Assembly: GCF_022378355.1 (NCBI RefSeq)
Contig: NZ_JAKMAJ010000012.1
Coordinates: forward strand, 87,660-151,659
Direction: 5' to 3'
DNA length: 64,000 nucleotides
From: Brenneria bubanii
GTDB lineage: Bacteria > Pseudomonadota > Gammaproteobacteria > Enterobacterales > Enterobacteriaceae
The notes under the pieces were generated by a model. It did not search any database and was not told the DNA's origin. It saw nothing but the letters and a program-made list of their open reading frames with translations. Numbering within the stretch: the stretch's first letter is position 1; every line of letters begins with the position of its first letter. Below, one piece after another: positions 1-64,000 of this stretch. The position numbers and the translations under genes are program-made.

Positions 1-26
1 AGACGAAATATTTTCAGGAGCGGGAA

Positions 27-1343
27 ATGAACCAACAAGAATTCCTTCGCCGCCGTCAGGCACTGCTGGAGAAAATGGCTCCCGCCAGTGCCGCGATTAT
101 TTTTGCGGCGCCCGAAGTCGCACGTAACGCCGACAGCGAATACCCATACCGCCAAAACAGCGATTTCTGGTATTTCACCGGTTTTAACGAGCCTGAAGCG
201 GTGCTGCTGCTGGTGAAAAGTGATGAAAAACATCACCACAGTGTGATGTTCAATCGGGTTCGCGACCTGACGGCAGAAATCTGGTTTGGCCGCCGCCTTG
301 GGCAAGACGCCGCGCCTGCCGCATTGGGCGTTGACCGGGCGCTGCCGTTTGATGATATCGGCGCCCAGCTGCATGTCCTGCTGAACGGACTGGACGTCGT
401 CTATCACGCGCAAGGGCAGTACGACTATGCCGACAGGCTGGTATTCTCCGCGTTAGCGACGCTGCGTCAGGGGACGCGTCAGGGCTTCACGGCGCCGCCG
501 ACGCTGACAGACTGGCGCCCATGGGTGCATGAAATGCGGCTGTTCAAATCCCCGGCGGAAATCGATATCATGCGCCGCGCCGGCGAAATCACCGCGCTGG
601 CTCATACCCGCGCCATGCAAAACTGCCGTCCCGGTATGTTCGAATACCAGTTGGAAGGGGAAATTCATCATGAGTTTACCCGCCACGGCGCACGCTATCC
701 CTCTTACAACACTATCGTCGGCAGTGGCGACAACGCCTGCATCCTGCACTACACGGAAAATGAAACCCAGATGCGTGACGGCGATCTGGTGCTGATTGAC
801 GCCGGCTGCGAATATCAGGGATATGCCGGGGATATCACCCGGACTTTCCCGGTGAATGGCAAATTCACCGCGCCGCAGCGGGCAATCTATGACATCGTGC
901 TGGCCTCGATGTATAGGGCGCTGGATCTCTATGCTCCCGGCCGCAGCATCCGTGAAATTAATGAGGAAGTCGTGCGGGTCATGGTTTCCGGCCTGGTGAA
1001 GCTGGGGGTCATGAAGGGTGAAGTGGAACAGCTGATCGCCGAACAGGCGCATCGCCAGTTCTTTATGCATGGACTGGGACATTGGCTTGGACTGGACGTA
1101 CACGATGTCGGCCATTACGGTTCCGCCGATCGTGGACGCCCGCTCGAACCAGGCATGGTGGTCACGCTGGAACCCGGCCTATATATCGCGCCCGACGCCA
1201 ACGTTCCCCACCAGTACCGGGGAATCGGCATCCGTATTGAAGATGACATTCTGATCACGGAAAACGGCAATGAAAATCTGACGGCGAGCGTAGTAAAAGA
1301 CGCCGACGCCATCGAAGCCCTGATGGCAAAGGCAGCCGGGTAA
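27..1343 (+). CDS. pepP: Xaa-Pro aminopeptidase P
   Basis: Cytosolic metallo-aminopeptidase that removes an N-terminal residue preceding proline. The 438-residue product is close to the 441 residues of E. coli PepP and has the N-terminal control domain followed by the pita-bread catalytic domain. The five metal ligands are visible: two Asp in LIDAGCEYQGYAGDITRTF (about residues 258 and 269), His in HGLGHWLGLDVHD (about 352), and Glu in LEPGLYI and GIRIEDD (about 382 and 404). A CAGGAG ribosome site precedes the ATG. It heads the pepP-ubiH-ubiI cluster seen in E. coli. Identification is secure from the motifs, length and neighbours. Confidence 0.97.
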   Translation: MNQQEFLRRRQALLEKMAPASAAIIFAAPEVARNADSEYPYRQNSDFWYFTGFNEPEAVLLLVKSDEKHHHSVMFNRVRDLTAEIWFGRRLGQDAAPAALGVDRALPFDDIGAQLHVLLNGLDVVYHAQGQYDYADRLVFSALATLRQGTRQGFTAPPTLTDWRPWVHEMRLFKSPAEIDIMRRAGEITALAHTRAMQNCRPGMFEYQLEGEIHHEFTRHGARYPSYNTIVGSGDNACILHYTENETQMRDGDLVLIDAGCEYQGYAGDITRTFPVNGKFTAPQRAIYDIVLASMYRALDLYAPGRSIREINEEVVRVMVSGLVKLGVMKGEVEQLIAEQAHRQFFMHGLGHWLGLDVHDVGHYGSADRGRPLEPGMVVTLEPGLYIAPDANVPHQYRGIGIRIEDDILITENGNENLTASVVKDADAIEALMAKAAG

Positions 1344-1393
1344 CTCAGGACGGCCAAGATATCTGCGGTTTGAAGGGTGACGGGACACAAAAT

Positions 1394-2572
1394 ATGACGG
1401 TAATGATTGTCGGCGGCGGCATGGCCGGCGCAACGCTGGCGCTGGCGATAGCCCAGCTTTCACAAGGAAAAGTACCGGTTGAACTGGTTGAAGCCAGGTC
1501 GCCGCACGATCGTCGGCATCCTGGGTTTGACGCGCGAGCGATCGCCTTATCGCAAGGCACCTGCCAGCAGTTGAACAACATCGGCATCTGGCAAACGCTG
1601 GCAGACTGCGCGACCCCGATAACCAGGATACATGTCAGCGACCGAGGTCACGCCGGTTTTGTTAATCTGAAAGCATCGGACTATCGCGTACCGGCGCTGG
1701 GGCATGTGGTTGAACTGCACGAAGCGGGACAACGGCTATTCTCATTACTGCAAAAAGCGCCCGGCGTTCGCCTGCACTGTCCGGCAAAAGTGGTTGACGT
1801 CGTCCGCACCCAGAGTGATGCCACGCTAACGCTGGATAATGGCGCGACGCTGACCGGTCATTTGCTGGTGGCCGCCGACGGATCGTTTTCCGGTCTGGCG
1901 CAGTGCTGCGGTATCGAGTGGCGGCAACAGGATTATGATCAAATCGCCGTCATCGCCAACGTCATCACCTCTGAATCTCATCAGGGACGGGCATTCGAAC
2001 GCTTTACCCCTCACGGCCCCCTGGCGCTGCTGCCGATGGACCAGGGGCGCAGCGCGCTGGTCTGGTGTCATGAAAAAGACAAACAGGATCAAGTCGATCG
2101 CTGGAGCGAAAGTGAATTCCGCCGGCAACTGCAGTTGGCGTTCGGCTGGCGCCTGGGCGCCTTCACCCACATCGGCGAACGCCACAGCTATCCCTTGCGG
2201 TTACTGACCGCCAATCAGCATATTCATCACCGATTGGCGCTGGTGGGGAATGCGGCGCAGACGTTGCATCCCATCGCCGGGCAGGGGTTCAATCTGGGGT
2301 TACGCGATGTGATGTCGCTGGCGGAAACCATCGTCGATGCGCAACACAAGCGACAGGATCCGGGCAGCTACGCGGTGCTCGGCCGTTATCAGCAGCGACG
2401 TCAGACCGATCAGCAAACCACGGTGGCGATCACCGATGGTCTGGTCAGGCTGTTCGCCAACCGCTATACCTCATTAGAGATTGGGCGCAATCTGGGCCTG
2501 ATGACCATGAATAATCTGCCGCTACTGCGCGATGCATTTGCCCGCCGAACGCTGGGTTGGGTGGAACGTTAA
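1394..2572 (+). CDS. ubiH: 2-octaprenyl-6-methoxyphenol hydroxylase UbiH
   Basis: FAD-dependent monooxygenase of ubiquinone biosynthesis, acting at ring position C1. The protein opens with the dinucleotide-binding motif IVGGGMAGATLALA, and the late FAD motif GNAAQTLHPIAGQGFNLG lies near residue 288; GNAAQT in place of the usual GDAAH is also how I recall E. coli UbiH. I chose the ATG at 1394 (product begins MTVMIVGGGM) over an upstream in-frame start at 1370, because it gives 392 residues, the E. coli length, and begins directly at the FAD fold. It lies about 50 bp after pepP and 41 bp before ubiI, consistent with one operon. Confidence 0.96.
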   Translation: MTVMIVGGGMAGATLALAIAQLSQGKVPVELVEARSPHDRRHPGFDARAIALSQGTCQQLNNIGIWQTLADCATPITRIHVSDRGHAGFVNLKASDYRVPALGHVVELHEAGQRLFSLLQKAPGVRLHCPAKVVDVVRTQSDATLTLDNGATLTGHLLVAADGSFSGLAQCCGIEWRQQDYDQIAVIANVITSESHQGRAFERFTPHGPLALLPMDQGRSALVWCHEKDKQDQVDRWSESEFRRQLQLAFGWRLGAFTHIGERHSYPLRLLTANQHIHHRLALVGNAAQTLHPIAGQGFNLGLRDVMSLAETIVDAQHKRQDPGSYAVLGRYQQRRQTDQQTTVAITDGLVRLFANRYTSLEIGRNLGLMTMNNLPLLRDAFARRTLGWVER

Positions 2573-2613
2573 CGATCGCGCGCGTCAGCGGGACATAACA
2601 GGAAGAGACGTGT

Positions 2614-3825
2614 ATGCAAACATTCGACGTGGTTATTGCCGGCGGCGGCATGGTCGGTCTGGCGCTGGCTTGCGGCCTGCAGGGCAATGGCCTGCGTATT
2701 GCCGTACTGGAGCAAAGACCGGCTGACGCGCAAGCGCTGGGAAAAGAATATGCGCTGCGGGTGTCTGCGATCAATGCCGCCAGCGAACGCCTGCTCCGTC
2801 ATTTGGGCGTTTGGGAAAGTCTGGAGGCGCAACGCATCAGCCCTTACAACGATATGCAGGTCTGGGATAAAGACAGCTTTGGCAAAATCAGCTTCAGCGG
2901 TGAGGAGTTCGGTTTTTCCCATCTCGGCCATATCATTGAAAACCCGGTTATTCAGCAGGCGCTGTGGCAACGCGCGGCTCAACTGAGCGATATCACCCTG
3001 CTGGCGCCCGCCGCGCTGAAGCAGATCGCCTGGGGGGAAAACGAAGCCTTTATTACCCTTGAAGACGGCAGTATGTTAACGACCCGGCTGGTGGTCGGCG
3101 CCGACGGCGCGCACTCCTGGCTGCGCCAGCATGCCGATATTCCCCTGACCTTCTGGGACTACGGCCATCATGCGCTGGTCGCCACGATCCGTACGGCATC
3201 TCCCCATCAATCGGTGGCGCGGCAGGTCTTTCACGGCGACGGTATTCTGGCTTTTTTGCCGCTCGGCGATCCACACCTCAGCTCCATTGTCTGGTCGCTG
3301 TCGCCGGATAAGGCGCAGGCCATGCTGACATCGCCGACCGATGAGTTTAACCGACGGTTGGCGACGGCGTTCGATATGCGTCTGGGGCTGTGCGAACGGG
3401 TAAGCGAACGGCAAGTCTTTCCGTTAACCGCTCGCTATGCCCGCAGTTTTGCCGCCCATCGCCTGGCGCTGATTGGCGATGCCGCGCACACCATCCACCC
3501 GCTGGCGGGCCAGGGCGTCAATCTTGGTTTTATGGATGTGGCGGAATTGATTGCTGAATTGAAACGCCTGCAATCGCAGGGGAAGGACATTGGTCAGCAT
3601 CTTTATCTGCGGCGTTATGAACGCAAACGTAAACACAGCGCCGCCGTTATGCTCGCCAGCATGCAGGGATTTCGTGAGCTGTTTGCTGGATATAATCCGG
3701 CAAAAAAACTGTTGCGAGATCTTGGTTTGATGCTGGCGGACAACCTGCCCGGCGTCAAGCCGACGCTGGTGCGTCAGGCGATGGGGTTAAACGACCTACC
3801 CGAATGGCTGGAGAAAGGGGAATAG
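2614..3825 (+). CDS. ubiI: 2-octaprenylphenol hydroxylase UbiI
   Basis: Flavin hydroxylase that adds the C5 oxygen in aerobic ubiquinone synthesis. The 403-residue product has the N-terminal motif IAGGGMVGLALA, the mid-protein motif VGADGAHSWLRQ and the C-terminal FAD motif GDAAHTIHPLAGQGVNLG, the signature of the UbiH/UbiF/UbiI family. A GGAAGAG ribosome site precedes the ATG. It is a paralogue of the gene just upstream and closes the pepP-ubiH-ubiI group. In E. coli gcvTHP follows; here the next 430 bp contain only a gene relic, so conserved order ends at this gene. Confidence 0.96.
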   Translation: MQTFDVVIAGGGMVGLALACGLQGNGLRIAVLEQRPADAQALGKEYALRVSAINAASERLLRHLGVWESLEAQRISPYNDMQVWDKDSFGKISFSGEEFGFSHLGHIIENPVIQQALWQRAAQLSDITLLAPAALKQIAWGENEAFITLEDGSMLTTRLVVGADGAHSWLRQHADIPLTFWDYGHHALVATIRTASPHQSVARQVFHGDGILAFLPLGDPHLSSIVWSLSPDKAQAMLTSPTDEFNRRLATAFDMRLGLCERVSERQVFPLTARYARSFAAHRLALIGDAAHTIHPLAGQGVNLGFMDVAELIAELKRLQSQGKDIGQHLYLRRYERKRKHSAAVMLASMQGFRELFAGYNPAKKLLRDLGLMLADNLPGVKPTLVRQAMGLNDLPEWLEKGE

Positions 3826-3889
3826 CCATCTGGGGCCGGTCACCTTTGGAACGAAGGCATCCTGAATACCGGTTTTCAGTCCGCCAGAG

Positions 3890-4048
3890 TCATTGCAATA
3901 TTGTAAGCGCGGCTATGAATGTCTCATGAGGAATGACGAGCGCCGCCAACGGGATTATCAGGCCGGAGGCGACCATCAGCAGGAAGATGTTGCGGGGAAA
4001 TCCAGTCCGTAGGGCAAAGGTGGAGCCGTAAAACAAACCTATTTTCAT
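3890..4048 (-). pseudogene. Relic ORF beginning like flavodoxin FldB, fused to a hydrophobic tail
   Basis: A 52-codon minus-strand ORF begins MKIGLFYGST, which closely resembles my recollection of the start of flavodoxin FldB (MNMGLFYGSST in E. coli). After ten codons the similarity stops and the sequence becomes a hydrophobic segment (FLLMVASGLIIPLAALVIP) before a TGA. In E. coli fldB lies near the ubiI/gcv region. I infer a deletion or rearrangement that joined the fldB start to the end of an unrelated membrane-protein gene, replacing gcvTHP and later genes. The rest of 3826-4255 shows no further gene. The FldB call rests on about ten residues and is tentative; translation of the fusion is possible but unproven. 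Confidence 0.4.
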
Positions 4049-4255
4049 CGTGTGTTCCGTAATGCAATGATTCTATGCGCGTGAGCCTTATGGCATCCGC
4101 CCATCAGGATTGTGCATGTTCTGATTTCTTGTACCGGTAATAACGCCACTATACGCGTAGGGTAAACTGTGCGGGTGATTATTGTTTGAAACGAAAGGAA
4201 GCGATGGCCCGCGCGGCGATGGCTCTTCACACATGGGTAAAAGGATTTACGAATA

Positions 4256-5116
4256 ATGACTGAATCGACGATAAGACCTGTCGCGTTGCATTTTCCTCAT
4301 CGCGTTTTTGAAAGCCAGAATAAAATGGATGACTATCAGGCGCCGGACATGCGCTATGGCGACCATAGCGAATCCACCCTCAAAAATATCTTCAGCCTCA
4401 CGGACGTTTCTACGCGGGTTGATCCCTATACACGAGCCGAGCTCAACCATCTCCAATGGACTTACCTGTATGAACTGGGCAGAAGGCCAAATATCAAACA
4501 TCTCACCACCGACGAATGCCTGAACCGCCTGTTCGCCGAGTTCCACGATCTCGCGTGGCCTTTCGCCATGCACGGCCCGTACTCGCCCCTGATCCATCAG
4601 ATGATCGACCATATGCGGCACGGTTACGGCGCGACTTTCCGCAGCCCGCTGCTTGATCAGGCGCTGAGAGAGCAGCTTGCCGGTGATTTGTCGGAAGACA
4701 GCACGGTACTCAATATCAAGGCGTCTCTCCGTGAAAATATTGACTGGAAAAACAAACTACTTCCGGCAGCGACGGAAATTGAAATCAAAAAAGCGATCAT
4801 GAAAAGTATATTGCCGAAGTTTAACAGACCGATTGACAGCGTAAACGGCATGGGCATCACCGTCCATGATATCTGGTCTGCCCAGATCACCCTGAAATCT
4901 CTGCATATTGGCGATAACGACTTCCGGGCGGTGATTCACTACCGGGTGCAGGACCATTTCGGGCTGGATGACGCGGATATTTTGAAGTGGGCATTTCGCC
5001 AGTTTCGTTTCTTTCGCATCTGGTTTGTTCTGCAACACTACGGCCCGCTGGCACAGCGGCCATTTATCAGCGAGATGGAAACCGAGGTGGAAATTAGCGA
5101 TACGAGGGGTATATGA
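4256..5116 (+). CDS. DUF3289 (TIGR03034-type) family protein, possible effector
   Basis: The 286-residue product resembles enterobacterial proteins I recall as DUF3289. The N-terminal stretch FPHRVFESQNKMDDYQAPDM, the central VHDIWSAQITLKSL and VQDHFGLDDADI, and the C-terminal RFFRIWFVLQHYG then RPFISEMETEVEIS are the segments I associate with it. No signal peptide or membrane segment is obvious. No enzymatic motif is recognised and the function is unknown. Its last four bases overlap the start of a DUF943-type gene (ATGA), so the two are translationally coupled. A large soluble protein joined to a small membrane-anchored partner that has been copied three times resembles toxin-immunity layouts; that is inference only. 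The 3' end of this gene is included in the downstream duplications. Confidence 0.7.
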   Translation: MTESTIRPVALHFPHRVFESQNKMDDYQAPDMRYGDHSESTLKNIFSLTDVSTRVDPYTRAELNHLQWTYLYELGRRPNIKHLTTDECLNRLFAEFHDLAWPFAMHGPYSPLIHQMIDHMRHGYGATFRSPLLDQALREQLAGDLSEDSTVLNIKASLRENIDWKNKLLPAATEIEIKKAIMKSILPKFNRPIDSVNGMGITVHDIWSAQITLKSLHIGDNDFRAVIHYRVQDHFGLDDADILKWAFRQFRFFRIWFVLQHYGPLAQRPFISEMETEVEISDTRGI

Positions 5117-5583
5117 AGATTTTATCGAAAAAGCGTGTGATTGCCGTTTTGGCCGTGCTGGCCGTCGTCTACGGTATTATCTGGCTTTCCCGACCAGTAA
5201 AAATCGTGGCGATTCATCAGAAGCAGCATTTCAGTCATGTATTGGTGCTGAACTTTCCGCTGACCAATCGGGGCAAAATCGACTGGTGGCTGAAGAATAG
5301 GGAAATGCTGCAAGAGAAATACGCTATCCCCAAACGCTCGTCTTATGGCTCCTTCACCATCACCTTTTGGGATTTCGGCGAGGGTTATAAGGAAAGTGAA
5401 TATGATCGCCGATGCTTTGAGGATATGCAGACAGAGAAAAACTGCATTGAAAAACAACTTGTTTTCGCTATAGACGACAATGGCAAAGGAGATATTACGC
5501 TTAAAACACCCAGCCAGTGGTACAAACAGCAACCGGACGGGAAAATCGTTCCTTATGAACCCCGCGTGCATATAGTCAGATGA
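5113..5583 (+). CDS. DUF943 family membrane-anchored protein, copy 1
   Basis: A 156-residue protein with a basic start (MKILSKKR), one N-terminal membrane helix of about residues 9-26 and a probably periplasmic domain. Conserved blocks are LNFPLTNRGKIDWWLKN, EKYAIPKRSSYGSF, TFWDFGEGYKE and RRCFEDM, with two Cys (in RCFEDM and KNCIEK) that could form a disulfide outside the cytosol. This matches my memory of enterobacterial DUF943, function unknown. The start codon overlaps the stop of the DUF3289-type gene (ATGA), so the pair is coupled. Two further copies follow. An immunity or chaperone role for the upstream protein is an inference from arrangement. Confidence 0.78.
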   Translation: MKILSKKRVIAVLAVLAVVYGIIWLSRPVKIVAIHQKQHFSHVLVLNFPLTNRGKIDWWLKNREMLQEKYAIPKRSSYGSFTITFWDFGEGYKESEYDRRCFEDMQTEKNCIEKQLVFAIDDNGKGDITLKTPSQWYKQQPDGKIVPYEPRVHIVR

Positions 5584-5742
5584 ATGTCGGCATAAGGAAT
5601 GAGGCTTGCCGCCAGTGGTGAAAGGCGGCTTCAGACTGGCATTGTGCTGCTGGATGTCTTGCTGACGTTATGGCCCGCTGGCTCAGCGGCCGTTTATCAC
5701 CGAGATGGAAACCGAGGTAGAAATTAGCGATACGAGGGGTAA

Positions 5743-6198
5743 ATGATGATTTTATCGAAAAAGCGCGTGATTGCCGTTTTGGCCGTGCTGGCCGCCGTCT
5801 ACGGTATTATCTGGCTTTCCCGACCAGTGAAGATTGTGGCGGTTCATCAAATGCAGCATTTCAGCGATGTGTTGGTGCTGAACTTTCCGCTGACCAACAA
5901 GGGAAAGATCGACTGGTGGCTGAAGAATAGGGAAATGCTACAAGAGAAATACGCTATCCCCAAACGCTCGTCTTATGGCTCCTTCAGCATCACCTTTTGG
6001 GACTTCGGCGAAGGATATAAAGAAGCGGGTAAATACGATCGCCGATGCTTTGAGGATATGCCGGCAGAGAAAAATTGCGTTGAAAAACCGCTTCTTTTCT
6101 CTGTCGATGACAATGGAAAAGGCAGCATCATGCTCAGGACATCTAGTCAACGGTATAGACTGCAACCGGACGGGGAGATTGTTCCTTATTGGAATTAA
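5743..6198 (+). CDS. DUF943 family membrane-anchored protein, copy 2
   Basis: A 151-residue close copy of the preceding gene, with the same helix, the same LNFPLTNKGKIDWWLKN and YAIPKRSSYGSF blocks and the same two Cys. Differences cluster at a few sites (MQHFSD for KQHFSH, YKEAGKYDRR for YKESEYDRR) and at the C-terminus, which is shorter and ends IVPYWN. The 71 bases before the ATG repeat the 3' end of the DUF3289 gene including the GAGGGGTAAATG start context, so the copy carries its own duplicated ribosome site but no longer overlaps an upstream stop. The period from copy 1 is exactly 630 bp, which marks a tandem duplication. Confidence 0.78.
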   Translation: MMILSKKRVIAVLAVLAAVYGIIWLSRPVKIVAVHQMQHFSDVLVLNFPLTNKGKIDWWLKNREMLQEKYAIPKRSSYGSFSITFWDFGEGYKEAGKYDRRCFEDMPAEKNCVEKPLLFSVDDNGKGSIMLRTSSQRYRLQPDGEIVPYWN

Positions 6199-6277
6199 GA
6201 TGGATGTCAGCATAAGGAATGATGCTGGCAAACCGGCCGTTTATCACCGAGATGGAAATTACCAGGGAATGGGCGTA

Positions 6278-6745
6278 ATGAAGATTTTATCGAAAAAGCG
6301 TGTGGCTGCTGTTTTGGCCGTTCTGGCAGTCGTTTACAGCATTATCTGGCTTTCCCGGCCGGTAAAAATCGCGGCGATTCATCAACGCAGTGATTTTAGC
6401 GATGTGCTGGTACTGAACTTTCCATTAACCGACCGGGGAAAGATCGACTGGTGGCTGAAGAATAGGGCGATGTTGAAGGAGAAATACGCTATCCCCAAAC
6501 GCTCGTCTTATGGCTCCTTCAATATCACCTTCTGGAATTTCAGCGAAGGTTACAAGGAAAGTGAATACGACCGTCTGTGCTTTGAAGATATGCCGGCAGA
6601 GAAAAACTGCATTGAAAAACAGCGTTTTTTCTCTATACACGACAATGGCAGAGGAAATATTACGCTTAAAACACCCAGCCAATTATACGAGCAGCAGTCG
6701 GATGGAAAGATCGTCCCTTATGAATCTCAAATGGAAGTCAAATGA
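6278..6745 (+). CDS. DUF943 family membrane-anchored protein, copy 3
   Basis: A 155-residue third copy. I start it at 6278 because MKILSKKRVAAVLA then aligns with copies 1 and 2 and an AGGGA ribosome site sits about 10 bases upstream; the same frame is open much further upstream but that is not homologous. This copy is the most changed (IHQRSDFSDV, NRAMLKEKY, FWNFSEGYKES, ENCIEK region kept). The upstream duplicated piece of the DUF3289 3' end has lost about 12 bases between two GGAAA repeats. Divergence in the presumed periplasmic face with a constant membrane anchor would suit diversification of binding specificity, but this is not shown. Confidence 0.77.
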   Translation: MKILSKKRVAAVLAVLAVVYSIIWLSRPVKIAAIHQRSDFSDVLVLNFPLTDRGKIDWWLKNRAMLKEKYAIPKRSSYGSFNITFWNFSEGYKESEYDRLCFEDMPAEKNCIEKQRFFSIHDNGRGNITLKTPSQLYEQQSDGKIVPYESQMEVK

Positions 6746-6805
6746 AGCCAGCATAAGGTATGACGCTGGCACAGCGGGCGGGGTTGCCCAGTAAGCGCCA
6801 AGGGA

Positions 6806-7843
6806 TTATGCATCCGGCCCGACGCGCACTACCAGTTTGCCGAAATTGTGCCCCTGCAGCAGCCCGATAAACGCCTCCACGGCGTTTTCCAACCCTTCAG
6901 TGACATCTTCCCGATATTTTATTTTGCCTTGCGCCACCCACGGCGAAACGGCACGGGTGAACTCATCAAAGCGGTGTCCGTAGTCGTCAAAAATAATGAA
7001 GCCCTGCATGCGGATGCGCTTTTTCAGAATGGTTCCCATCAGCAGCGGCAGACGATCCGGCCCATCGGGCAACGCGGTGGCGTTGTAGCTGGCGACCAAG
7101 CCGCATACTGGAACACGGGCTGAGGTATTCAATAAGGGCAACACCGCGTCGAACACCTTGCCGCCCACATTTTCATAATAGATATCGATTCCGTCCGGGC
7201 ATGCCGCCGCCAACCTTGCGGCGAAATCCGCCGCGCGATGATCGAGGCAGACATCAAAGCCCAGTTCATCGACCGCATAACGGCACTTCTCCGCACCGCC
7301 GGCGATGCCCACCACCCGGCATCCCTTCAGCTTGCCGAGCTGTCCGACCGTGGCCCCTACAGGCCCTGTTGCCGCCGCCACCGCCAGCGTTTCCCCGGCT
7401 TTAGGCTGTCCAATATCCATCAACCCCATATAGGCGGTGAATCCCGGCATGCCGAGTACCCCCAGCGCATAAGAAGGATTTTGAGGAGAAGCGCCCAGGT
7501 TGCTTAATCCACGGCCATCGGAAATCGCATAATCCTGCCAGCCGCTATAGGCCAGTACCCAATCCCCCACCTGATAATCCCGATGGCGAGAGGCCACAAC
7601 CCGACTAATGGTCGACCCGACCATCACCTCCCCCAGCGCTACCGGTTTGGCATAGGAAGGCGCGTCGCTCATGCGCCCGCGCATGTAGGGATCGAGCGAA
7701 AGGTAAACCGTGCGCAGAAGAACCTGCCCCTCCTTTACGTCAGGGATTGGATGTTGCTCCAGGCGAAAATTCTTATGCGAAGGCGCGCCCTGCGGACGTG
7801 AAGCCAGCACAATCCGGCGATTATTCTGAACTGTTTGCGACAT
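6806..7843 (-). CDS. curA: NADPH-dependent zinc-independent medium-chain reductase, CurA/YncB type
   Basis: A 345-residue member of the leukotriene B4 dehydrogenase / curcumin reductase branch of the MDR superfamily, the same length as E. coli CurA (YncB). Members reduce the C=C bond of alpha,beta-unsaturated ketones using NADPH. The family start (RIVLASRPQGAPSHKNFRLE), SLDPYMRGRMSD, the nucleotide-binding AAATGPVGATVGQLGKLKG (about residues 152-170) and the YYENVGGKVFDAVLPLL block are all present, with no zinc-ligand cysteines in the usual places. An AAAGGAG site lies 7 bases before the ATG. It stands alone, convergent with the DUF943 array. The physiological substrate cannot be told from sequence. 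Confidence 0.88.
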   Translation of the reverse strand: MSQTVQNNRRIVLASRPQGAPSHKNFRLEQHPIPDVKEGQVLLRTVYLSLDPYMRGRMSDAPSYAKPVALGEVMVGSTISRVVASRHRDYQVGDWVLAYSGWQDYAISDGRGLSNLGASPQNPSYALGVLGMPGFTAYMGLMDIGQPKAGETLAVAAATGPVGATVGQLGKLKGCRVVGIAGGAEKCRYAVDELGFDVCLDHRAADFAARLAAACPDGIDIYYENVGGKVFDAVLPLLNTSARVPVCGLVASYNATALPDGPDRLPLLMGTILKKRIRMQGFIIFDDYGHRFDEFTRAVSPWVAQGKIKYREDVTEGLENAVEAFIGLLQGHNFGKLVVRVGPDA

Positions 7844-8028
7844 CGAGATTCTCCTTTGAAATCAGCAAAGATATAAACAGCAGGCAGCGCCGCAGCCTCT
7901 TGCTCGTGATAAAAGGAGAAAGGCATCCGGCGTCGGCAACCAGCCTTAAAGGCTTAATCATAGACTGCGCGTCGTCAAAGGAGTTCCTCTGATCACGGCC
8001 TCAGCCCGCCGAGGAACCGCCATCGGAA

Positions 8029-8358
8029 TCAGGCAAATTTAATCAGCGTCATGCCGATCAGCAAAAGTAAAATGCCAAGCCAACCTGTCGGGGTCAGACG
8101 CTGGTTATACATAACCCAGCCGGCGATCAGGGTAGCGAGAATACCGAACCCGCCCCATAACGCATAGGCGACCGCCAGATCGATGCCTTTTACCGCCTGG
8201 CTAAGCGCGGCGAACGCGCCCAGCACGCACAACAGAGAAAAGCACCCCAGCTTACGGCGACGAAAACCATCGGACTGTTTAAGCAGAATATTGGCCAGAA
8301 TTTCCAGCGTAATCGCCAGCGCTAAAAACAGCGCATGCGTCATATCAAAGGGCTGCAT
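8029..8358 (-). CDS. mdtI: Spermidine export SMR subunit MdtI
   Basis: A 109-residue four-helix small multidrug resistance subunit, the same length as E. coli MdtI. The diagnostic stretches [20 protein letters not shown] (with the membrane Glu), [20 protein letters not shown] and the C-terminal MTLIKFA match MdtI. It works as a hetero-oligomer with MdtJ in the inner membrane to export spermidine. Its start overlaps the 3' end of mdtJ by 14 bases, so the two are co-translated as in E. coli. Confidence 0.94.
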
Positions 8359-8698
8359 GCGGCGCCTCCTGCGTGTTCTTACGCACGCCGGCTTTGACCA
8401 ACGCCACGCCGAGCATCAGCGTAGCCATGCCGCCGATTTTCAGCGCGGAAAGCGATTCGTCGAACAACAATACGCTGAATAACGTAATAAACAGGATGCC
8501 GAACGCTTCCCACAACGCATAGGCAACGCCCAGCGCCACGCGTTTGACCACCAGGGACAACATCAGATAAGAGAAGATAATGGCGATTATCATCACGACG
8601 TAGCCCATAAGGCCGCCATGAAGACTGGCATATTTCATTGATAACGTACCAATAACCTCGGCGACGATCGCCAGGCCAAGAAGAATCCAGGTAAGCAT
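8345..8698 (-). CDS. mdtJ: Spermidine export SMR subunit MdtJ
   Basis: A 117-residue SMR subunit (E. coli MdtJ has 121). I start it at 8698 ([15 protein letters not shown]) because a GCGGAG ribosome site lies just upstream, and the in-frame extension to 8746 is basic and unlike the family. Seen are the membrane Glu in [16 protein letters not shown] and the block [20 protein letters not shown] followed by LFDESLS, which mark MdtJ rather than EmrE. With MdtI it forms the inner-membrane spermidine exporter. The operon faces away from a putrescine-importer-like gene across a 655-bp gap. Confidence 0.94.
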
Positions 8699-9353
8699 GA
8701 TTGATCTCCGCAAACAACAGAAACGGATACGCGACGTCCGGCACATGACGGAAGACGGTATCGACAGATTAAAAACAGGGGCGACTGCCCATTTGCGAAG
8801 AAAGGCGCTAAAGCTGGCCGGTCCAGGTATATTGGCTGGAAATGATCAGGGGGAAGAACAATAAGAAAGACGAGCTGTTAACAGTTCGTTGATTGGCTAG
8901 CATGTTTTTTGCCTGGTCAAAGCGTTTTATTTTGACCTGCGGCACCTCAAGCAGTGTTTTAGTTGGCGCTATTTCTACCACGGCGCCGGATTGTTTGCAA
9001 ATCTGCTTATCTTTTATCGCATAAGATAAATTAACTATTTGCCTGCGTGTAAAAAAGATACCCACGCCTAACGCAAAAAAATAAGGATGTCGGCGCCGAA
9101 TCTCGATTTGATAGATTAATTTTATTTATCTTGGCGCTTTTTTGGTGCGTTCGATTTGGCAATTGCCATATAGGTGTGCAGCCTTTTACCATGCGGCCTC
9201 CATGTTACCTTGCCGTGCTAAAAAAATTTTTTGTCGCTAACCATCTGTTATTGAAAAGACTTATCAATAATCAAAACTTTTTCCGTCACCATCTGGCATG
9301 GCCTTTGCTGAAGTTATTTCAGCGCTTCCTTAACCAGGAAATAAGGATCATAT
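8699..9353. other. 655-bp intergenic region between mdtJ and the PlaP-like gene
   Basis: This divergent gap must hold the promoters of both mdtJI and the APC-type importer. It is more AT-rich than its neighbours, especially 8980-9260. An 85-codon minus-strand open frame (8808-9065) starts at GTG without a convincing ribosome site and resembles nothing I know, so I do not call it a gene. I see no tRNA, repeat array or clear terminator. A GGAAATAAGGAT stretch precedes the ATG at 9354 and supplies its ribosome site. Confidence 0.6.
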
Positions 9354-10679
9354 ATGGTGGAAAAATCAATCAGCAGAGCAAAACTCTCTCTATGGCAGGT
9401 CGTGATCATTGGGATTGCGTACATGACCCCCATGACGGTGTTTGATACCTTCGGCATTGTTTCCGGTATTACCGAAGGCAGAGTTCCTCTGGCTTATTTA
9501 ATTGCGCTGATTGCCGTCCTGCTCACCGCCCTCAGTTACGGAAGAATGGTCAGAGCCTTTCCCGAGGCCGGCTCCGCTTATACCTATACGCGAAAAACCT
9601 GCGGCAATAACGCAGGCTTCATGGTTGGCTGGTCCTCGCTGCTGGACTATATGCTTCTGCCGATGATTAATTCATTGCTGGCGGGTATTTATCTCCGTTC
9701 GCTGTTCCCAGAATGTCCGCCCTGGATATGGATCGTTGGTTTTACCGCGCTGGTCACCTTTATCAACTGCCGGAATATCAAGCTGTTGGCGAACCTGAAT
9801 TTCCTGTTTGTCGGCGCGCCCGTGATTCTCATGGGCGTATTCATCTATCTGGTGATCCAGGGCGTCGGCCACCAATCCGGCGACGCCGCCGTCTGGACGC
9901 TAAAACCGCTGATAAACGGCGATGATAGCGTCATGCCGCTGATCAGCGGCGCGGCTGTTCTTTGCTTTTCTTTCCTTGGTTTTGATGCCGTCACCACGTT
10001 GTCTAATGAAAGCCGGGAACCACGCAAAACCATTCCACGCGCCGTTTTTATGACCGCCTTGCTTGGCGGCGTTATATTCTTTACGGCGGCCTGGTTCATT
10101 CAACTCTATTTCCCGACCAACGCCCAGTTTAAAAATCCCTCGGAAGCGATGCCGGAAATTGTGCTTTACGTTGGCGGCGCTTTTTTCCAATCGGTTTTCC
10201 TGGTCGCCATCTTGATTAATACGCTGGCATCCGCGCTCGCCTCGCACGCCAGTGCCGCACGTTTGCTTCATATCATGGGGCGAGACGGTATCTTTCCCGG
10301 ATCATTTTTCAGCTACCTGCATCCGCGCTTCGGCAGCCCGCTGTACTGCGTACTCTTTGTCGGCGGCCTGTCGATGAGCGCGGTCTTTTTCGGTTTAGAT
10401 ACGGCAGTATCCTTAATAAGTTTCGGCGCGCTGGTGGCGTTTACCGCGGTGAATTTTTCCGTGATCGCCCTGTATGCGATTCGGGAGAGAAGGTTGTCCA
10501 GTTGGAAGGATAAGTTATTCAACCTGCTGCTTCCCCTGATGGGCATGGGGACGGTAGGTTGCATGTGGGCCAACCTGGACAAAGACTCCATGATCCTTGG
10601 CCTGACCTGGGCAGCGCTTGGCATCGGCTGGTTGGTCTGGTCGCGGGTGACAAAAAGAGAAGTGGTCTTCTCATCCTGA
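9354..10679 (+). CDS. APC-family putrescine/amine importer, PlaP/PuuP-like
   Basis: A 441-residue inner-membrane protein with about 12 hydrophobic helices. The segment YMTPMTVFDTFGIVSGITEG, then ALSYGRMVRAFPEAGSAYTY, GFMVGWSSLLDYMLLPMIN and CFSFLGFDAVTTLSNE closely follow E. coli PlaP (YeeF) and PuuP, low-affinity and high-affinity putrescine:proton symporters. SAYTY is part of the amine-binding region in this group. The start is fixed by an AAGGAT site 7 bases upstream. Opposite mdtJI, it would give an import/export pair for polyamines, a contextual inference. It could instead carry another amine or amino acid. Confidence 0.82.
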   Translation: MVEKSISRAKLSLWQVVIIGIAYMTPMTVFDTFGIVSGITEGRVPLAYLIALIAVLLTALSYGRMVRAFPEAGSAYTYTRKTCGNNAGFMVGWSSLLDYMLLPMINSLLAGIYLRSLFPECPPWIWIVGFTALVTFINCRNIKLLANLNFLFVGAPVILMGVFIYLVIQGVGHQSGDAAVWTLKPLINGDDSVMPLISGAAVLCFSFLGFDAVTTLSNESREPRKTIPRAVFMTALLGGVIFFTAAWFIQLYFPTNAQFKNPSEAMPEIVLYVGGAFFQSVFLVAILINTLASALASHASAARLLHIMGRDGIFPGSFFSYLHPRFGSPLYCVLFVGGLSMSAVFFGLDTAVSLISFGALVAFTAVNFSVIALYAIRERRLSSWKDKLFNLLLPLMGMGTVGCMWANLDKDSMILGLTWAALGIGWLVWSRVTKREVVFSS

Positions 10680-11298
10680 TCATAAGTCGCCGTTCGGCCT
10701 GAGAGCTATCGCTGCGGGCCGATAGCGGCAAGGTGGGTATTTACCGTCAGTTCCGGGTATGTGAACAACAGTTCGCTTAGGCCTATTGCGTTCAAGTCGC
10801 ATAGCGCGCACTCGGGGGGCAGCCCGACGTCTTGCTGGTAATATTGATTTTTCAGGTTAACAATGGGAAATCGACAAAAAATAGTGCATAGATTTATTTG
10901 ATTTACATAGCAAGGTTATTATTTTTAATAGTTATATTATTAATAAACTAGTGTTGCTTTTTTCGCCAAATAAAAATTTATTTACATAAATATACAATTT
11001 GAAATAATAAATGTTAATTAAGCCAACATCCGGCCTAATTATTATCCATTGACCTCCAAGTGACTCATTAATATAAAATCGATCCTGATTGTCAATCGGT
11101 GTAATATCCCGACTGAATAAGGTGTTATCCCGATAGGCATATATTTATACCCGTCATTTTTCAAATATGGGGGGCAACGCTTATTCACTTCGGATATTGC
11201 TCTATTAGTGCATCAGTGTGATGTTTGGATCGGACTTAATTTCGGATGGATTCTGTACGGAATTAAACCTGTTACCAGGTTATTTAGGAGAGAATAAT
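10680..11298. other. 619-bp AT-rich intergenic region before yagU
   Basis: A hairpin with 7-bp arms (GCTATCG / CGATAGC, 10705-10726) follows the importer gene and may help end its transcript, although no T-run follows. The stretch 10860-11110 is strikingly AT-rich, with TTATTTGATTTACATA and TAATAATAAATG-like runs, consistent with a silenced or H-NS-bound promoter region. The frame upstream of yagU is open from 11218, but the ribosome site favours the start at 11299. No other gene is visible. Confidence 0.55.
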
Positions 11299-11841
11299 AT
11301 GCAGTTACGCACCACAAAGGAAAAGATCCTGATGGCAATACTTATCGGGATAATTGCGGGCCTCGTTTGCGCCCTTGCTAAATTTGGCTGGGAGATTCCG
11401 TTTCCACCAAGAACGCCGGCACGCGATCTGACCAATCCGCCTCAGGAATTATTACAACAGCTTGGCATGTCTTTTGAAATGTCCCATATTACCTATTTAT
11501 TTAACGGTAATGCGCGACCAATCATGAGCTTTATCATGCACTTTGGTTTCTCCATCAGCTTCTCCGTCCTTTATTGCATCATCGCTGAATTTAATCCTAA
11601 GATTAAACTCTGGCAGGGTGCTTTTTACGGTCTGGTTCTCCACGTAGTATTCCACGTTTTCCTGCTGCCGCTGTTTGGCACCGTTCCGGCGCCGTGGGAT
11701 CAACCGTTTGCTGAACACTTCTCCGAACTGTTCGGCCATATGTTCTGCTTCTGGCTGGTGGAAATCGTCCGCCGCGATCTGCGTAACCGCATCACTCATG
11801 CGCCGGATCCTGAAGTCACGGCGGCTGAAGCCACACGCTAA
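11299..11841 (+). CDS. yagU: YagU family inner membrane protein (DUF1440)
   Basis: A 180-residue membrane protein with about four hydrophobic segments. The family pattern is visible: a first helix MAILIGIIAGLVCALAKFGW, then PFPPRTPARDL, the mid block AEFNPKIKLWQGAFYGL, and the end FGHMFCFWLVEIVRRDLRNR followed by THAPDPE. These match E. coli YagU (204 residues), which has been linked to acid resistance; the mechanism is unknown. I choose ATG 11299 because TTTAGGAGAGAATAAT provides a strong ribosome site, although the frame is open from 11218. It stands alone downstream of an AT-rich region. Confidence 0.87.
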   Translation: MQLRTTKEKILMAILIGIIAGLVCALAKFGWEIPFPPRTPARDLTNPPQELLQQLGMSFEMSHITYLFNGNARPIMSFIMHFGFSISFSVLYCIIAEFNPKIKLWQGAFYGLVLHVVFHVFLLPLFGTVPAPWDQPFAEHFSELFGHMFCFWLVEIVRRDLRNRITHAPDPEVTAAEATR

Positions 11842-11861
11842 CGTTACCTATTCTGTATCAT

Positions 11862-11890
11862 CGGCCGCTCGAACATCGGGTGGCCGTTTT
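11862..11890 (+). terminator. Probable rho-independent terminator of yagU
   Basis: CGGCC pairs with GGCCG around a 15-base loop that can itself pair partly, and TTTT follows directly. It lies 20 bases after the yagU stop. Confidence 0.5.
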
Positions 11891-12064
11891 CCTCTCCAGC
11901 CTGAAACATCATGGCTACACCGACTTTCGACACGCAGTGCCTTTTTTGTTATATACTTTTTTTGCATTAAAAAGTCATTTTTGTGCTTTTACACGGCTAA
12001 TGCGTCACCCTAGATTGACAACCAATTGAGATAATCCACCATTAAATTTCAAGGGATCAGGGAT

Positions 12065-13684
12065 ATGGAACGAAAACTACCCGCCATGCCAACCAAGCTG
12101 CTTACCGCGAGCGCGTTGTCACTGCTCGTCGCCTTTACGCCCATCGCTCATGGCGCTGACGACAATAACAAACCGGTTCAAGGCGGCATACTCAATGTCG
12201 GTCTGGGTAGCGATACGCCAGTTATCGATCCGTCCATCACCGCGTATGGCATTGCCGCCCTGATTTCGCGCAACGTAGTGGATTCGCTGGTTGGGCAAGC
12301 TGAAGATAACCGCTTTACGCCCTGGCTGGCCGAACGTTGGGAAATAAACGATAACCATACCGTTTACACTTTTCATCTGCGCAAAGACGTGACGTTCAGT
12401 GACGGCACCAAACTGGATGCCGCGGCGGTAAAATTCAATCTTGATCGCATCCTCGATCCCAAAACCACCTCCAGCTACGCCAAATCGCTGCTGGGGCCGA
12501 TCGACTCCATCACCACGCCCGATGATTACACGGTGGTGATTAGCTACAGCGCGTCTTTCTCGCCGTTGTTACAGGGATTAAGTCTGCCTTATCTGGGCAT
12601 TCAATCCCCGACGTACCTGAAAAAAACGCCCAACACCAGTAACACCGTGGTGGGGTCGGGTCCGTTTATTCTGGATTCCTATGTAAAAGGCAGCGGCAGC
12701 AAGCTGAGCAAGCGGGCTGACTATAACTGGGGACCGGGCTATGCGGCGCATACCGGCCCGGCTTATCTGGACGGTATTGTGTTCAAGTACCTGCCGGAAG
12801 CATCGGTACGGCTTGGCGCGCTCAGAAGCGGCCAGCTTCAGGCGATTGACGCCATCCCGCCCGCCAACTTCTCGGCGGTGAAAAGAGATACTCGTCTGGA
12901 AGTCATTACCCGTGAAAGCCCGGGCGTCAACCGGGTGCTGTATATGAACACCACCAAAGCGCCGTTTGACGATCTGAAAGTACGTCAGGCTTTCCAGAGT
13001 ACGGCCGACATTCCCTCCGCGGTCAAAGTGGCCTTTTTTGGCACGCTGAAAGCCGCCGACAATGTGGTGGGCCCTTCCACGCTCTATTACGACCCAAAGG
13101 TCGCGACACGCTGGGGTTTCGATCTGCAAAAGGCCAACCGTCTTCTTGACGAAGCGGGCTGGAAAACCAAAGACAGCGCCGGCTATCGCACCAAAGACGG
13201 CAAGCGTCTGAGCCTTCAGTTTGTCTACAACGCCAATAATCTGGAAGCCGCCGACGTCACGTTATTCCAGGCGATCCAATACCAGGTGAAGCAGGCCGGG
13301 TTCGATGTGCAGCTCAATCCGGTTGACTCCGGCGGGTTCACCAGCCGCACCAATGATAATGAATACGATTTGGCATCCAACTACTTCGTTCGCGCCGAGC
13401 CGGATATCCTGCGCACCGTTTTCGATTCTGCGTCTATTCCGCCGAATGGCAATAACTTCGCCCGAATCAGCATACTGGATGAGAAGCTGAGAAAAGCGAT
13501 CGGCGCCAGCGATGCCGAACGTCAGCAGCTGTATACCGATGTTCAGCACGAAGCTATCGATAAGGCGTATGTGCTTCCCGTGTACATTCCGGCCTATCAG
13601 CTTGGTTTGTCGAAGAAAGTACAGGGTATTAACTGGGCCACTAACGCTAAACCGAATTTCTATGATGTCTGGATCAAACATTAA
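12065..13684 (+). CDS. Family-5 ABC transporter periplasmic binding protein
   Basis: A 539-residue solute-binding protein of the DppA/OppA/NikA family. It starts with a signal peptide (positive start, hydrophobic LLTASALSLLVAFTPIAHG, cleavage probably after AHGA near residue 31). Family landmarks are GGILNVGLGSDTPVIDPS, LAERWEINDNHTVYTFHLRK, VTFSDGTKLDAAAVKFNLDR, GSGPFILDSY and the C-terminal YVLPVYIPAYQLGLSKKVQG. It heads an operon whose next gene starts within its last codons. An AAGGGA site lies 8 bases before the ATG. The ligand (peptide, glutathione-like thiol, opine or nickel chelate) cannot be decided from sequence. Confidence 0.9.
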   Translation: MERKLPAMPTKLLTASALSLLVAFTPIAHGADDNNKPVQGGILNVGLGSDTPVIDPSITAYGIAALISRNVVDSLVGQAEDNRFTPWLAERWEINDNHTVYTFHLRKDVTFSDGTKLDAAAVKFNLDRILDPKTTSSYAKSLLGPIDSITTPDDYTVVISYSASFSPLLQGLSLPYLGIQSPTYLKKTPNTSNTVVGSGPFILDSYVKGSGSKLSKRADYNWGPGYAAHTGPAYLDGIVFKYLPEASVRLGALRSGQLQAIDAIPPANFSAVKRDTRLEVITRESPGVNRVLYMNTTKAPFDDLKVRQAFQSTADIPSAVKVAFFGTLKAADNVVGPSTLYYDPKVATRWGFDLQKANRLLDEAGWKTKDSAGYRTKDGKRLSLQFVYNANNLEAADVTLFQAIQYQVKQAGFDVQLNPVDSGGFTSRTNDNEYDLASNYFVRAEPDILRTVFDSASIPPNGNNFARISILDEKLRKAIGASDAERQQLYTDVQHEAIDKAYVLPVYIPAYQLGLSKKVQGINWATNAKPNFYDVWIKH

Positions 13685-14627
13685 TCTGGCCAGCGCCGCC
13701 GGTAAACGGCTGCTGACGATTCTGGCCGTGCTTTGGGGTGCGGCCACGTTGACGTTCATCGCCGTCAAAATGATACCCGGCGATCCGGTGGCGATACTCA
13801 GCGGTGGCGAAAACGTGGTGGATGCCGCTTACCGCAGCGCGCTCATCCAGCAATTCGGCCTCGACCAGCCGCTGTGGATGCAATATCTGCGCTACTGCGG
13901 TCAGGCGTTGCAAGGCGATTTCGGGCTAAGCTATCAGTACCGACTGCCGGTGCTGCAGGTGATCGCCGACGGCATGGGGGAAACCCTGCGTCTGGCGCTC
14001 AGCGCGCTGGCGCTGGCGCTGGCGATTGCCATCGTCAACGCATTGGCCACCGCCGGACGCTATCGTACCCTGCGTAGTCTGATGAGCTGGCTGGAGCTGA
14101 CGCTGCTCAGCACCCCGGTATACTGGGTCGGCATCGTTCTGCTGAGTATCTTCAGTTTTCATCTGCAATGGTTTCCGGTAACCGGCAACGATGGCCTGAT
14201 ATCGCTGGTGCTGCCGGTAATAACGCTCAGCCTGCCGCTGGCGGCCATTCTGAGCCAGATCCTGCGCGACGGGCTGGAAGAGGCGCTGTCGCAGCCCTTT
14301 GCCCTTACCGTACGCGCCCGCGGCGTGAGCGAAACCTGGCTGCGCGTGCGGCACGGACTGCGCCACGGCGCGCTGGCGGCATCAACCTTAACCGGCACGC
14401 TGCTGGCTGGCGTTCTCAGCGGTTCAGTACTGACGGAGACGGTATTTGGCCGAGCCGGCCTCGGCCAGATCACGCTTAACGCCATCGAAACACGCGACAT
14501 GCCTTTGGTGCTGGGCGTGGTGATGTTATCCGCTTTTCTGTTTGTGGTGATCAATCTGCTGGTTGATGCGCTCTATCTGATTATCGATCCCCGCCTGAGA
14601 AAAAAGGCCAACTATCATGAGCAGTGA
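13662..14627 (+). CDS. ABC transporter permease, DppB/OppB type
   Basis: A permease of about 321 residues with six hydrophobic helices. The family signs are AAGKRLLTILAVLWGAATLTF at the start, MIPGDPVAILSGGENV, QFGLDQPLWMQYLRY, QGDFGLSYQYRLPV and the cytoplasmic coupling loop VRARGVSETWLRVRHGLRHG. The true start is ATG 13662 or 13665, inside the last codons of the binding-protein gene (overlap of about 20 bases); the frame is open upstream but that part is basic and unrelated. There is no strong ribosome site, so translation is probably coupled to the upstream gene. Confidence 0.88.
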   Translation: MMSGSNINLASAAGKRLLTILAVLWGAATLTFIAVKMIPGDPVAILSGGENVVDAAYRSALIQQFGLDQPLWMQYLRYCGQALQGDFGLSYQYRLPVLQVIADGMGETLRLALSALALALAIAIVNALATAGRYRTLRSLMSWLELTLLSTPVYWVGIVLLSIFSFHLQWFPVTGNDGLISLVLPVITLSLPLAAILSQILRDGLEEALSQPFALTVRARGVSETWLRVRHGLRHGALAASTLTGTLLAGVLSGSVLTETVFGRAGLGQITLNAIETRDMPLVLGVVMLSAFLFVVINLLVDALYLIIDPRLRKKANYHEQ

Positions 14628-15483
14628 TCCCATGATGTTTCCTCGCGTTTCTCAACGCTCCGCCTACCGTAATCCATGGCTCAGCGCCGCGACGCTGCTG
14701 CCGGCGGCCGTTGTTTTCTTATTGGTGCTGGCGGTGTTTTTCCCCTCGCTGTTGACCAGCCGCGCCGTCGATGAAATGGACATGTCCGCAATCCTCCAGC
14801 CGCCGAACGCGGCTCACTGGTTTGGCACCGATACCCTGGGACGCGATGTGTTTGCCAGAGTGGTCTACGGCACCTCGCTGTCGCTAAGCATCGGCGTCGG
14901 CGCGATGCTGATTGCCTGCCTGGGCGGCGTACTGTTCGGCACGCTGTCGGTGCTGATGCCGGCGCCGATCCGTCAGGTGCTGGTGCGTCTGCTGGACATT
15001 ATGCTGGCCTTTCCCGATCTGCTGCTGGCGCTGCTGGTGGTCGCCGTGCTGGGAAGGGGGCCGGAGAACACGCTGCTGGCGGTCGGGCTGGCCGGCATTG
15101 CCGGCTATGCGCGGCTGGTGAGATCGCAGGTGCTTCAGGTCCGGCTTTCCGGCTATGTGGAGCACGCCATCGCGCTGGGAGAGTCGCCGCTGTACATCGT
15201 CATGCGGCACATCGTTCCCAATACGCTGCGGCCCCTGCTGGTGGTCGCGACGATCGGCATCGGCCATGCGATCCTGTCCGCCTCTGCGCTGAGCTTCCTC
15301 GGATTAGGCGTCGTTCCGCCTACCGCCGAGTGGGGCGCGCTGCTGGCCGATGGCCGCAACTTTCTGGATATCGCGCCCTGGGTCAGCCTGTTCCCGGCGA
15401 CCATCGTGGCGTTTTCCGTCATCGCCATCACGCTGCTGGGGCGACGTTTACAAACTCTTCTGGCAAAGGGTAGCGCATCATGA
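14617..15483 (+). CDS. ABC transporter permease, DppC/OppC type
   Basis: A 288-residue second inner-membrane permease subunit. It has an N-terminal helix (LLPAAVVFLLVLAVFFPSLL), the family segment HWFGTDTLGRDVFARVVYGT that follows it, AFPDLLLALLVVAVLG, and the coupling loop EHAIALGESPLYIVMRHIVPN, followed by FLGLGVVPPTAEWGALLADG. It overlaps the preceding permease gene by 11 bases, and its stop overlaps the ATPase start, so the four genes are one tightly packed operon. Confidence 0.92.
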   Translation: MSSDPMMFPRVSQRSAYRNPWLSAATLLPAAVVFLLVLAVFFPSLLTSRAVDEMDMSAILQPPNAAHWFGTDTLGRDVFARVVYGTSLSLSIGVGAMLIACLGGVLFGTLSVLMPAPIRQVLVRLLDIMLAFPDLLLALLVVAVLGRGPENTLLAVGLAGIAGYARLVRSQVLQVRLSGYVEHAIALGESPLYIVMRHIVPNTLRPLLVVATIGIGHAILSASALSFLGLGVVPPTAEWGALLADGRNFLDIAPWVSLFPATIVAFSVIAITLLGRRLQTLLAKGSAS

Positions 15484-17159
15484 GTCATCATCATCCGGCG
15501 GCGGATAGCCAACCTTTGCTGAACGTGCAAGGACTGAGCGTCACGTTCCCCGATATCGGGCACGGCCCGGTGCAGTCAGTGAAAGAGCTGAGCTTTCAGG
15601 TTAACCCCGGTGAAATTCTGGCGCTGGTCGGTGAGTCGGGATCGGGAAAATCAGTGACCGCCCGCTCGCTGGTCGGACTGGCGGGTAAACACGCCGACGT
15701 CACGGCCGCCGCAATCGATCTGCGACGCCACGATGGCAGCCGCTGCGACCTGCGCCAGCTGACCGATCGTGACTGGCGCCATATCCGCGGCCGTGAAATT
15801 GGCTTTATTTTGCAGGATGCGCTGGTATCGCTCGATCCGTTACGCAAGATCGGCCAGGAAGTGGCGGAACCCATCCTGACCCATAAGCTACTGCCGCGTG
15901 CCGGCGTCGCCGAACGCGTTGCGACGCTGCTAACGCAATCGGGTATTCCCGATCCGGCCAATCGTGCGGCGCAGTATCCGCATGAACTCTCCGGCGGCTT
16001 ACGCCAGCGGGCGCTGATCGCCTCGGCGCTGGCCGGCGGCCCGCAATTGCTGATCGCCGACGAACCCACCACGGCGCTGGATGCCACGGTGCAGCAGCAG
16101 ATATTGAAGGTGTTTAGCGCGCTGGCGCAGGTCGGTCACGGCGTGCTGCTGATCACCCACGATCTGGCGGTGGTCTCTCAGATCGCGGATCGCGTGATCG
16201 TGATGCAGAAAGGCGAACTGGTTGAAACCGGCGTCGTTGGCCAGGTGCTCTCGGCGCCCCGACATCCCTACACTCGCCAACTGCTGGCCGCGATCCCCAC
16301 CGCCGCGACGCGCGGCAAATGGCTGGCGGGCGAAAATCCGCTGCATGACCTGTCGGCCGGCATTTTGTCGTCGGTCATTGCCAGCAACAGACAGCTCCCC
16401 CCGGTCGCGCTGAAGGTGGATCAGGTCTCCGTCTCCTTCACCCGTCCCGACGGCGGCAGAATGGATGCGGTTAAACAGGTATCGTTGCAGGTAGGGCGCG
16501 GGGAAACGCTGGGAATCGTCGGTGAGTCCGGTTCAGGAAAAACTACCTTGGGAAAAGTCATTCTGGCACTGCAGAACCCGGATCGCGGCGAAGTTTTGCT
16601 TGCCGAACGCCCCTGGAGCACGCTGTCAGAGCGCGAACGCCGGCCGCTGCGCGCTCATATCCAGACCATCACGCAGGATCCGCTCAGTTCGTTCGATCCC
16701 CAGTTCACCGTGGAGAAAATCCTGCGCCAGCCGCTGCGGTTGCGCCGCGATCTTGACGCAAAGGCTCAACAACAGCGCATCCTGACCCTGCTGACGCTGG
16801 TCGGACTGACGCCGGACCTGCTGTCACGCCGTCCGGGCGCGCTTTCCGGCGGTCAGCGACAGCGCGTATCCATTGCCCAGGCGCTGGCCTCCGAGCCGGA
16901 TATTCTTATCTGTGACGAACCGGTTTCCGCTCTGGACGTGACCACGCAGGCACAGGTGTTGGATTTGCTGGTGGCGCTACAGCGCCAGCTAAAGCTCTCC
17001 ATGCTGTTTATTTCGCACGATCTCGGCGTGGTGCAACACATGAGCCATCGCATCGCGGTAATGAAAGAGGGTGAAATCGTTGAAACCGGCGAGGTCGAGC
17101 AGATATTCAGCCGGCCGCAGCATCCTTACACGCAACTGCTGCTGTCGACGGTGCATTAG
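15480..17159 (+). CDS. Fused double ATP-binding subunit of the peptide-type ABC importer
   Basis: A 559-residue protein with two complete ABC domains, equivalent to DppD and DppF joined as in YejF or GsiA. Domain 1 (about 10-270) has Walker A GESGSGKSV near residue 51, signature LSGGLRQR and Walker B LLIADEPTTALD. Domain 2 (about 305-555) has GESGSGKTT, signature LSGGQRQRVSIAQA and LICDEPVSALDV, each with a family-5 tail (ATPHPYT-like motifs RHPYTRQLL and QHPYTQLLL). It starts in an ATGA overlap with the permease stop. It energises uptake through the two permeases encoded upstream. Confidence 0.94.
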   Translation: MSHHHPAADSQPLLNVQGLSVTFPDIGHGPVQSVKELSFQVNPGEILALVGESGSGKSVTARSLVGLAGKHADVTAAAIDLRRHDGSRCDLRQLTDRDWRHIRGREIGFILQDALVSLDPLRKIGQEVAEPILTHKLLPRAGVAERVATLLTQSGIPDPANRAAQYPHELSGGLRQRALIASALAGGPQLLIADEPTTALDATVQQQILKVFSALAQVGHGVLLITHDLAVVSQIADRVIVMQKGELVETGVVGQVLSAPRHPYTRQLLAAIPTAATRGKWLAGENPLHDLSAGILSSVIASNRQLPPVALKVDQVSVSFTRPDGGRMDAVKQVSLQVGRGETLGIVGESGSGKTTLGKVILALQNPDRGEVLLAERPWSTLSERERRPLRAHIQTITQDPLSSFDPQFTVEKILRQPLRLRRDLDAKAQQQRILTLLTLVGLTPDLLSRRPGALSGGQRQRVSIAQALASEPDILICDEPVSALDVTTQAQVLDLLVALQRQLKLSMLFISHDLGVVQHMSHRIAVMKEGEIVETGEVEQIFSRPQHPYTQLLLSTVH

Positions 17160-17183
17160 CCTTTCCCGTTTATCCGCATCTCA

Positions 17184-17229
17184 CCGCACGCTTACCGTTT
17201 TATCCAACCATCAGGCGTGCGGCGTTTTC
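17184..17229 (+). terminator. Possible terminator between convergent ABC operons
   Basis: The 8-bp arms CCGCACGC and GCGTGCGG enclose a 23-base loop, and CGTTTTCT follows. It lies 25 bases after the double-ATPase gene and before the end of the convergent minus-strand operon. The loop is long, so efficiency is uncertain. Confidence 0.42.
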
Positions 17230-17253
17230 TCCAGGCAGGGATATTCAGAACCG

Positions 17254-18030
17254 TTAAAACGCCATCACGGCCTGTAAAAGGTTACGCGCATAAGGATGTC
17301 GCACCTGTCCCAGCATCGCAATGTCATCTACCCGCTCGATAATGCCGCCCTGCTGGAGAAATATAACCCGCTGACACAAATAGGTGATAGCCGTTAAATC
17401 GTGACTGATAAACAGATAGGTCAACCCCAGCCGTCGACGCAAATCTGCCAGCAAGTCCAGAATCTGAACCTGCACGCTGACGTCCAGCGCGCTGACCGCT
17501 TCATCCAGCACCATAAAGTCGGGCCGGCTGGCAATGGCTCTGGCGATACAAACCCGCTGCATTTGTCCGCCGCTCAGCTGATGAGGAAAACGTTCGCTGA
17601 TATCCTCCGCCAGCCCGACCTGCTCCAGCAGCGCAATCACCCGCGGCCGTACCTGATTCCCCGCAACCTCCCCTAATACCCGCAATGGCTCGGCCACCAT
17701 CTCCGACACAGTCATAAAAGGATTGGCCGACGAGGTATAATCCTGAAAAACGGCGCTAACGCGCGCGTTGCTTCTACGCCGCGATCGCCAGAAGCGGGAC
17801 GGCGCATATAAGGGTTGGCCGGCTAATCGAATTTGTCCGCGCTTCGGCGCCTCCAACCCGAGTAAAATGCGCCCCAACGTACTTTTTCCACTGCCGCTCT
17901 CGCCGACAAGCCCCAGACACTCGCCGGCCTGCACGCTGAACGACACGCCATTCAGCACCGGTATCCACACGCCATCATCCTGTGAACGATAGCCATGATG
18001 AAGGTCGTTCGCTTCAACCAATGCGTTCAC
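17254..18030 (-). CDS. ABC transporter ATP-binding protein, NikE/DppF-like
   Basis: A 258-residue ABC ATPase with Walker A GESGSGKSTLGRILLG, the Q-loop VFQDYTSSANPFMTV, signature QLSGGQMQRVCIARA, and Walker B FMVLDEAVSALDV, where Ala replaces the common Pro as in NikE. I start it at GTG 18030: a GGGAGG site lies 7 bases upstream and the start overlaps the stop of the preceding ATPase gene by 17 bases, while the longer open frame runs through unrelated sequence. It is intact, but the permease genes of the same operon are broken, so it may have no membrane partner unless it pairs with another system. Confidence 0.85.
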   Translation of the reverse strand: MNALVEANDLHHGYRSQDDGVWIPVLNGVSFSVQAGECLGLVGESGSGKSTLGRILLGLEAPKRGQIRLAGQPLYAPSRFWRSRRRSNARVSAVFQDYTSSANPFMTVSEMVAEPLRVLGEVAGNQVRPRVIALLEQVGLAEDISERFPHQLSGGQMQRVCIARAIASRPDFMVLDEAVSALDVSVQVQILDLLADLRRRLGLTYLFISHDLTAITYLCQRVIFLQQGGIIERVDDIAMLGQVRHPYARNLLQAVMAF

Positions 18031-18874
18031 TGTCCGCCTCCCGGCACCCACTTTCCCGGCCAAGTCGCGGCGGATTGACCACGGAAAGATAACGCTGTTG
18101 CAAAGCACGACGCGACGCCACCAGATAGCGGGTATGCGGGTGCCGCGGCTGACGCAGCACCTGTTGCGCATCGCCCTGCTCCACCGCCCGACCCTGATGC
18201 ATCACCAGTATCCGATCGGCGATACGGTTTACCACGCCGAAATCGTGGGAAATAAAAATCATGGTGGTGCCCAGACGTTCGCGGATCGCCCGAAACTGCT
18301 GCATGATGTCGTACTGCGTCACCGAATCAAGCGCCGTTGTCGGCTCATCGGCAATCAGCAGTTGCGGCTCCAGCGCCAGTGCGATGGCGATCATGACGCG
18401 TTGCAACATGCCGCCGCTGATCTGGCTGGGATAGGTATCAAATAGCCGCATAGCATCTCGCAGCCGGACCAGCCGCATCATCTCCAGCGCCAGCCCTCTG
18501 GCTTCTCGTTTACTTAACGCCAGGTGCGCGCGGAAGGTTTCCACCATCTGGCTACCCAGCGTCTGCAAGGGATCGAAGGCGCTCATCGGATGTTGCAGGA
18601 TCATGCCAATCGTTTTCCCCCGCAGTCGACGCATCGCATCCGGCCGCTGCGCCAGCAAATCCGTGTCATTCAGCCAGGCCTGTCCCGACAGAATAAACTG
18701 CCCGCCCAGCAGTCCGACAAGCGCACGGCAGGTGAGACTTTTACCGCTGCCGCTTTCACCGACGATGCCAAGGCAGGCGTGGCGCGGCAGCGAAAAAGAA
18801 ATATCCTGCAGCAGGCGATGCGGTTCGCCCGCCAACCCAACCTGTAAATGCTCCACCCGTAACAGTTCGCTCAT
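18014..18874 (-). CDS. ABC transporter ATP-binding protein, NikD/DppD-like
   Basis: A 286-residue ABC ATPase: Walker A GESGSGKSLTCRALVGLL, Q-loop ILQHPMSAFDP, signature ISGGMLQRVMIAIA, Walker B LLIADEPTTALD and H-loop FISHDFGVV. SGGMLQR is the NikD form. The start ATG overlaps the TGA of a shortened permease relic (TGATG), keeping the coupling of the ancestral operon. The last 25 residues are charged and unlike the family. The gene itself shows no damage. Nickel or a peptide is the likely ancestral cargo; I cannot choose. Confidence 0.85.
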   Translation of the reverse strand: MSELLRVEHLQVGLAGEPHRLLQDISFSLPRHACLGIVGESGSGKSLTCRALVGLLGGQFILSGQAWLNDTDLLAQRPDAMRRLRGKTIGMILQHPMSAFDPLQTLGSQMVETFRAHLALSKREARGLALEMMRLVRLRDAMRLFDTYPSQISGGMLQRVMIAIALALEPQLLIADEPTTALDSVTQYDIMQQFRAIRERLGTTMIFISHDFGVVNRIADRILVMHQGRAVEQGDAQQVLRQPRHPHTRYLVASRRALQQRYLSVVNPPRLGRESGCREADSERIG

Positions 18875-19017
18875 CAGCGAGGCTCCCGGGGATCCAGCGC
18901 ATCGCGCATGCCGCCTCCCAATTGATTAAATGCCAGCGCCACGATCTCCGCCGGCGCAACCGCCGGTAAACAGAGTAGCGCGATTTTGTCACGCGGCAGT
19001 TGGTGTAAAGAAAGCAT
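18874..19017 (-). pseudogene. DppC/NikC-type permease gene with a large internal deletion
   Basis: A 47-codon frame begins MLSLHQLPRDKIALLCL, which looks like a permease N-terminus entering its first helix, and then passes directly into EIVALAFNQLGGGMRDALDP, the typical C-terminal tail of DppC/NikC permeases. About 230 codons between them are missing and the frame is kept. The stop overlaps the start of the NikD-like gene by one base, exactly where the intact permease gene would end. The remnant cannot form a transporter, but its translation could still feed ribosomes to the ATPase genes. Confidence 0.72.
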
Positions 19018-19245
19018 ATCATCCCACCTGCCGCAGGAACCGGATCCATTCCGCGCTGAATGATCTCGGCCAACAGGTTGCCGATCACGAACAGCTCGCC
19101 CATCACCAGGATATCAGCCTGAATCACCGCATAATCACGGCTGAATACCGGTCGAAATACATTAGCGCCCGACGCCTGCGCAGGCAAAAATACTTTCGAT
19201 CATCACCGCACCGGTCGGCGGGTAATGATTGGCCGTTCCTTCACC
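19018..19245 (-). pseudogene. Frameshifted C-terminal remnant of a DppB/NikB-type permease gene
   Basis: Read on the minus strand, one frame gives TGAVMIESIFACAGVGR and then a TAA near 19164. The next frame continues VFRPVFSRDYAVIQADILVM and later LFVIGNLLAEIIQRGMDP. Together these reproduce the family order (GAVIVETIF..PG.GR, then RDYPVIQ.., then NLL.D...LDPR), so the gene is present but frameshifted. A second shift near 19045 probably precedes the original end (RQVG, TGA). Upstream of about 19245 nothing resembling the rest of the permease or a binding protein is left. Confidence 0.7.
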
Positions 19246-19260
19246 CGCATCGGAAGCGGA

Positions 19261-19695
19261 AATCCCCTGCTTCAGCCTTTGCGGTATGTTGAAGATTGGT
19301 TTAGAAAACCGGGTTTACAAAATAATTTCACATGGATATAGTTCAGCCACTTTTTTAGCGGAGAACCCTCTTGGACAACCCCGGTTTTCGAACCCAATAA
19401 CGGGCAAGCTAACTCATCTCTTCTGATTTGTTGCTTGCCGAAAATTGGCGGGCAGCACACTCCTGTTTGCGGACTGTTGCACCCTATCAACAACATGACG
19501 CTCCCGTAGCGTGACCAGGGGCGCTGATATTGCGTCCGATGTCTGGTGCAAAAAAACCGGCTCATTCACTGAGCCAGCCATTAAACCCATCGCTTTCGCG
19601 CTGCGAGACAAACGTTGTGGTGTCGACAACGTACCTCGGCTTGAAAGGCGAAGGGAATAAACACGCGCTCACCCCGGCGGTGATAAGGAGACAAT
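19261..19695. other. Non-coding stretch between the decayed permease and the mgtB leader
   Basis: No gene is recognised here. It contains the PhoP-box candidate and a small hairpin (ACGCT / AGCGT around 19497-19513), and presumably the mgtB promoter and the first part of its transcript. Several short open frames cross it without ribosome sites or family resemblance. Confidence 0.5.
19464..19480 (+). promoter_or_regulatory. Candidate PhoP box upstream of mgtB
   Basis: TGTTTG and TGTTGC are separated by five bases, the direct-repeat layout of PhoP boxes (consensus GTTTA-like half-sites with 11-bp period). Mg2+ transporters of this class are PhoP-regulated in Salmonella. The second half-site is imperfect and no good -10 is seen, so the call is tentative. 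Confidence 0.35.
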
Positions 19696-19743
19696 ATGGA
19701 CGAGCACCCCAGATTATCCGGTAAATCGCGTCGGTCGGAATAA
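19696..19743 (+). CDS. Candidate 15-residue leader peptide of mgtB
   Basis: The frame encodes MDEHPRLSGKSRRSE and has a strong site (AAGGAG) 6 bases before its ATG, better than that of the transporter gene itself. It begins with acidic residues and an early proline and ends basic, the same general make-up as MgtL ([17 protein letters not shown]), whose acidic-proline start destabilises ribosomes at low Mg2+ and so controls mgtA. It lies 156 bases upstream of the transporter start. The homology is by character and position only, so function is inferred. Confidence 0.45.
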   Translation: MDEHPRLSGKSRRSE

Positions 19744-19899
19744 GCGGAACAGTCTTTTCTCACCCCCCCTTCTGTTCTGCTCTCTTCTGCCCGTTACGCA
19801 TCATCATTCTCAGCTCGCCTGACGTCCCTTTTCACGGGGATGCGTCACCGCGCGTGTCTGAAAAATAATAAAAATCATTAGCATGATAGAGATGCCCAA
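19744..19899 (+). promoter_or_regulatory. Pyrimidine-rich leader segment of mgtB, possible Rho-entry region
   Basis: Directly after the leader ORF the transcript is rich in C and U and poor in G from 19752 to 19790 (runs such as CTTTTCTCACCCCCC and TTCTGTTCTGCTCTCTTCTG). Such sequence is the type used for Rho loading, and Rho-dependent termination governed by a leader ORF is established for enterobacterial mgtA and mgtCBR. No rho-independent terminator is seen in the leader. Confidence 0.4.
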
Positions 19900-22608
19900 A
19901 TGACAGAGATGATCAACCAGACGGTAAATCGTCGCCATCCCCCTAAAGCCGCGGCCGGCTTCGCCATCGCCCGCGAGGCGAAAAACAGCCTCGATCAAAC
20001 GCTGGCGAATATGAATACCCATCTTCATGGCCTCACTGACGACGTCGTCGTCGATCGCCGGCAGACGTACGGCGAGAACCGGGTCGCGCATGAAAAAGCG
20101 CCCCATGCGCTGGTACAGTTGTTATCCGCCTTCAATAATCCCTTTATTTACGTGCTGCTGGTGCTGGCCGCCATCAGCTTTGTTACCGATTACTGGCTGC
20201 CCAAACGGCAGGGAGAAGAGACGGAACTGACGGGCGTCATCATCATTCTGATGATGGTCAGCCTGAGCGGCATGCTGCGTTTCTGGCAGGAGTTTCGCAC
20301 CAACAAGGCGGCGGAAGCCCTGAAATCGATGGTTCGCACCACGGCGACCGTACTGCGTCGCCGCACTGAAAACGCATCGCCATTACGTCAGGAAATCCCG
20401 CTCCAGCAACTGGTGCCTGGCGATATTCTGTTTCTTTCCGCCGGCGATATGATTCCGGCGGACGTTCGCCTGATCGAATCACGCGATCTGTTCGTCAGTC
20501 AGGCGGTATTGACCGGAGAGTCGTTGCCAATTGAAAAATATGATGTTTTCAGTAACATCCATGCCAAATCCAGCCAACCTGAAGCCGGCGGCGAGCACGA
20601 CTTGCTATCGCTATCCAGCATTTGCCTGATGGGCACCAATGTTTCCAGCGGCACCGCAAGCGCCGTGGTGGTCGCGACCGGCAACCACACCTATTTTGGC
20701 TCGCTGGCTAAATCCATTGTCGGCACCCGCGCCCAGACCGCCTTCGACCGCGGGGTCAACAGCGTAAGCTGGCTGCTGATCCGCTTTATGCTGATTATGG
20801 TGCCGGTGGTGCTATTGATTAACGGCTTTACCAAAGGCGACTGGATGGAAGCCAGCCTGTTCGCGCTGGCCGTCGCCGTAGGATTAACGCCGGAAATGCT
20901 GCCGATGATTGTTTCATCCAATCTGGCTAAAGGCGCCATCGCCATGGCGCGGCGTAAAGTGGTGGTCAAACGCCTGAACGCCATCCAGAACTTCGGCGCA
21001 ATGGATGTGCTCTGTACCGATAAAACCGGCACCTTGACGCAGGATCGCATCATTCTTGAACATCACCTCGACATCCGCGGCCATAACGATCAGGCAGTGT
21101 TGCAGCTTGCGTGGCTCAACAGCGCGCACCAGAGCGGCATGAAAAACCTGATGGACAAAGCCATTATCCATTTCGGGCGCGACAAGCCGGAGATCGCCGC
21201 TCTCGCCCGCTACCGTAAAATCGATGAATTACCCTTTGATTTCATCCGCCGCCGGCTGTCTATCCTGGTGGCGGATGAACACAACCATCAGCGTCTAATC
21301 TGTAAAGGCGCGGTGGAAGAAATGCTGGCGGTTGCGACGCATGTATCTGAAAACGGGAGGCAGTTTGCGCTGGATGAATCACGTCGCGCGGCATTGCAGA
21401 CGCTGGCGGAGAGCTACAACCAGCAGGGCTTTCGCGTCCTGATGATCGGCGTGCGCGAATTAGGCGCCGTGGGCGGCGGACTACCGCTTAGCGCCGACGA
21501 CGAGCGCGAGCTGGTGATCCACGGATTATTGACCTTCCTCGATCCGCCGAAGGAAAGCGCCGCGTGCGCGATCCGCGCGCTGCATGAAAACGGCGTATCC
21601 GTTAAGGTTCTGACCGGAGATAACCCGATCATCACCGGTAAAATCTGCCGCGATGTTGGTCTGGAGCCAGGCGAACCGCTGACGGGAGCGGAGATCGAAA
21701 CGCTGAGCGACCGGCAGTTATCCGTGCTGGTCGAGCAACGAACGGTCTTTTCCCGCCTGACGCCGTTGCAAAAATCGCGCGTGCTGAAAGCCTTGCAGGA
21801 AAATGGCCATACCGTCGGTTTCCTCGGCGACGGCATTAACGACGCGCCGGCGCTGCGTGATGCCGATATCGGTATTTCGGTGGATACCGGCACCGACATC
21901 GCCAAAGAATCGGCAGACATCATCCTGTTGGAAAAAAACCTGATGGTGCTGGAGGAAGGCGTGATTAAAGGACGGGAAACCTTCGGCAATATCATCAAAT
22001 ACCTGAACATGACCGCCAGTTCCAATTTCGGCAACGTGTTTTCGGTATTGGTCGCCAGCGCGTTTATCCCGTTCCTGCCGATGCTGGCGATTCATCTGTT
22101 GATGCAAAATCTGATGTACGACATCTCACAGCTGTCGCTGCCGTGGGACAAAATGGACAAAGAGTTTTTGCGTAAACCGCGCAGGTGGGACGCCAAAAAC
22201 ATCGGGCGCTTTATGCTATGGATCGGGCCGACCTCATCTATTTTCGATATCACCACCTATGCGTTGATGTGGTTCGTGTTCGCGGCCAATAGCGTCGAAC
22301 ATCAGGCGCTGTTCCAGTCCGGCTGGTTTATTGAAGGATTGCTGTCGCAAACGCTGGTGGTGCACATGCTGCGCACCCAGAAAATTCCATTTATCCAGAG
22401 TACCGCCGCCCTGCCGGTAATGCTGATGACCGGACTGGTTATGGCATTGGGGATTTATATTCCCTTCTCACCGCTGGGGACGCTGGTCGGGCTACAGCCA
22501 TTGCCGTGGGAATACTTCCCGTGGCTGGCGGCGACGCTGATTGGCTACTGCACCGTCGCGCAGTTGATGAAGCATATTTATATCCGCCGCTTCGGCCAAT
22601 GGTTCTAA
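19900..22608 (+). CDS. mgtB: Magnesium-translocating P-type ATPase, MgtB type
   Basis: A 902-residue P3B ATPase that imports Mg2+ across the inner membrane. It carries the phosphorylation motif CTDKTGTLTQD, TGES in VLTGESLPIEK, the hinge VGFLGDGINDAPALRDADIG and about ten helices. It follows Salmonella MgtB more closely than MgtA in my recollection (SFVTDYWLPKRQGEET-like N-domain, YDISQLSLPWDKMDKEFLRK, and the C-terminus RFGQWF). In Salmonella mgtB follows mgtC; no mgtC lies beside it here. The start has only a weak ribosome site, consistent with controlled translation. A strong terminator follows. Confidence 0.93.
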   Translation: MTEMINQTVNRRHPPKAAAGFAIAREAKNSLDQTLANMNTHLHGLTDDVVVDRRQTYGENRVAHEKAPHALVQLLSAFNNPFIYVLLVLAAISFVTDYWLPKRQGEETELTGVIIILMMVSLSGMLRFWQEFRTNKAAEALKSMVRTTATVLRRRTENASPLRQEIPLQQLVPGDILFLSAGDMIPADVRLIESRDLFVSQAVLTGESLPIEKYDVFSNIHAKSSQPEAGGEHDLLSLSSICLMGTNVSSGTASAVVVATGNHTYFGSLAKSIVGTRAQTAFDRGVNSVSWLLIRFMLIMVPVVLLINGFTKGDWMEASLFALAVAVGLTPEMLPMIVSSNLAKGAIAMARRKVVVKRLNAIQNFGAMDVLCTDKTGTLTQDRIILEHHLDIRGHNDQAVLQLAWLNSAHQSGMKNLMDKAIIHFGRDKPEIAALARYRKIDELPFDFIRRRLSILVADEHNHQRLICKGAVEEMLAVATHVSENGRQFALDESRRAALQTLAESYNQQGFRVLMIGVRELGAVGGGLPLSADDERELVIHGLLTFLDPPKESAACAIRALHENGVSVKVLTGDNPIITGKICRDVGLEPGEPLTGAEIETLSDRQLSVLVEQRTVFSRLTPLQKSRVLKALQENGHTVGFLGDGINDAPALRDADIGISVDTGTDIAKESADIILLEKNLMVLEEGVIKGRETFGNIIKYLNMTASSNFGNVFSVLVASAFIPFLPMLAIHLLMQNLMYDISQLSLPWDKMDKEFLRKPRRWDAKNIGRFMLWIGPTSSIFDITTYALMWFVFAANSVEHQALFQSGWFIEGLLSQTLVVHMLRTQKIPFIQSTAALPVMLMTGLVMALGIYIPFSPLGTLVGLQPLPWEYFPWLAATLIGYCTVAQLMKHIYIRRFGQWF

Positions 22609-22682
22609 CCGCGCAACGGCGGGCTTCGCCTTGTCCGCAGGCTTGAGGCGAGCCTGTAATAGCCTGATGGCTCATAACCTAC

Positions 22683-22710
22683 AATCCCGGCAACCAGGCC
22701 GGGATTTTTT
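22683..22710 (+). terminator. Rho-independent terminator after mgtB
   Basis: AATCCCGGC pairs with GCCGGGATT around a short loop, followed by a run of T. It lies between the convergent ends of mgtB and the 270-residue membrane protein gene; the A-flank could let it act in both directions. Confidence 0.8.
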
Positions 22711-22726
22711 CACACTCTGCAGCCGA

Positions 22727-23539
22727 TTAGCTGGCAAGCACCATCCGCAACACCGCCGCCGACTGCGCTTCGGGTAACGATAAGATCGACTGATAAAAGT
22801 ACTGCATTATCTCACACGCTTTTTTACGATCGACATTCTCAGCCTCCGGTCTGACCACCATCTGAAGATCATCGCCGTATTGCAACTGCATCCGCTGCAA
22901 TATAGGCTGTAACGCCTGTTTCGCCGCCGCCGTCTCCTGCGATTTATCCGCCGTTTTCGGCGTAACGTAAGACGCCATGATTAAATCATTATCCGCCTGC
23001 ATGCGCTGCTGCATTATTTCCGCGGGCAATATTCTGGTCGGATTAACGCCGCCGCTCACCGCGGGGAAAAGAAACTTGAAACAGGAATCAGCGCCATACT
23101 CTTTGAATTTTTCTATCTGCTTTAGCATGTTACTCATCTGAGCAACGACTTTATCGTCAGGCGCGTAATACAAACGCGATATCAAAAATGAGGATATATC
23201 CATCTGGATGATATCGATCAGCTCTTGTTCGCTTTTTCCTTCACCCTTTAACCTGACCATTTTTTCTTGCAACTGGTTATAAAAAGCCGGGTCAGACTGC
23301 TTTATTGTTTGATAGACAGGAAGTTTACTCATAGCCGTTTCAACCTGTCGCAATTCGTCAGTGAACGTTTGGCCGGGGAATAAATAGCGTGCCCCCCAGA
23401 TGTTCCACGCCGCGATAATCCCGATAAATACAGCGATAGCCGCTATTTTTCCGATCCATTTCCTGCGCCTCATGACCGCGAGAAGGCCGACGGCGACAAA
23501 ACCAATAAACCCAGAGACGATAATCTGCTGCCAGTTCAT
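22727..23539 (-). CDS. Uncharacterised membrane-anchored protein, 270 residues
   Basis: I do not recognise this family. The product has two close N-terminal hydrophobic helices (about residues 7-22 and 30-48, separated by RRRKWIGK), then a mainly helical soluble domain rich in charged residues, with Cys in DSCFKFLF and KKACEIM. If the loop between the helices is cytosolic, the main domain ends up on the cytosolic side or, with one helix cleaved, the periplasmic side; this cannot be decided. An AAGGAA site precedes the ATG. It is alone between mgtB and a chemoreceptor gene and shows ordinary coding character. Confidence 0.8.
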   Translation of the reverse strand: MNWQQIIVSGFIGFVAVGLLAVMRRRKWIGKIAAIAVFIGIIAAWNIWGARYLFPGQTFTDELRQVETAMSKLPVYQTIKQSDPAFYNQLQEKMVRLKGEGKSEQELIDIIQMDISSFLISRLYYAPDDKVVAQMSNMLKQIEKFKEYGADSCFKFLFPAVSGGVNPTRILPAEIMQQRMQADNDLIMASYVTPKTADKSQETAAAKQALQPILQRMQLQYGDDLQMVVRPEAENVDRKKACEIMQYFYQSILSLPEAQSAAVLRMVLAS

Positions 23540-23797
23540 TTATATTCCTTACAACAAAACATTTTATCTATCTTAAATAATTTGCATTACCCCTGATACC
23601 GGTAAACCGCAAAACCGGGCGGGCAAATGGTGTGCCGGGCTTTAGTATGCGGCCGACATTTCTGTTTCCTGCGGCGTTGGCCGGCCTCGCCCCGGCGCCT
23701 GCCCGTGGCCGATGACAAGGATTTCAGCCTGGGGATAAGTAATCAAGGGGCGCGGCGTTCGGGGGAGCCAAAGGCTAATAACGAGGATTCGATATTT
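23540..23797. other. Intergenic stretch before the hypothetical membrane protein
   Basis: Together with the hairpin beside it this makes a gap of about 318 bp holding the promoter side of the 270-residue membrane protein gene. A plus-strand open frame at 23627-23848 has no ribosome site and no family resemblance, and I reject it. Confidence 0.5.
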
Positions 23798-23841
23798 ATC
23801 GCCTGTTTTCGCCGTCGAGGATCGACGCGAAAGCAGGCGAT
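23798..23841 (-). terminator. Long hairpin after the chemoreceptor gene
   Basis: Two arms of about 20 bases pair (ATCGCCTG..TTTCGC..GTCGA with TCGAC..GCGAAA..CAGGCGAT) with one wobble and one bulge around a GGA loop. It begins 17 bases after the chemoreceptor stop. No T-run follows, so it may protect a 3' end rather than terminate cleanly. Confidence 0.5.
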
Positions 23842-23857
23842 AAGGTGATTTAAAACC

Positions 23858-25471
23858 TTAGCGGGCGTCCGCTAATACCAGGTTCTGGCGCAACTCGGCG
23901 AGCGGAATGCCCATCTTTTCCCGCTCAATCTGGAAGCGCGTCACAGACTGTTGCAGGTTAACAACCTGTTCCTGCAAAGAACCGGCGGACGTCGCGACTT
24001 CCGACACCAGCGTCGCATTCTGCTGGGTTGCCGTATCCATTTGATTGATGGCGATATTAATCTGCGAAATACCCCGACTCTGTTCACCGGAAGCCAGCAT
24101 AATTTCATCCATGATATCCACGACCTTTTTTACGTCCATCAAGACTTCATCCATGGTTTTCCCGGCCACTTCAACCAGACCCGCGCCTTTTTCAATCCGA
24201 CTGAGGGAAGCATCGATCATCGTGCCAATCTCTTTCGCCGCCGTCGCGCTACGCTGAGCCAAGGTTCTCACTTCGGACGCCACCACGGCGAACCCTTTAC
24301 CGTACTGACCGGCTCGCGCTGACTCCACCGCGGCGTTCAGCGCCAGCAGGTTGGTCTGGAAGGCGATGCCGTCAATCACGCCGACAATGTCGGAAATCTT
24401 GGCGGAACTGTGCTTAATCGAGCGCATGGTATCGACCACTTCAGAGACGACATTGCCACCACGGGATGCGGAATCAGAGGCTTTCTGCGCCAGATCATTG
24501 GCTTTGCGGGTGTTATCCTCGTTATTTTTCACCGTCGCCATGATCTGTTCCATACTTGATGCGGTTTCATCCAGCGAGGCAGCCTGCTGCTCGGTACGGC
24601 TGGAGAGATCAATGTTCCCCGACGCGATCTCCTCAACCCCGAGGCCGATCGCGTCCGTCCCGTTGCGCACCACCAGCACCATATTTTCCAGCCCGTCGCG
24701 CATACGTTGAATCGCCGAAAACAGCTGAGCGATTTCATTTTTTCCGTTGATATCGATGGTGGCCCGCAAATCGCCTTCGGCTATGCGGTCAAAAACCGCA
24801 ATGGCCTGATTCAACGGCCGCACCACCAGATTGGTCATCGTAAGCCAACTCAGCGCCGCCAACAGCAGAGCGCAGGCAATGGTGCCGTACAAGACCACCT
24901 GCATGCTTTCAACACGATCGTTAGAGTCATCATAAGCGTTATCAATGCTCTGGATCTTATAGCTCACCAGCGTTTTAGACGACTTATCAAACGCCGCGTA
25001 GAGCACCGTGGACTTACCCGCGCGTTGGCGGTACTCATCCAGATTTCCGGCCTCAAGCGCGGCGACGCCAGGCTGAATAAAGTCTTTCATCAGGGCCTCA
25101 CGTTTCACGGCCATATCCGCCGAAATCAGCTTCTCCGGCTCGGATTGCGGGTACGTCAGGTACTGCTGCCATTTCCCATTGGCGCCATTGATTTTGTCCT
25201 TGGCCCGGCCCAGCGCCACTTTGGCGGTTTCGACATCGCCTTTGCCCATCAGCGACTCATACAGACGTAAATCCAACCGGGCGCGCAGTAATAATTCAGA
25301 ACTTTCGTTCAGCGCGACCAAGCCCGGCAGAACGTCTTTATCAACCTGGCCGAATGATTTATTCCCCGACTGAAGCGCGAGCAATCCTAAAACGCCGACG
25401 AAAAGTAATAACGCGGCTAATGAAAAAACCATAATGCTGAGTGCGGTACGGATCTTTATCTTACGAAACAT
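23858..25471 (-). CDS. Methyl-accepting chemotaxis protein
   Basis: A 537-residue transmembrane receptor. It has an N-terminal helix (about 11-33), a helical periplasmic ligand domain of the Tar/four-helix-bundle kind (about 35-190), a second helix (about 192-212), a HAMP domain with NLVVRPLNQAIAVFDRIAEG, and a cytoplasmic signalling coil whose hairpin tip reads VIDGIAFQTNLLALNAAVES followed by ARAGQYGKGFAVVASEVR. It ends LVLADAR and lacks the NWETF-type CheR/CheB tethering pentapeptide of Tar and Tsr. The ligand is unknown. It is monocistronic. Confidence 0.93.
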   Translation of the reverse strand: MFRKIKIRTALSIMVFSLAALLLFVGVLGLLALQSGNKSFGQVDKDVLPGLVALNESSELLLRARLDLRLYESLMGKGDVETAKVALGRAKDKINGANGKWQQYLTYPQSEPEKLISADMAVKREALMKDFIQPGVAALEAGNLDEYRQRAGKSTVLYAAFDKSSKTLVSYKIQSIDNAYDDSNDRVESMQVVLYGTIACALLLAALSWLTMTNLVVRPLNQAIAVFDRIAEGDLRATIDINGKNEIAQLFSAIQRMRDGLENMVLVVRNGTDAIGLGVEEIASGNIDLSSRTEQQAASLDETASSMEQIMATVKNNEDNTRKANDLAQKASDSASRGGNVVSEVVDTMRSIKHSSAKISDIVGVIDGIAFQTNLLALNAAVESARAGQYGKGFAVVASEVRTLAQRSATAAKEIGTMIDASLSRIEKGAGLVEVAGKTMDEVLMDVKKVVDIMDEIMLASGEQSRGISQINIAINQMDTATQQNATLVSEVATSAGSLQEQVVNLQQSVTRFQIEREKMGIPLAELRQNLVLADAR

Positions 25472-25628
25472 AAGTTATCCCTATTGCCTGATAAACGAGA
25501 AAGGATGAATACTGGCTCCTGTCGGGAGTCATTCAAACACTAAACCGCAATAAAAATAAAATGATGATGACATTTAAAAAATAATGACCGGAAGAAAAAA
25601 TTTCATACCGGTCATTAATATATTTTTG

Positions 25629-26699
25629 TTATTTTTTATGGGAATGATTATTTACTAAAAAATCTTTCAGCTTATCTTTATAAAACCTGGCTGACATCAT
25701 GGTGCCGTGTCCGCTGGTTTCTTTACTACCCGGAATCAAAAAAACATCAGCCTGCTTTATTTTTTTCAACTCATTATCCAGTATTCCTGTTTCAATAGGA
25801 TTACGTTCATCATCCTCAGAATTAATAATTAATACTGGCGCCTTTATTTTCCCCAACGCAGGCTCGGCATTATAATTTGCGGAGGATCCCCAAATATAAA
25901 TAAAGTCATTCGCATCGCTGGTTAACGGAGCGGCCAGACGTTCATCCACCAGTTTGTCGGCCTGAGCGCGGGTCGGCGCTTTACTCTGATAAGCCAGCGT
26001 TCCGCCAGTGGTGGCGATGCTGAACATAATACCGGCCGTCTTCAACGCCTGCGGTTGCTGAGTATAGTTGCCGTTATTCCATGCCGGATCATTCTTGATG
26101 GATTCAATCAGCATTCGCCTCATCATCCAGTTTCGACCGGATAATTCGTTCGGCAATGATGCCATCGGCACCAACGCATCCATCATATCAGGGTATTTTT
26201 CACCCCAAAGCCAGGTTTGCATACCGCCCATGGAATAACCCATAACCAGGCGCAAATGTTTAATTCCCATTCCCTCTTTTAACAAACGATATTGCGCATC
26301 CACCATATCGTTATAGTCATATTGAGGAAACTTCATCCGTAATCCATCAGAAGGCTTGGATGATTTTCCGGATCCAATACTTTCCGGCATAATAATAAAA
26401 TATTTACTACTATCCAATGCCTGACCCGGACCAAACAATTCACCGCCGAAACCACTCGCTAATAATGCTTTAATCGGCTGGTTAGTCCCATGTAGTAATA
26501 AAACAGCCGGCTTATTTCGATCACCGATGGTGTAATAATGAATCCGAAGGTCTTTCAGCTTCTCACCACTATTAAAGGTAAATTCGGGAACAATCCAGTC
26601 GGCTTCCTGAGGAGACGGAAAATTGGCTTGTGCGTGCGTCAATGGCGACAGCATTAACAGAAATGCACCCACTAACCCTGATACTATGCGGTTATCCAT
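25629..26699 (-). CDS. Exported alpha/beta hydrolase, homoserine-acetyltransferase-like
   Basis: A 356-residue alpha/beta hydrolase. The signal peptide MDNRIVSGLVGAFLLMLSPL, followed by THAQA, predicts export. The fold shows LLLHGTNQP (oxyanion region), the nucleophile elbow GYSMGGMQTW, Asp in INSEDDERNP and His in TSGHGTMM. The order resembles MetX-type acyltransferases and the hydrolases annotated from them, but the periplasmic location makes methionine biosynthesis unlikely. I use ATG 26699 (AAAGAG site 7 bases upstream) because the longer frame would need a TTG start. It is monocistronic and unusually AT-rich for the window, so it may have been acquired. Confidence 0.84.
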   Translation of the reverse strand: MDNRIVSGLVGAFLLMLSPLTHAQANFPSPQEADWIVPEFTFNSGEKLKDLRIHYYTIGDRNKPAVLLLHGTNQPIKALLASGFGGELFGPGQALDSSKYFIIMPESIGSGKSSKPSDGLRMKFPQYDYNDMVDAQYRLLKEGMGIKHLRLVMGYSMGGMQTWLWGEKYPDMMDALVPMASLPNELSGRNWMMRRMLIESIKNDPAWNNGNYTQQPQALKTAGIMFSIATTGGTLAYQSKAPTRAQADKLVDERLAAPLTSDANDFIYIWGSSANYNAEPALGKIKAPVLIINSEDDERNPIETGILDNELKKIKQADVFLIPGSKETSGHGTMMSARFYKDKLKDFLVNNHSHKK

Positions 26700-27104
26700 A
26701 AAACAACTCTTTGGCAATCATGGAATATGAGAACACTGATGTTAATGTTTATTAGGAAAAATCCCAATAAGCTAAGCATGCTAATAATGAAAAAAGTATT
26801 ATTACCCAGTATTTTTATTTATGGCAAAATATTATACAGACAGTTTTTAATATGATGATATCTATGACATTCCTTTCTCCCGTTTTTCCCGGGCAACGGT
26901 AGCCGACCCGCGCTATTTTCATGTAACGTCCCCACGCGCAACCGCTTTCGCCTCGGGCGAATCCCCCCCAACACCGCTGACCGTCCGGTCGGTCACCCCG
27001 CGCCGACAATAGCAATCGGTCATTGCATCAAATCCGGATTCAGTGGTATTACAATCGCCAGCATCCATTTGACCCCCAGTATCGTCACAACAAGAGCCAA
27101 CGCC
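26700..27104. other. 405-bp AT-rich intergenic region
   Basis: Divergent promoter region for the exported hydrolase and the acetyltransferase gene. 26740-26860 is very AT-rich with many TATAAT-like words, too many to choose a promoter. Open frames here lack ribosome sites. Nothing else is recognised. Confidence 0.5.
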
Positions 27105-27608
27105 ATGACAACCACCATCCCCGCCAACTATCAAATTCGTCCGATCACGGCACAGGACAACGCGGCCATCGCCGGTGTTATTCGCCGCGTTTCCGCCGAA
27201 TTCAATTTGACGGCCGATAAAGGCTACACCGTATCCGACCCTAATCTGGACAGTCTGTTTGAACTGTACAATCAGCCGAAGAACGCCTATTGGGTACTGG
27301 AATATGAAGGAGAAATCGTTGGCGGCGGCGGCATCGCACCGCTGGTCGGCGGGGATAAGGATGTATGCGAACTGCAAAAAATGTATTTCTTGCCGGTTCT
27401 GCGCGGCAAGGGCTTAGCCAAACGGCTCGCCTTACAGGCGCTGGATTTCGCCCGTCGGCATGGTTTCCGTCGCTGTTATCTGGAAACGACAGGCCATTTA
27501 ACCAGCGCCATTCAGTTGTACCAGTCGTTGGGGTTTGAACCTATTCCCCATACCATGGGCAATACCCGGCACACCGACTGTGAAGTCACCATGCTGAAAA
27601 CGCTGTAG
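27105..27608 (+). CDS. yjgM: GNAT family N-acetyltransferase, YjgM-like
   Basis: A 167-residue GNAT enzyme. Acetyl-CoA-binding motif A is visible as [20 protein letters not shown] (R-G-x-G-x-A form), with motif B in [28 protein letters not shown] is the beta-4 part. The length and sequence fit what I recall of E. coli YjgM, which sits beside rraB and argI; here rraB lies 2 kb downstream. I chose ATG 27105 over an upstream TTG in the same frame. The acetylated substrate is unknown. Confidence 0.82.
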
Positions 27609-27654
27609 CCACCCCGTTGATGTTAATCCCTTTTTTCGCCGCTATGAGCCGTTA

Positions 27655-28194
27655 TCAGGATCGCTGCGGGATGAGAAGCGGATCGACGGAAATTTCCCGC
27701 TTCAGGGTGCGCAACGTAAAGGTGGAACGGGTATGGCGAATGCCGCTGGTGCGATACAGCGTTTGGCGTAGAAAACGCTCGTAGTGCGCGGCATCGGTTA
27801 CGGCGATTTTAACCAGATAGTCATAATCCCCGGTGACCAGATGAGCTTCCAGCACCTCCGGCATATCCGATAGCGCCTGGCCGAATTGCTCAAGGATGCG
27901 ATCGTCATGGTGGTCGAGCGTAATTTCAATGAAAAAAACCTCGGTCACGCCAATACTTTTGGCATTGATTACCGCAACATAGTTTTCAATCGCTCCGCTG
28001 GCTTCCAGGCGTTTTAACCGGCTCCAGCAAGGCGAAGTCGATAGTCCCACTTCTTCCGCCAGTTCCGCGATGGTCAGACGCCCGTTCTGGCGTAATGCCG
28101 ATAAAATTCGGCGATCCGCCATATCCAGCGCGCGCTGCGCGCCGCCGGTTTTATAAAACGCCGAATCAGAATGCTTATTCTTTGAAGTCATCAT
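27655..28194 (-). CDS. Lrp/AsnC family transcriptional regulator
   Basis: A 179-residue regulator with an N-terminal winged helix-turn-helix (LDMADRRILSALRQNGRLTI, then LAEEVGLSTSPCWSRLKRLE) and a C-terminal RAM/AsnC ligand domain (VTEVFFIEITL, HLVTGDYDYLVKIAV, IRHTRSTFTLRTLK). STSPCW is the recognition-helix form of this family. A GAGGAA site precedes the ATG. It is divergent from an EamA-type exporter across 271 bp, the usual layout in which such a regulator controls its exporter in response to an amino acid. The effector is unknown. Confidence 0.92.
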   Translation of the reverse strand: MMTSKNKHSDSAFYKTGGAQRALDMADRRILSALRQNGRLTIAELAEEVGLSTSPCWSRLKRLEASGAIENYVAVINAKSIGVTEVFFIEITLDHHDDRILEQFGQALSDMPEVLEAHLVTGDYDYLVKIAVTDAAHYERFLRQTLYRTSGIRHTRSTFTLRTLKREISVDPLLIPQRS

Positions 28195-28465
28195 TTCCTC
28201 AAAAATTATCCCTCAAGTGAGAAATTATACAGGATAAATAAGAAAAATATTGCCTTCCGCGCAGATTACAATGGCTACAGAGAGGAATTTACCTTCGTTG
28301 CAGGCCAGCTCTTGAACCGACGGATTCGTTTTCACAGCCAGCGATGCCGCGACTTACAGAATGTAACAGGTATAGCCGTCCTCTATACGGCCGGCGCGTC
28401 AACGATGCGCCGCGCCTCAGCCAGCACTTATTTCTATCCAATCACGTCAGGATGAAAGGGTATAT

Positions 28466-29452
28466 ATGCCGGGGGCTAATACAATGCATCGCACATCACT
28501 ATTGGTAAAAGGGCTTTTTCTACTCGCTCCGCTGCTTTTTGCCAGCAACATGGTTGCCGCTCGCTGGATTAATGCGGATTTTCCCCCTATCTCGCTGGCC
28601 TTTGGCCGCTGGCTGATTGCCGCGCTGGTGCTTTTCCCCTTTGTGTTACCTTCACTGCGTCAGTCCGTACCGGTTATCAAACGCCGCGTTGGCGATCTGG
28701 TATTGCTGGCTATCCTCGGCGGCGCATTAAGCGTCGCGCCGCAGTACGCCGCCGCACACCATACCAATGCAGGGCATATCGCGCTGATATTCGCCCTGTC
28801 GCCGGTACTGGTTTCGCTCATTGAGCGGCTGATATGGAAAACAGCGCTTTCGCCCACGGTTATCGCCGGTGCGGGAATCGCCTTTGCCGGGATTGGCGTT
28901 GCCGTTTTTGAAGGAAGTTTGGCGCATCTGACTCAGCTTGAGCTTAACCGCGGCGATATGATCGCTTTTGTCGCCGCGCTTTCCTGGGCTGGCTACACCG
29001 CGCTGCTGCGCCGCAGGCCGATCGACGTTCCGCCGCTGGTACTGCTGTGGATTGTCGCCAGCGGCGGCGCGTTGGCGCTGCTGCCGTTTGCTCCCGTCGA
29101 ATGGTGGCTGGCCGGCGCCATGCCCGGCCTTTCAGCGCGAGTTATCGGCGGCATGCTCTTCGTGGCGCTGGTCGCCGGTATCGCCGCTTACTTGGTTTAC
29201 TCTCGTATCGTGGCGATCTATGGCGCCGCCCGCGCCAGTACCTCCATGTATCTGGTACCGGTTTTCGCCTTTTTACTCGGGGCTCTGCTGCTGGGCGAAC
29301 GGCTTCAGTTCTATCATGTCATTTCCACCCTGATGGTGTTTGCCGGCGTGGCGCTGGCCACCATCAAACTGCCGGCGAAAAACAAAACGCCGGCCTATAT
29401 GAACGTTTCCGCCATGGCGTCGCCTCGCGACAGAATCGGCAGAGTGGAATAA
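28466..29452 (+). CDS. EamA/DMT family exporter
   Basis: A 328-residue inner-membrane protein with ten hydrophobic helices in two EamA repeats (about 15-145 and 160-300). Seen are FASNMVAARWINADFPPISL, the repeat-2 start GDMIAFVAALSWAGYTALLR and the end FLLGALLLGERLQFYHVIST. The GAAAGGG site supports ATG 28466, though a second ATG lies 18 bases on. The gene is divergent from an Lrp-type regulator, so it is probably an amino-acid or metabolite exporter under its control. The substrate cannot be assigned. Confidence 0.9.
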   Translation: MPGANTMHRTSLLVKGLFLLAPLLFASNMVAARWINADFPPISLAFGRWLIAALVLFPFVLPSLRQSVPVIKRRVGDLVLLAILGGALSVAPQYAAAHHTNAGHIALIFALSPVLVSLIERLIWKTALSPTVIAGAGIAFAGIGVAVFEGSLAHLTQLELNRGDMIAFVAALSWAGYTALLRRRPIDVPPLVLLWIVASGGALALLPFAPVEWWLAGAMPGLSARVIGGMLFVALVAGIAAYLVYSRIVAIYGAARASTSMYLVPVFAFLLGALLLGERLQFYHVISTLMVFAGVALATIKLPAKNKTPAYMNVSAMASPRDRIGRVE

Positions 29453-29517
29453 AAAGGCGGGAAAATACGGCGATGCGGCTGCCGCGGCAATCGCGGGCAT
29501 GATGCCGGTCAGCTCAA

Positions 29518-29541
29518 CCGTGGGGACAGTTTTCCCCACGG
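29518..29541. terminator. Hairpin between convergent EamA gene and rraB
   Basis: The 8-bp arms CCGTGGGG and CCCCACGG enclose ACAGTTTT. It sits between two convergent stops, but neither side has a long T-run, so its role as a terminator is moderate. Confidence 0.42.
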
Positions 29542-29564
29542 CGCTAACGGAGTGATGTTAAGGA

Positions 29565-29990
29565 TTAATGACGTTTGCCATCATCATCTTCGTCATAGAA
29601 GTCTTCGTCATCCCCTTCGCCGTCCTCTTCGCCATTAGGATCTTCAAAGTAGGTGCCCCAGCCGTCGTAGTTCACGCCGTACTGTTCCGCCAGCGTCAGA
29701 AGTTGCGCCACCTGGGCGTCGATCGTTTCCGCATTCAACGACACTTCGCTGATAGCGTCGCAGCACATCAACAAAACGCCGTCCTCGACTTCAAGCTCTT
29801 CCGCGTCCGTGACTTCATAACCCAGTTTGAACGCCTCGACGGCGACTTTTTCCAGCACTTCAAACTTCTCGGCTGAGAAATGGTGTTCAATGGTGTAAAG
29901 CGCATCCGGATCGCTGCCGTCATCCAGCAGTTCTTCGATGATCAGCCGTGTTTCTTCACGTTGTTCTTCCAGCAATTCACGGTTTGCCAT
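29565..29990 (-). CDS. rraB: Regulator of RNase E activity B
   Basis: A 141-residue acidic protein that binds the C-terminal half of RNase E and lowers its activity. The start follows E. coli RraB ([40 protein letters not shown]), then [19 protein letters not shown] and [17 protein letters not shown], ending in a long Asp/Glu tail. E. coli RraB has 138 residues. It is divergent from argI, as in E. coli. Identification is secure. Confidence 0.97.
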
Positions 29991-30081
29991 TCCTCAATCC
30001 TCATTAACCGACGTTATATTGCGCTATTCTCCCACAGCCCTGCGGCCGTCTCCACCACAAAGTTTGCATCCGGCACTTGAA

Positions 30082-30120
30082 TTTGAATAATTACACATAT
30101 AAAGTGAATTTTAATTCAGT
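30082..30120 (+). promoter_or_regulatory. Two ArgR boxes and promoter of argI
   Basis: An exact consensus ARG box core TGAATTTTAATTCA lies at 30105-30118, and a second 18-bp box with TGAATAATTACACA lies at 30082-30099, separated by 3 bp as expected for an ArgR hexamer. A TTGAAT at 30077 and TATAAA at 30098 are plausible -35 and -10 elements overlapped by the boxes, so arginine repression by promoter occlusion is expected. Confidence 0.82.
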
Positions 30121-30152
30121 CATCAGCATTGAGCAGTATGGAGATACGCGTC

Positions 30153-31160
30153 ATGCAGTCATTTTATAAGCGTCATTTTTTAAGATTAATGGATTTTACG
30201 CCGGCAGAAATCGCCAACCTTTTGGCGCTGGCGACAAAACTGAAAGCCGATAAAAAAAGCGGCAAAGAGACACGCCACCTGCAGGGCAAAAACATCGCAC
30301 TCATCTTCGAAAAAGATTCAACCCGCACCCGTTGCTCTTTCGAAGTTGCTGCATACGACCAGGGCGCGCAGGTGACCTATCTGGCGCCCAGCGGCAGTCA
30401 AATCGGCCATAAGGAATCCATCAAGGATACGGCGCGCGTTCTGGGAAAAATGTACGACGGCATTCAGTATCGCGGCTACGGCCAGCAGATCGTTGAAACG
30501 CTGGCGCAATATGCCGGCGTCCCGGTTTGGAACGGTCTGACGGACGAATTTCATCCGACGCAGCTGCTGGCGGATCTGTTGACGATGCAGGAACATTTAT
30601 CGGCCAAACCGCTGGCAGGTATGAAGATGGCCTACGTGGGCGACGCCCGAAACAATATGGGCAATACCATGTTGGAAGCCGCCGCCCTGACCGGACTGGA
30701 TTTGCGTCTGGTGGCGCCCAAAGCCTGCTGGCCGGAAGCGGGATTAGTCGCCGAATGCCAGGCCGCGGCCAAACAGACCGGCGGCAAAATCACCCTGACG
30801 GAGGATATTGCCGAGGGCGTAGCCAGCGTCGACTACATTTATACCGACGTTTGGGTCTCCATGGGCGAACCGAAAGAAGCCTGGCAGGAGCGAATTACCC
30901 TTTTGAAGCCTTATCAGGTCAACATGTCGATGATTACCGCTACCGGTAATCCACAGGTGAAATTCCTTCACTGTCTGCCGGCGTTTCATGACGACCAGAC
31001 CACGCTGGGCAAACAAATGGCTGAACAGTATGGGCTGCACGGCGGGATGGAAGTGACGGATGAGGTATTCGAATCGGCGCACAGTATTGTTTTTGATCAG
31101 GCGGAAAATCGGATGCACACCATTAAAGCCGTGATGGTGGCGACGCTCAGCCAGGATTAA
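30153..31160 (+). CDS. argI: Ornithine carbamoyltransferase
   Basis: A 335-residue enzyme that makes citrulline from ornithine and carbamoyl phosphate in arginine synthesis. Motifs are the phosphate-binding STRTRC in [20 protein letters not shown] in [12 protein letters not shown], the SMG loop in [13 protein letters not shown] and the active-site HCLP in [15 protein letters not shown] use ATG 30153 (MQSFYKRHF) because it matches the E. coli ArgI start and has GGAG upstream; the frame is open 24 bases further. Tandem ArgR boxes precede it. I chose argI over argF because rraB, tabA and pyrBI are its neighbours. Confidence 0.96.
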
Positions 31161-31245
31161 TCAACCAGGCGGCGCCGCAAAATGCGCGGCCGATGGCCCT
31201 ACGCCGACATCCCCGCATACTGCCGCGGGGATGCCGAAAACCGCG

Positions 31246-31749
<504 letters not shown>

Positions 31750-31874
31750 TTACCTTATACACTTCAATCCGGGGACTCGCCAGCCCGTTATTTTGCACAA
31801 GGTAACCGGCGTTTTCTGTCGTGAGCACCCCGCCCCGCAATCGATTGCTCTGCGTAAAAAATCACGTTTTCCGC

Positions 31875-31902
31875 TTGAATTAGCGTCATCGGCGCGTATA
31901 AT
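31875..31902 (+). promoter_or_regulatory. pyrBI promoter
   Basis: TTGAAT (31875-31880) and TATAAT (31897-31902) are spaced by 16 bases. This is 26 bases before the leader ORF, so transcription should start near 31909, in TTTCCGAC. Confidence 0.75.
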
Positions 31903-31927
31903 TTCCGACAATTTGCCGGGAGGGTCC

Positions 31928-32149
31928 ATGCGCTGCTGCACAAAAAAAACCGCCGTTCATGCTGGTTATCAACCACAACTGCCATCCGGCAGCCAGCAGG
32001 CGTTTTCCTTTCCGTTGCTTGACCGATCGTTGATAAAAAAGCCCCTCGCCGAGGGGCTTTTTTTTTGTGACCCGCCATCACTGGCGGTCACCCTTCGGGC
32101 CGTCGCGATGCGACGTCAAAAACTTTTCCAGGACGTTTTTTGCCCGTAA
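31928..32149 (+). CDS. pyrL: pyrBI operon leader peptide
   Basis: A 73-codon leader starting at ATG 31928 after a GGGAGGG ribosome site. It runs through a pyrimidine-rich segment (GCGTTTTCCTTTCCGTTGC) and the whole attenuator hairpin, and ends 52 bases before pyrB. In pyrBI attenuation, low UTP makes RNA polymerase pause in the U-rich part, so the translating ribosome catches up and prevents the terminator from forming. The E. coli PyrL has 44 residues; the longer tail here (73) ends well past the terminator. The peptide sequence is not conserved, as expected. Confidence 0.75.
   Translation: MRCCTKKTAVHAGYQPQLPSGSQQAFSFPLLDRSLIKKPLAEGLFFCDPPSLAVTLRAVAMRRQKLFQDVFCP
32035..32066 (+). terminator. 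pyrBI attenuator
   Basis: GCCCCTC pairs with GAGGGGC around GCC, preceded by six A and followed by nine T. It lies inside the leader ORF, upstream of pyrB, the position required for UTP-sensitive attenuation. Confidence 0.95.
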
Positions 32150-32201
32150 TTGGTAGCGAATTTCTGTTTATCAGGCCTAACCGTTGGGAGAAAATATAAA
32201 A

Positions 32202-33619
<1,418 letters not shown>

Positions 33620-33864
33620 TGCCCGCCTTCAACGGCGAAAGAATGCGCCGGCGCATTTCTGCGGCGCGTTCCGCTCACGGCCATTGCCTCATCCGGCGCT
33701 TTTTTGAATAATGGAACATTCGCGTTCTTGATAAACAAAACCTATGCCCAATAGATTTCAAGGCGCAGGAAGGCGGCAATCGAACGAGTCCCGGGGAGGG
33801 CCGAGTAACGAGGGCAGCCAACAAGCCTGCAGTTTGAAAGATGAAAGGTATACGAGGAGATACT

Positions 33865-34251
33865 ATGTCACGCACCATCAGCACCGAACACGCCCCTTCC
33901 GCTATCGGCCCTTACGTTCAGGGCGTCGATCTTGGCAGCATGATCATCACTTCCGGCCAGATTCCCGTCGATCCGAAAACCGGCCAGGTTGCTGATGACG
34001 TTGCGGCGCAGGCGCGTCAATCGCTGGATAATGTTCAGGCGATTGTCGAAGCCGCCGGCCTGAAAGTTTCAGACATCGTTAAAACGACGGTCTTCGTTAA
34101 GGATCTGAACGATTTCGCCACCGTTAACGCCGCCTATGAAGCCTTTTTTACCGAACATAAAGCGCCGTTCCCGGCCCGCTCCTGCGTCGAAGTCGCTCGC
34201 CTGCCGAAAGATGTAAAAATCGAAATCGAAGCGATGGCGATACGTCGCTAA
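33865..34251 (+). CDS. ridA: Reactive intermediate/imine deaminase RidA
   Basis: A 128-residue protein, identical in length to E. coli RidA (YjgF), that hydrolyses 2-aminoacrylate and related enamine/imine products of PLP enzymes and protects IlvE and other targets. The family pattern is AIGPYVQGVDLGSMIITSGQ, then TVFVKDLNDFATVN and PFPARSCVEVARLPKDVKIE, including the substrate Arg in ARSC and the Glu near the end. GAGGAG lies 7 bases before ATG 33865. It follows pyrI, as in E. coli. Confidence 0.97.
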   Translation: MSRTISTEHAPSAIGPYVQGVDLGSMIITSGQIPVDPKTGQVADDVAAQARQSLDNVQAIVEAAGLKVSDIVKTTVFVKDLNDFATVNAAYEAFFTEHKAPFPARSCVEVARLPKDVKIEIEAMAIRR

Positions 34252-34558
34252 GCTCCATAGTTGGGCGTTGTGTAAAATGACGCACTATTCGGTGGCATTC
34301 ATTGCTGGCGGGCCGTTTTATGCCCGCCTCACAACAGGCAGGCGCACCGCTTTATTGAGAAAGATTCCCAGCGCCATTTCTTTGTGTTGTTATCCGGTTC
34401 ATTCCCCCGCCACGCCAAAATCGTGCACGCGCGCGAAGTAATGCATCAATACAGTGCAAAAAAATGACATAACCATGACATATGCGTGGTTTTTCAATAT
34501 GGCGCATTTTATGCATCATCCCAGTATCACTTTTTCAGCGTGATGCCAGAGGATGACA
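34252..34558. other. 307-bp intergenic region after ridA
   Basis: A hairpin of GGCGGGC (34307-34313) and GCCCGCC (34322-34328) follows ridA but has no T-run, so it is at most a weak terminator. The remainder contains the promoter side of the ATP-grasp operon. CATAACCATGACATATGCG near 34470 and TTTTTCAATATGG are AT-rich candidates for a promoter but give no clear -35/-10 pair. No gene is seen. Confidence 0.5.
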
Positions 34559-35992
34559 ATGATAAAAATGACGCTTCCAACACCGTCTTATTATGACGAG
34601 ATGCTTTCCGCACAAGGCGAACAACGCCAACACTACAATTCCTATTGGCAATGGCTGCAACAAACCGATCAACAGGCAATCAGGCACAAAAAGGAGCAGG
34701 CCGAGCTGTTGTTCCACCGCGTAGGGATCACCTTCAACGTCTATGGCGAAGAGGGCGGCACCGAACGTTTAATTCCTTTCGACAGCGTGCCGCGCATTAT
34801 TCCCGCCCACGAATGGCGACAGCTCGATCTTGGTATTCGCCAGCGGGTACAGGCGCTGAACGCCTTTCTGTATGATATCTATCATCAGCAGCACATTCTT
34901 AAAGCCGGTATTATTCCCAGCGAGCAGGTGCTGGCGAACGAGCAATATCAACCCTGTATGCAAGGGGTAAGTCTACACAACCACACTTACGCCCATATCA
35001 CCGGTATCGATATGGTGCGCAACAGCGACGGTAATTATTACGTTCTGGAAGATAACCTGCGTACGCCCTCCGGCGTTTCCTACATGCTGGAAAACCGCAA
35101 AATGATGATGCGGTTATACCCGGATCTCTTCGCCAGACAACACATCGCCCCCGTCGAACGTTATCCCAGTTATCTGCTGCAAACGCTGCGGGAAAGTACG
35201 CTGGTCGACGATCCGACCGTGGTGGTGATGACGCCGGGACGATTTAACAGCGCCTATTTCGAACACAGTTTCCTGGCCCAGCAGATGGGCGTCGAACTGG
35301 TGGAAAGCGCCGATATGTTCGTCAAAGAGGGCGCGCTCTATATGCGCACCACCGAAGGCCCGTGCCGGGTGGACGTCATTTATCGCCGCGTGGATGATGC
35401 ATTCCTCGATCCGCTGGCGTTCCGTTCGGACTCCATGCTGGGCGTTCCCGGTCTGCTGTCGGTATACCGCGCCGGCGGCGTGGTGTTGGCCAATGCCATC
35501 GGCACCGGCGTCGCGGATGACAAATCCATCTATCCGTACGTTCCGGAGATGATTCGCTTCTACATGTCCGAAGAACCCATTCTGGGCAATATCCCGACCT
35601 GGCAGTGCCGCGACCCCAAAGCGCTAAGCCATGTGCTCGCCAATCTGGCCAGCATGGTGGTGAAAGAAGTACACGGCGCCGGCGGATACGGCATGCTGGT
35701 CGGTCCGCGGGCGACGCGTCAGGAAATCGAGGATTTCCGGCGGCGCCTGCTGGCGAACCCACACAATTATATCGCCCAGGAAACGCTGGCGCTGTCCACC
35801 TGCCCGACCTTCGTGGAAGATGGACTGGCTCCCCGTCATATCGACTTGCGCCCGTTCGCGTTGTCGGGAGAAGAGATCCGTCTGATACCCGGCGGTTTAA
35901 CCCGCGTCGCCTTAACGGAAGGTTCATTGGTGGTCAACTCATCACAAGGCGGTGGCACCAAAGATACCTGGGTCATGGAGGAGGATGAATAA
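34559..35992 (+). CDS. Circularly permuted ATP-grasp protein (DUF404/DUF407)
   Basis: First gene of a four-gene operon; about 477 residues. The pattern RRVDDAFLDPLAFRSDSMLG, VPGLLSVYRAGGVVLANAIG and TGVADDKSIYPYVPEMIRFY, with NYYVLEDNLRTPSGVSYMLE earlier, is that of the circularly permuted ATP-grasp ligase-like family, which activates a carboxylate with ATP to form amide or peptide bonds. ATG 34559 suits the AGAGG site 7 bases upstream; ATG 34553 is also possible. The following gene overlaps by one base. The family is normally found with alpha-E, transglutaminase and Anbu proteins, exactly as here. The substrate is unknown. Confidence 0.88.
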   Translation: MIKMTLPTPSYYDEMLSAQGEQRQHYNSYWQWLQQTDQQAIRHKKEQAELLFHRVGITFNVYGEEGGTERLIPFDSVPRIIPAHEWRQLDLGIRQRVQALNAFLYDIYHQQHILKAGIIPSEQVLANEQYQPCMQGVSLHNHTYAHITGIDMVRNSDGNYYVLEDNLRTPSGVSYMLENRKMMMRLYPDLFARQHIAPVERYPSYLLQTLRESTLVDDPTVVVMTPGRFNSAYFEHSFLAQQMGVELVESADMFVKEGALYMRTTEGPCRVDVIYRRVDDAFLDPLAFRSDSMLGVPGLLSVYRAGGVVLANAIGTGVADDKSIYPYVPEMIRFYMSEEPILGNIPTWQCRDPKALSHVLANLASMVVKEVHGAGGYGMLVGPRATRQEIEDFRRRLLANPHNYIAQETLALSTCPTFVEDGLAPRHIDLRPFALSGEEIRLIPGGLTRVALTEGSLVVNSSQGGGTKDTWVMEEDE

Positions 35993-36921
35993 TGTTAAGT
36001 CGAACAGCCAGTGAACTCTATTGGATGGCCCGCTATCTGGAGCGGGCGGAAAGTCTGGTCCGCGTTCTGGATGTCACCTACAAATTGTCCATGATTCCGC
36101 GTCACAGCCAGCAGCAGCGAGATTTGGCGCTACCGCTGAACCTGACCTACACCCATGAGCTGTTCCAGGAGCGCTATGCGCGTTTCTCCATGAACAACCT
36201 GTTGAATTTCTTTGCGCTGGACAGTCAGAACCCCAGCAGTATCTACAATTGCATTGAGATGGCCTGGAATAATGCCCATGCCGTGCGCGGCAGCCTGTCT
36301 TCAGAAATCTGGGAGTGCATCAACACCACGCGCATTGATATTCGTAATCTGCGCGGTCAGGGCGTGGATAAAATCGGTATCGACGCCTTCTTCGACTGGG
36401 TCAAGGAACGCGCGCACCTATTCCGTGGCGCGATGTTCGGCACGTTACTGCGTGGCGACGCGCAAAGTTTTATCCGGCTCGGCACGCTGATCGAACGCGC
36501 CTACGCCACCGCGCAGCTGCTCGATTTGAAAAACCAGCAGTTGAATAGCGACCCGGACCCCGTACGTGAATATTATCGGCTGGATACGCTGCTGCGGGCG
36601 GTGAGCGCCCGCGAAGCCTACCATAGCATCTACCGTCAGCCGATCAGCCGCGAAACCGTGACCGAACTGCTGATATTACGCGCCGATGTACCGCGCTCGC
36701 TGCACGCCTGCGTCGACGATCTGGTTCTGCAGTTGGAGGCCATTGGCAGCAAACGGGACAAAGTGCCCCGCCGCCTCGCCCATTTGCTGCACGTAGAGCT
36801 GCGTTTCAGCACCATGGACGACATCATGGAAGAGGGGCTGGATGCCTATCTGAATCACTTTATAAGTAAAATAAACGAACTGGCTGACAGCATCCGTCAC
36901 ACCTATCTGGAGGCGCTATGA
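35992..36921 (+). CDS. Alpha-E domain protein (DUF403)
   Basis: A 309-residue, almost entirely helical protein beginning MLSRTASELYWMARYLERAE, which is the hallmark of the alpha-E family, with the later NPSSIYNCIEMAWNNAHAVR and DTLLRAVSAREAYHSIYR blocks. The function is unknown; the conserved Arg and Glu suggest a binding or scaffold role for the neighbouring ATP-grasp enzyme. A GGAGGAGG site lies in the end of the ATP-grasp gene and the start overlaps its TAA (TAATG), so the two are made together. The next gene overlaps by four bases. Confidence 0.9.
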   Translation: MLSRTASELYWMARYLERAESLVRVLDVTYKLSMIPRHSQQQRDLALPLNLTYTHELFQERYARFSMNNLLNFFALDSQNPSSIYNCIEMAWNNAHAVRGSLSSEIWECINTTRIDIRNLRGQGVDKIGIDAFFDWVKERAHLFRGAMFGTLLRGDAQSFIRLGTLIERAYATAQLLDLKNQQLNSDPDPVREYYRLDTLLRAVSAREAYHSIYRQPISRETVTELLILRADVPRSLHACVDDLVLQLEAIGSKRDKVPRRLAHLLHVELRFSTMDDIMEEGLDAYLNHFISKINELADSIRHTYLEAL

Positions 36922-37742
36922 AACTGACCATTAATCACCTGACGCATTATCGTTACGATGAGGAGGTGAAATTCAGCACCCAGTATCTGCGCCTGACGCC
37001 GCAGAACTCGGCCCGTCAGCGGATTAAGGAGTGGAACCTGAAGCTGCCCGCTTCGGCCGTCGCCACCACCGATACCTACGGCAACATCATGCATGTGCTG
37101 ACGCTCGACATGCCGCATCACGATATCACCATCCACGCTCAAGGCGTGGTGGAAATCGCCGATAATACACAAGGCGCCTATGACGACGGCGCAGGCGATA
37201 CGCTGTCGCCGCTGGTGTTCCTGCGCACCACGCCGCTGACGCAGGCCGATGGCAATATCCGCGAGTTTGCACAACGCTATTATCAGCCGCAGTCGCCCGA
37301 AGAAAGCCTGATGGCGTTGATGGCGGAATTGCAGTTGAAAATGCCGTATACTCCCGGCGCAACGCAGGTGCGGGACACCGCAGCCGAGGTGTTCGCCATG
37401 CAAAAAGGCGTTTGCCAGGATCATACGCACGTCTTTCTGGCCTGCTGTCGCAGCCTGAATATCCCTGCCCGCTACGCCAGCGGTTATGTCTACAGCAAGG
37501 ATACGCAGCATGTGGCCATGCACGCCTGGGCTGAAGTCTGGCTAAATGGCGGCTGGCAAGGTTTTGATATTACAAATAATACCTGTCAGCTCAATCAGCA
37601 TTTGCTGTTGGCGGTCGGCATGGATTATCTTGATGCCTGCCCGGTGCGCGGGTCGCGGCTCGGCGGCGGATGTGAAGAGATGTTTTCCGAAGCTGAAGTA
37701 CGGCTGTTTGAACGACAGCAGCAGGTACAACAGCAACAGTAA
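36918..37742 (+). CDS. Transglutaminase-like cysteine protease family protein
   Basis: A 274-residue protein with an N-terminal beta domain typical of bacterial transglutaminase-like proteins (LTINHLTHYRYDEEVKFSTQ) and a papain-like catalytic domain. The triad is visible: Cys in GVCQDHTHVFLACCRSLNIP, His in MHAWAEVWL and Asp in WQGFDITNN. It may hydrolyse or form isopeptide/amide bonds on a product of the ATP-grasp enzyme. No signal peptide is seen, so it is probably cytosolic. Starts in an ATGA overlap with the alpha-E gene. Confidence 0.9.
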   Translation: MKLTINHLTHYRYDEEVKFSTQYLRLTPQNSARQRIKEWNLKLPASAVATTDTYGNIMHVLTLDMPHHDITIHAQGVVEIADNTQGAYDDGAGDTLSPLVFLRTTPLTQADGNIREFAQRYYQPQSPEESLMALMAELQLKMPYTPGATQVRDTAAEVFAMQKGVCQDHTHVFLACCRSLNIPARYASGYVYSKDTQHVAMHAWAEVWLNGGWQGFDITNNTCQLNQHLLLAVGMDYLDACPVRGSRLGGGCEEMFSEAEVRLFERQQQVQQQQ

Positions 37743-37763
37743 ATTTTTAATGAGAAGGTAGTT

Positions 37764-38501
37764 ATGACGTACTGTGTGGCCATGCGTCTGTCTGACGGTT
37801 TAGTGTTTGCTTCAGATTCCCGCACCAATGCTGGTGTCGATCATATTGCGACGTTCAAAAAACTTCATGTTTTTCATGATGGCGGCGAGCATGTTCTGGT
37901 GATCCAATCCGCTGGCAATCTGGCCACCACGCAAAGTATCATCAGCCTGTTAAGTTCACGCATCGAAGCGCAGACAACGCCGAATCTGTTGCAGGCCGAT
38001 TCCATGTACGATGCCGCGATGCTGGTGGGAGAAACCGTTCGTGAGGTGATCTACCGCGACAGCCAGTCCCAACAAAGCGGCAGCAACACCAACTTCGGCT
38101 GCAACCTTATTCTTGGCGGTCAGATCGGCGGTGAAACGCCGCGGCTATTCCATATTTACCCGGAAGGCAACTTCATCGAATCCACCCAGGATACGCCCTA
38201 TTTTCAAATCGGCGAAAGCAAGTACGGCAAGCCGATTATCGATCGGGTGCTGAGCATGGATACGCCGCTCGAACAGGCGATGTGCTGTGCGCTGATCTCC
38301 ATCGATTCCACCCTGCGCAGCAACCTGTCGGTGGGATTGCCGCTGGACGTCATGATTTACCGCGCCGACAGTTTTGACGTCAACGAACAGCAGCGTATTA
38401 CTGAAAGCGACGATTATTTCATCAAGATCCGCAAGGCATGGTCTGAAGGGCTGCTGAATACCTTTCGCCAGCTGCCGCCATTTCCCATTACAGAGCGATA
38501 A
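37764..38501 (+). CDS. Anbu, proteasome-related N-terminal-nucleophile peptidase
   Basis: A 245-residue protein of the bacterial Anbu (ancestral beta-subunit) group. After removal of Met the chain begins with Thr (MTYCVAMRLSDGLVFASDSR), giving the Ntn-hydrolase nucleophile, and has Asp and Lys equivalents in FASDSRTNAG and TFKKLHVF. NFGCNLILGGQIGGETPRLF and LGQIGES-type (YFQIGESKYGKPIIDR) blocks are the family core. It stands 21 bases after the transglutaminase gene with a GAGAAGGTAG site. Anbu assembles into open helical or ring oligomers; its natural substrate is not known. Confidence 0.92.
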   Translation: MTYCVAMRLSDGLVFASDSRTNAGVDHIATFKKLHVFHDGGEHVLVIQSAGNLATTQSIISLLSSRIEAQTTPNLLQADSMYDAAMLVGETVREVIYRDSQSQQSGSNTNFGCNLILGGQIGGETPRLFHIYPEGNFIESTQDTPYFQIGESKYGKPIIDRVLSMDTPLEQAMCCALISIDSTLRSNLSVGLPLDVMIYRADSFDVNEQQRITESDDYFIKIRKAWSEGLLNTFRQLPPFPITER

Positions 38502-38827
38502 CCACGCAGAGCGCCCGCGCAATATTCACAACCGCTGACGCTCTGCGCCGCTCAGCGTTAATCAACCGATAATCATACTGACGGTGATGGATTGACCACC
38601 GTCGGGCTCCCCGACGATATTTAACCTTTCGCCACGGCGATGATTGATCCTCGCCTGGCGTTCGGGGGAAGAAAAAAGGGAGATGCGAGGGTAGCCCGGA
38701 AAAATACAAGCGCATTTTTCAACGATGCAGCACATTGGCGGGTCTTAAAAAAAACGAGCCAAATCAAGCGCCTTTATCTGTACAAAAAACACGCATCGAA
38801 CACCCTTTCGGCGGAGTTCTGACTTCT
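38502..38827. other. Non-coding stretch between Anbu gene and the nrdD control region
   Basis: Nothing coding is recognised. The region contains a GACTGACGG-like run of weak repeats, and 38720-38820 is AT-rich. No terminator with a T-run is seen after the Anbu gene, although CGCTGACGCTC / GCGCCGCTCAGCG can fold weakly at 38535. Confidence 0.4.
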
Positions 38828-38841
38828 TTGTTTTAGATCAA
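38828..38841 (+). promoter_or_regulatory. FNR site upstream of nrdD
   Basis: TTGTTTTAGATCAA matches the FNR consensus TTGAT-N4-ATCAA in nine of ten positions. It lies about 155 bases before the nrdD start. FNR activation of anaerobic ribonucleotide reductase is established in E. coli. Confidence 0.65.
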
Positions 38842-38866
38842 AAAAAATCGTACTTTCTCAAACCAG

Positions 38867-38913
38867 GAACTACATATAGGGTCTATTATATCTAAAACGT
38901 CCATATATAGTGG
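38867..38913 (+). promoter_or_regulatory. Tandem NrdR boxes upstream of nrdD
   Basis: Two 16-bp sites resembling ACACWATATATWGTGT start 31 bp apart: 38867-38882 (about 12 of 16 matches) and 38898-38913 (about 11 of 16, with a perfect ATATATAGTG core). Two NrdR boxes three helical turns apart are the normal arrangement before nrd operons, where NrdR represses when dATP is high. Confidence 0.65.
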
Positions 38914-38976
38914 TTATCCACAAAGTCATCCACAGCGATCGCGCTTTGCCCATCGCTGTGGTTTGCCTGTGGATAA
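38914..38976. promoter_or_regulatory. Inverted pair of perfect DnaA boxes upstream of nrdD
   Basis: TTATCCACA occurs at 38914-38922 and its reverse complement TGTGGATAA at 38968-38976, with a one-mismatch TCATCCACA at 38926-38934 between. The first box abuts the second NrdR box. The nearest box ends 20 bases before the nrdD GTG. DnaA boxes control the aerobic nrdAB operon of E. coli; three here suggest DnaA input to nrdD or a DnaA reservoir. Confidence 0.7.
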
Positions 38977-38996
38977 CATCAACAGAGGAACAGAAC

Positions 38997-41135
38997 GTGA
39001 AACCAGTAGTGATTAAACGGGATGGCTGCCAGGTACCTTTTGATGAAATCCGCATCAAAGAAGCCGTAGAACGAGCGGCACAAGCTGCCGGTATCGACGA
39101 TTCTGACTACTGTGCGACCGTTGCTGCTGCGGTAGCTCAACAAATGCAGGATAAACGACGCGTTGATATTCGCGATATCCAGGATGCGGTTGAAAATCTG
39201 TTGATGTCAGGCAAGTACAAACAGCTGGCGCGCACCTATATAGAATATCGTCACGATCGTGATATCGCTCGTGAACGCCACGGTCGGCTAAACCAGGAGA
39301 TCCGCGGCCTGGTAGAACAAAGCAATATGGCTTTGCTGAACGAAAACGCCAACAAAGACAGTAAAGTCATTCCTACCCAGCGCGATCTGCTCGCCGGCAT
39401 TGTGGCCAAGCACTATGCCAAGCAATACATTCTGCCGCGCGATATCGTGCTTGCCCATGAGCGGGGCGAGATTCACTATCACGATCTTGATTACTCTCCC
39501 TTTTTCCCGATGTTTAACTGCATGCTGATTGACCTCGGCGGCATGTTGACCAAAGGGTTCAAAATGGGCAACGCGGAAATCGAACCGCCAAAATCCATTT
39601 CCACCGCGACGGCGGTAACGGCGCAGATCATTGCTCAGGTCGCCAGCCATATCTACGGCGGCACGACGATTAACCGTATTGATGAAATTCTCGCGCCGTT
39701 CGTCGCCGCCAGCCATGAGAAGCATAAGGCCGTAGCCCACGAATGGCATATACCTCAGGCGGATGAGTACGCCCGCACCCGGACGGAAAAAGAGTGTTAT
39801 GACGCATTCCAGTCATTGGAATATGAAGTAAACACCCTGCATACCGCCAACGGTCAGACGCCTTTCGTCACCTTCGGCTTTGGGCTGGGCACCAGTTGGG
39901 AATCCCGACTGATTCAGGCGTCCATACTGCGCAACCGTATCGCCGGATTGGGCAAAAACCACAAAACCGCGGTTTTCCCCAAGCTGGTGTTCGCCGTTCG
40001 CGACGGGCTAAACCGTAAGCCTAACGATCCGAACTACAGCATTAAACAGCTGGCGCTGGAATGCGCCACCAAGCGCATGTATCCCGATATTCTCAATTAT
40101 GATCAGGTTGTTGAAGTAACCGGATCATTTAAAACCCCGATGGGCTGTCGTAGTTTCCTCGGCGTCTATGAAGAAGATGGCGAGCAAATCCATGACGGCC
40201 GTAACAATCTAGGGGTGATCAGCCTCAACCTTCCCCGCATCGCCCTGGAAGCCAACAGGGATGAAACCCGTTTCTGGGCGTTGCTCGACCAGCGTTTGGC
40301 GTTGGCGAAAAAAGCGCTGATGACGCGTATTGCCCGACTGGAGAACGTGAAGGCGCGCGTCGCGCCGATACTGTACATGGAAGGCGCCTGCGGCGTGCGC
40401 CTGAAGGCCGACGACAGCGTGACGGAAATCTTCAAAAACGGGCGAGCCTCCATTTCGCTGGGTTACATCGGCGTGCACGAAACCATCAATGCGCTGTTCG
40501 GCAATGAGACTCACGTATTCGATAATGAAACGCTGCGTGAAAAAGCCGTAGCTATCGTTGCCCGCCTGAAACAAGCCACCGATCAATGGAAAGAAGAGAC
40601 CGGCTACGGCTTCAGCCTGTATAGCACGCCAAGCGAAAATCTGTGTGATCGTTTCTGCCGCCTGGACACCGCCGAGTTTGGCGTGATCAAAGGGGTAACG
40701 GATAAAGGTTATTACACCAACAGCTTCCATCTGGATGTAGAAAAAAAGGTCAACCCGTACGAAAAAATCGACTTTGAAGCGCCTTACCCGCACCTGGCGA
40801 ACGGCGGCTTCATTTGCTATGGCGAATACCCGAATCTGCAGCATAACCAGAAAGCGCTGGAAGACGTCTGGGATTACAGCTATAGCCGCGTACCTTATTA
40901 CGGCACCAACACGCCGATCGATGAATGCTACGAATGCGGCTTCACCGGTGAATTCGAGTGCACCAGCAAAGGATTCACCTGCCCGAAATGCGGTAACCAC
41001 GATTCGTCCCGCGTATCCGTCACTCGCCGGGTTTGCGGCTATCTCGGCAGCCCGGACGCTCGCCCGTTCAATGCCGGCAAACAGGAAGAAGTAAAACGCA
41101 GGATCAAACATTTAGCCAACGGACAGCTCGGTTGA
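38997..41135 (+). CDS. nrdD: Anaerobic ribonucleoside-triphosphate reductase
   Basis: A 712-residue class III ribonucleotide reductase, the same length as E. coli NrdD. An N-terminal ATP-cone (VIKRDGCQVPFDEIRIKEAV) is followed by the ten-stranded barrel, including RDLLAGIVAKHYAKQYILPR and CRSFLGVYEEDGEQIHDGRN (active-site Cys), the zinc site CYECGFTGEF and CPKCG, and the glycyl-radical loop RVCGYLGSPDARPFNAGKQE. The start is GTG 38997 after AGAGGA; the frame is open from 38910 but that part covers the control sites. nrdG follows 97 bases later. Confidence 0.98.
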   Translation: MKPVVIKRDGCQVPFDEIRIKEAVERAAQAAGIDDSDYCATVAAAVAQQMQDKRRVDIRDIQDAVENLLMSGKYKQLARTYIEYRHDRDIARERHGRLNQEIRGLVEQSNMALLNENANKDSKVIPTQRDLLAGIVAKHYAKQYILPRDIVLAHERGEIHYHDLDYSPFFPMFNCMLIDLGGMLTKGFKMGNAEIEPPKSISTATAVTAQIIAQVASHIYGGTTINRIDEILAPFVAASHEKHKAVAHEWHIPQADEYARTRTEKECYDAFQSLEYEVNTLHTANGQTPFVTFGFGLGTSWESRLIQASILRNRIAGLGKNHKTAVFPKLVFAVRDGLNRKPNDPNYSIKQLALECATKRMYPDILNYDQVVEVTGSFKTPMGCRSFLGVYEEDGEQIHDGRNNLGVISLNLPRIALEANRDETRFWALLDQRLALAKKALMTRIARLENVKARVAPILYMEGACGVRLKADDSVTEIFKNGRASISLGYIGVHETINALFGNETHVFDNETLREKAVAIVARLKQATDQWKEETGYGFSLYSTPSENLCDRFCRLDTAEFGVIKGVTDKGYYTNSFHLDVEKKVNPYEKIDFEAPYPHLANGGFICYGEYPNLQHNQKALEDVWDYSYSRVPYYGTNTPIDECYECGFTGEFECTSKGFTCPKCGNHDSSRVSVTRRVCGYLGSPDARPFNAGKQEEVKRRIKHLANGQLG

Positions 41136-41232
41136 TGACGCTTGCCTCGCCGGCATAGCGCGCACCAGGCATGCGTTAAACAAGGCCGCCGTCTATCGCG
41201 GCCTGATCCTTCACCAACCGGTTTTTACGCAG

Positions 41233-41697
41233 ATGAATTACCACCAGTACTATCCCGTCGATGTCGTCAATGGTCCAGGAACACGCTGCACGCTTTTTGT
41301 GTCGGGCTGCGTACACCAATGTCCCGGCTGCTACAACAAAAGCACCTGGCGGTTAAACTCAGGACACCCCTTCACGCAGGCATTACAGGATAAAATCATC
41401 GCCGACCTTCAGGATACGGAAATTCCCCGGCAGGGAATTACGCTGTCCGGCGGCGATCCGCTGCATCCGCAAAATGTTCCCGAGATCTTGCAGTTGGTAA
41501 CGCGGATACGTGCGCAGTGTCCTGGTAAAGACATTTGGGTCTGGACAGGCTACGTGCTCGCCGAGTTGACAGAAGAACAGCAGCAGATTGTATCCCTGAT
41601 CAACGTGCTGGTGGATGGCAAGTTTGTGCAAGATCTCAAGGATCCCGCCCTGATTTGGCGCGGCAGCAGTAATCAGGTTATCCACTACCTGCGTTAG
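41233..41697 (+). CDS. nrdG: Anaerobic ribonucleotide reductase activating protein
   Basis: A 154-residue radical SAM enzyme (E. coli NrdG 154) that uses its [4Fe-4S] cluster and S-adenosylmethionine to make the glycyl radical in NrdD. The cluster motif is CVHQCPGC (CxxxCxxC), preceded by YYPVDVVNGPGTRCTLFVSG and followed by ITLSGGDPLHPQN, the SAM GGE-type motif. It lies downstream of nrdD and probably shares its transcript. The ribosome site is weak. Confidence 0.97.
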   Translation: MNYHQYYPVDVVNGPGTRCTLFVSGCVHQCPGCYNKSTWRLNSGHPFTQALQDKIIADLQDTEIPRQGITLSGGDPLHPQNVPEILQLVTRIRAQCPGKDIWVWTGYVLAELTEEQQQIVSLINVLVDGKFVQDLKDPALIWRGSSNQVIHYLR

Positions 41698-41774
41698 TTT
41701 CCCACATTCGCGTCTCTGCCCCCGGCGGCCAAAGGCGGCCGGCACATCGGCGGCTTGAAAGATGACGGGGATAT

Positions 41775-42428
41775 CTATAAAAGTGCATTTCGCTTGCCCA
41801 GCGTGCGCAATCGCTTTGACTCCAAAACCGTCACTTTTGCTTTGGGCTCGGGTGAAAAGGCCTGATTCAATAGCGCCTGCGCCACCGTTCTGCCTTCGAT
41901 AGCCCGCCATTTGGCCGGGAAGATGCGCAATATCGGCGTGCTCAATCTCTCCAGAAGACGGTTATCCTTTCTCTTGCCTAGTAATATCGATGGTCTGGCC
42001 AATGTCAGATGTTGCCATCCCTGCGCACGCAGCTCGCTTTCGGTTTCACCTTTCACCTGCGAATAAAAGAACAGCGAATCCGCATTCGCGCCAAGCGCGC
42101 TGACCACCAGCAACTGTTTCGCGCCCAATGCCAATCCCGCTTTAGCCCCATCCACCACCAGTGTGTAATCCACATAGCGGAACGCCCGTTTACTGCCTGC
42201 CGCCTTAATGGTCGAGCCCAGACAGCAAAATACGATATCAATAGGGTTGGTAATCTGGGAAAGCGCCGCCAACAGATCGGCATCGTGTGGGTTGACCACG
42301 CGTTCCGACGGCGGCAGAGGTTTACGAGTCGGCGCATAAATCATTTCCACCCGGCTGTTCGCCTTCAATAGCTGCAACAACTCACCCCCTACCAGCCCCG
42401 AGGCGCCCAATAGCAATATCCGGCTCAT
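41775..42428 (-). CDS. yraR: NAD(P)-binding SDR-like protein YraR
   Basis: A 217-residue Rossmann-fold protein. The nucleotide-binding start ILLLGASGLVGGELLQLLKA, then DIVFCCLGSTIKAAGSKRAF, LLVVSALGANADSLFFYSQV and LTLARPSILLGKR closely parallel E. coli YraR (211 residues), a member of the atypical SDR family with no assigned substrate. A weak site precedes ATG 42428. It is followed (upstream on the strand) by yhbP, also a neighbour of yraR in E. coli, so the two were probably moved together. Confidence 0.9.
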   Translation of the reverse strand: MSRILLLGASGLVGGELLQLLKANSRVEMIYAPTRKPLPPSERVVNPHDADLLAALSQITNPIDIVFCCLGSTIKAAGSKRAFRYVDYTLVVDGAKAGLALGAKQLLVVSALGANADSLFFYSQVKGETESELRAQGWQHLTLARPSILLGKRKDNRLLERLSTPILRIFPAKWRAIEGRTVAQALLNQAFSPEPKAKVTVLESKRLRTLGKRNALL

Positions 42429-42456
42429 ACTTCCCCCTGTGACTCTCTGCTAAATA

Positions 42457-42903
<447 letters not shown>

Positions 42904-43073
42904 TTAGGGCAACTCAGTTAACGTTTTAAACGTAGCGGTTCGATGGATACGCGGTTTGAAAGTACAAGCCGGTTAATGGCGATCGTTATCCAGTCGAGCG
43001 CATATTAAGCTGGTTTTTTGTGGCGGGCTATCCCTGCCCGCCTCTTCTGCGCCAGCGACGGAAAAATACCCGC

Positions 43074-45308
43074 CTAGGCTTTTTTATTTCGGCGCCCCGA
43101 CGTCGCCTGAGCGGCGTTTTTTCCAGCCCGGGAAGTCTTGGCGGCGGAAGGCCGTTTTTTAGCGGATGGTTGATGCGCCATGGCCGGCGCGGTAAAACGA
43201 GTCAACGCCGGGCGACTGGATGCGCGGCCTTTTGCTCCGCTTGCGGCACGAGAAGCGGCTCGTTCTCCCGGCGCTTCAGCGGGGACCAGGCAGTCGGGCC
43301 GGTTTCCGATCAAGCGTTTCAACCCCATCGCGCTCAGGGCGTCGCGCAACAGCGGCCAGTTGGCGGGATCGTGATAGCGAAGCAGCGCTTTATGCAGGCG
43401 ACGTTGACGCTCGCCCCGCGGCACCACCACATCCTCACTTTTATAGTCTACTTTACCGAGCGGATTCTTGCCGCTGTAATACATGGTGGTCGCATTCGCT
43501 AAGGGCGAAGGATAAAAATTCTGAACCTGATCCAACCTGAAACGGTTCTTTTTCAACCACAGCGCCAGATTAACCATATCCTCATCCCGCGTTCCGGGAT
43601 GCGCGGAAATAAAATAAGGGATCAGATACTGCTGCTTTCCCGCCTGCTTTGAATAACTGTCGAAAAGCTCTTTGAAGCGGTGATAGCTGCCCATTCCCGG
43701 CTTCATCATTTTTGACAGCGGGCCTTGTTCGGTATGTTCCGGGGCGATTTTGAGGTATCCGCCGACGTGATGCTCGGCCAGCTCTTTGATGTAGCGCGGA
43801 TCCTCCACCGCCAGATCATAACGAACGCCGGAAGCGATAAGGATCTTCTTGATGCCTTTCAGGCTGCGGGTGCGTCGATAAAGCCTGATGGTCGGCTCAT
43901 GGTTGGTATCCATGTGCGAACATATCTCCGGATAAACGCAGGATGCTCGCCGGCAGCTTTGCTCCGCTCGCGGCGATTGGCAGCGCAGCATGTACATATT
44001 GGCCGTCGGCCCGCCCAAATCAGAGATAACGCCGGTAAATCCCGGCACATGATCGCGGATCTCTTCGATCTCTTTAACAATCGACGCCTCTGAACGGCTC
44101 TGGATGATCCGTCCTTCATGCTCGGTGATCGAACAGAAGGAACAGCCGCCGTAACACCCGCGCATGATGTTGATCGAAAAGCGGATCATATCATAGGCCG
44201 GAATGACCTCCTTACCATAGGAAGGATGCGGCACACGCTGAAACGGCAGCGCGAACACGGCGTCCATTTCTTCGGTAGAAAGCGGGATCGCCGGAGGATT
44301 AATCCAAACATAGCGATCGCCATGCTTTTGCATCAACGCTCTGGCACAGCCGGGATTGGTTTCGTGATGTAATATCCGCGATGCATGGGCGTACATCACT
44401 TTATCGCCTTTCACTTTTTCAAATGACGGCAGCAGCACATAGGTTTTTTCCCAGGGTTTAGGCTTCGGCGCTCGTACGGTGATGGGCCTGGCCGCATCCG
44501 GCTCCGGCGTCTCCCCTGCGGAACAGGGCAAGTCTTCGCCATAGGGGTTGAGGATCGGCTCAATGCGGCCGGGCTTGTCGAGCCGGGTTGAGTCAACGCC
44601 CGTCCAGCCAGCCAGCGCCGTTTTTCGCATCACCGCGGTATTACGCACATCCTGAATATCGCTTATCGCCTCACCCGCCGCCAGACGGTGCGTCACCTCG
44701 GCCAGCGGGCGCTCGCCGTTGCCATAAACCAGCATGTCGGCCTTGGAATCCACCAGCACCGAGCGCCGCACGGTATCAGACCAGTAATCATAGTGCGCGA
44801 TACGCCGCAGACTGGCCTCGATGCCGCCGAGCAGCACCGGCACATCGCTGTAGGCTTCTTTGCAGCGCTGACTATACGCCAGCGTGGCTCGATCCGGTCT
44901 TTTCCCCGCGACATTGCCCGGCGTATAGGCATCATCGTGACGCAATTTTCGATCCGCCGTGTACCGGTTTATCATCGAGTCCATATTCCCTGCCGTCACG
45001 CCGAAATAGAGATTTGGCTTACCAAGACGCATAAAATCGTCTTTCGACGTCCAGTCGGGCTGAGAGATAATGCCAACGCGAAATCCCTGCGCCTCCAGCA
45101 TTCGGCCGACAATCGCCATGCCAAAACTCGGATGATCCACATAGGCATCGCCGGTGACGATGATGACATCACAGCTATCCCAACCCAGTTGATCCATTTC
45201 CTCTTTCGACATCGGAAAAAAAGGCGCCGTGCCGTAACACTCGGCCCAGTATCGTGGGTAGGAGAATAGCGTGCGTTCAGGTTGGATCAGGCTGGTTGGC
45301 ATAAACAT
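43074..45308 (-). CDS. ygiQ: YgiQ family radical SAM protein
   Basis: A 744-residue protein (E. coli YgiQ about 739) of the UPF0313 family: an N-terminal B12-binding-like region with [20 protein letters not shown], the radical SAM core with the cluster motif CYGGCSFC in [20 protein letters not shown], and a C-terminal extension ending in a Lys/Arg-rich tail. Radical SAM enzymes of this group probably modify RNA or a cofactor; the substrate is unknown. The initiator is ATG 45308, although ATG 45302 has better spacing to GAAGAA. It is monocistronic. Confidence 0.94.
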
Positions 45309-45511
45309 TCTTCGTCGTCAGAAAATGGGGATTATCGATAGCCTCTGATGGTTAATCGTGATTAACCAGTAAACGAGGGATAGGGATTATACGTGGACGA
45401 AAATAAAGCTGCCGATCAGAGTGCCGCGGGCATGCGTCTGATCAAGATTTTTAGCCGGAAATCACGCTTAATCGTCATTTTTTCCCATGACGGCCGATTT
45501 TTGCCGTCACA

Positions 45512-46192
45512 TCACTCTGCCGCGCCACCGGCATCAACCTCATCGCTGTCGACGGAACCGCGGCCTTGCGCATAAACGATCCTCTCCTGGTCTTGCGGCA
45601 ACGGATGCGACTGACCGATGAAGACGCCGCCTTTCTCGATCGAGAACTCATCAGAAAAAATATCACCTACCATTTTCCCCTGCGCCAGTATCGATACCGC
45701 CTTGGCTTCAATGCGTCCTTCGACATAACCATCAATAATAATCTGCTGCGCCTTTATTTCGCCGTTAACCTTGCCGATATGCTCAACTTTGATGCTGTTG
45801 CCGCAAAACATATCGCCGGAGACATCGCCTTCGACAAGGATATTTCCCGCCGTTTCCACATTGCCGATTATTTGTGCGCCCTGAGAGATAAAGGTGTCTT
45901 TTTTTACGCGTACGGGACTAACTGAATCAATTAATTCCGGGGAATTTTTAATTTCATTCGTATTGAGTCTATTTTCTGGCGTTTTTTTATTTTTATTTAA
46001 TAAAAACATCAACCTATTCCTTTTGGTTTTATAAAAAAATATAATTAGCGCCGGCAGCGAAAATCCCAGAAAGACAGCCAACGCTTTGCCATAAAGCAGG
46101 GGAGGCAAAGCCATATTGATATCAATAAGCCAAACAATCACCAGCAAAGCCCATAGTGCCCACAGCCCCCATAACCGATTGTAATTTCGCAC
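45512..46192 (-). CDS. Membrane-anchored bactofilin
   Basis: A 226-residue protein with two N-terminal hydrophobic helices (about residues 8-25 and 35-55, the second followed by YKTKRNR) and a C-terminal bactofilin (DUF583) beta-helix. The repeat pattern VKKDTFISQGAQIIGNVETA, GNILVEGDVSGDMFCGNSIK and IGKVNGEIKAQQIIIDGYVE shows the regular spacing of hydrophobic and Gly residues that forms the filament-making solenoid. Bactofilins scaffold cell-shape or envelope enzymes. Enterobacterial bactofilins with their own membrane helices are less studied than the soluble type; the partner is not evident from the neighbours. Confidence 0.86.
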   Translation of the reverse strand: MRNYNRLWGLWALWALLVIVWLIDINMALPPLLYGKALAVFLGFSLPALIIFFYKTKRNRLMFLLNKNKKTPENRLNTNEIKNSPELIDSVSPVRVKKDTFISQGAQIIGNVETAGNILVEGDVSGDMFCGNSIKVEHIGKVNGEIKAQQIIIDGYVEGRIEAKAVSILAQGKMVGDIFSDEFSIEKGGVFIGQSHPLPQDQERIVYAQGRGSVDSDEVDAGGAAE

Positions 46193-46595
46193 GGTGACTA
46201 CAGCCCGCCGATCGTGGACCCATTACGGCGTTTATCTCTATTGGTTGAATCAGGGGAGCGGATGATGAGGCGACTAGGTTGAAGCGCGGTAATCACGCGG
46301 GCATGGCGTCGAATCTGGCAAGATGCGTAATAGATCATATCCTTTTTTCCTTTCGCACGGGATCCTGACGTCTGGCATACCGCCAGACTGCGTCTATCAG
46401 GTATCGGATCAAATCCATTTTTATTTAATCAGCGCATTAGTTCAGCAAGCCTAAACGTCCCTTAAAGGGCAAAACCATGACGCGGATATCACTTTTTGTG
46501 CCCTGAACTTAACATATTTCGTTAATAAGTTGCGTAGCTAAACCGATTCTTCTATTTTAGCAGGCGTTTCTAATATCCCTGATAAGAGTAATTTT
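46193..46595. other. 403-bp region before scrK
   Basis: Holds the promoter sides of the bactofilin gene and scrK. A hairpin with arms GTCTGGC (46370-46376) and GCCAGAC (46382-46388) has no T-run. 46500-46560 is AT-rich and contains the ScrR-operator candidate listed separately. No gene is seen. Confidence 0.5.
46537..46550 (+). promoter_or_regulatory. Candidate ScrR operator before scrK
   Basis: GCTAAACCGATTCT contains one good half of the palindrome found before scrY (TAAAACCGGTTTAGC), with the other half degenerate. It lies 45 bases before the scrK ATG. ScrR of related sucrose regulons binds separate operators before scrK and scrY. Confidence 0.5.
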
Positions 46596-47531
46596 ATGGC
46601 ACACAAAATTTGGGTGATGGGTGACGCCGTAGTCGATCTCATTCCGGAAGACGCAGAACGTTATCTCAAATGTCCAGGCGGCGCCCCCGCCAATGTGGCG
46701 GTAGGTATAGCCAGGCTGGAAGGACAGAGCGCCTTCATCGGCCGCGTCGGCGACGATGTCTTCGGTCATTTTCTGCGCGACGTGCTGAACCGGGAACAGG
46801 TCGATACGCATTATATGATTGGGGACAACGCCCATCGGACTTCCACCGTGGTGGTCAGCCTTGACCAACATGGCGAACGTTCGTTTACCTTTATGGTTCG
46901 CCCCAGTGCCGATCTCTTTATACAACCCGGCGACCTGCCCGAGTTCAAGAAAGGCGAATGGCTGCACCTCTGTTCCATTGCGTTATCTCAGGATCCTTCG
47001 CGCAGCACTGCCTTTGAAGCAATGCGCCGCATCAAGGCCGTCAACGGCTGGGTCAGCTTCGATCCCAATATCCGCGAGGATCTCTGGTCCAGCGAACAGA
47101 CGTTGAAAACATGTCTCGATCAGGCGTTGACGCTGGCGGATGTCGTCAAACTCTCACGCGAAGAGCTGGCTTTTCTCAGTACCACCGACGATGTGGAACA
47201 GGGAATTGAAGAGCTGATGCAACGCTACCCGATTAAATTGCTGTTAGTGACCATGGGCAGCGAAGGCGTGTGGCTGCGCGACCGCCAGCAGCGCCAGCAT
47301 TTCCCGGCGCCTTACGTCACGCCGGTCGACACCACCGGCGCGGGCGACGCCTTTGTTGCCGGTTTATTGCAGGGTCTGGCCGAATATGACGACCTATCTC
47401 AGCCAGTCACCTGGGATAAAGTGATCGAACAGGCGCAATTGTGCGGCGCATTGGCGACGACGGCGAAAGGCGCCATGACAGCTCTGCCTCTTGCTCAACA
47501 ACTCAACGCTACCTCGCTGGCCAGACCTTAA
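46596..47531 (+). CDS. scrK: Fructokinase of the sucrose regulon
   Basis: A 311-residue PfkB/ribokinase-family kinase that phosphorylates the fructose released from sucrose-6-phosphate. Seen are KIWVMGDAVVDLIPE at the start, CPGGAPANVAVGIARL, and the ATP/active-site motif DTTGAGDAFVAGLLQG with the catalytic Asp. ATG 46596 is preceded by GATAAGAGTAA. It is transcribed in the same direction as scrYAB, separated from them by 188 bp containing another operator, as in Klebsiella and pUR400. Confidence 0.95.
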   Translation: MAHKIWVMGDAVVDLIPEDAERYLKCPGGAPANVAVGIARLEGQSAFIGRVGDDVFGHFLRDVLNREQVDTHYMIGDNAHRTSTVVVSLDQHGERSFTFMVRPSADLFIQPGDLPEFKKGEWLHLCSIALSQDPSRSTAFEAMRRIKAVNGWVSFDPNIREDLWSSEQTLKTCLDQALTLADVVKLSREELAFLSTTDDVEQGIEELMQRYPIKLLLVTMGSEGVWLRDRQQRQHFPAPYVTPVDTTGAGDAFVAGLLQGLAEYDDLSQPVTWDKVIEQAQLCGALATTAKGAMTALPLAQQLNATSLARP

Positions 47532-47565
47532 CCTCAACGGTCATGCCGGCTTACAAGACTTGTTT

Positions 47566-47581
47566 TGTAGCCAGGATCACA
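47566..47581 (+). promoter_or_regulatory. Candidate CRP site before scrY
   Basis: TGTAGCCAGGATCACA resembles TGTGA-N6-TCACA with a perfect right half and two mismatches in the left. cAMP-CRP activation of scrYAB is known for related regulons. It lies in the scrK-scrY gap, 154 bases before scrY. Confidence 0.42.
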
Positions 47582-47644
47582 CTTACAGAAACAGGTTGGT
47601 AAAGTTCCTTGCCAACCTGACCTCCCCCCCTTATTTTCCCTTCG

Positions 47645-49252
<1,608 letters not shown>

Positions 49253-49268
49253 ACGCCACGCTCAATAA

Positions 49269-49301
49269 GCGCCGGTTATCTGGTTCCCGGATAACCGGCG
49301 C
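49269..49301 (+). other. Strong intercistronic hairpin between scrY and scrA
   Basis: A 12-bp perfect arm GCGCCGGTTATC pairs with GATAACCGGCGC around a 9-base loop, 17 bases after the scrY stop. No T-run follows, so it is better seen as an RNA-stability element or partial processing stop that would let the porin be made in excess of the PTS permease. This role is inferred. Confidence 0.72.
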
Positions 49302-49339
49302 GGTGGATACCTCATAATCAATAATAACCGAGGAATAAA

Positions 49340-50710
49340 ATGGATATTAACGCCACAGCGACTGCCCTGATCCCCCTGTTGGGCGGAAAGAAAAATATCG
49401 CCAGTGCCGCCCACTGCGCCACCCGTCTGCGGCTGGTGCTGAACGACGATAGCCTGGCCGATAAAAAAGCGATTGAGAATGTTGAAGGAGTCAAAGGCTG
49501 CTTTCACAATGCCGGGCAGATACAGATAATTTTCGGCACCGGGTTGGTGAATAAGGTTTACGCCGAATTCATCAAGGTCGCCGGCATCAGTGAATCCAGC
49601 AAGTCAGAAGCCGCCACGCTGGCCGCGCAGAAATTAAACCCGCTGCAGCGTCTGGCCCGTTTGCTATCGAATATCTTTGTCCCCATCATTCCGGCTATCG
49701 TGGCGTCCGGCCTGCTGATGGGGCTGCTCGGCTTGATCAAAACCTACGGCTGGGCCGATTCCGGCAGCGCGATTTTCATCATGCTGGACATGTTCAGTTC
49801 CTCCGCCTTTATCATTTTGCCTATTCTCATCGGCTTCACCGCCGCACGGGAATTTGGCGGTAATCCATATCTGGGCGCTACGCTGGGCGGCATCCTTACC
49901 CATCCCGCGCTCACCAATGCCTGGGGCGTTGCCGGCGGCTTCCAGACCATGAATCTGTTCGGCCTGGATATCGCCATGGTGGGCTATCAGGGCACGGTAT
50001 TTCCGGTGCTGCTGGCCGTCTGGTTTATGAGTATGGTGGAAAAACGCCTGCGCAAGCTGGTTCCCGACGCCTTAGACATCATCATTACGCCATTCCTGAC
50101 CGTGGTCATCTCCGGCTTTATCGCCTTACTGATCATCGGCCCGGCGGGGCGGATGCTCGGCGACGGTATCTCCCTGGTGCTGAGTACGTTGATCACACAC
50201 GCCGGCTGGCTGGCCGGACTGTTGTTCGGCGGCCTCTATTCGGCGATTGTCATCACCGGCGTACACCACAGCTTTCATGCCATTGAGGCCGGGCTATTGG
50301 GTAACCCGGCTATCGGCGTTAACTTCCTGTTGCCGATCTGGGCGATGGCCAACATCGCCCAGGGCGGCGCCTGCCTGGCGGTGTACTTCAAAACCAGGGA
50401 TGTGAAGATTAAAGCCATTGTTATTCCGTCGTCATTTTCTGCGCTACTCGGCATCACCGAAGCGGCCATTTTTGGTATCAATCTGCGCTTTGTGAAACCT
50501 TTTCTGGCGGCGCTGGCCGGCGGCGCACTCGGCGGCGCATGGGTGGTATTCAATCATGTCAACATGACGGCGGTGGGATTGACCGGCCTTCCGGGGCTGG
50601 CGATTGTCCAAGCCGGTTCGATGCTTAACTACCTGGTCGGTATGATCATCGCCTTTGGCACGGCCTTTATCATTTCATTACTGCTGAAATATAAAACGGA
50701 TAGCGAATAA
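49340..50710 (+). CDS. scrA: PTS sucrose permease, EIIBC component
   Basis: A 456-residue PTS permease that imports sucrose and phosphorylates it to sucrose-6-phosphate. The N-terminal IIB domain has the phosphorylated Cys26 in NIASAAHCATRLRLVLNDD, and the IIC domain has about ten helices with SGLLMGLLGLIKTYG and the IIC GITEAAIFGINLRF motif near residue 375. IIA is not encoded, as in other ScrA proteins that use the glucose IIA. ATG 49340 follows GAGGAATAA. It is followed by scrB with a 1-base stop/start overlap (TAATG). Confidence 0.96.
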   Translation: MDINATATALIPLLGGKKNIASAAHCATRLRLVLNDDSLADKKAIENVEGVKGCFHNAGQIQIIFGTGLVNKVYAEFIKVAGISESSKSEAATLAAQKLNPLQRLARLLSNIFVPIIPAIVASGLLMGLLGLIKTYGWADSGSAIFIMLDMFSSSAFIILPILIGFTAAREFGGNPYLGATLGGILTHPALTNAWGVAGGFQTMNLFGLDIAMVGYQGTVFPVLLAVWFMSMVEKRLRKLVPDALDIIITPFLTVVISGFIALLIIGPAGRMLGDGISLVLSTLITHAGWLAGLLFGGLYSAIVITGVHHSFHAIEAGLLGNPAIGVNFLLPIWAMANIAQGGACLAVYFKTRDVKIKAIVIPSSFSALLGITEAAIFGINLRFVKPFLAALAGGALGGAWVVFNHVNMTAVGLTGLPGLAIVQAGSMLNYLVGMIIAFGTAFIISLLLKYKTDSE

Positions 50711-52119
50711 TGATGGAAACCCACTTGTTAAAGCGCATGGTCCACGCACTGGTGTCTAACCAGTCCCGTATCGGCGACGATCCTCACCGTCCGCTTTGGC
50801 ATTTATCGCCAAGCGTGGGGTTACTCAATGATCCGAATGGATTTATCCATCATAACGGACGTTACCATCTGTTTTATCAGTGGAATCCTTTAGCCTGCGC
50901 CCACGGAGCCAAATTCTGGGGGCACTGGAGCTCCGCCAATCTGGTGCACTGGCGGCATGAGCCCGTGGCGCTGGTACCCAGCGAGCATTATGAAACGCAC
51001 GGATGTTACTCCGGCTCCGCCGTGGTTGATGACGGCGCCATCGTCCTGATTTACACCGGCAATGTGAAATATGACGACGGCTCACGCACCGCATTCCAAT
51101 GTCTGGCCCGAGAAAACGCCGCCGGCGAATACGACAAGCTGGGACCGGTGCTGGATCTGCCGCCAGGCTATACCGGGCACGTCCGTGACCCGAAGGTATG
51201 GCGGCATGACGCGCACTGGTACATGGTGCTGGGCGCACAGGATAAACAGCGACAGGGCAAGGTATTGCTGTTTCGCTCAGGCGATTTACGCCATTGGGAT
51301 AACATCGCCGAGATTGCCGGTTCGCGGCTCGGCGGCCTGGGCGATTTTGGTTACATGTGGGAATGTCCGGATCTCTTCCGGCTGAACCAACAGGAGGTGC
51401 TAATCTGCTGTCCGCAAGGCATCCCCGCCGAAGGAGAGCGCTATCTGAACACTTTTCAGGCGGGATATTTTGTTGGGACGCTGGATTATCAACGCGGTCA
51501 TTACCAGCATAACTGCTTCAGTGAACTGGATCTGGGCTTTGAATTTTATGCTCCGCAGACCACGGAAAGCGAGGATGGACGGCGCTTGATGTTTGGCTGG
51601 ATGTCCATGCCTGATGAGAACGAATTTTTTGATCCCACCATCGAGCAGGGATGGCTTCATACCATGACCTGCCCGCGGGAGCTGACGCTGCGCGCCGACA
51701 AGCTGTATCAGCATCCGGTTCGCGAGTTACAACAATTACGCACCCGGCACTACACATGGCAAGGCGTCGCCAGCGATGCGCCTCAGCTCCCGGTAAACAG
51801 CGCCGAAGTCATTCTCGCCTCTCAGGGAGAGTTTCAGCTTGATATCGCATCGCAGCTGGTTGTTTGCTGGGACGGCGAACGTCTGGTTCTAAGCCGGCGC
51901 AACCGGCGTACCGGCGAAGTGGAGCACCGCTACTGGCGCGGAGAACTACGCCAGCTGCAGATCTTGTTCGACCGTTCAAGCATCGAGATTTTTATCAATG
52001 ACGGCGTAGCGACGATGTCCGCCAATTGTTTCCCGGACGGAGACGCCACCCTTTCTTTCAGCGGTACAGGGCGATTGGCATTGCAGCACTGGCTGTTGGC
52101 GCCATGCATGATAGAATAA
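50710..52119 (+). CDS. scrB: Sucrose-6-phosphate hydrolase
   Basis: A 469-residue GH32 invertase that cleaves sucrose-6-phosphate to glucose-6-phosphate and fructose. Catalytic residues are visible: Asp nucleophile in GLLNDPNGFIHHN (about residue 41), Asp stabiliser in HVRDPKVW (about 161), and acid/base Glu in WECPDLFRLN (about 218), with the FYQWNPLACAHGAKFWGHW block. It starts by overlapping the scrA stop and so is coupled to it. The C-terminal beta-sandwich ends FSGTGRLALQHW. It is cytosolic. Confidence 0.97.
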   Translation: MMETHLLKRMVHALVSNQSRIGDDPHRPLWHLSPSVGLLNDPNGFIHHNGRYHLFYQWNPLACAHGAKFWGHWSSANLVHWRHEPVALVPSEHYETHGCYSGSAVVDDGAIVLIYTGNVKYDDGSRTAFQCLARENAAGEYDKLGPVLDLPPGYTGHVRDPKVWRHDAHWYMVLGAQDKQRQGKVLLFRSGDLRHWDNIAEIAGSRLGGLGDFGYMWECPDLFRLNQQEVLICCPQGIPAEGERYLNTFQAGYFVGTLDYQRGHYQHNCFSELDLGFEFYAPQTTESEDGRRLMFGWMSMPDENEFFDPTIEQGWLHTMTCPRELTLRADKLYQHPVRELQQLRTRHYTWQGVASDAPQLPVNSAEVILASQGEFQLDIASQLVVCWDGERLVLSRRNRRTGEVEHRYWRGELRQLQILFDRSSIEIFINDGVATMSANCFPDGDATLSFSGTGRLALQHWLLAPCMIE

Positions 52120-52153
52120 CATCCCTTTTCTCTGACGGCAGAGAGTTCAAGCG

Positions 52154-53176
52154 GTGAAACAGACTAAACGCGTAACAATCAGTGATATTGCCGCACTCTC
52201 GGGGGTATCGAAATCCACGGCCAGCGTGGTGCTCAATGGTCGTAGTAAGGAATTCCGCGTTTCTGATACCACCCGCGACCGCATTCTGGCCATCGCCCAC
52301 GAACAGCGTTATCAGCCCAGCATCCATGCCCGCTCTCTGCGTTCATCCCGCAGCAATACGCTGGGCCTGGTAGTGCCGGAAATGACCAACTATGGTTTCG
52401 CCATTATCTCGCGTGATTTGGAAATGCTGTGCCGCGAAGCGGGGTTACAGCTGCTGATCGCCTGTACGGATGAAAATCCCAGTCAGGAGATGATGGCGGT
52501 CAACAGCCTGATACAGCGTCAGGTTGACGGGATCATCGTGGCATCCAGCATGCTCAGCGACATCGAATACCAGAAAATCAATCAGCAACTGCCCGTCGTG
52601 CAATTTGACCGGGTGATTGGTGAATCCGAATTGCCATTGGTGATGACGGAGTCGATAGCGTCAACGGCTGAACTTGTCGAGCGCGTCGCTCGTCGGCACC
52701 CGGATGAGTTTTATTTCATCGGCGGACAATCACGTATCTCCGCGACCCGTGACCGGCTGACCGGCTTCCAGTCAGGGTTGCAGCGCGCCGGTATTGAATG
52801 CCGCCCTGAATGGATTATTCATGGTAATTATCATCCCGGTTCAGGCTATGAAATGTTCGCCCGGCTCTGCGCCGAACTGGGACGGCCGCCTAAAGCGCTG
52901 TTTACCGCAGCCTGCGGCCTACTGGAAGGGGTTTTACGCTATCTGAGCCAGCATAATCTGATGGAAAGCGATATCCATCTATGCAGCTTTGACGATCACT
53001 ATCTATTTGATTGTTTGCCGCTGAAGATTGACACCATCGCCCAGGATAGCGAACGTCTGGCGGGGAACAGCTTTGAAATGATTACCACGTTGATCGAACA
53101 ACGCCCGTTGCAACAGGATAAGCGTTATCTTCCGCCGATGCATATCCGCTGGCGGCACCCAGACTCGCGCGAGTGA
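52154..53176 (+). CDS. scrR: Sucrose operon repressor ScrR
   Basis: A 340-residue LacI/GalR regulator. The helix-turn-helix [20 protein letters not shown] is followed by the [12 protein letters not shown] hinge and the periplasmic-binding-like effector domain ([42 protein letters not shown]), all close to E. coli/Klebsiella ScrR. The effector is fructose or fructose-1-phosphate in relatives. The start is GTG 52154, 35 bases after scrB, with AGAGTTCAAGCG before it, suggesting weak initiation. It closes the scr block and ends convergent to exbD. Confidence 0.95.
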
Positions 53177-53326
53177 CGTCCGGTACATCACCACGTCAAT
53201 ATCGGATGACGCTCACCGCATAAAGGCGGGCGTCATCGTCAATCGCGTATCAGTCTCCACCGTCCAGTCGCTCACCCAGCCAGGCACAGACAGACGTGAT
53301 GCAAATGGCAGACCAGCGATGTCTGG

Positions 53327-53749
53327 TTACCTGGCCGCCGACTCCGCGCCAACCAAACCGACCTTGAGATACCCGGCTTTGCGCAACGCATCCATCACGC
53401 TCATCATGGTTTCATAGTCCACGCTCTTATCCGCCTGGAAGAAGATGGTGGTTTCTTTATTGCCGCTGGTCGTTGCATCCAACGCCTGTGCCAGAGACTG
53501 TTGATTCACGACGTCATCGCCGACGTATAGCTGTTTGTCGGCCTTCACCGTCAGGTAGACCGGCTTTTCAGGACGAGGCTGAGGCGCGGCGGACGAAGCA
53601 GGCAGATCGACGCGTATATCAACGGTCGCCAGCGGCGCCGCGACCATAAAAATGATTAACAGCACCAACATGACATCAATAAACGGCGTCACGTTGATAT
53701 CATGCATTTCGCCATCATCATCGACATCATCATGAAAATGCATAGCCAT
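53327..53749 (-). CDS. exbD: Biopolymer transport protein ExbD
   Basis: A 140-residue inner-membrane protein of the ExbB-ExbD-TonB energy-coupling complex. It has one membrane helix with the essential Asp25 in FIDVMLVLLIIFMV and a periplasmic C-domain. The N-terminus HDDVDDDGEMHDINVTPF is very acidic. It lies 3 bases after exbB on the same transcript. Proton motive force through these proteins drives siderophore and vitamin B12 uptake at the outer membrane. Confidence 0.95.
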   Translation of the reverse strand: MAMHFHDDVDDDGEMHDINVTPFIDVMLVLLIIFMVAAPLATVDIRVDLPASSAAPQPRPEKPVYLTVKADKQLYVGDDVVNQQSLAQALDATTSGNKETTIFFQADKSVDYETMMSVMDALRKAGYLKVGLVGAESAAR

Positions 53750-53752
53750 GAC

Positions 53753-54793
53753 TCAACCCACCCGTAATTTCTGCGCCGACGAGGTATTGCGTGCGTTATT
53801 GCTGGCGGCGACATCGAGGTCGCGGCTCAACAACAGTAATATCTGGGCGGCGACATCCCCCACCAGGGCCTTATAACCGGCGATCCAGCGGGCGAATATG
53901 TTGTAGATCACCACGGCAGGGATGGCGGCCACCAAACCGATTGCCGTCGCCAGCAATGCTTCGGCGATACCCGGCGCGACAACGGCCAGGTTGGTGGTCT
54001 GCGTCTGCGCGATACCGATAAAGCTGTTCATGATGCCCCATACGGTACCAAACAGCCCGATGAACGGCGCCACCGCTCCCACCGTCGCCAGATAGCCATT
54101 ACCTCGTCCCATCAAGCGACCGGCCGCGGCGACACGGCGTTTTAGACGAAACGCGGCGCGCTCTTTAATGCCTTCATCATGATCGGAAAGCGCGGACAAT
54201 GACAATTCGCTCTGCGCGTCAGACAACAATTGTTGCGCCACGCTGCCCGTCTTGAATGAGCGAGCGAAATCTGCGGCGTCGTCCAGCGTTTTGGCCTGTT
54301 CCAGCGCCAGGTATTCGCTGCGCAGGCGGCGTTTGGCCCCCATCAGTTCGACGCTTTTACTGAAGAAAATCGCCCAAGTGACGACGGATGCCAACAGCAG
54401 GCCGATCATGACGGTTTTTACCACCAAATCAGCATGCTGATACATTCCCCAGAAAGAGAGATCTGTTCTCATCAGGTTATTCATACCCGGCGCCGCATTA
54501 GGCGGTAATGACAACGATGAACCCGGCGGCAAGGCTTCCTGCGCGACGGGCATCGGCGCGGCGGCGGAAGGCGCAACGGCAGCAGAGCCAGGCGCTGTCG
54601 GCGCGGTGGCTTGACCGGGATTTTCAGCGCCGGATAAGGGGGCGTTAGCGGGAGCCGCCAGCGCAGACCCGCCCAGACCCGCGCTCAACAGCAGGATAAC
54701 CAGCAGGTTGCGGGACAATACGCTAAATGCGCTACGTTTTTTTTGCCAGGTTGATGATACCTGTTGGGTAATGTTACTGACAGCCGTATTCAC
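53753..54793 (-). CDS. exbB: Biopolymer transport protein ExbB with N-terminal extension
   Basis: A 346-residue ExbB, about 100 residues longer than E. coli ExbB (244). The extra N-terminus has a signal-peptide-like hydrophobic stretch (NLLVILLLSAGLGGSALAAP) and a Pro/Ala-rich linker, then the usual three-helix core with DLVVKTVMIGLLLASVVTWA, the KRR/RSEY basic segment and the TVGAVAPFIGLFGTVWGIMN helix followed by GIAEALLATAIGLVAAIPAV. Such extended ExbB proteins are common in non-E. coli gammaproteobacteria. A Fur box lies 76 bases upstream. The gene pair is inserted between scr and valS. Confidence 0.94.
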   Translation of the reverse strand: MNTAVSNITQQVSSTWQKKRSAFSVLSRNLLVILLLSAGLGGSALAAPANAPLSGAENPGQATAPTAPGSAAVAPSAAAPMPVAQEALPPGSSLSLPPNAAPGMNNLMRTDLSFWGMYQHADLVVKTVMIGLLLASVVTWAIFFSKSVELMGAKRRLRSEYLALEQAKTLDDAADFARSFKTGSVAQQLLSDAQSELSLSALSDHDEGIKERAAFRLKRRVAAAGRLMGRGNGYLATVGAVAPFIGLFGTVWGIMNSFIGIAQTQTTNLAVVAPGIAEALLATAIGLVAAIPAVVIYNIFARWIAGYKALVGDVAAQILLLLSRDLDVAASNNARNTSSAQKLRVG

Positions 54794-54868
54794 GCTGTGC
54801 CTCCACCGTTAATCCATCACAATGACACATTAAATCAGCCTGAAATGATATCAAACCCTGAATTAATT

Positions 54869-54887
54869 GATAGTCATTCTCATTATT
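54869..54887 (-). promoter_or_regulatory. Fur box upstream of exbBD
   Basis: The 19-bp site read on the plus strand as GATAGTCATTCTCATTATT matches 14 of 19 bases of the Fur consensus and has the GATA..CATTAT halves. It lies 76 bases upstream of the exbB start, in the normal position for iron repression of exbBD. Confidence 0.75.
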
Positions 54888-55064
54888 ATTTATACCCGAC
54901 TGCGTCTGTTTCCTGACCGAGGATACAACCTACAACAGGATTTTTTCAGAAAAATACGGATACAAGCGTCAAAAAATGTCTGGCAAGCCAAAAATAGAAG
55001 GCGACTGTCGCCGGGTGCGCACATGATTTGAACGCGGTTAAAGCAGGGCTCGCTGAATGAATAT

Positions 55065-55092
55065 TATGCCCGATATGGGGACATCGGGCATA
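55065..55092 (-). terminator. Hairpin after valS
   Basis: The 10-bp arms TATGCCCGAT and ATCGGGCATA enclose ATGGGGAC, 57 bases after the valS stop. The stem is flanked by AT-rich sequence (ATATT and ATTGC) but there is no long T-run. It probably ends valS-holC transcripts. The rest of 54794-55148 holds the exbB Fur box and no gene. Confidence 0.5.
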
Positions 55093-55148
55093 TTGCAACC
55101 GGCATCGGTGGCGAAACCATCACCGACGCCGGGACGCGTCACAGAAGG

Positions 55149-58004
55149 TTACAGCGCGGCGATGGTCGCCTGCTGCTCCAGCAGTTTCGATTTCGCCAGC
55201 GCATAGCCATCGAGTTTTTCGCGCTCTTTCGCGACCACGGCTTCCGGCGCTCGCGCCACAAAACCTTCGTTAGCCAGCTTACTTTCGATGCGACCGATTT
55301 CCGCTTCAATTTTGGCGACTTCTTTCGCCAGACGATCCAGCTCCGCGGCCTTGTCAATCAGACCCGCCATCGGAATCAGCAGCTCTGCGCCGTCAACCAG
55401 CTTGGCGACGGATACCGGGCCTTTATCGCCCGCCGGCAGCAGCGTAATGCTGTCCAGACGAGCCAACGTCTGAATAAAGCTGAGGTTCTCTTCAACCCGA
55501 CGCACCGCTTCAGGATTGGCATCGCGCAGCAGCAGCCCCAGCGGTTTGCCGGGGGCGATATTCATTTCCGCCCGGATATTACGCACCGCGATGATCGTCT
55601 GCTTGATCCATTCCAGATCGTTCAGCGCCTGCGTATCTTCCTGTTCCGCATGGTATTCAGGGAAAGGCTGCAACATGATCGTATCGGCAGCGATGCCTTT
55701 CAGCGTCTTCACCCTCTGCCAGATGGTTTCGGTGATAAATGGAATGATCGGGTGCGCAAGACGCAGCAGCGCTTCCAGCACCTCCACCAGCGTATGGCGC
55801 GTACCGCGCAACGCCGCTTCCGTGCCGCCGTTCATCACCGGCTTCGCCAGTTCCAGATACCAGTCGCAGAACTGATTCCAGGTGAACTCATACAGAATAT
55901 TGGCGGCGATATCGAAACGGTAGCTATCCAGCGCTTCACGGTACGCTTTCACCGTGCGGTTGAATTCCGCCAGGATCCAGCGATCGGCCAGAGAAAGCAC
56001 CATGTCGCCGCCCTGTTGTCCGCAATCCTGACCTTCGGTATTCATCAGCACGAAACGGCTGGCGTTCCACAGCTTGTTGCAGAAATTACGGTAGCCTTCC
56101 AGACGTTTCATATCCCAGTTGATGTCGCGCCCGGTGGAAGCCAGCGCCGCCAAAGTAAAGCGCAGCGCATCGGTACCGTGCGGCTCAATCCCGTTAGGGA
56201 ACTGTTTTTCGGTGCGCTTGCGAATTTTTTCCGCCAACTGGGGCTGCATCATGTTGCCGGTGCGTTTTTCCAGCAGCGCCTCGAGCGAAATGCCGTCCAC
56301 CATATCCAAGGGGTCAATGACGTTCCCTTTGGACTTCGACATCTTCTGGCCTTCTTCATCGCGGATCAGGCCCGTCATATAAACGGTGTGGAACGGCACC
56401 TGCGGTTTGCCGTTTTCATCCTTGATAAAGTGCATGGTCAGCATGATCATGCGGGCAATCCAGAAGAAAATAATGTCGAAACCGCTAACCATCACGCTGC
56501 TGGGATGGAAGGCTTTCAGTTCCGGCGTTTGTTCCGGCCAGCCCAACGTGGAGAAAGTCCACAGACCGGAAGAGAACCAGGTATCCAGCACGTCTTCGTC
56601 CTGATTCAACGCCACGTCGTCAGACAGATTATTTTCACGGCGCACTTCCGCTTCGTCACGACCGACGTAAACCTTGCCGCTGTTATCATACCAGGCCGGA
56701 ATACGGTGCCCCCACCACAGTTGACGAGAGATACACCAATCCTGAATATCGCGCATCCAGCTGAAGTACATATTTTCGTACTGTTTCGGTACGAACTGGA
56801 TTTCCCCCTGCTCTACCGCGTCAATCGCCACTTTCGCCAGCGGCGCGGTACGCACGTACCACTGATCGGTGAGCATCGGTTCAATCACTACGCCGCCGCG
56901 ATCGCCGTACGGCACGGTCAAATCATGCGCCTTGATCTCTTCCAGCAGCCCCAGTTCATCAAACGCCGCGACCACCGCCTTACGCGCGGCGAAGCGTTCC
57001 AGACCGCGGAAAGATGCCGGGATATCGCTGCTATAGACAGTACTGAGTTCGCCATTGGTATCAAAAACTTCGGCTTCCTGACGAATATCGCCGTCAAAAG
57101 TCAGAATATTGATCATCGGCAGCTGGTGACGCTTGCCGACCTCGTAGTCGTTAAAGTCGTGCGCTGGCGTGATCTTCACGCAGCCGGTGCCTTTTTCCAT
57201 ATCCGCATGTTCGTCGCCGACGATTTTGATGCGGCGGTTAACCAGCGGCAGAATGACCTCTTTGCCAATCAGGTCTTTATAACGCGGATCTTCCGGGTTT
57301 ACCGCCACGCCGGTATCGCCCAGCACGGTCTCGGGACGCGTGGTGGCGACGACCAGGTAATCTTTCCCCTCGGCGGTTCTCACGCCGTCGGCCAGCGCAT
57401 AACGCAGGTGCCACATGGAACCTTTGGATTCGCGGTTTTCCACTTCCAGATCGGAGATGGCGGTGCGCAGTTTCGGATCCCAGTTCACCAGGCGTTTGCC
57501 GCGGTAAATGAGATCCTCTTTATACAATCGGACAAACACCTCTTTCACCGCGTTGGACAAGCCTTCGTCCATGGTAAAACGCTCGCGCTCCCAGTCGACG
57601 GAGTTGCCCAGACGGCGCATCTGGCGAGTAATGGTGCCGCCGGATTCGGCTTTCCACTGCCAGATTTTGTCGATAAAGCCGGCGCGGCCATAGTCGTGTC
57701 GGGTTTTTCCCTCCTCCGCCGCGATCTTGCGCTCCACCACCATCTGGGTGGCGATACCCGCGTGGTCGCAGCCTGCCTGCCACAGCGTGTTTTTCCCCTG
57801 CATACGCTGATAGCGAATCATCGTATCCATAATGGTTTGCTGGAAAGCATGGCCCATATGCAAGCTGCCGGTGACGTTGGGCGGCGGGATCATAATACTG
57901 AAGCTTTCTTTGCTCACATCGCCGTTCGGCTTGAAGTAGCCCTGTTCTTCCCAGTGCTCGTAAAGAGGCTGCTCGATATCTTGCGGGTTATATTTCGTTT
58001 CCAT
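55149..58004 (-). CDS. valS: Valyl-tRNA synthetase
   Basis: A 951-residue class I synthetase, the same length as E. coli ValS. The HIGH-type motif is in [25 protein letters not shown] appears in [16 protein letters not shown], and the editing (CP1) domain includes [17 protein letters not shown]-terminal coiled coil binds tRNA ([20 protein letters not shown]). I start at ATG 58004 (METKYNPQD, as in E. coli), since the open frame upstream would need a TTG. holC lies directly upstream on the same strand with a 12-base gap. Confidence 0.98.
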
Positions 58005-58016
58005 TATGCTCAAAAT

Positions 58017-58466
58017 TCAGTGAGTTGGCGGCTTGGCCGTAGTCAATTGAAAGCCGACGCTGCGATAGGCTTTATAGCGGTCGCGCGCCAACTGTTTCAG
58101 GGATTCTTCGTAAGGGACAAAGTCTATCACTTCATGGAAAGCGGTGGCAAAATCTGCGAAATACGGCAGCAGGCTGATAAGCAGCTCGCGCGGAGCGTTT
58201 CCCCGCCGTTCAGGCCATGCCAGTTCGACCGGCGCACCCTGGCGCGGCCCTTCGCCGGCCAGGTTATGCGGCACGAACGAATGCGGATCGCGCCGCCACA
58301 GCGCTTCATCCAGACGGATAGCCTGCTGTTCGTTCTCACAGGCAATCAATACGCGTTTGCCCGCGCGCCAACGTTCCGCCGCCAGATCGCATGCCAGCGC
58401 CTCAAAGGCGCTGAGATCATCGCTTTTTCTGTCATGTTCGAGAAGATAGAACGTTGCGTTTTTCAT
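58017..58466 (-). CDS. holC: DNA polymerase III chi subunit
   Basis: A 149-residue clamp-loader accessory subunit that links the psi subunit to SSB. The N-terminal MKNATFYLLEHDR, then LAAERWRAGKRVLIACENEQ, SFVPHNLAGEGPRQGAPVEL and the C-terminal YEESLKQLARDRYKAYRSVG match E. coli HolC (147). ATG 58466 aligns with the E. coli start; a longer GTG-started frame adds ten residues. It lies upstream of valS on the same strand, as in E. coli. Confidence 0.94.
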   Translation of the reverse strand: MKNATFYLLEHDRKSDDLSAFEALACDLAAERWRAGKRVLIACENEQQAIRLDEALWRRDPHSFVPHNLAGEGPRQGAPVELAWPERRGNAPRELLISLLPYFADFATAFHEVIDFVPYEESLKQLARDRYKAYRSVGFQLTTAKPPTH

Positions 58467-58643
58467 TTTTACACTATTGATAAGGGTCGGAAACACCGGC
58501 CCGTTTATTCAGGTACGATTTATACTCGTCATGCTTCAAGTCGCATGTACGTTGGCTGCCCTCATTACTCGGCCCTTCCCTGAGCCTCGCCACATTTGGG
58601 GCCGCTGCAAGCAGCGTTCAAATCTGCGCCTGACGGATTGCCG

Positions 58644-60170
<1,527 letters not shown>

Positions 60171-60360
60171 TTAAAGACAAAGACGGGATCAACGGCTAGA
60201 ATGTGACACTCCGTAATACTTTCCCGCCGTTGCGTTAACATAACCTGTGTTAATCTTAACGACGTTGCGAATCTGCTTCGATCAGTATAAGCAGGTTCTG
60301 ATAAAACAACCCAAACACAGTATGTTGTAATAACAGTTTTAGCTACGAAGGTTGCCACAA

Positions 60361-60432
60361 ATGAGTATAAATGGCGAGTTAGCGAAGAAACTATCGGCTT
60401 TCCTGCAAAAAGACAAGTTTTCACAGGCGTAA
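60361..60432 (+). CDS. Candidate 23-codon upstream ORF before lptF
   Basis: The frame encodes MSINGELAKKLSAFLQKDKF followed by SQA, ends 6 bases before the lptF GTG, and has a GAAGG site about 10 bases upstream of its ATG. It is lysine-rich and could form an amphipathic helix. The lptF start lacks a strong ribosome site, so translation of this ORF could help or limit lptF. I do not recognise the peptide; real expression is unproven. Confidence 0.35.
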   Translation: MSINGELAKKLSAFLQKDKFSQA

Positions 60433-60438
60433 TTAAGC

Positions 60439-61539
60439 GTGATCATCACTCGATATCTGGTACGGGAAACATTTAAAAGCCAACTGGCCATCCTTTTCAT
60501 TCTGTTACTGATTTTCTTTTGTCAGAAATTGGTGCGGATATTGGGTGCCGCCGTTGACGGCGATATTCCGACCAATCTGGTTATTTCCCTGCTGGGGCTA
60601 GGCGTGCCTGAAATGGCGCAGCTCATTTTACCGTTGAGTCTGTTTCTCGGACTGCTCATGACGTTTGGCCGTCTATACGCCGAAAGCGAGATCACCGTGA
60701 TGCATGCCTGCGGCCTCGGTAAAAGCGTACTGCTGAAGGCCGCGCTGCTGCTCGGACTGCTGACGGCGGCGGCGGCCACCGTCAACTCGCTGTGGCTTGG
60801 GCCATGGTCTTCCCGTCATCAGGAAGTGGTGATGGCCGAAGCGCGAGCCAATCCAGGCATGGCGACGCTGGTGGAAGGTCAGTTCCAGTCGGCTCAGGGC
60901 GGCAACGCGGTATTATTCGTCGGCAATGTCAAGGGTTCGGAATTTGAACACGTATTTCTGGCTCAGCTACGGCCCAGAGGCAACGCGCGTCCTTCCGTGG
61001 TGGTCGCCGATCGCGGACAGGTGACGCAGGGCGAAGACGGCACCCAGATCGTGACGCTGGATAACGGCTCGCGCTATGAAGGCACGGCGCTGCTGCGTGA
61101 TTTTCGCATCACGGACTTCAGCAACTATCAGGCGGTCATCGGGCATCAGTCCGTTACCCTCGATAGCAGCGATGTGGAACAGATGGATATGTCGACGCTC
61201 TGGCGTTCAGATAGCCAAGACGCCCGGGCCGAATTTCACTGGCGGCTGACGCTCATCGTCTCGGTACTGCTCATGGCATTTATGGTGGTGCCGCTGAGCG
61301 TCGTCAATCCGCGTCAGGGACGTGTGCTGAGCATGCTGCCCGCCATGCTGCTCTATCTGATTTTTTTCCTGCTGCAGAGCTCGCTGCGCTCCAATGCCAG
61401 CAAAGGAAAAATAGACCCGATGATATGGATATGGATGACAAACCTGACGTATTTGGGGATCGCCGTGCTGCTGAATATCTGGGATACCGTGCCGATGCGT
61501 AAAGTACGTTCCCGCTTGACACTGAGGGGGGCGGCTTGA
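60439..61539 (+). CDS. lptF: LPS export ABC transporter permease LptF
   Basis: A 366-residue inner-membrane subunit of LptB2FG, which extracts lipopolysaccharide from the inner membrane. Six helices surround a periplasmic beta-jellyroll domain. IITRYLVRETFKSQLAILFI, SQLAILFILLLIFFCQKLVR, DGDIPTNLVISLLGLGVPEM, ESEITVMHACGL and the C-terminal VVPLSVVNPRQGRVLSMLPA match E. coli LptF, and E. coli lptF also starts with GTG. Start GTG 60439. It is followed by lptG with a TGATG overlap. It is divergent from pepA. Confidence 0.97.
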   Translation: MIITRYLVRETFKSQLAILFILLLIFFCQKLVRILGAAVDGDIPTNLVISLLGLGVPEMAQLILPLSLFLGLLMTFGRLYAESEITVMHACGLGKSVLLKAALLLGLLTAAAATVNSLWLGPWSSRHQEVVMAEARANPGMATLVEGQFQSAQGGNAVLFVGNVKGSEFEHVFLAQLRPRGNARPSVVVADRGQVTQGEDGTQIVTLDNGSRYEGTALLRDFRITDFSNYQAVIGHQSVTLDSSDVEQMDMSTLWRSDSQDARAEFHWRLTLIVSVLLMAFMVVPLSVVNPRQGRVLSMLPAMLLYLIFFLLQSSLRSNASKGKIDPMIWIWMTNLTYLGIAVLLNIWDTVPMRKVRSRLTLRGAA

Positions 61540-62609
61540 TGTTTGGTGTATTGGACCGCTACATCGGTAAAACGATTTTTACCACCATCATGGCGACGCT
61601 GTTCATGCTGGTATCGCTTTCCGGCATCATCAAATTCGTCGACCAATTACGTAAAGTGGGACAGGGAAGCTATTCGGCGCTTGGCGCCGGGCTTTATACG
61701 CTGCTAAGCGTACCGAAAGACATTGAAACCTTTTTCCCGATGGCGGCGCTGCTAGGCGCGCTGCTGGGGTTGGGCCAGCTTGCGACCCGCAGCGAATTGG
61801 TCGTCATGCAGGCAGCGGGATTTACCCGCTTACAAATCGCGTCGGCCGTGATGAAAACTGCAATCCCGTTGGTGCTGCTCACCATGGCGATGGGTGAATG
61901 GGTATCGCCGCGCGGGGAACAGATGGCGCGCAACTATCGCTCGCAGATGATCTCCGGCGGCTCCATGATCTCCACCCAGAACGGTCTGTGGGCCAAAGAC
62001 GGCAATGATTTCATCTTTATTGAGCGGGTGGTGAATGATAAAGAGCTCTCCGGGATCAACATCTACCGTTTCGATAATGAGAACAAGCTGCTATCGGTTC
62101 GCTATGCCGCATCCGCCATGTTTGAGGATAACGAGTGGAAACTTTCCCAGGTGGACGAATCTGACCTGCGAGATGGAAAACAGATTGGCGGCAGCCAGAC
62201 CCTGAGCGGCGAATGGAAGACCAACCTGACGCCCGACAAGCTCGGCGTGGCCTCTCTGGAGCCAAGCGCCCTTTCCATCAGCGGGCTCTACAACTACGCC
62301 AACTACCTCAGGCAAAGCGGACAGGAATCCAGCCGCTATGTACTGAATATGTGGAGCAAGATATTTGCTCCGCTGTCCGTCGCCGTCATGATGCTGATGG
62401 CGCTCTCCTTCATCTTTGGTCCGTTGCGCAGCGTTCCTGCCGGGCTGCGCATCGTTATCGGCATCAGCTTTGGCTTCCTGTTCTACCTGCTCAATGAAAT
62501 TTTCCGCCCCTTGAGTCTGGTATACGGTATTCCACCGGTGCTTGGGGCGATTTTGCCCAGCGCCGCATTTCTGATTATCAGCGTCGGGCTGCTGTTAAAA
62601 CGCCGTTAG
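61539..62609 (+). CDS. lptG: LPS export ABC transporter permease LptG
   Basis: A 356-residue partner of LptF in the LPS exporter. FGVLDRYIGKTIFTTIMATL, SLSGIIKFVDQLRKVGQGSY, FPMAALLGALLGLGQLATRS, SQMISGGSMISTQNGLWAKD and FIFGPLRSVPAGLRIVIGIS match E. coli LptG. The ATG at 61539 overlaps the lptF stop (TGATG), so translation is coupled. A strong terminator follows at 62631. Essential gene in E. coli, hence a stable landmark. Confidence 0.97.
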   Translation: MFGVLDRYIGKTIFTTIMATLFMLVSLSGIIKFVDQLRKVGQGSYSALGAGLYTLLSVPKDIETFFPMAALLGALLGLGQLATRSELVVMQAAGFTRLQIASAVMKTAIPLVLLTMAMGEWVSPRGEQMARNYRSQMISGGSMISTQNGLWAKDGNDFIFIERVVNDKELSGINIYRFDNENKLLSVRYAASAMFEDNEWKLSQVDESDLRDGKQIGGSQTLSGEWKTNLTPDKLGVASLEPSALSISGLYNYANYLRQSGQESSRYVLNMWSKIFAPLSVAVMMLMALSFIFGPLRSVPAGLRIVIGISFGFLFYLLNEIFRPLSLVYGIPPVLGAILPSAAFLIISVGLLLKRR

Positions 62610-62630
62610 ACAAAATCGAATACCGACGAT

Positions 62631-62664
62631 AAAAACGCCGAGCGGGAAATGCTCGGCGTTTTTT
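62631..62664 (+). terminator. Rho-independent terminator of lptFG
   Basis: AAAAACGCCGAGC pairs with GCTCGGCGTTTTTT around GGGAAAT, with the T-run completing the stem. It lies 22 bases after the lptG stop. Confidence 0.95.
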
Positions 62665-62759
62665 GCATTATGAGCCGTCCCCACGCCGCTAAAAAACGCG
62701 ATAACACATTGCCGGAGATGATTTTTTCAGCACTTAAGCCGACATTAGGCGGAATAGAG

Positions 62760-62787
62760 TTGCGCCCCAGTCGGCAAACGGTATAAT
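62760..62787 (+). promoter_or_regulatory. Promoter of tRNA-Leu leuX
   Basis: TTGCGC (62760-62765) and a perfect TATAAT (62782-62787) are separated by 16 bases; the tRNA starts 28 bases later. GC-rich CGCCCC-like discriminator bases follow at a lower level than in strong stringent promoters. Confidence 0.7.
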
Positions 62788-62814
62788 GCACCCGTTTTCC
62801 GCATACCTCTTCGT

Positions 62815-62899
62815 GCCGAAGTGGCGAAATCGGTAGACGCAGTTGATTCAAAATCAACCGTAGAAATACGTGCCGGTTCGAGTCCGGCCTTCGGCACCA
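62815..62899 (+). tRNA. leuX: tRNA-Leu (anticodon CAA)
   Basis: An 85-base tRNA with encoded CCA. It is nearly or fully identical to E. coli leuX as I recall it: GCCGAAGTGGCGAAAT at the 5' end, anticodon stem-loop TTGATTCAAAATCAA with CAA, a long variable arm (CCGTAGAAATACG), and the T arm GCCGGTTCGAGTCCGGC followed by CTTCGGCACCA. leuX is a well-known integration site of P4-type islands. Confidence 0.98.
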
Positions 62900-62913
62900 T
62901 CGTATGAAAATCA

Positions 62914-62937
62914 AGTCACCTCAGGGTGGCTTTTTTT
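62914..62937 (+). terminator. Terminator of leuX
   Basis: GTCACC and GGTGGC pair (with a G-T wobble) around TCAG, followed by seven T, 14 bases after the tRNA. This is the expected end of the tRNA transcript. Confidence 0.8.
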
Positions 62938-63065
62938 ATGTCCATAATCGTCCGGTTAAGTCCATATCTATCTGTAAAATAATAATTTTAATTTCATTCC
63001 CCTCTCTGCGTTTTTGTCTATTTTATCCACAGTGGTCTTTTTTCGTCCATTGACATCCAGAGGAT

Positions 63066-63116
63066 TTGGGGGTCAAGATGAGGGTCAATTCACTTCGATT
63101 ATGAGTTGACCCCCAA
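63066..63116. repeat. GGGTCAA repeats before the integrase start
   Basis: TTGGGGGTCAA (63066-63076) and its exact reverse complement TTGACCCCCAA (63106-63116) flank a third related site, GAGGGTCAA near 63080-63088. The inverted pair ends three bases before the integrase ATG. P4-family integrases bind arm-type sites and repress their own promoters, so these are likely integrase arm sites or operator. There is no visible ribosome site between the last repeat and ATG 63119. Confidence 0.6.
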
Positions 63117-63118
63117 TT

Positions 63119-63799
63119 ATGGCGCTGACTGACGTTGTTGCCCGTACTGCCAAGCCGCGCGAGAAAGCGTATAAGCTCGCGGACGCGCACGGCCTGTATC
63201 TTTTGGTGAGTCCTAACGGCTCTAAGCGCTGGTATCTCAAATACCGCTTTGCAGGTAAGGAAAGCCGGATTGCGTTCGGTGCCTATCCGCTGATCTCGCT
63301 GGCGAAGGCCAGAGAGAAACGTGATGAGATTCGGTTGCTGCTGTTGGAGGGCATTCACCCAACGGAAAAGCGCGAAGAAGAAAAAGAGCAGGCGCAAGAG
63401 GCGTTGAATACTTTTGCGAAGGTCGCGCAAGACTGGCACCGGAACATCAGCCAAAATCGTTGGTCGGAAACGCACGCCGGACGGGTATGGCGCGATATGG
63501 AACGGAATATTCTGCCTACTATCGGGCATCGCCACATTGCCGAGCTGAAAACCAAAGACCTGCTGGAGCCGCTTAAAACCGTGGAACAAAACGGCCATCT
63601 TGATTTGGCGTCACGGCTGCGCCAGCGCGTCACCGATATCATGCGCTACGCGGTGCAGAACGATCTGATAGAGCGCAACCCAGCGCAAGACCTCTCCGGG
63701 GCGATAGCCGCGCCAAAAGCCACCCATCGGCCAGCGTTACTTCCTCGCCCGATGCAACAGCCGTCAGCGAGCCGTCTTCATATTGCTTGCGCCATTTGA
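63119..63799 (+). pseudogene. Truncated P4-type tyrosine integrase
   Basis: The frame has the N-terminal DUF4102 domain (ALTDVVARTAKPREKAYKLA, ADAHGLYLLVSPNGSKRWYL, KYRFAGKESRIAFGAYPLIS) and most of the core-binding domain ([34 protein letters not shown]-type end), then ends after [10 protein letters not shown] near 63737. Normal integrases of this group run about 400 residues; the catalytic domain with the R-H-R-Y residues is lost. The remaining bases to 63799 read through an IS2-like fragment in the wrong frame. It lies 220 bases after leuX, the normal position for an island integrase, so the island has lost the ability to excise with its own integrase. Confidence 0.85.
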
Positions 63800-64000
63800 A
63801 TATCTGGTTTGCATTGATACCATGCAGGCGCGCGACATGAGACACGGTCATACCGGGTTCCATAGTCTGCTGAATAATGGCAATTTTTTCCTGCGGAGTA
63901 CGGCGGCGACGCCGTTCAGGCCCTGATAACACGTCAACCATCTTATCGTTCTGACTGGTATTAAACATAGTTCCAAGACTACCTCTTATTTTAAGAGAGT
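63741..64000 (-). mobile_element. IS2-like (IS3 family) element fragment, 5' part of orfA
   Basis: Read on the minus strand, [19 protein letters not shown] and [20 protein letters not shown] followed by [20 protein letters not shown] match the start of IS2 OrfA (InsC, MIDVLGPEKRRRRTTQEK), a helix-turn-helix protein. I place its start at ATG 63941. OrfA breaks off near 63745 after TAVASGEEV and the sequence passes into the integrase gene. The region 63942-64000 resembles the IS2 leader with GATAGTC-like and TTAAAATAAG sequence. The orfB part and the terminal repeat are lost or outside the window; the truncated frame reads on into integrase DNA to 63639. Confidence 0.8.

Follow-up and report, generated by a model that had tools for sequence, protein, structure and literature searches.

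A T6SS-type DUF3289 effector gene followed by a three-gene DUF943 immunity array beside a ubiI-like gene of Brenneria bubanii

The locus considered here lies in a window of 64,000 nucleotides, the whole stretch of DNA that was analysed, and comprises four protein-coding genes on the plus strand, one DUF3289 gene and three DUF943 genes, where an earlier note made from the sequence alone had counted five proteins. The first gene (4256..5116) encodes a free-standing effector of 286 residues of the DUF3289 / TIGR03034 (YPO3983) family, and its stop, as had been reported, overlaps the start of DUF943 copy A (5113..5583, 156 residues) in an ATGA. Copy A thus stands directly behind the DUF3289 gene, and copies B (5743..6198, 151 residues) and C (6278..6745, 155 residues) follow in tandem, the start of copy C being placed at 6278 by homology and the 256-residue open reading frame at 5975-6745 being read as an upstream extension of that copy. 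Remnants of the 3' end of the effector gene precede copy B (5669..5746, plus strand) and copy C (6224..6258, plus strand), and a possible trailing trace of the effector tail, 14 nt long and weak (E 0.017), lies at 6764..6777 on the same strand. The left flank and insertion site is a gene that we take to be ubiI-like (2614..3825, plus strand); between it and the effector gene, on the minus strand, sits a 58-nt scrap of the 5' end of a flavodoxin gene, presumably fldB (4021..4078, about 28 nt coding and 30 nt upstream). The right flank is a gene presumed to be alcohol-dehydrogenase-like (6806..7843, minus strand). In 3820-6850, where 3.8 sigma-70-like sites were expected, one was found, and it lies on the minus strand; internal promoters for copies B and C were considered and set aside, as no such site lies ahead of either.

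The family assignments of the earlier note proved right in profile searches. The effector matches DUF3289 (PF11692) with E 4.8e-92 and 308.8 bits against a curated cut-off of 25, the whole domain being covered, and TIGR03034 (NCBIfam) with 308.4 bits against a cut-off of 156.45, while DUF943 (PF06092) is matched by copies A, B and C with E 3.2e-49, 9.5e-51 and 2.5e-47, copy C being searched from 6281. A role in anti-phage defence was also considered and rejected, since the effector and copy A, the two proteins submitted, gave no PADLOC match up to E 1.

The accompanying statement that no function is known for either family is out of date, as the excerpts of the literature on which we draw here and below indicate. 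The function of the pair has been in print only since 2024, when a Yersinia DUF3289 protein was described as toxic in the periplasm of E. coli, where it rounds the cells, and as countered by its DUF943 partner, making the former a colicin-M-like T6SS effector and the latter its immunity protein (PMC11148199). The structural similarity to colicin M was supported there by entry 4G76, which is labelled PaeM in our structure-search result, and the mechanism was said to need further experiments. That pair, T6EC1-T6IC1 of Yersinia pseudotuberculosis, belongs to the same two Pfam families and has a membrane-anchored, periplasm-facing immunity protein; however, T6EC1 is described as a specialised PAAR protein inside a T6SS operon, whereas the window effector is free-standing, away from T6SS genes and followed by three immunity genes. 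Closer in this respect is an orphan DUF3289 effector of Aeromonas jandaei, which like that of the window is encoded away from tube and spike genes and for which T6SS-dependent secretion and killing are reported (PMC12135965), although its immunity protein is a different one, of 95 residues with three predicted transmembrane helices, unlike DUF943. A link between DUF3289 and DUF943 has further been reported in Klebsiella (n = 780; PMC12469244), and DUF3289 is mentioned in other T6SS settings (PMC10763514, PMC10435454, PMC8651086). The DUF3289-DUF943 pair itself and its effector/immunity function are therefore already published.

The three DUF943 copies share 78.4-86.0% DNA identity and are not the near-identical copies first described, with repeat alignments (487/574 and 459/564 identical bases) that are nonetheless far beyond chance. 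Besides the PF06092 match, each has the one membrane helix ascribed to it, seen as a single N-terminal hydrophobic stretch (KD19 peak 2.1-2.3 from residue 8-9; at most 0.24 beyond residue 35), and the predicted model of copy A has a helix at 6-25 followed by an outer, mostly beta domain. The outer part does change, variation among the three copies rising toward the 3' end (6, 11, 15, 11, 4, 14, 10, 16, 21 and 27 variable bases in successive 48-nt bins). What is not supported is the proposal that selection by variant toxins drives the copies apart, or positive selection on the outer part as it was stated: dN/dS is 0.18 for A-B, 0.16 for A-C and 0.13 for B-C, and pooled values for columns 1-34, 35-82, 83-125 and 126-end are 0.32, 0.19, 0.11 and 0.24, with the proviso that pairwise counting could miss selection on a few codons and that the B-C comparison from 83 to the end is saturated and yields no value. 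Purifying selection acts on all three copies, and each looks maintained because its dN/dS against the others is 0.13-0.18.

The copies also recombine. A PHI-type test on 12 copies, three from the window and nine from a second genome of the genus (G151), gave a value that none of 1000 permutations matched or undercut, and by eye C-terminal types reassort with N-terminal types among them. In the first slot, the DUF943 proteins of the two genomes differ in C-terminal type behind near-identical effectors (96% in protein), and for this reason protection need not come from the adjacent copy. The long identical stretches common to the recombining copies, together with a copy number that varies at the same site (three here, six in G151), could be taken to mean that the extra genes are duplicates that are neutral or serve dosage and do nothing against variant effectors; we regard this as possible but doubtful, as the low dN/dS between all three copies argues that each stays functional, and copy B is 98.7% identical to the fifth copy of the array at the ubiI site of G151 even though the ubiI genes of the two species are only 86.6% identical.

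How such an array grows can be read in part from the joints between its genes. Ahead of copy B, the 3' end of the DUF3289 gene recurs in frame as 25 codons plus stop with 23 of the 25 residues kept, and ahead of copy C about 35 nt of the same end recur; what had been called a duplicated start region is in fact this effector end, and the repeat unit consists of an effector tail and the immunity gene behind it. Immediately ahead of each DUF943 start is a stretch reading GAGGGG or AGGG, which in the case of A and B falls inside the effector tail and which seems to be a ribosome-binding site, so that the tail would hold the ribosome-binding site of the immunity gene and would, for that plain reason, travel with it.

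Similar remnants were sought beside DUF943 genes without an adjacent effector, in loci picked for their arrays, for which reason the shares are not representative of the family. An effector 3' remnant is present in 20 of 50 upstream stretches (spans of 2 to 500 nt) versus 3 of 45 downstream control stretches (up to 400 nt), and among the three control matches those at L080 (E 1e-8) and L091 (E 4e-9) seem to be genuine trailing tails. The window and G151 supply nine of the 20 remnants; elsewhere the share is 11 of 38, and in two of these eleven (L067, L089) the broken effector piece itself lies directly upstream. The nearest relative of such a gene is found in the same array for 31 of the 50, in another genome for 17 and elsewhere in the same genome for 2. 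Since the same array holds the nearest relative in 31 cases, duplication in place appears to dominate in this array-rich sample, displacement or import being a probable second route.

These numbers bear directly on a model developed for Vibrio, in which modules arriving from other strains push old immunity genes back step by step and leave effector stubs behind. Immunity arrays of this kind in Vibrio cholerae, with displaced effector ends and homology-facilitated illegitimate recombination (PMC5361080), resemble the present one in having a single effector ahead of the array, displaced 3' ends and both homologous and illegitimate recombination, and the effector 3' remnants between immunity genes that the model predicts are present in the window. 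They differ in that the Vibrio arrays, as far as described in the portions drawn on, hold different immunity types within T6SS clusters, whereas the present array consists of multiplied members of one family and lies at an ordinary chromosomal site. Effector swapping by the same type of recombination is known from Pseudomonas aeruginosa (PMC11751169), and PMC12247911 deals with orphan immunity genes in gut bacteria. The excess of upstream remnants and the 17 genes whose nearest relative lies in another genome would suit stepwise displacement, yet we consider it unlikely as the main explanation, given the 31 nearest relatives within the same array, the nine of 20 remnants that the window and G151 contribute together with the two cases elsewhere in which a broken effector piece lies just ahead, and stub B of the window, which retains 23 of 25 residues of the present effector tail as duplication in place predicts. 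Tandem duplication of the tail-plus-immunity unit is thus the reading that we retain. In the wider family, arrays consist of one effector and up to nine DUF943 genes, the last one broken (G103), six (G086) or four (G016, G122), and alternating effector-immunity chains occur in G072, G098 and G130.

The history of the cassette is marked by scars. Within the genus, all 10 genomes, that of the window included, carry a ubiI-like gene, and only two hold DUF943, this one and G151. The latter has at the same ubiI site a 286-residue effector and six DUF943 genes, and behind the sixth copy an effector stub passes, at what by eye is a short shared TGAA, into a repeat of the final 138 nt of ubiI. A third genome (G150, L096) provides the empty site, its ubiI being followed directly by the sequence seen behind the scar of G151. 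The intact ubiI of G151 ends in EWLEKGE, like that of the window, and the displaced fragment ends in EWLDEHH, like that of G150. The ubiI-site effectors of the window and G151 are 96.9% identical in DNA, against 86.6% for the ubiI genes. These ubiI ends, the scar and empty site, and the excess identity of effector and copy B together point to an interspecies transfer in which one junction was homologous and the other illegitimate. Two genes lie behind the scar in G151 (L091 10371-11941), which we take to be chorismate-mutase-like and isochorismate-synthase-like; the same sequence follows ubiI in G150, and in the window neither gene separates the array from its right flank.

A related cassette neighbours fldB in both genomes: that of G151 (L092) has three DUF943 genes and an effector that is intact, and that of the present genome (L051) is degraded. 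The effector at the fldB locus of G151 is 87% identical in protein to that of the window, and the 58-nt fldB scrap of the window matches L051 7330-7387 at 91.4% and, over 54 nt, L092 9224-9277 at 92.6%. As the window cassette carries these 58 nt of the start of fldB on the minus strand, the fldB locus is the most likely source from which the ubiI cassette was copied, this direction being our reading of the scrap.

Further members of both families are scattered over the same genome. Of the DUF3289 genes seen in this assembly, only that of the window is complete: the DUF3289 gene is broken in three further DUF3289-DUF943 loci, L050 6815-8071, L051 6539-7171 and L052 14888-15495 (one with a stop or frameshift, two fragments), and the copy at L048 is 5'-shortened. 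The latter locus (L048 4209-8933, on contig C5 of G000, this genome) and one of Tatumella ptyseos (L080 8774-16437) both have a DUF3289-DUF943 pair after what we presume to be a yicC-like gene and an integrase-like remnant, which suggests an insertion spot beside yicC common to the two. Two tandem short-type DUF943 genes (130-135 residues) stand with no DUF3289 beside them at L049 7003-7854 (G000:C5:176008-176847); the short type is also found behind N-terminally extended DUF3289 proteins (L083, L085, L086). A lone divergent DUF943 gene (L053 7055-7480, G000:C8:55048) lies about 36 kb from tssC of a T6SS, with no DUF3289 found on that contig.

Whether the two families keep company elsewhere was a point on which the earlier note could have failed, and it did not. 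Of 149 genomes from 148 genera of the taxonomic family, counting that of the window, 27 have DUF3289 and at least 25 have DUF943, all of the latter among the 27; the two DUF3289 genomes without DUF943 among the matches listed have one fragment (G027) and one full gene (G093). From 100 merged DUF3289 pieces, 72 of at least 700 nt were kept, and at least 69 of these are followed by DUF943 on the same strand at a distance of no more than 150 nt. Distances between effectors and between their adjacent immunity proteins are correlated across 51 pairs (Mantel r 0.77, reached in 0 of 2000 permutations; r 0.75 for between-genome pairs alone), values that still include genome relatedness. L082 was left out of the counts, being the same contig as L068.

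DUF3289 is strongly associated with T6SS at the level of genomes, with TssC in 26 of the 27 DUF3289 genomes versus 53 of the 122 others (p 1.6e-7). The exception, G134, has two full DUF3289-DUF943 pairs. The present genome has TssC, a single cluster holding TssM, TssK, DotU and Hcp, two PAAR matches and a VgrG represented by its C-terminal part at a contig edge (C39). Its T6SS cluster also contains two hcp-like genes close together with the same first 60 residues (L054 4542-6728), one of them Pfam-tested. No spike or tube gene is present at the window locus between ubiI and the right flank, and orphan effectors do exist (PMC12135965). A search for VgrG, PAAR or similar partners in other strains, as had been advised, was rewarded in several of the 14 named loci of relatives, a subset of which was Pfam-tested: Vibrio ruber (L081) has a fusion of DUF3289 with VgrG, in Intestinirhabdus (L090) a PAAR match below the cut-off precedes DUF3289, and in Winslowiella (L088) Hcp comes after the DUF3289-DUF943 pair, while the N-terminal extension of a Mixta DUF3289 (L083) gave no significant PAAR match. 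An intracellular toxin-antitoxin module, suggested by the tight overlap of the two genes and the want of an adjoining T6SS gene, is very improbable in view of the predicted membrane anchor of DUF943, the VgrG fusion, the strong association of DUF3289 with TssC and the published secretion and killing by the Aeromonas protein (PMC12135965).

The predicted folds add a more distant connection. For both the effector and DUF943, the best structural match is one and the same solved complex, BtpeA-BtpiA of Bacteroides fragilis (PDB 9jdi), which comes from another phylum and shares 22% and 11% identity with the window pair over the aligned part. The other families among the top 12 structural rows of the effector are colicin M, pectocin M, syringacin M and PaeM only, and a DHFGLD stretch (233-238), invariant in 14 of 14 aligned proteins, may have a catalytic role. 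Sequence searches of the PDB with DUF943 miss BtpiA, an 18-row profile returning nothing and copy A only chance matches. The link between the DUF943 and BtpiA folds, which rests on predicted models, was not found in the open-access literature and may be in print elsewhere; as far as that literature shows, it would be new. One might speculate, with some hesitation, that DUF943 and BtpiA represent one ancient immunity fold accompanying colicin-M-like T6SS effectors across phyla, and that DUF943 arrays are recombining libraries which reassort the C-terminal part of the immunity protein.

Overall, the locus is a T6SS-type effector with a three-gene immunity array. This part of the original claim is upheld by the published toxicity, rescue and killing (in the excerpts consulted), the adjacency, the correlated distances and the fold matches, and the diversifying selection that had been proposed was not borne out as stated. 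Families, gene order, repeat unit, recombination, selection, T6SS genes, fold matches, fldB scrap, ubiI scar and empty site come from the present analysis, and toxicity, rescue and T6SS-dependent secretion and killing from published relatives. The proposed mechanism, which we hold to be very probable as a whole, is that the DUF3289 protein would be injected into the periplasm of competing bacteria, where, judging from its colicin-M-like fold, its most likely action is to cleave the lipid-linked peptidoglycan precursor; DUF943 would be anchored in the inner membrane of the owner, exposing its beta domain to the periplasm, and would bind the effector. The array would have grown mainly by tandem duplication and recombination of the effector-tail-plus-immunity unit, its extra copies being kept functional and probably widening or backing up protection, and the ubiI locus would most likely have received the cassette as a copy from the fldB locus, the cassette also having passed between species of the genus. 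New, as far as searched, are the tail-plus-immunity repeat unit in the DUF3289-DUF943 family and the traced move from fldB to ubiI with its scar and empty site.

One effector with three diverged immunity copies, and a six-copy sister array behind a near-identical effector, constitute a natural test set, for which a distant solved complex is available for mapping contacts. If the tentative idea of a recombining library is true, protection may come from the whole array and not from the adjacent gene. The scars themselves, namely the effector tails, the fldB scrap and the ubiI duplication set against an empty site, show how such arrays arise and move in bacteria other than Vibrio and at sites distant from T6SS clusters.
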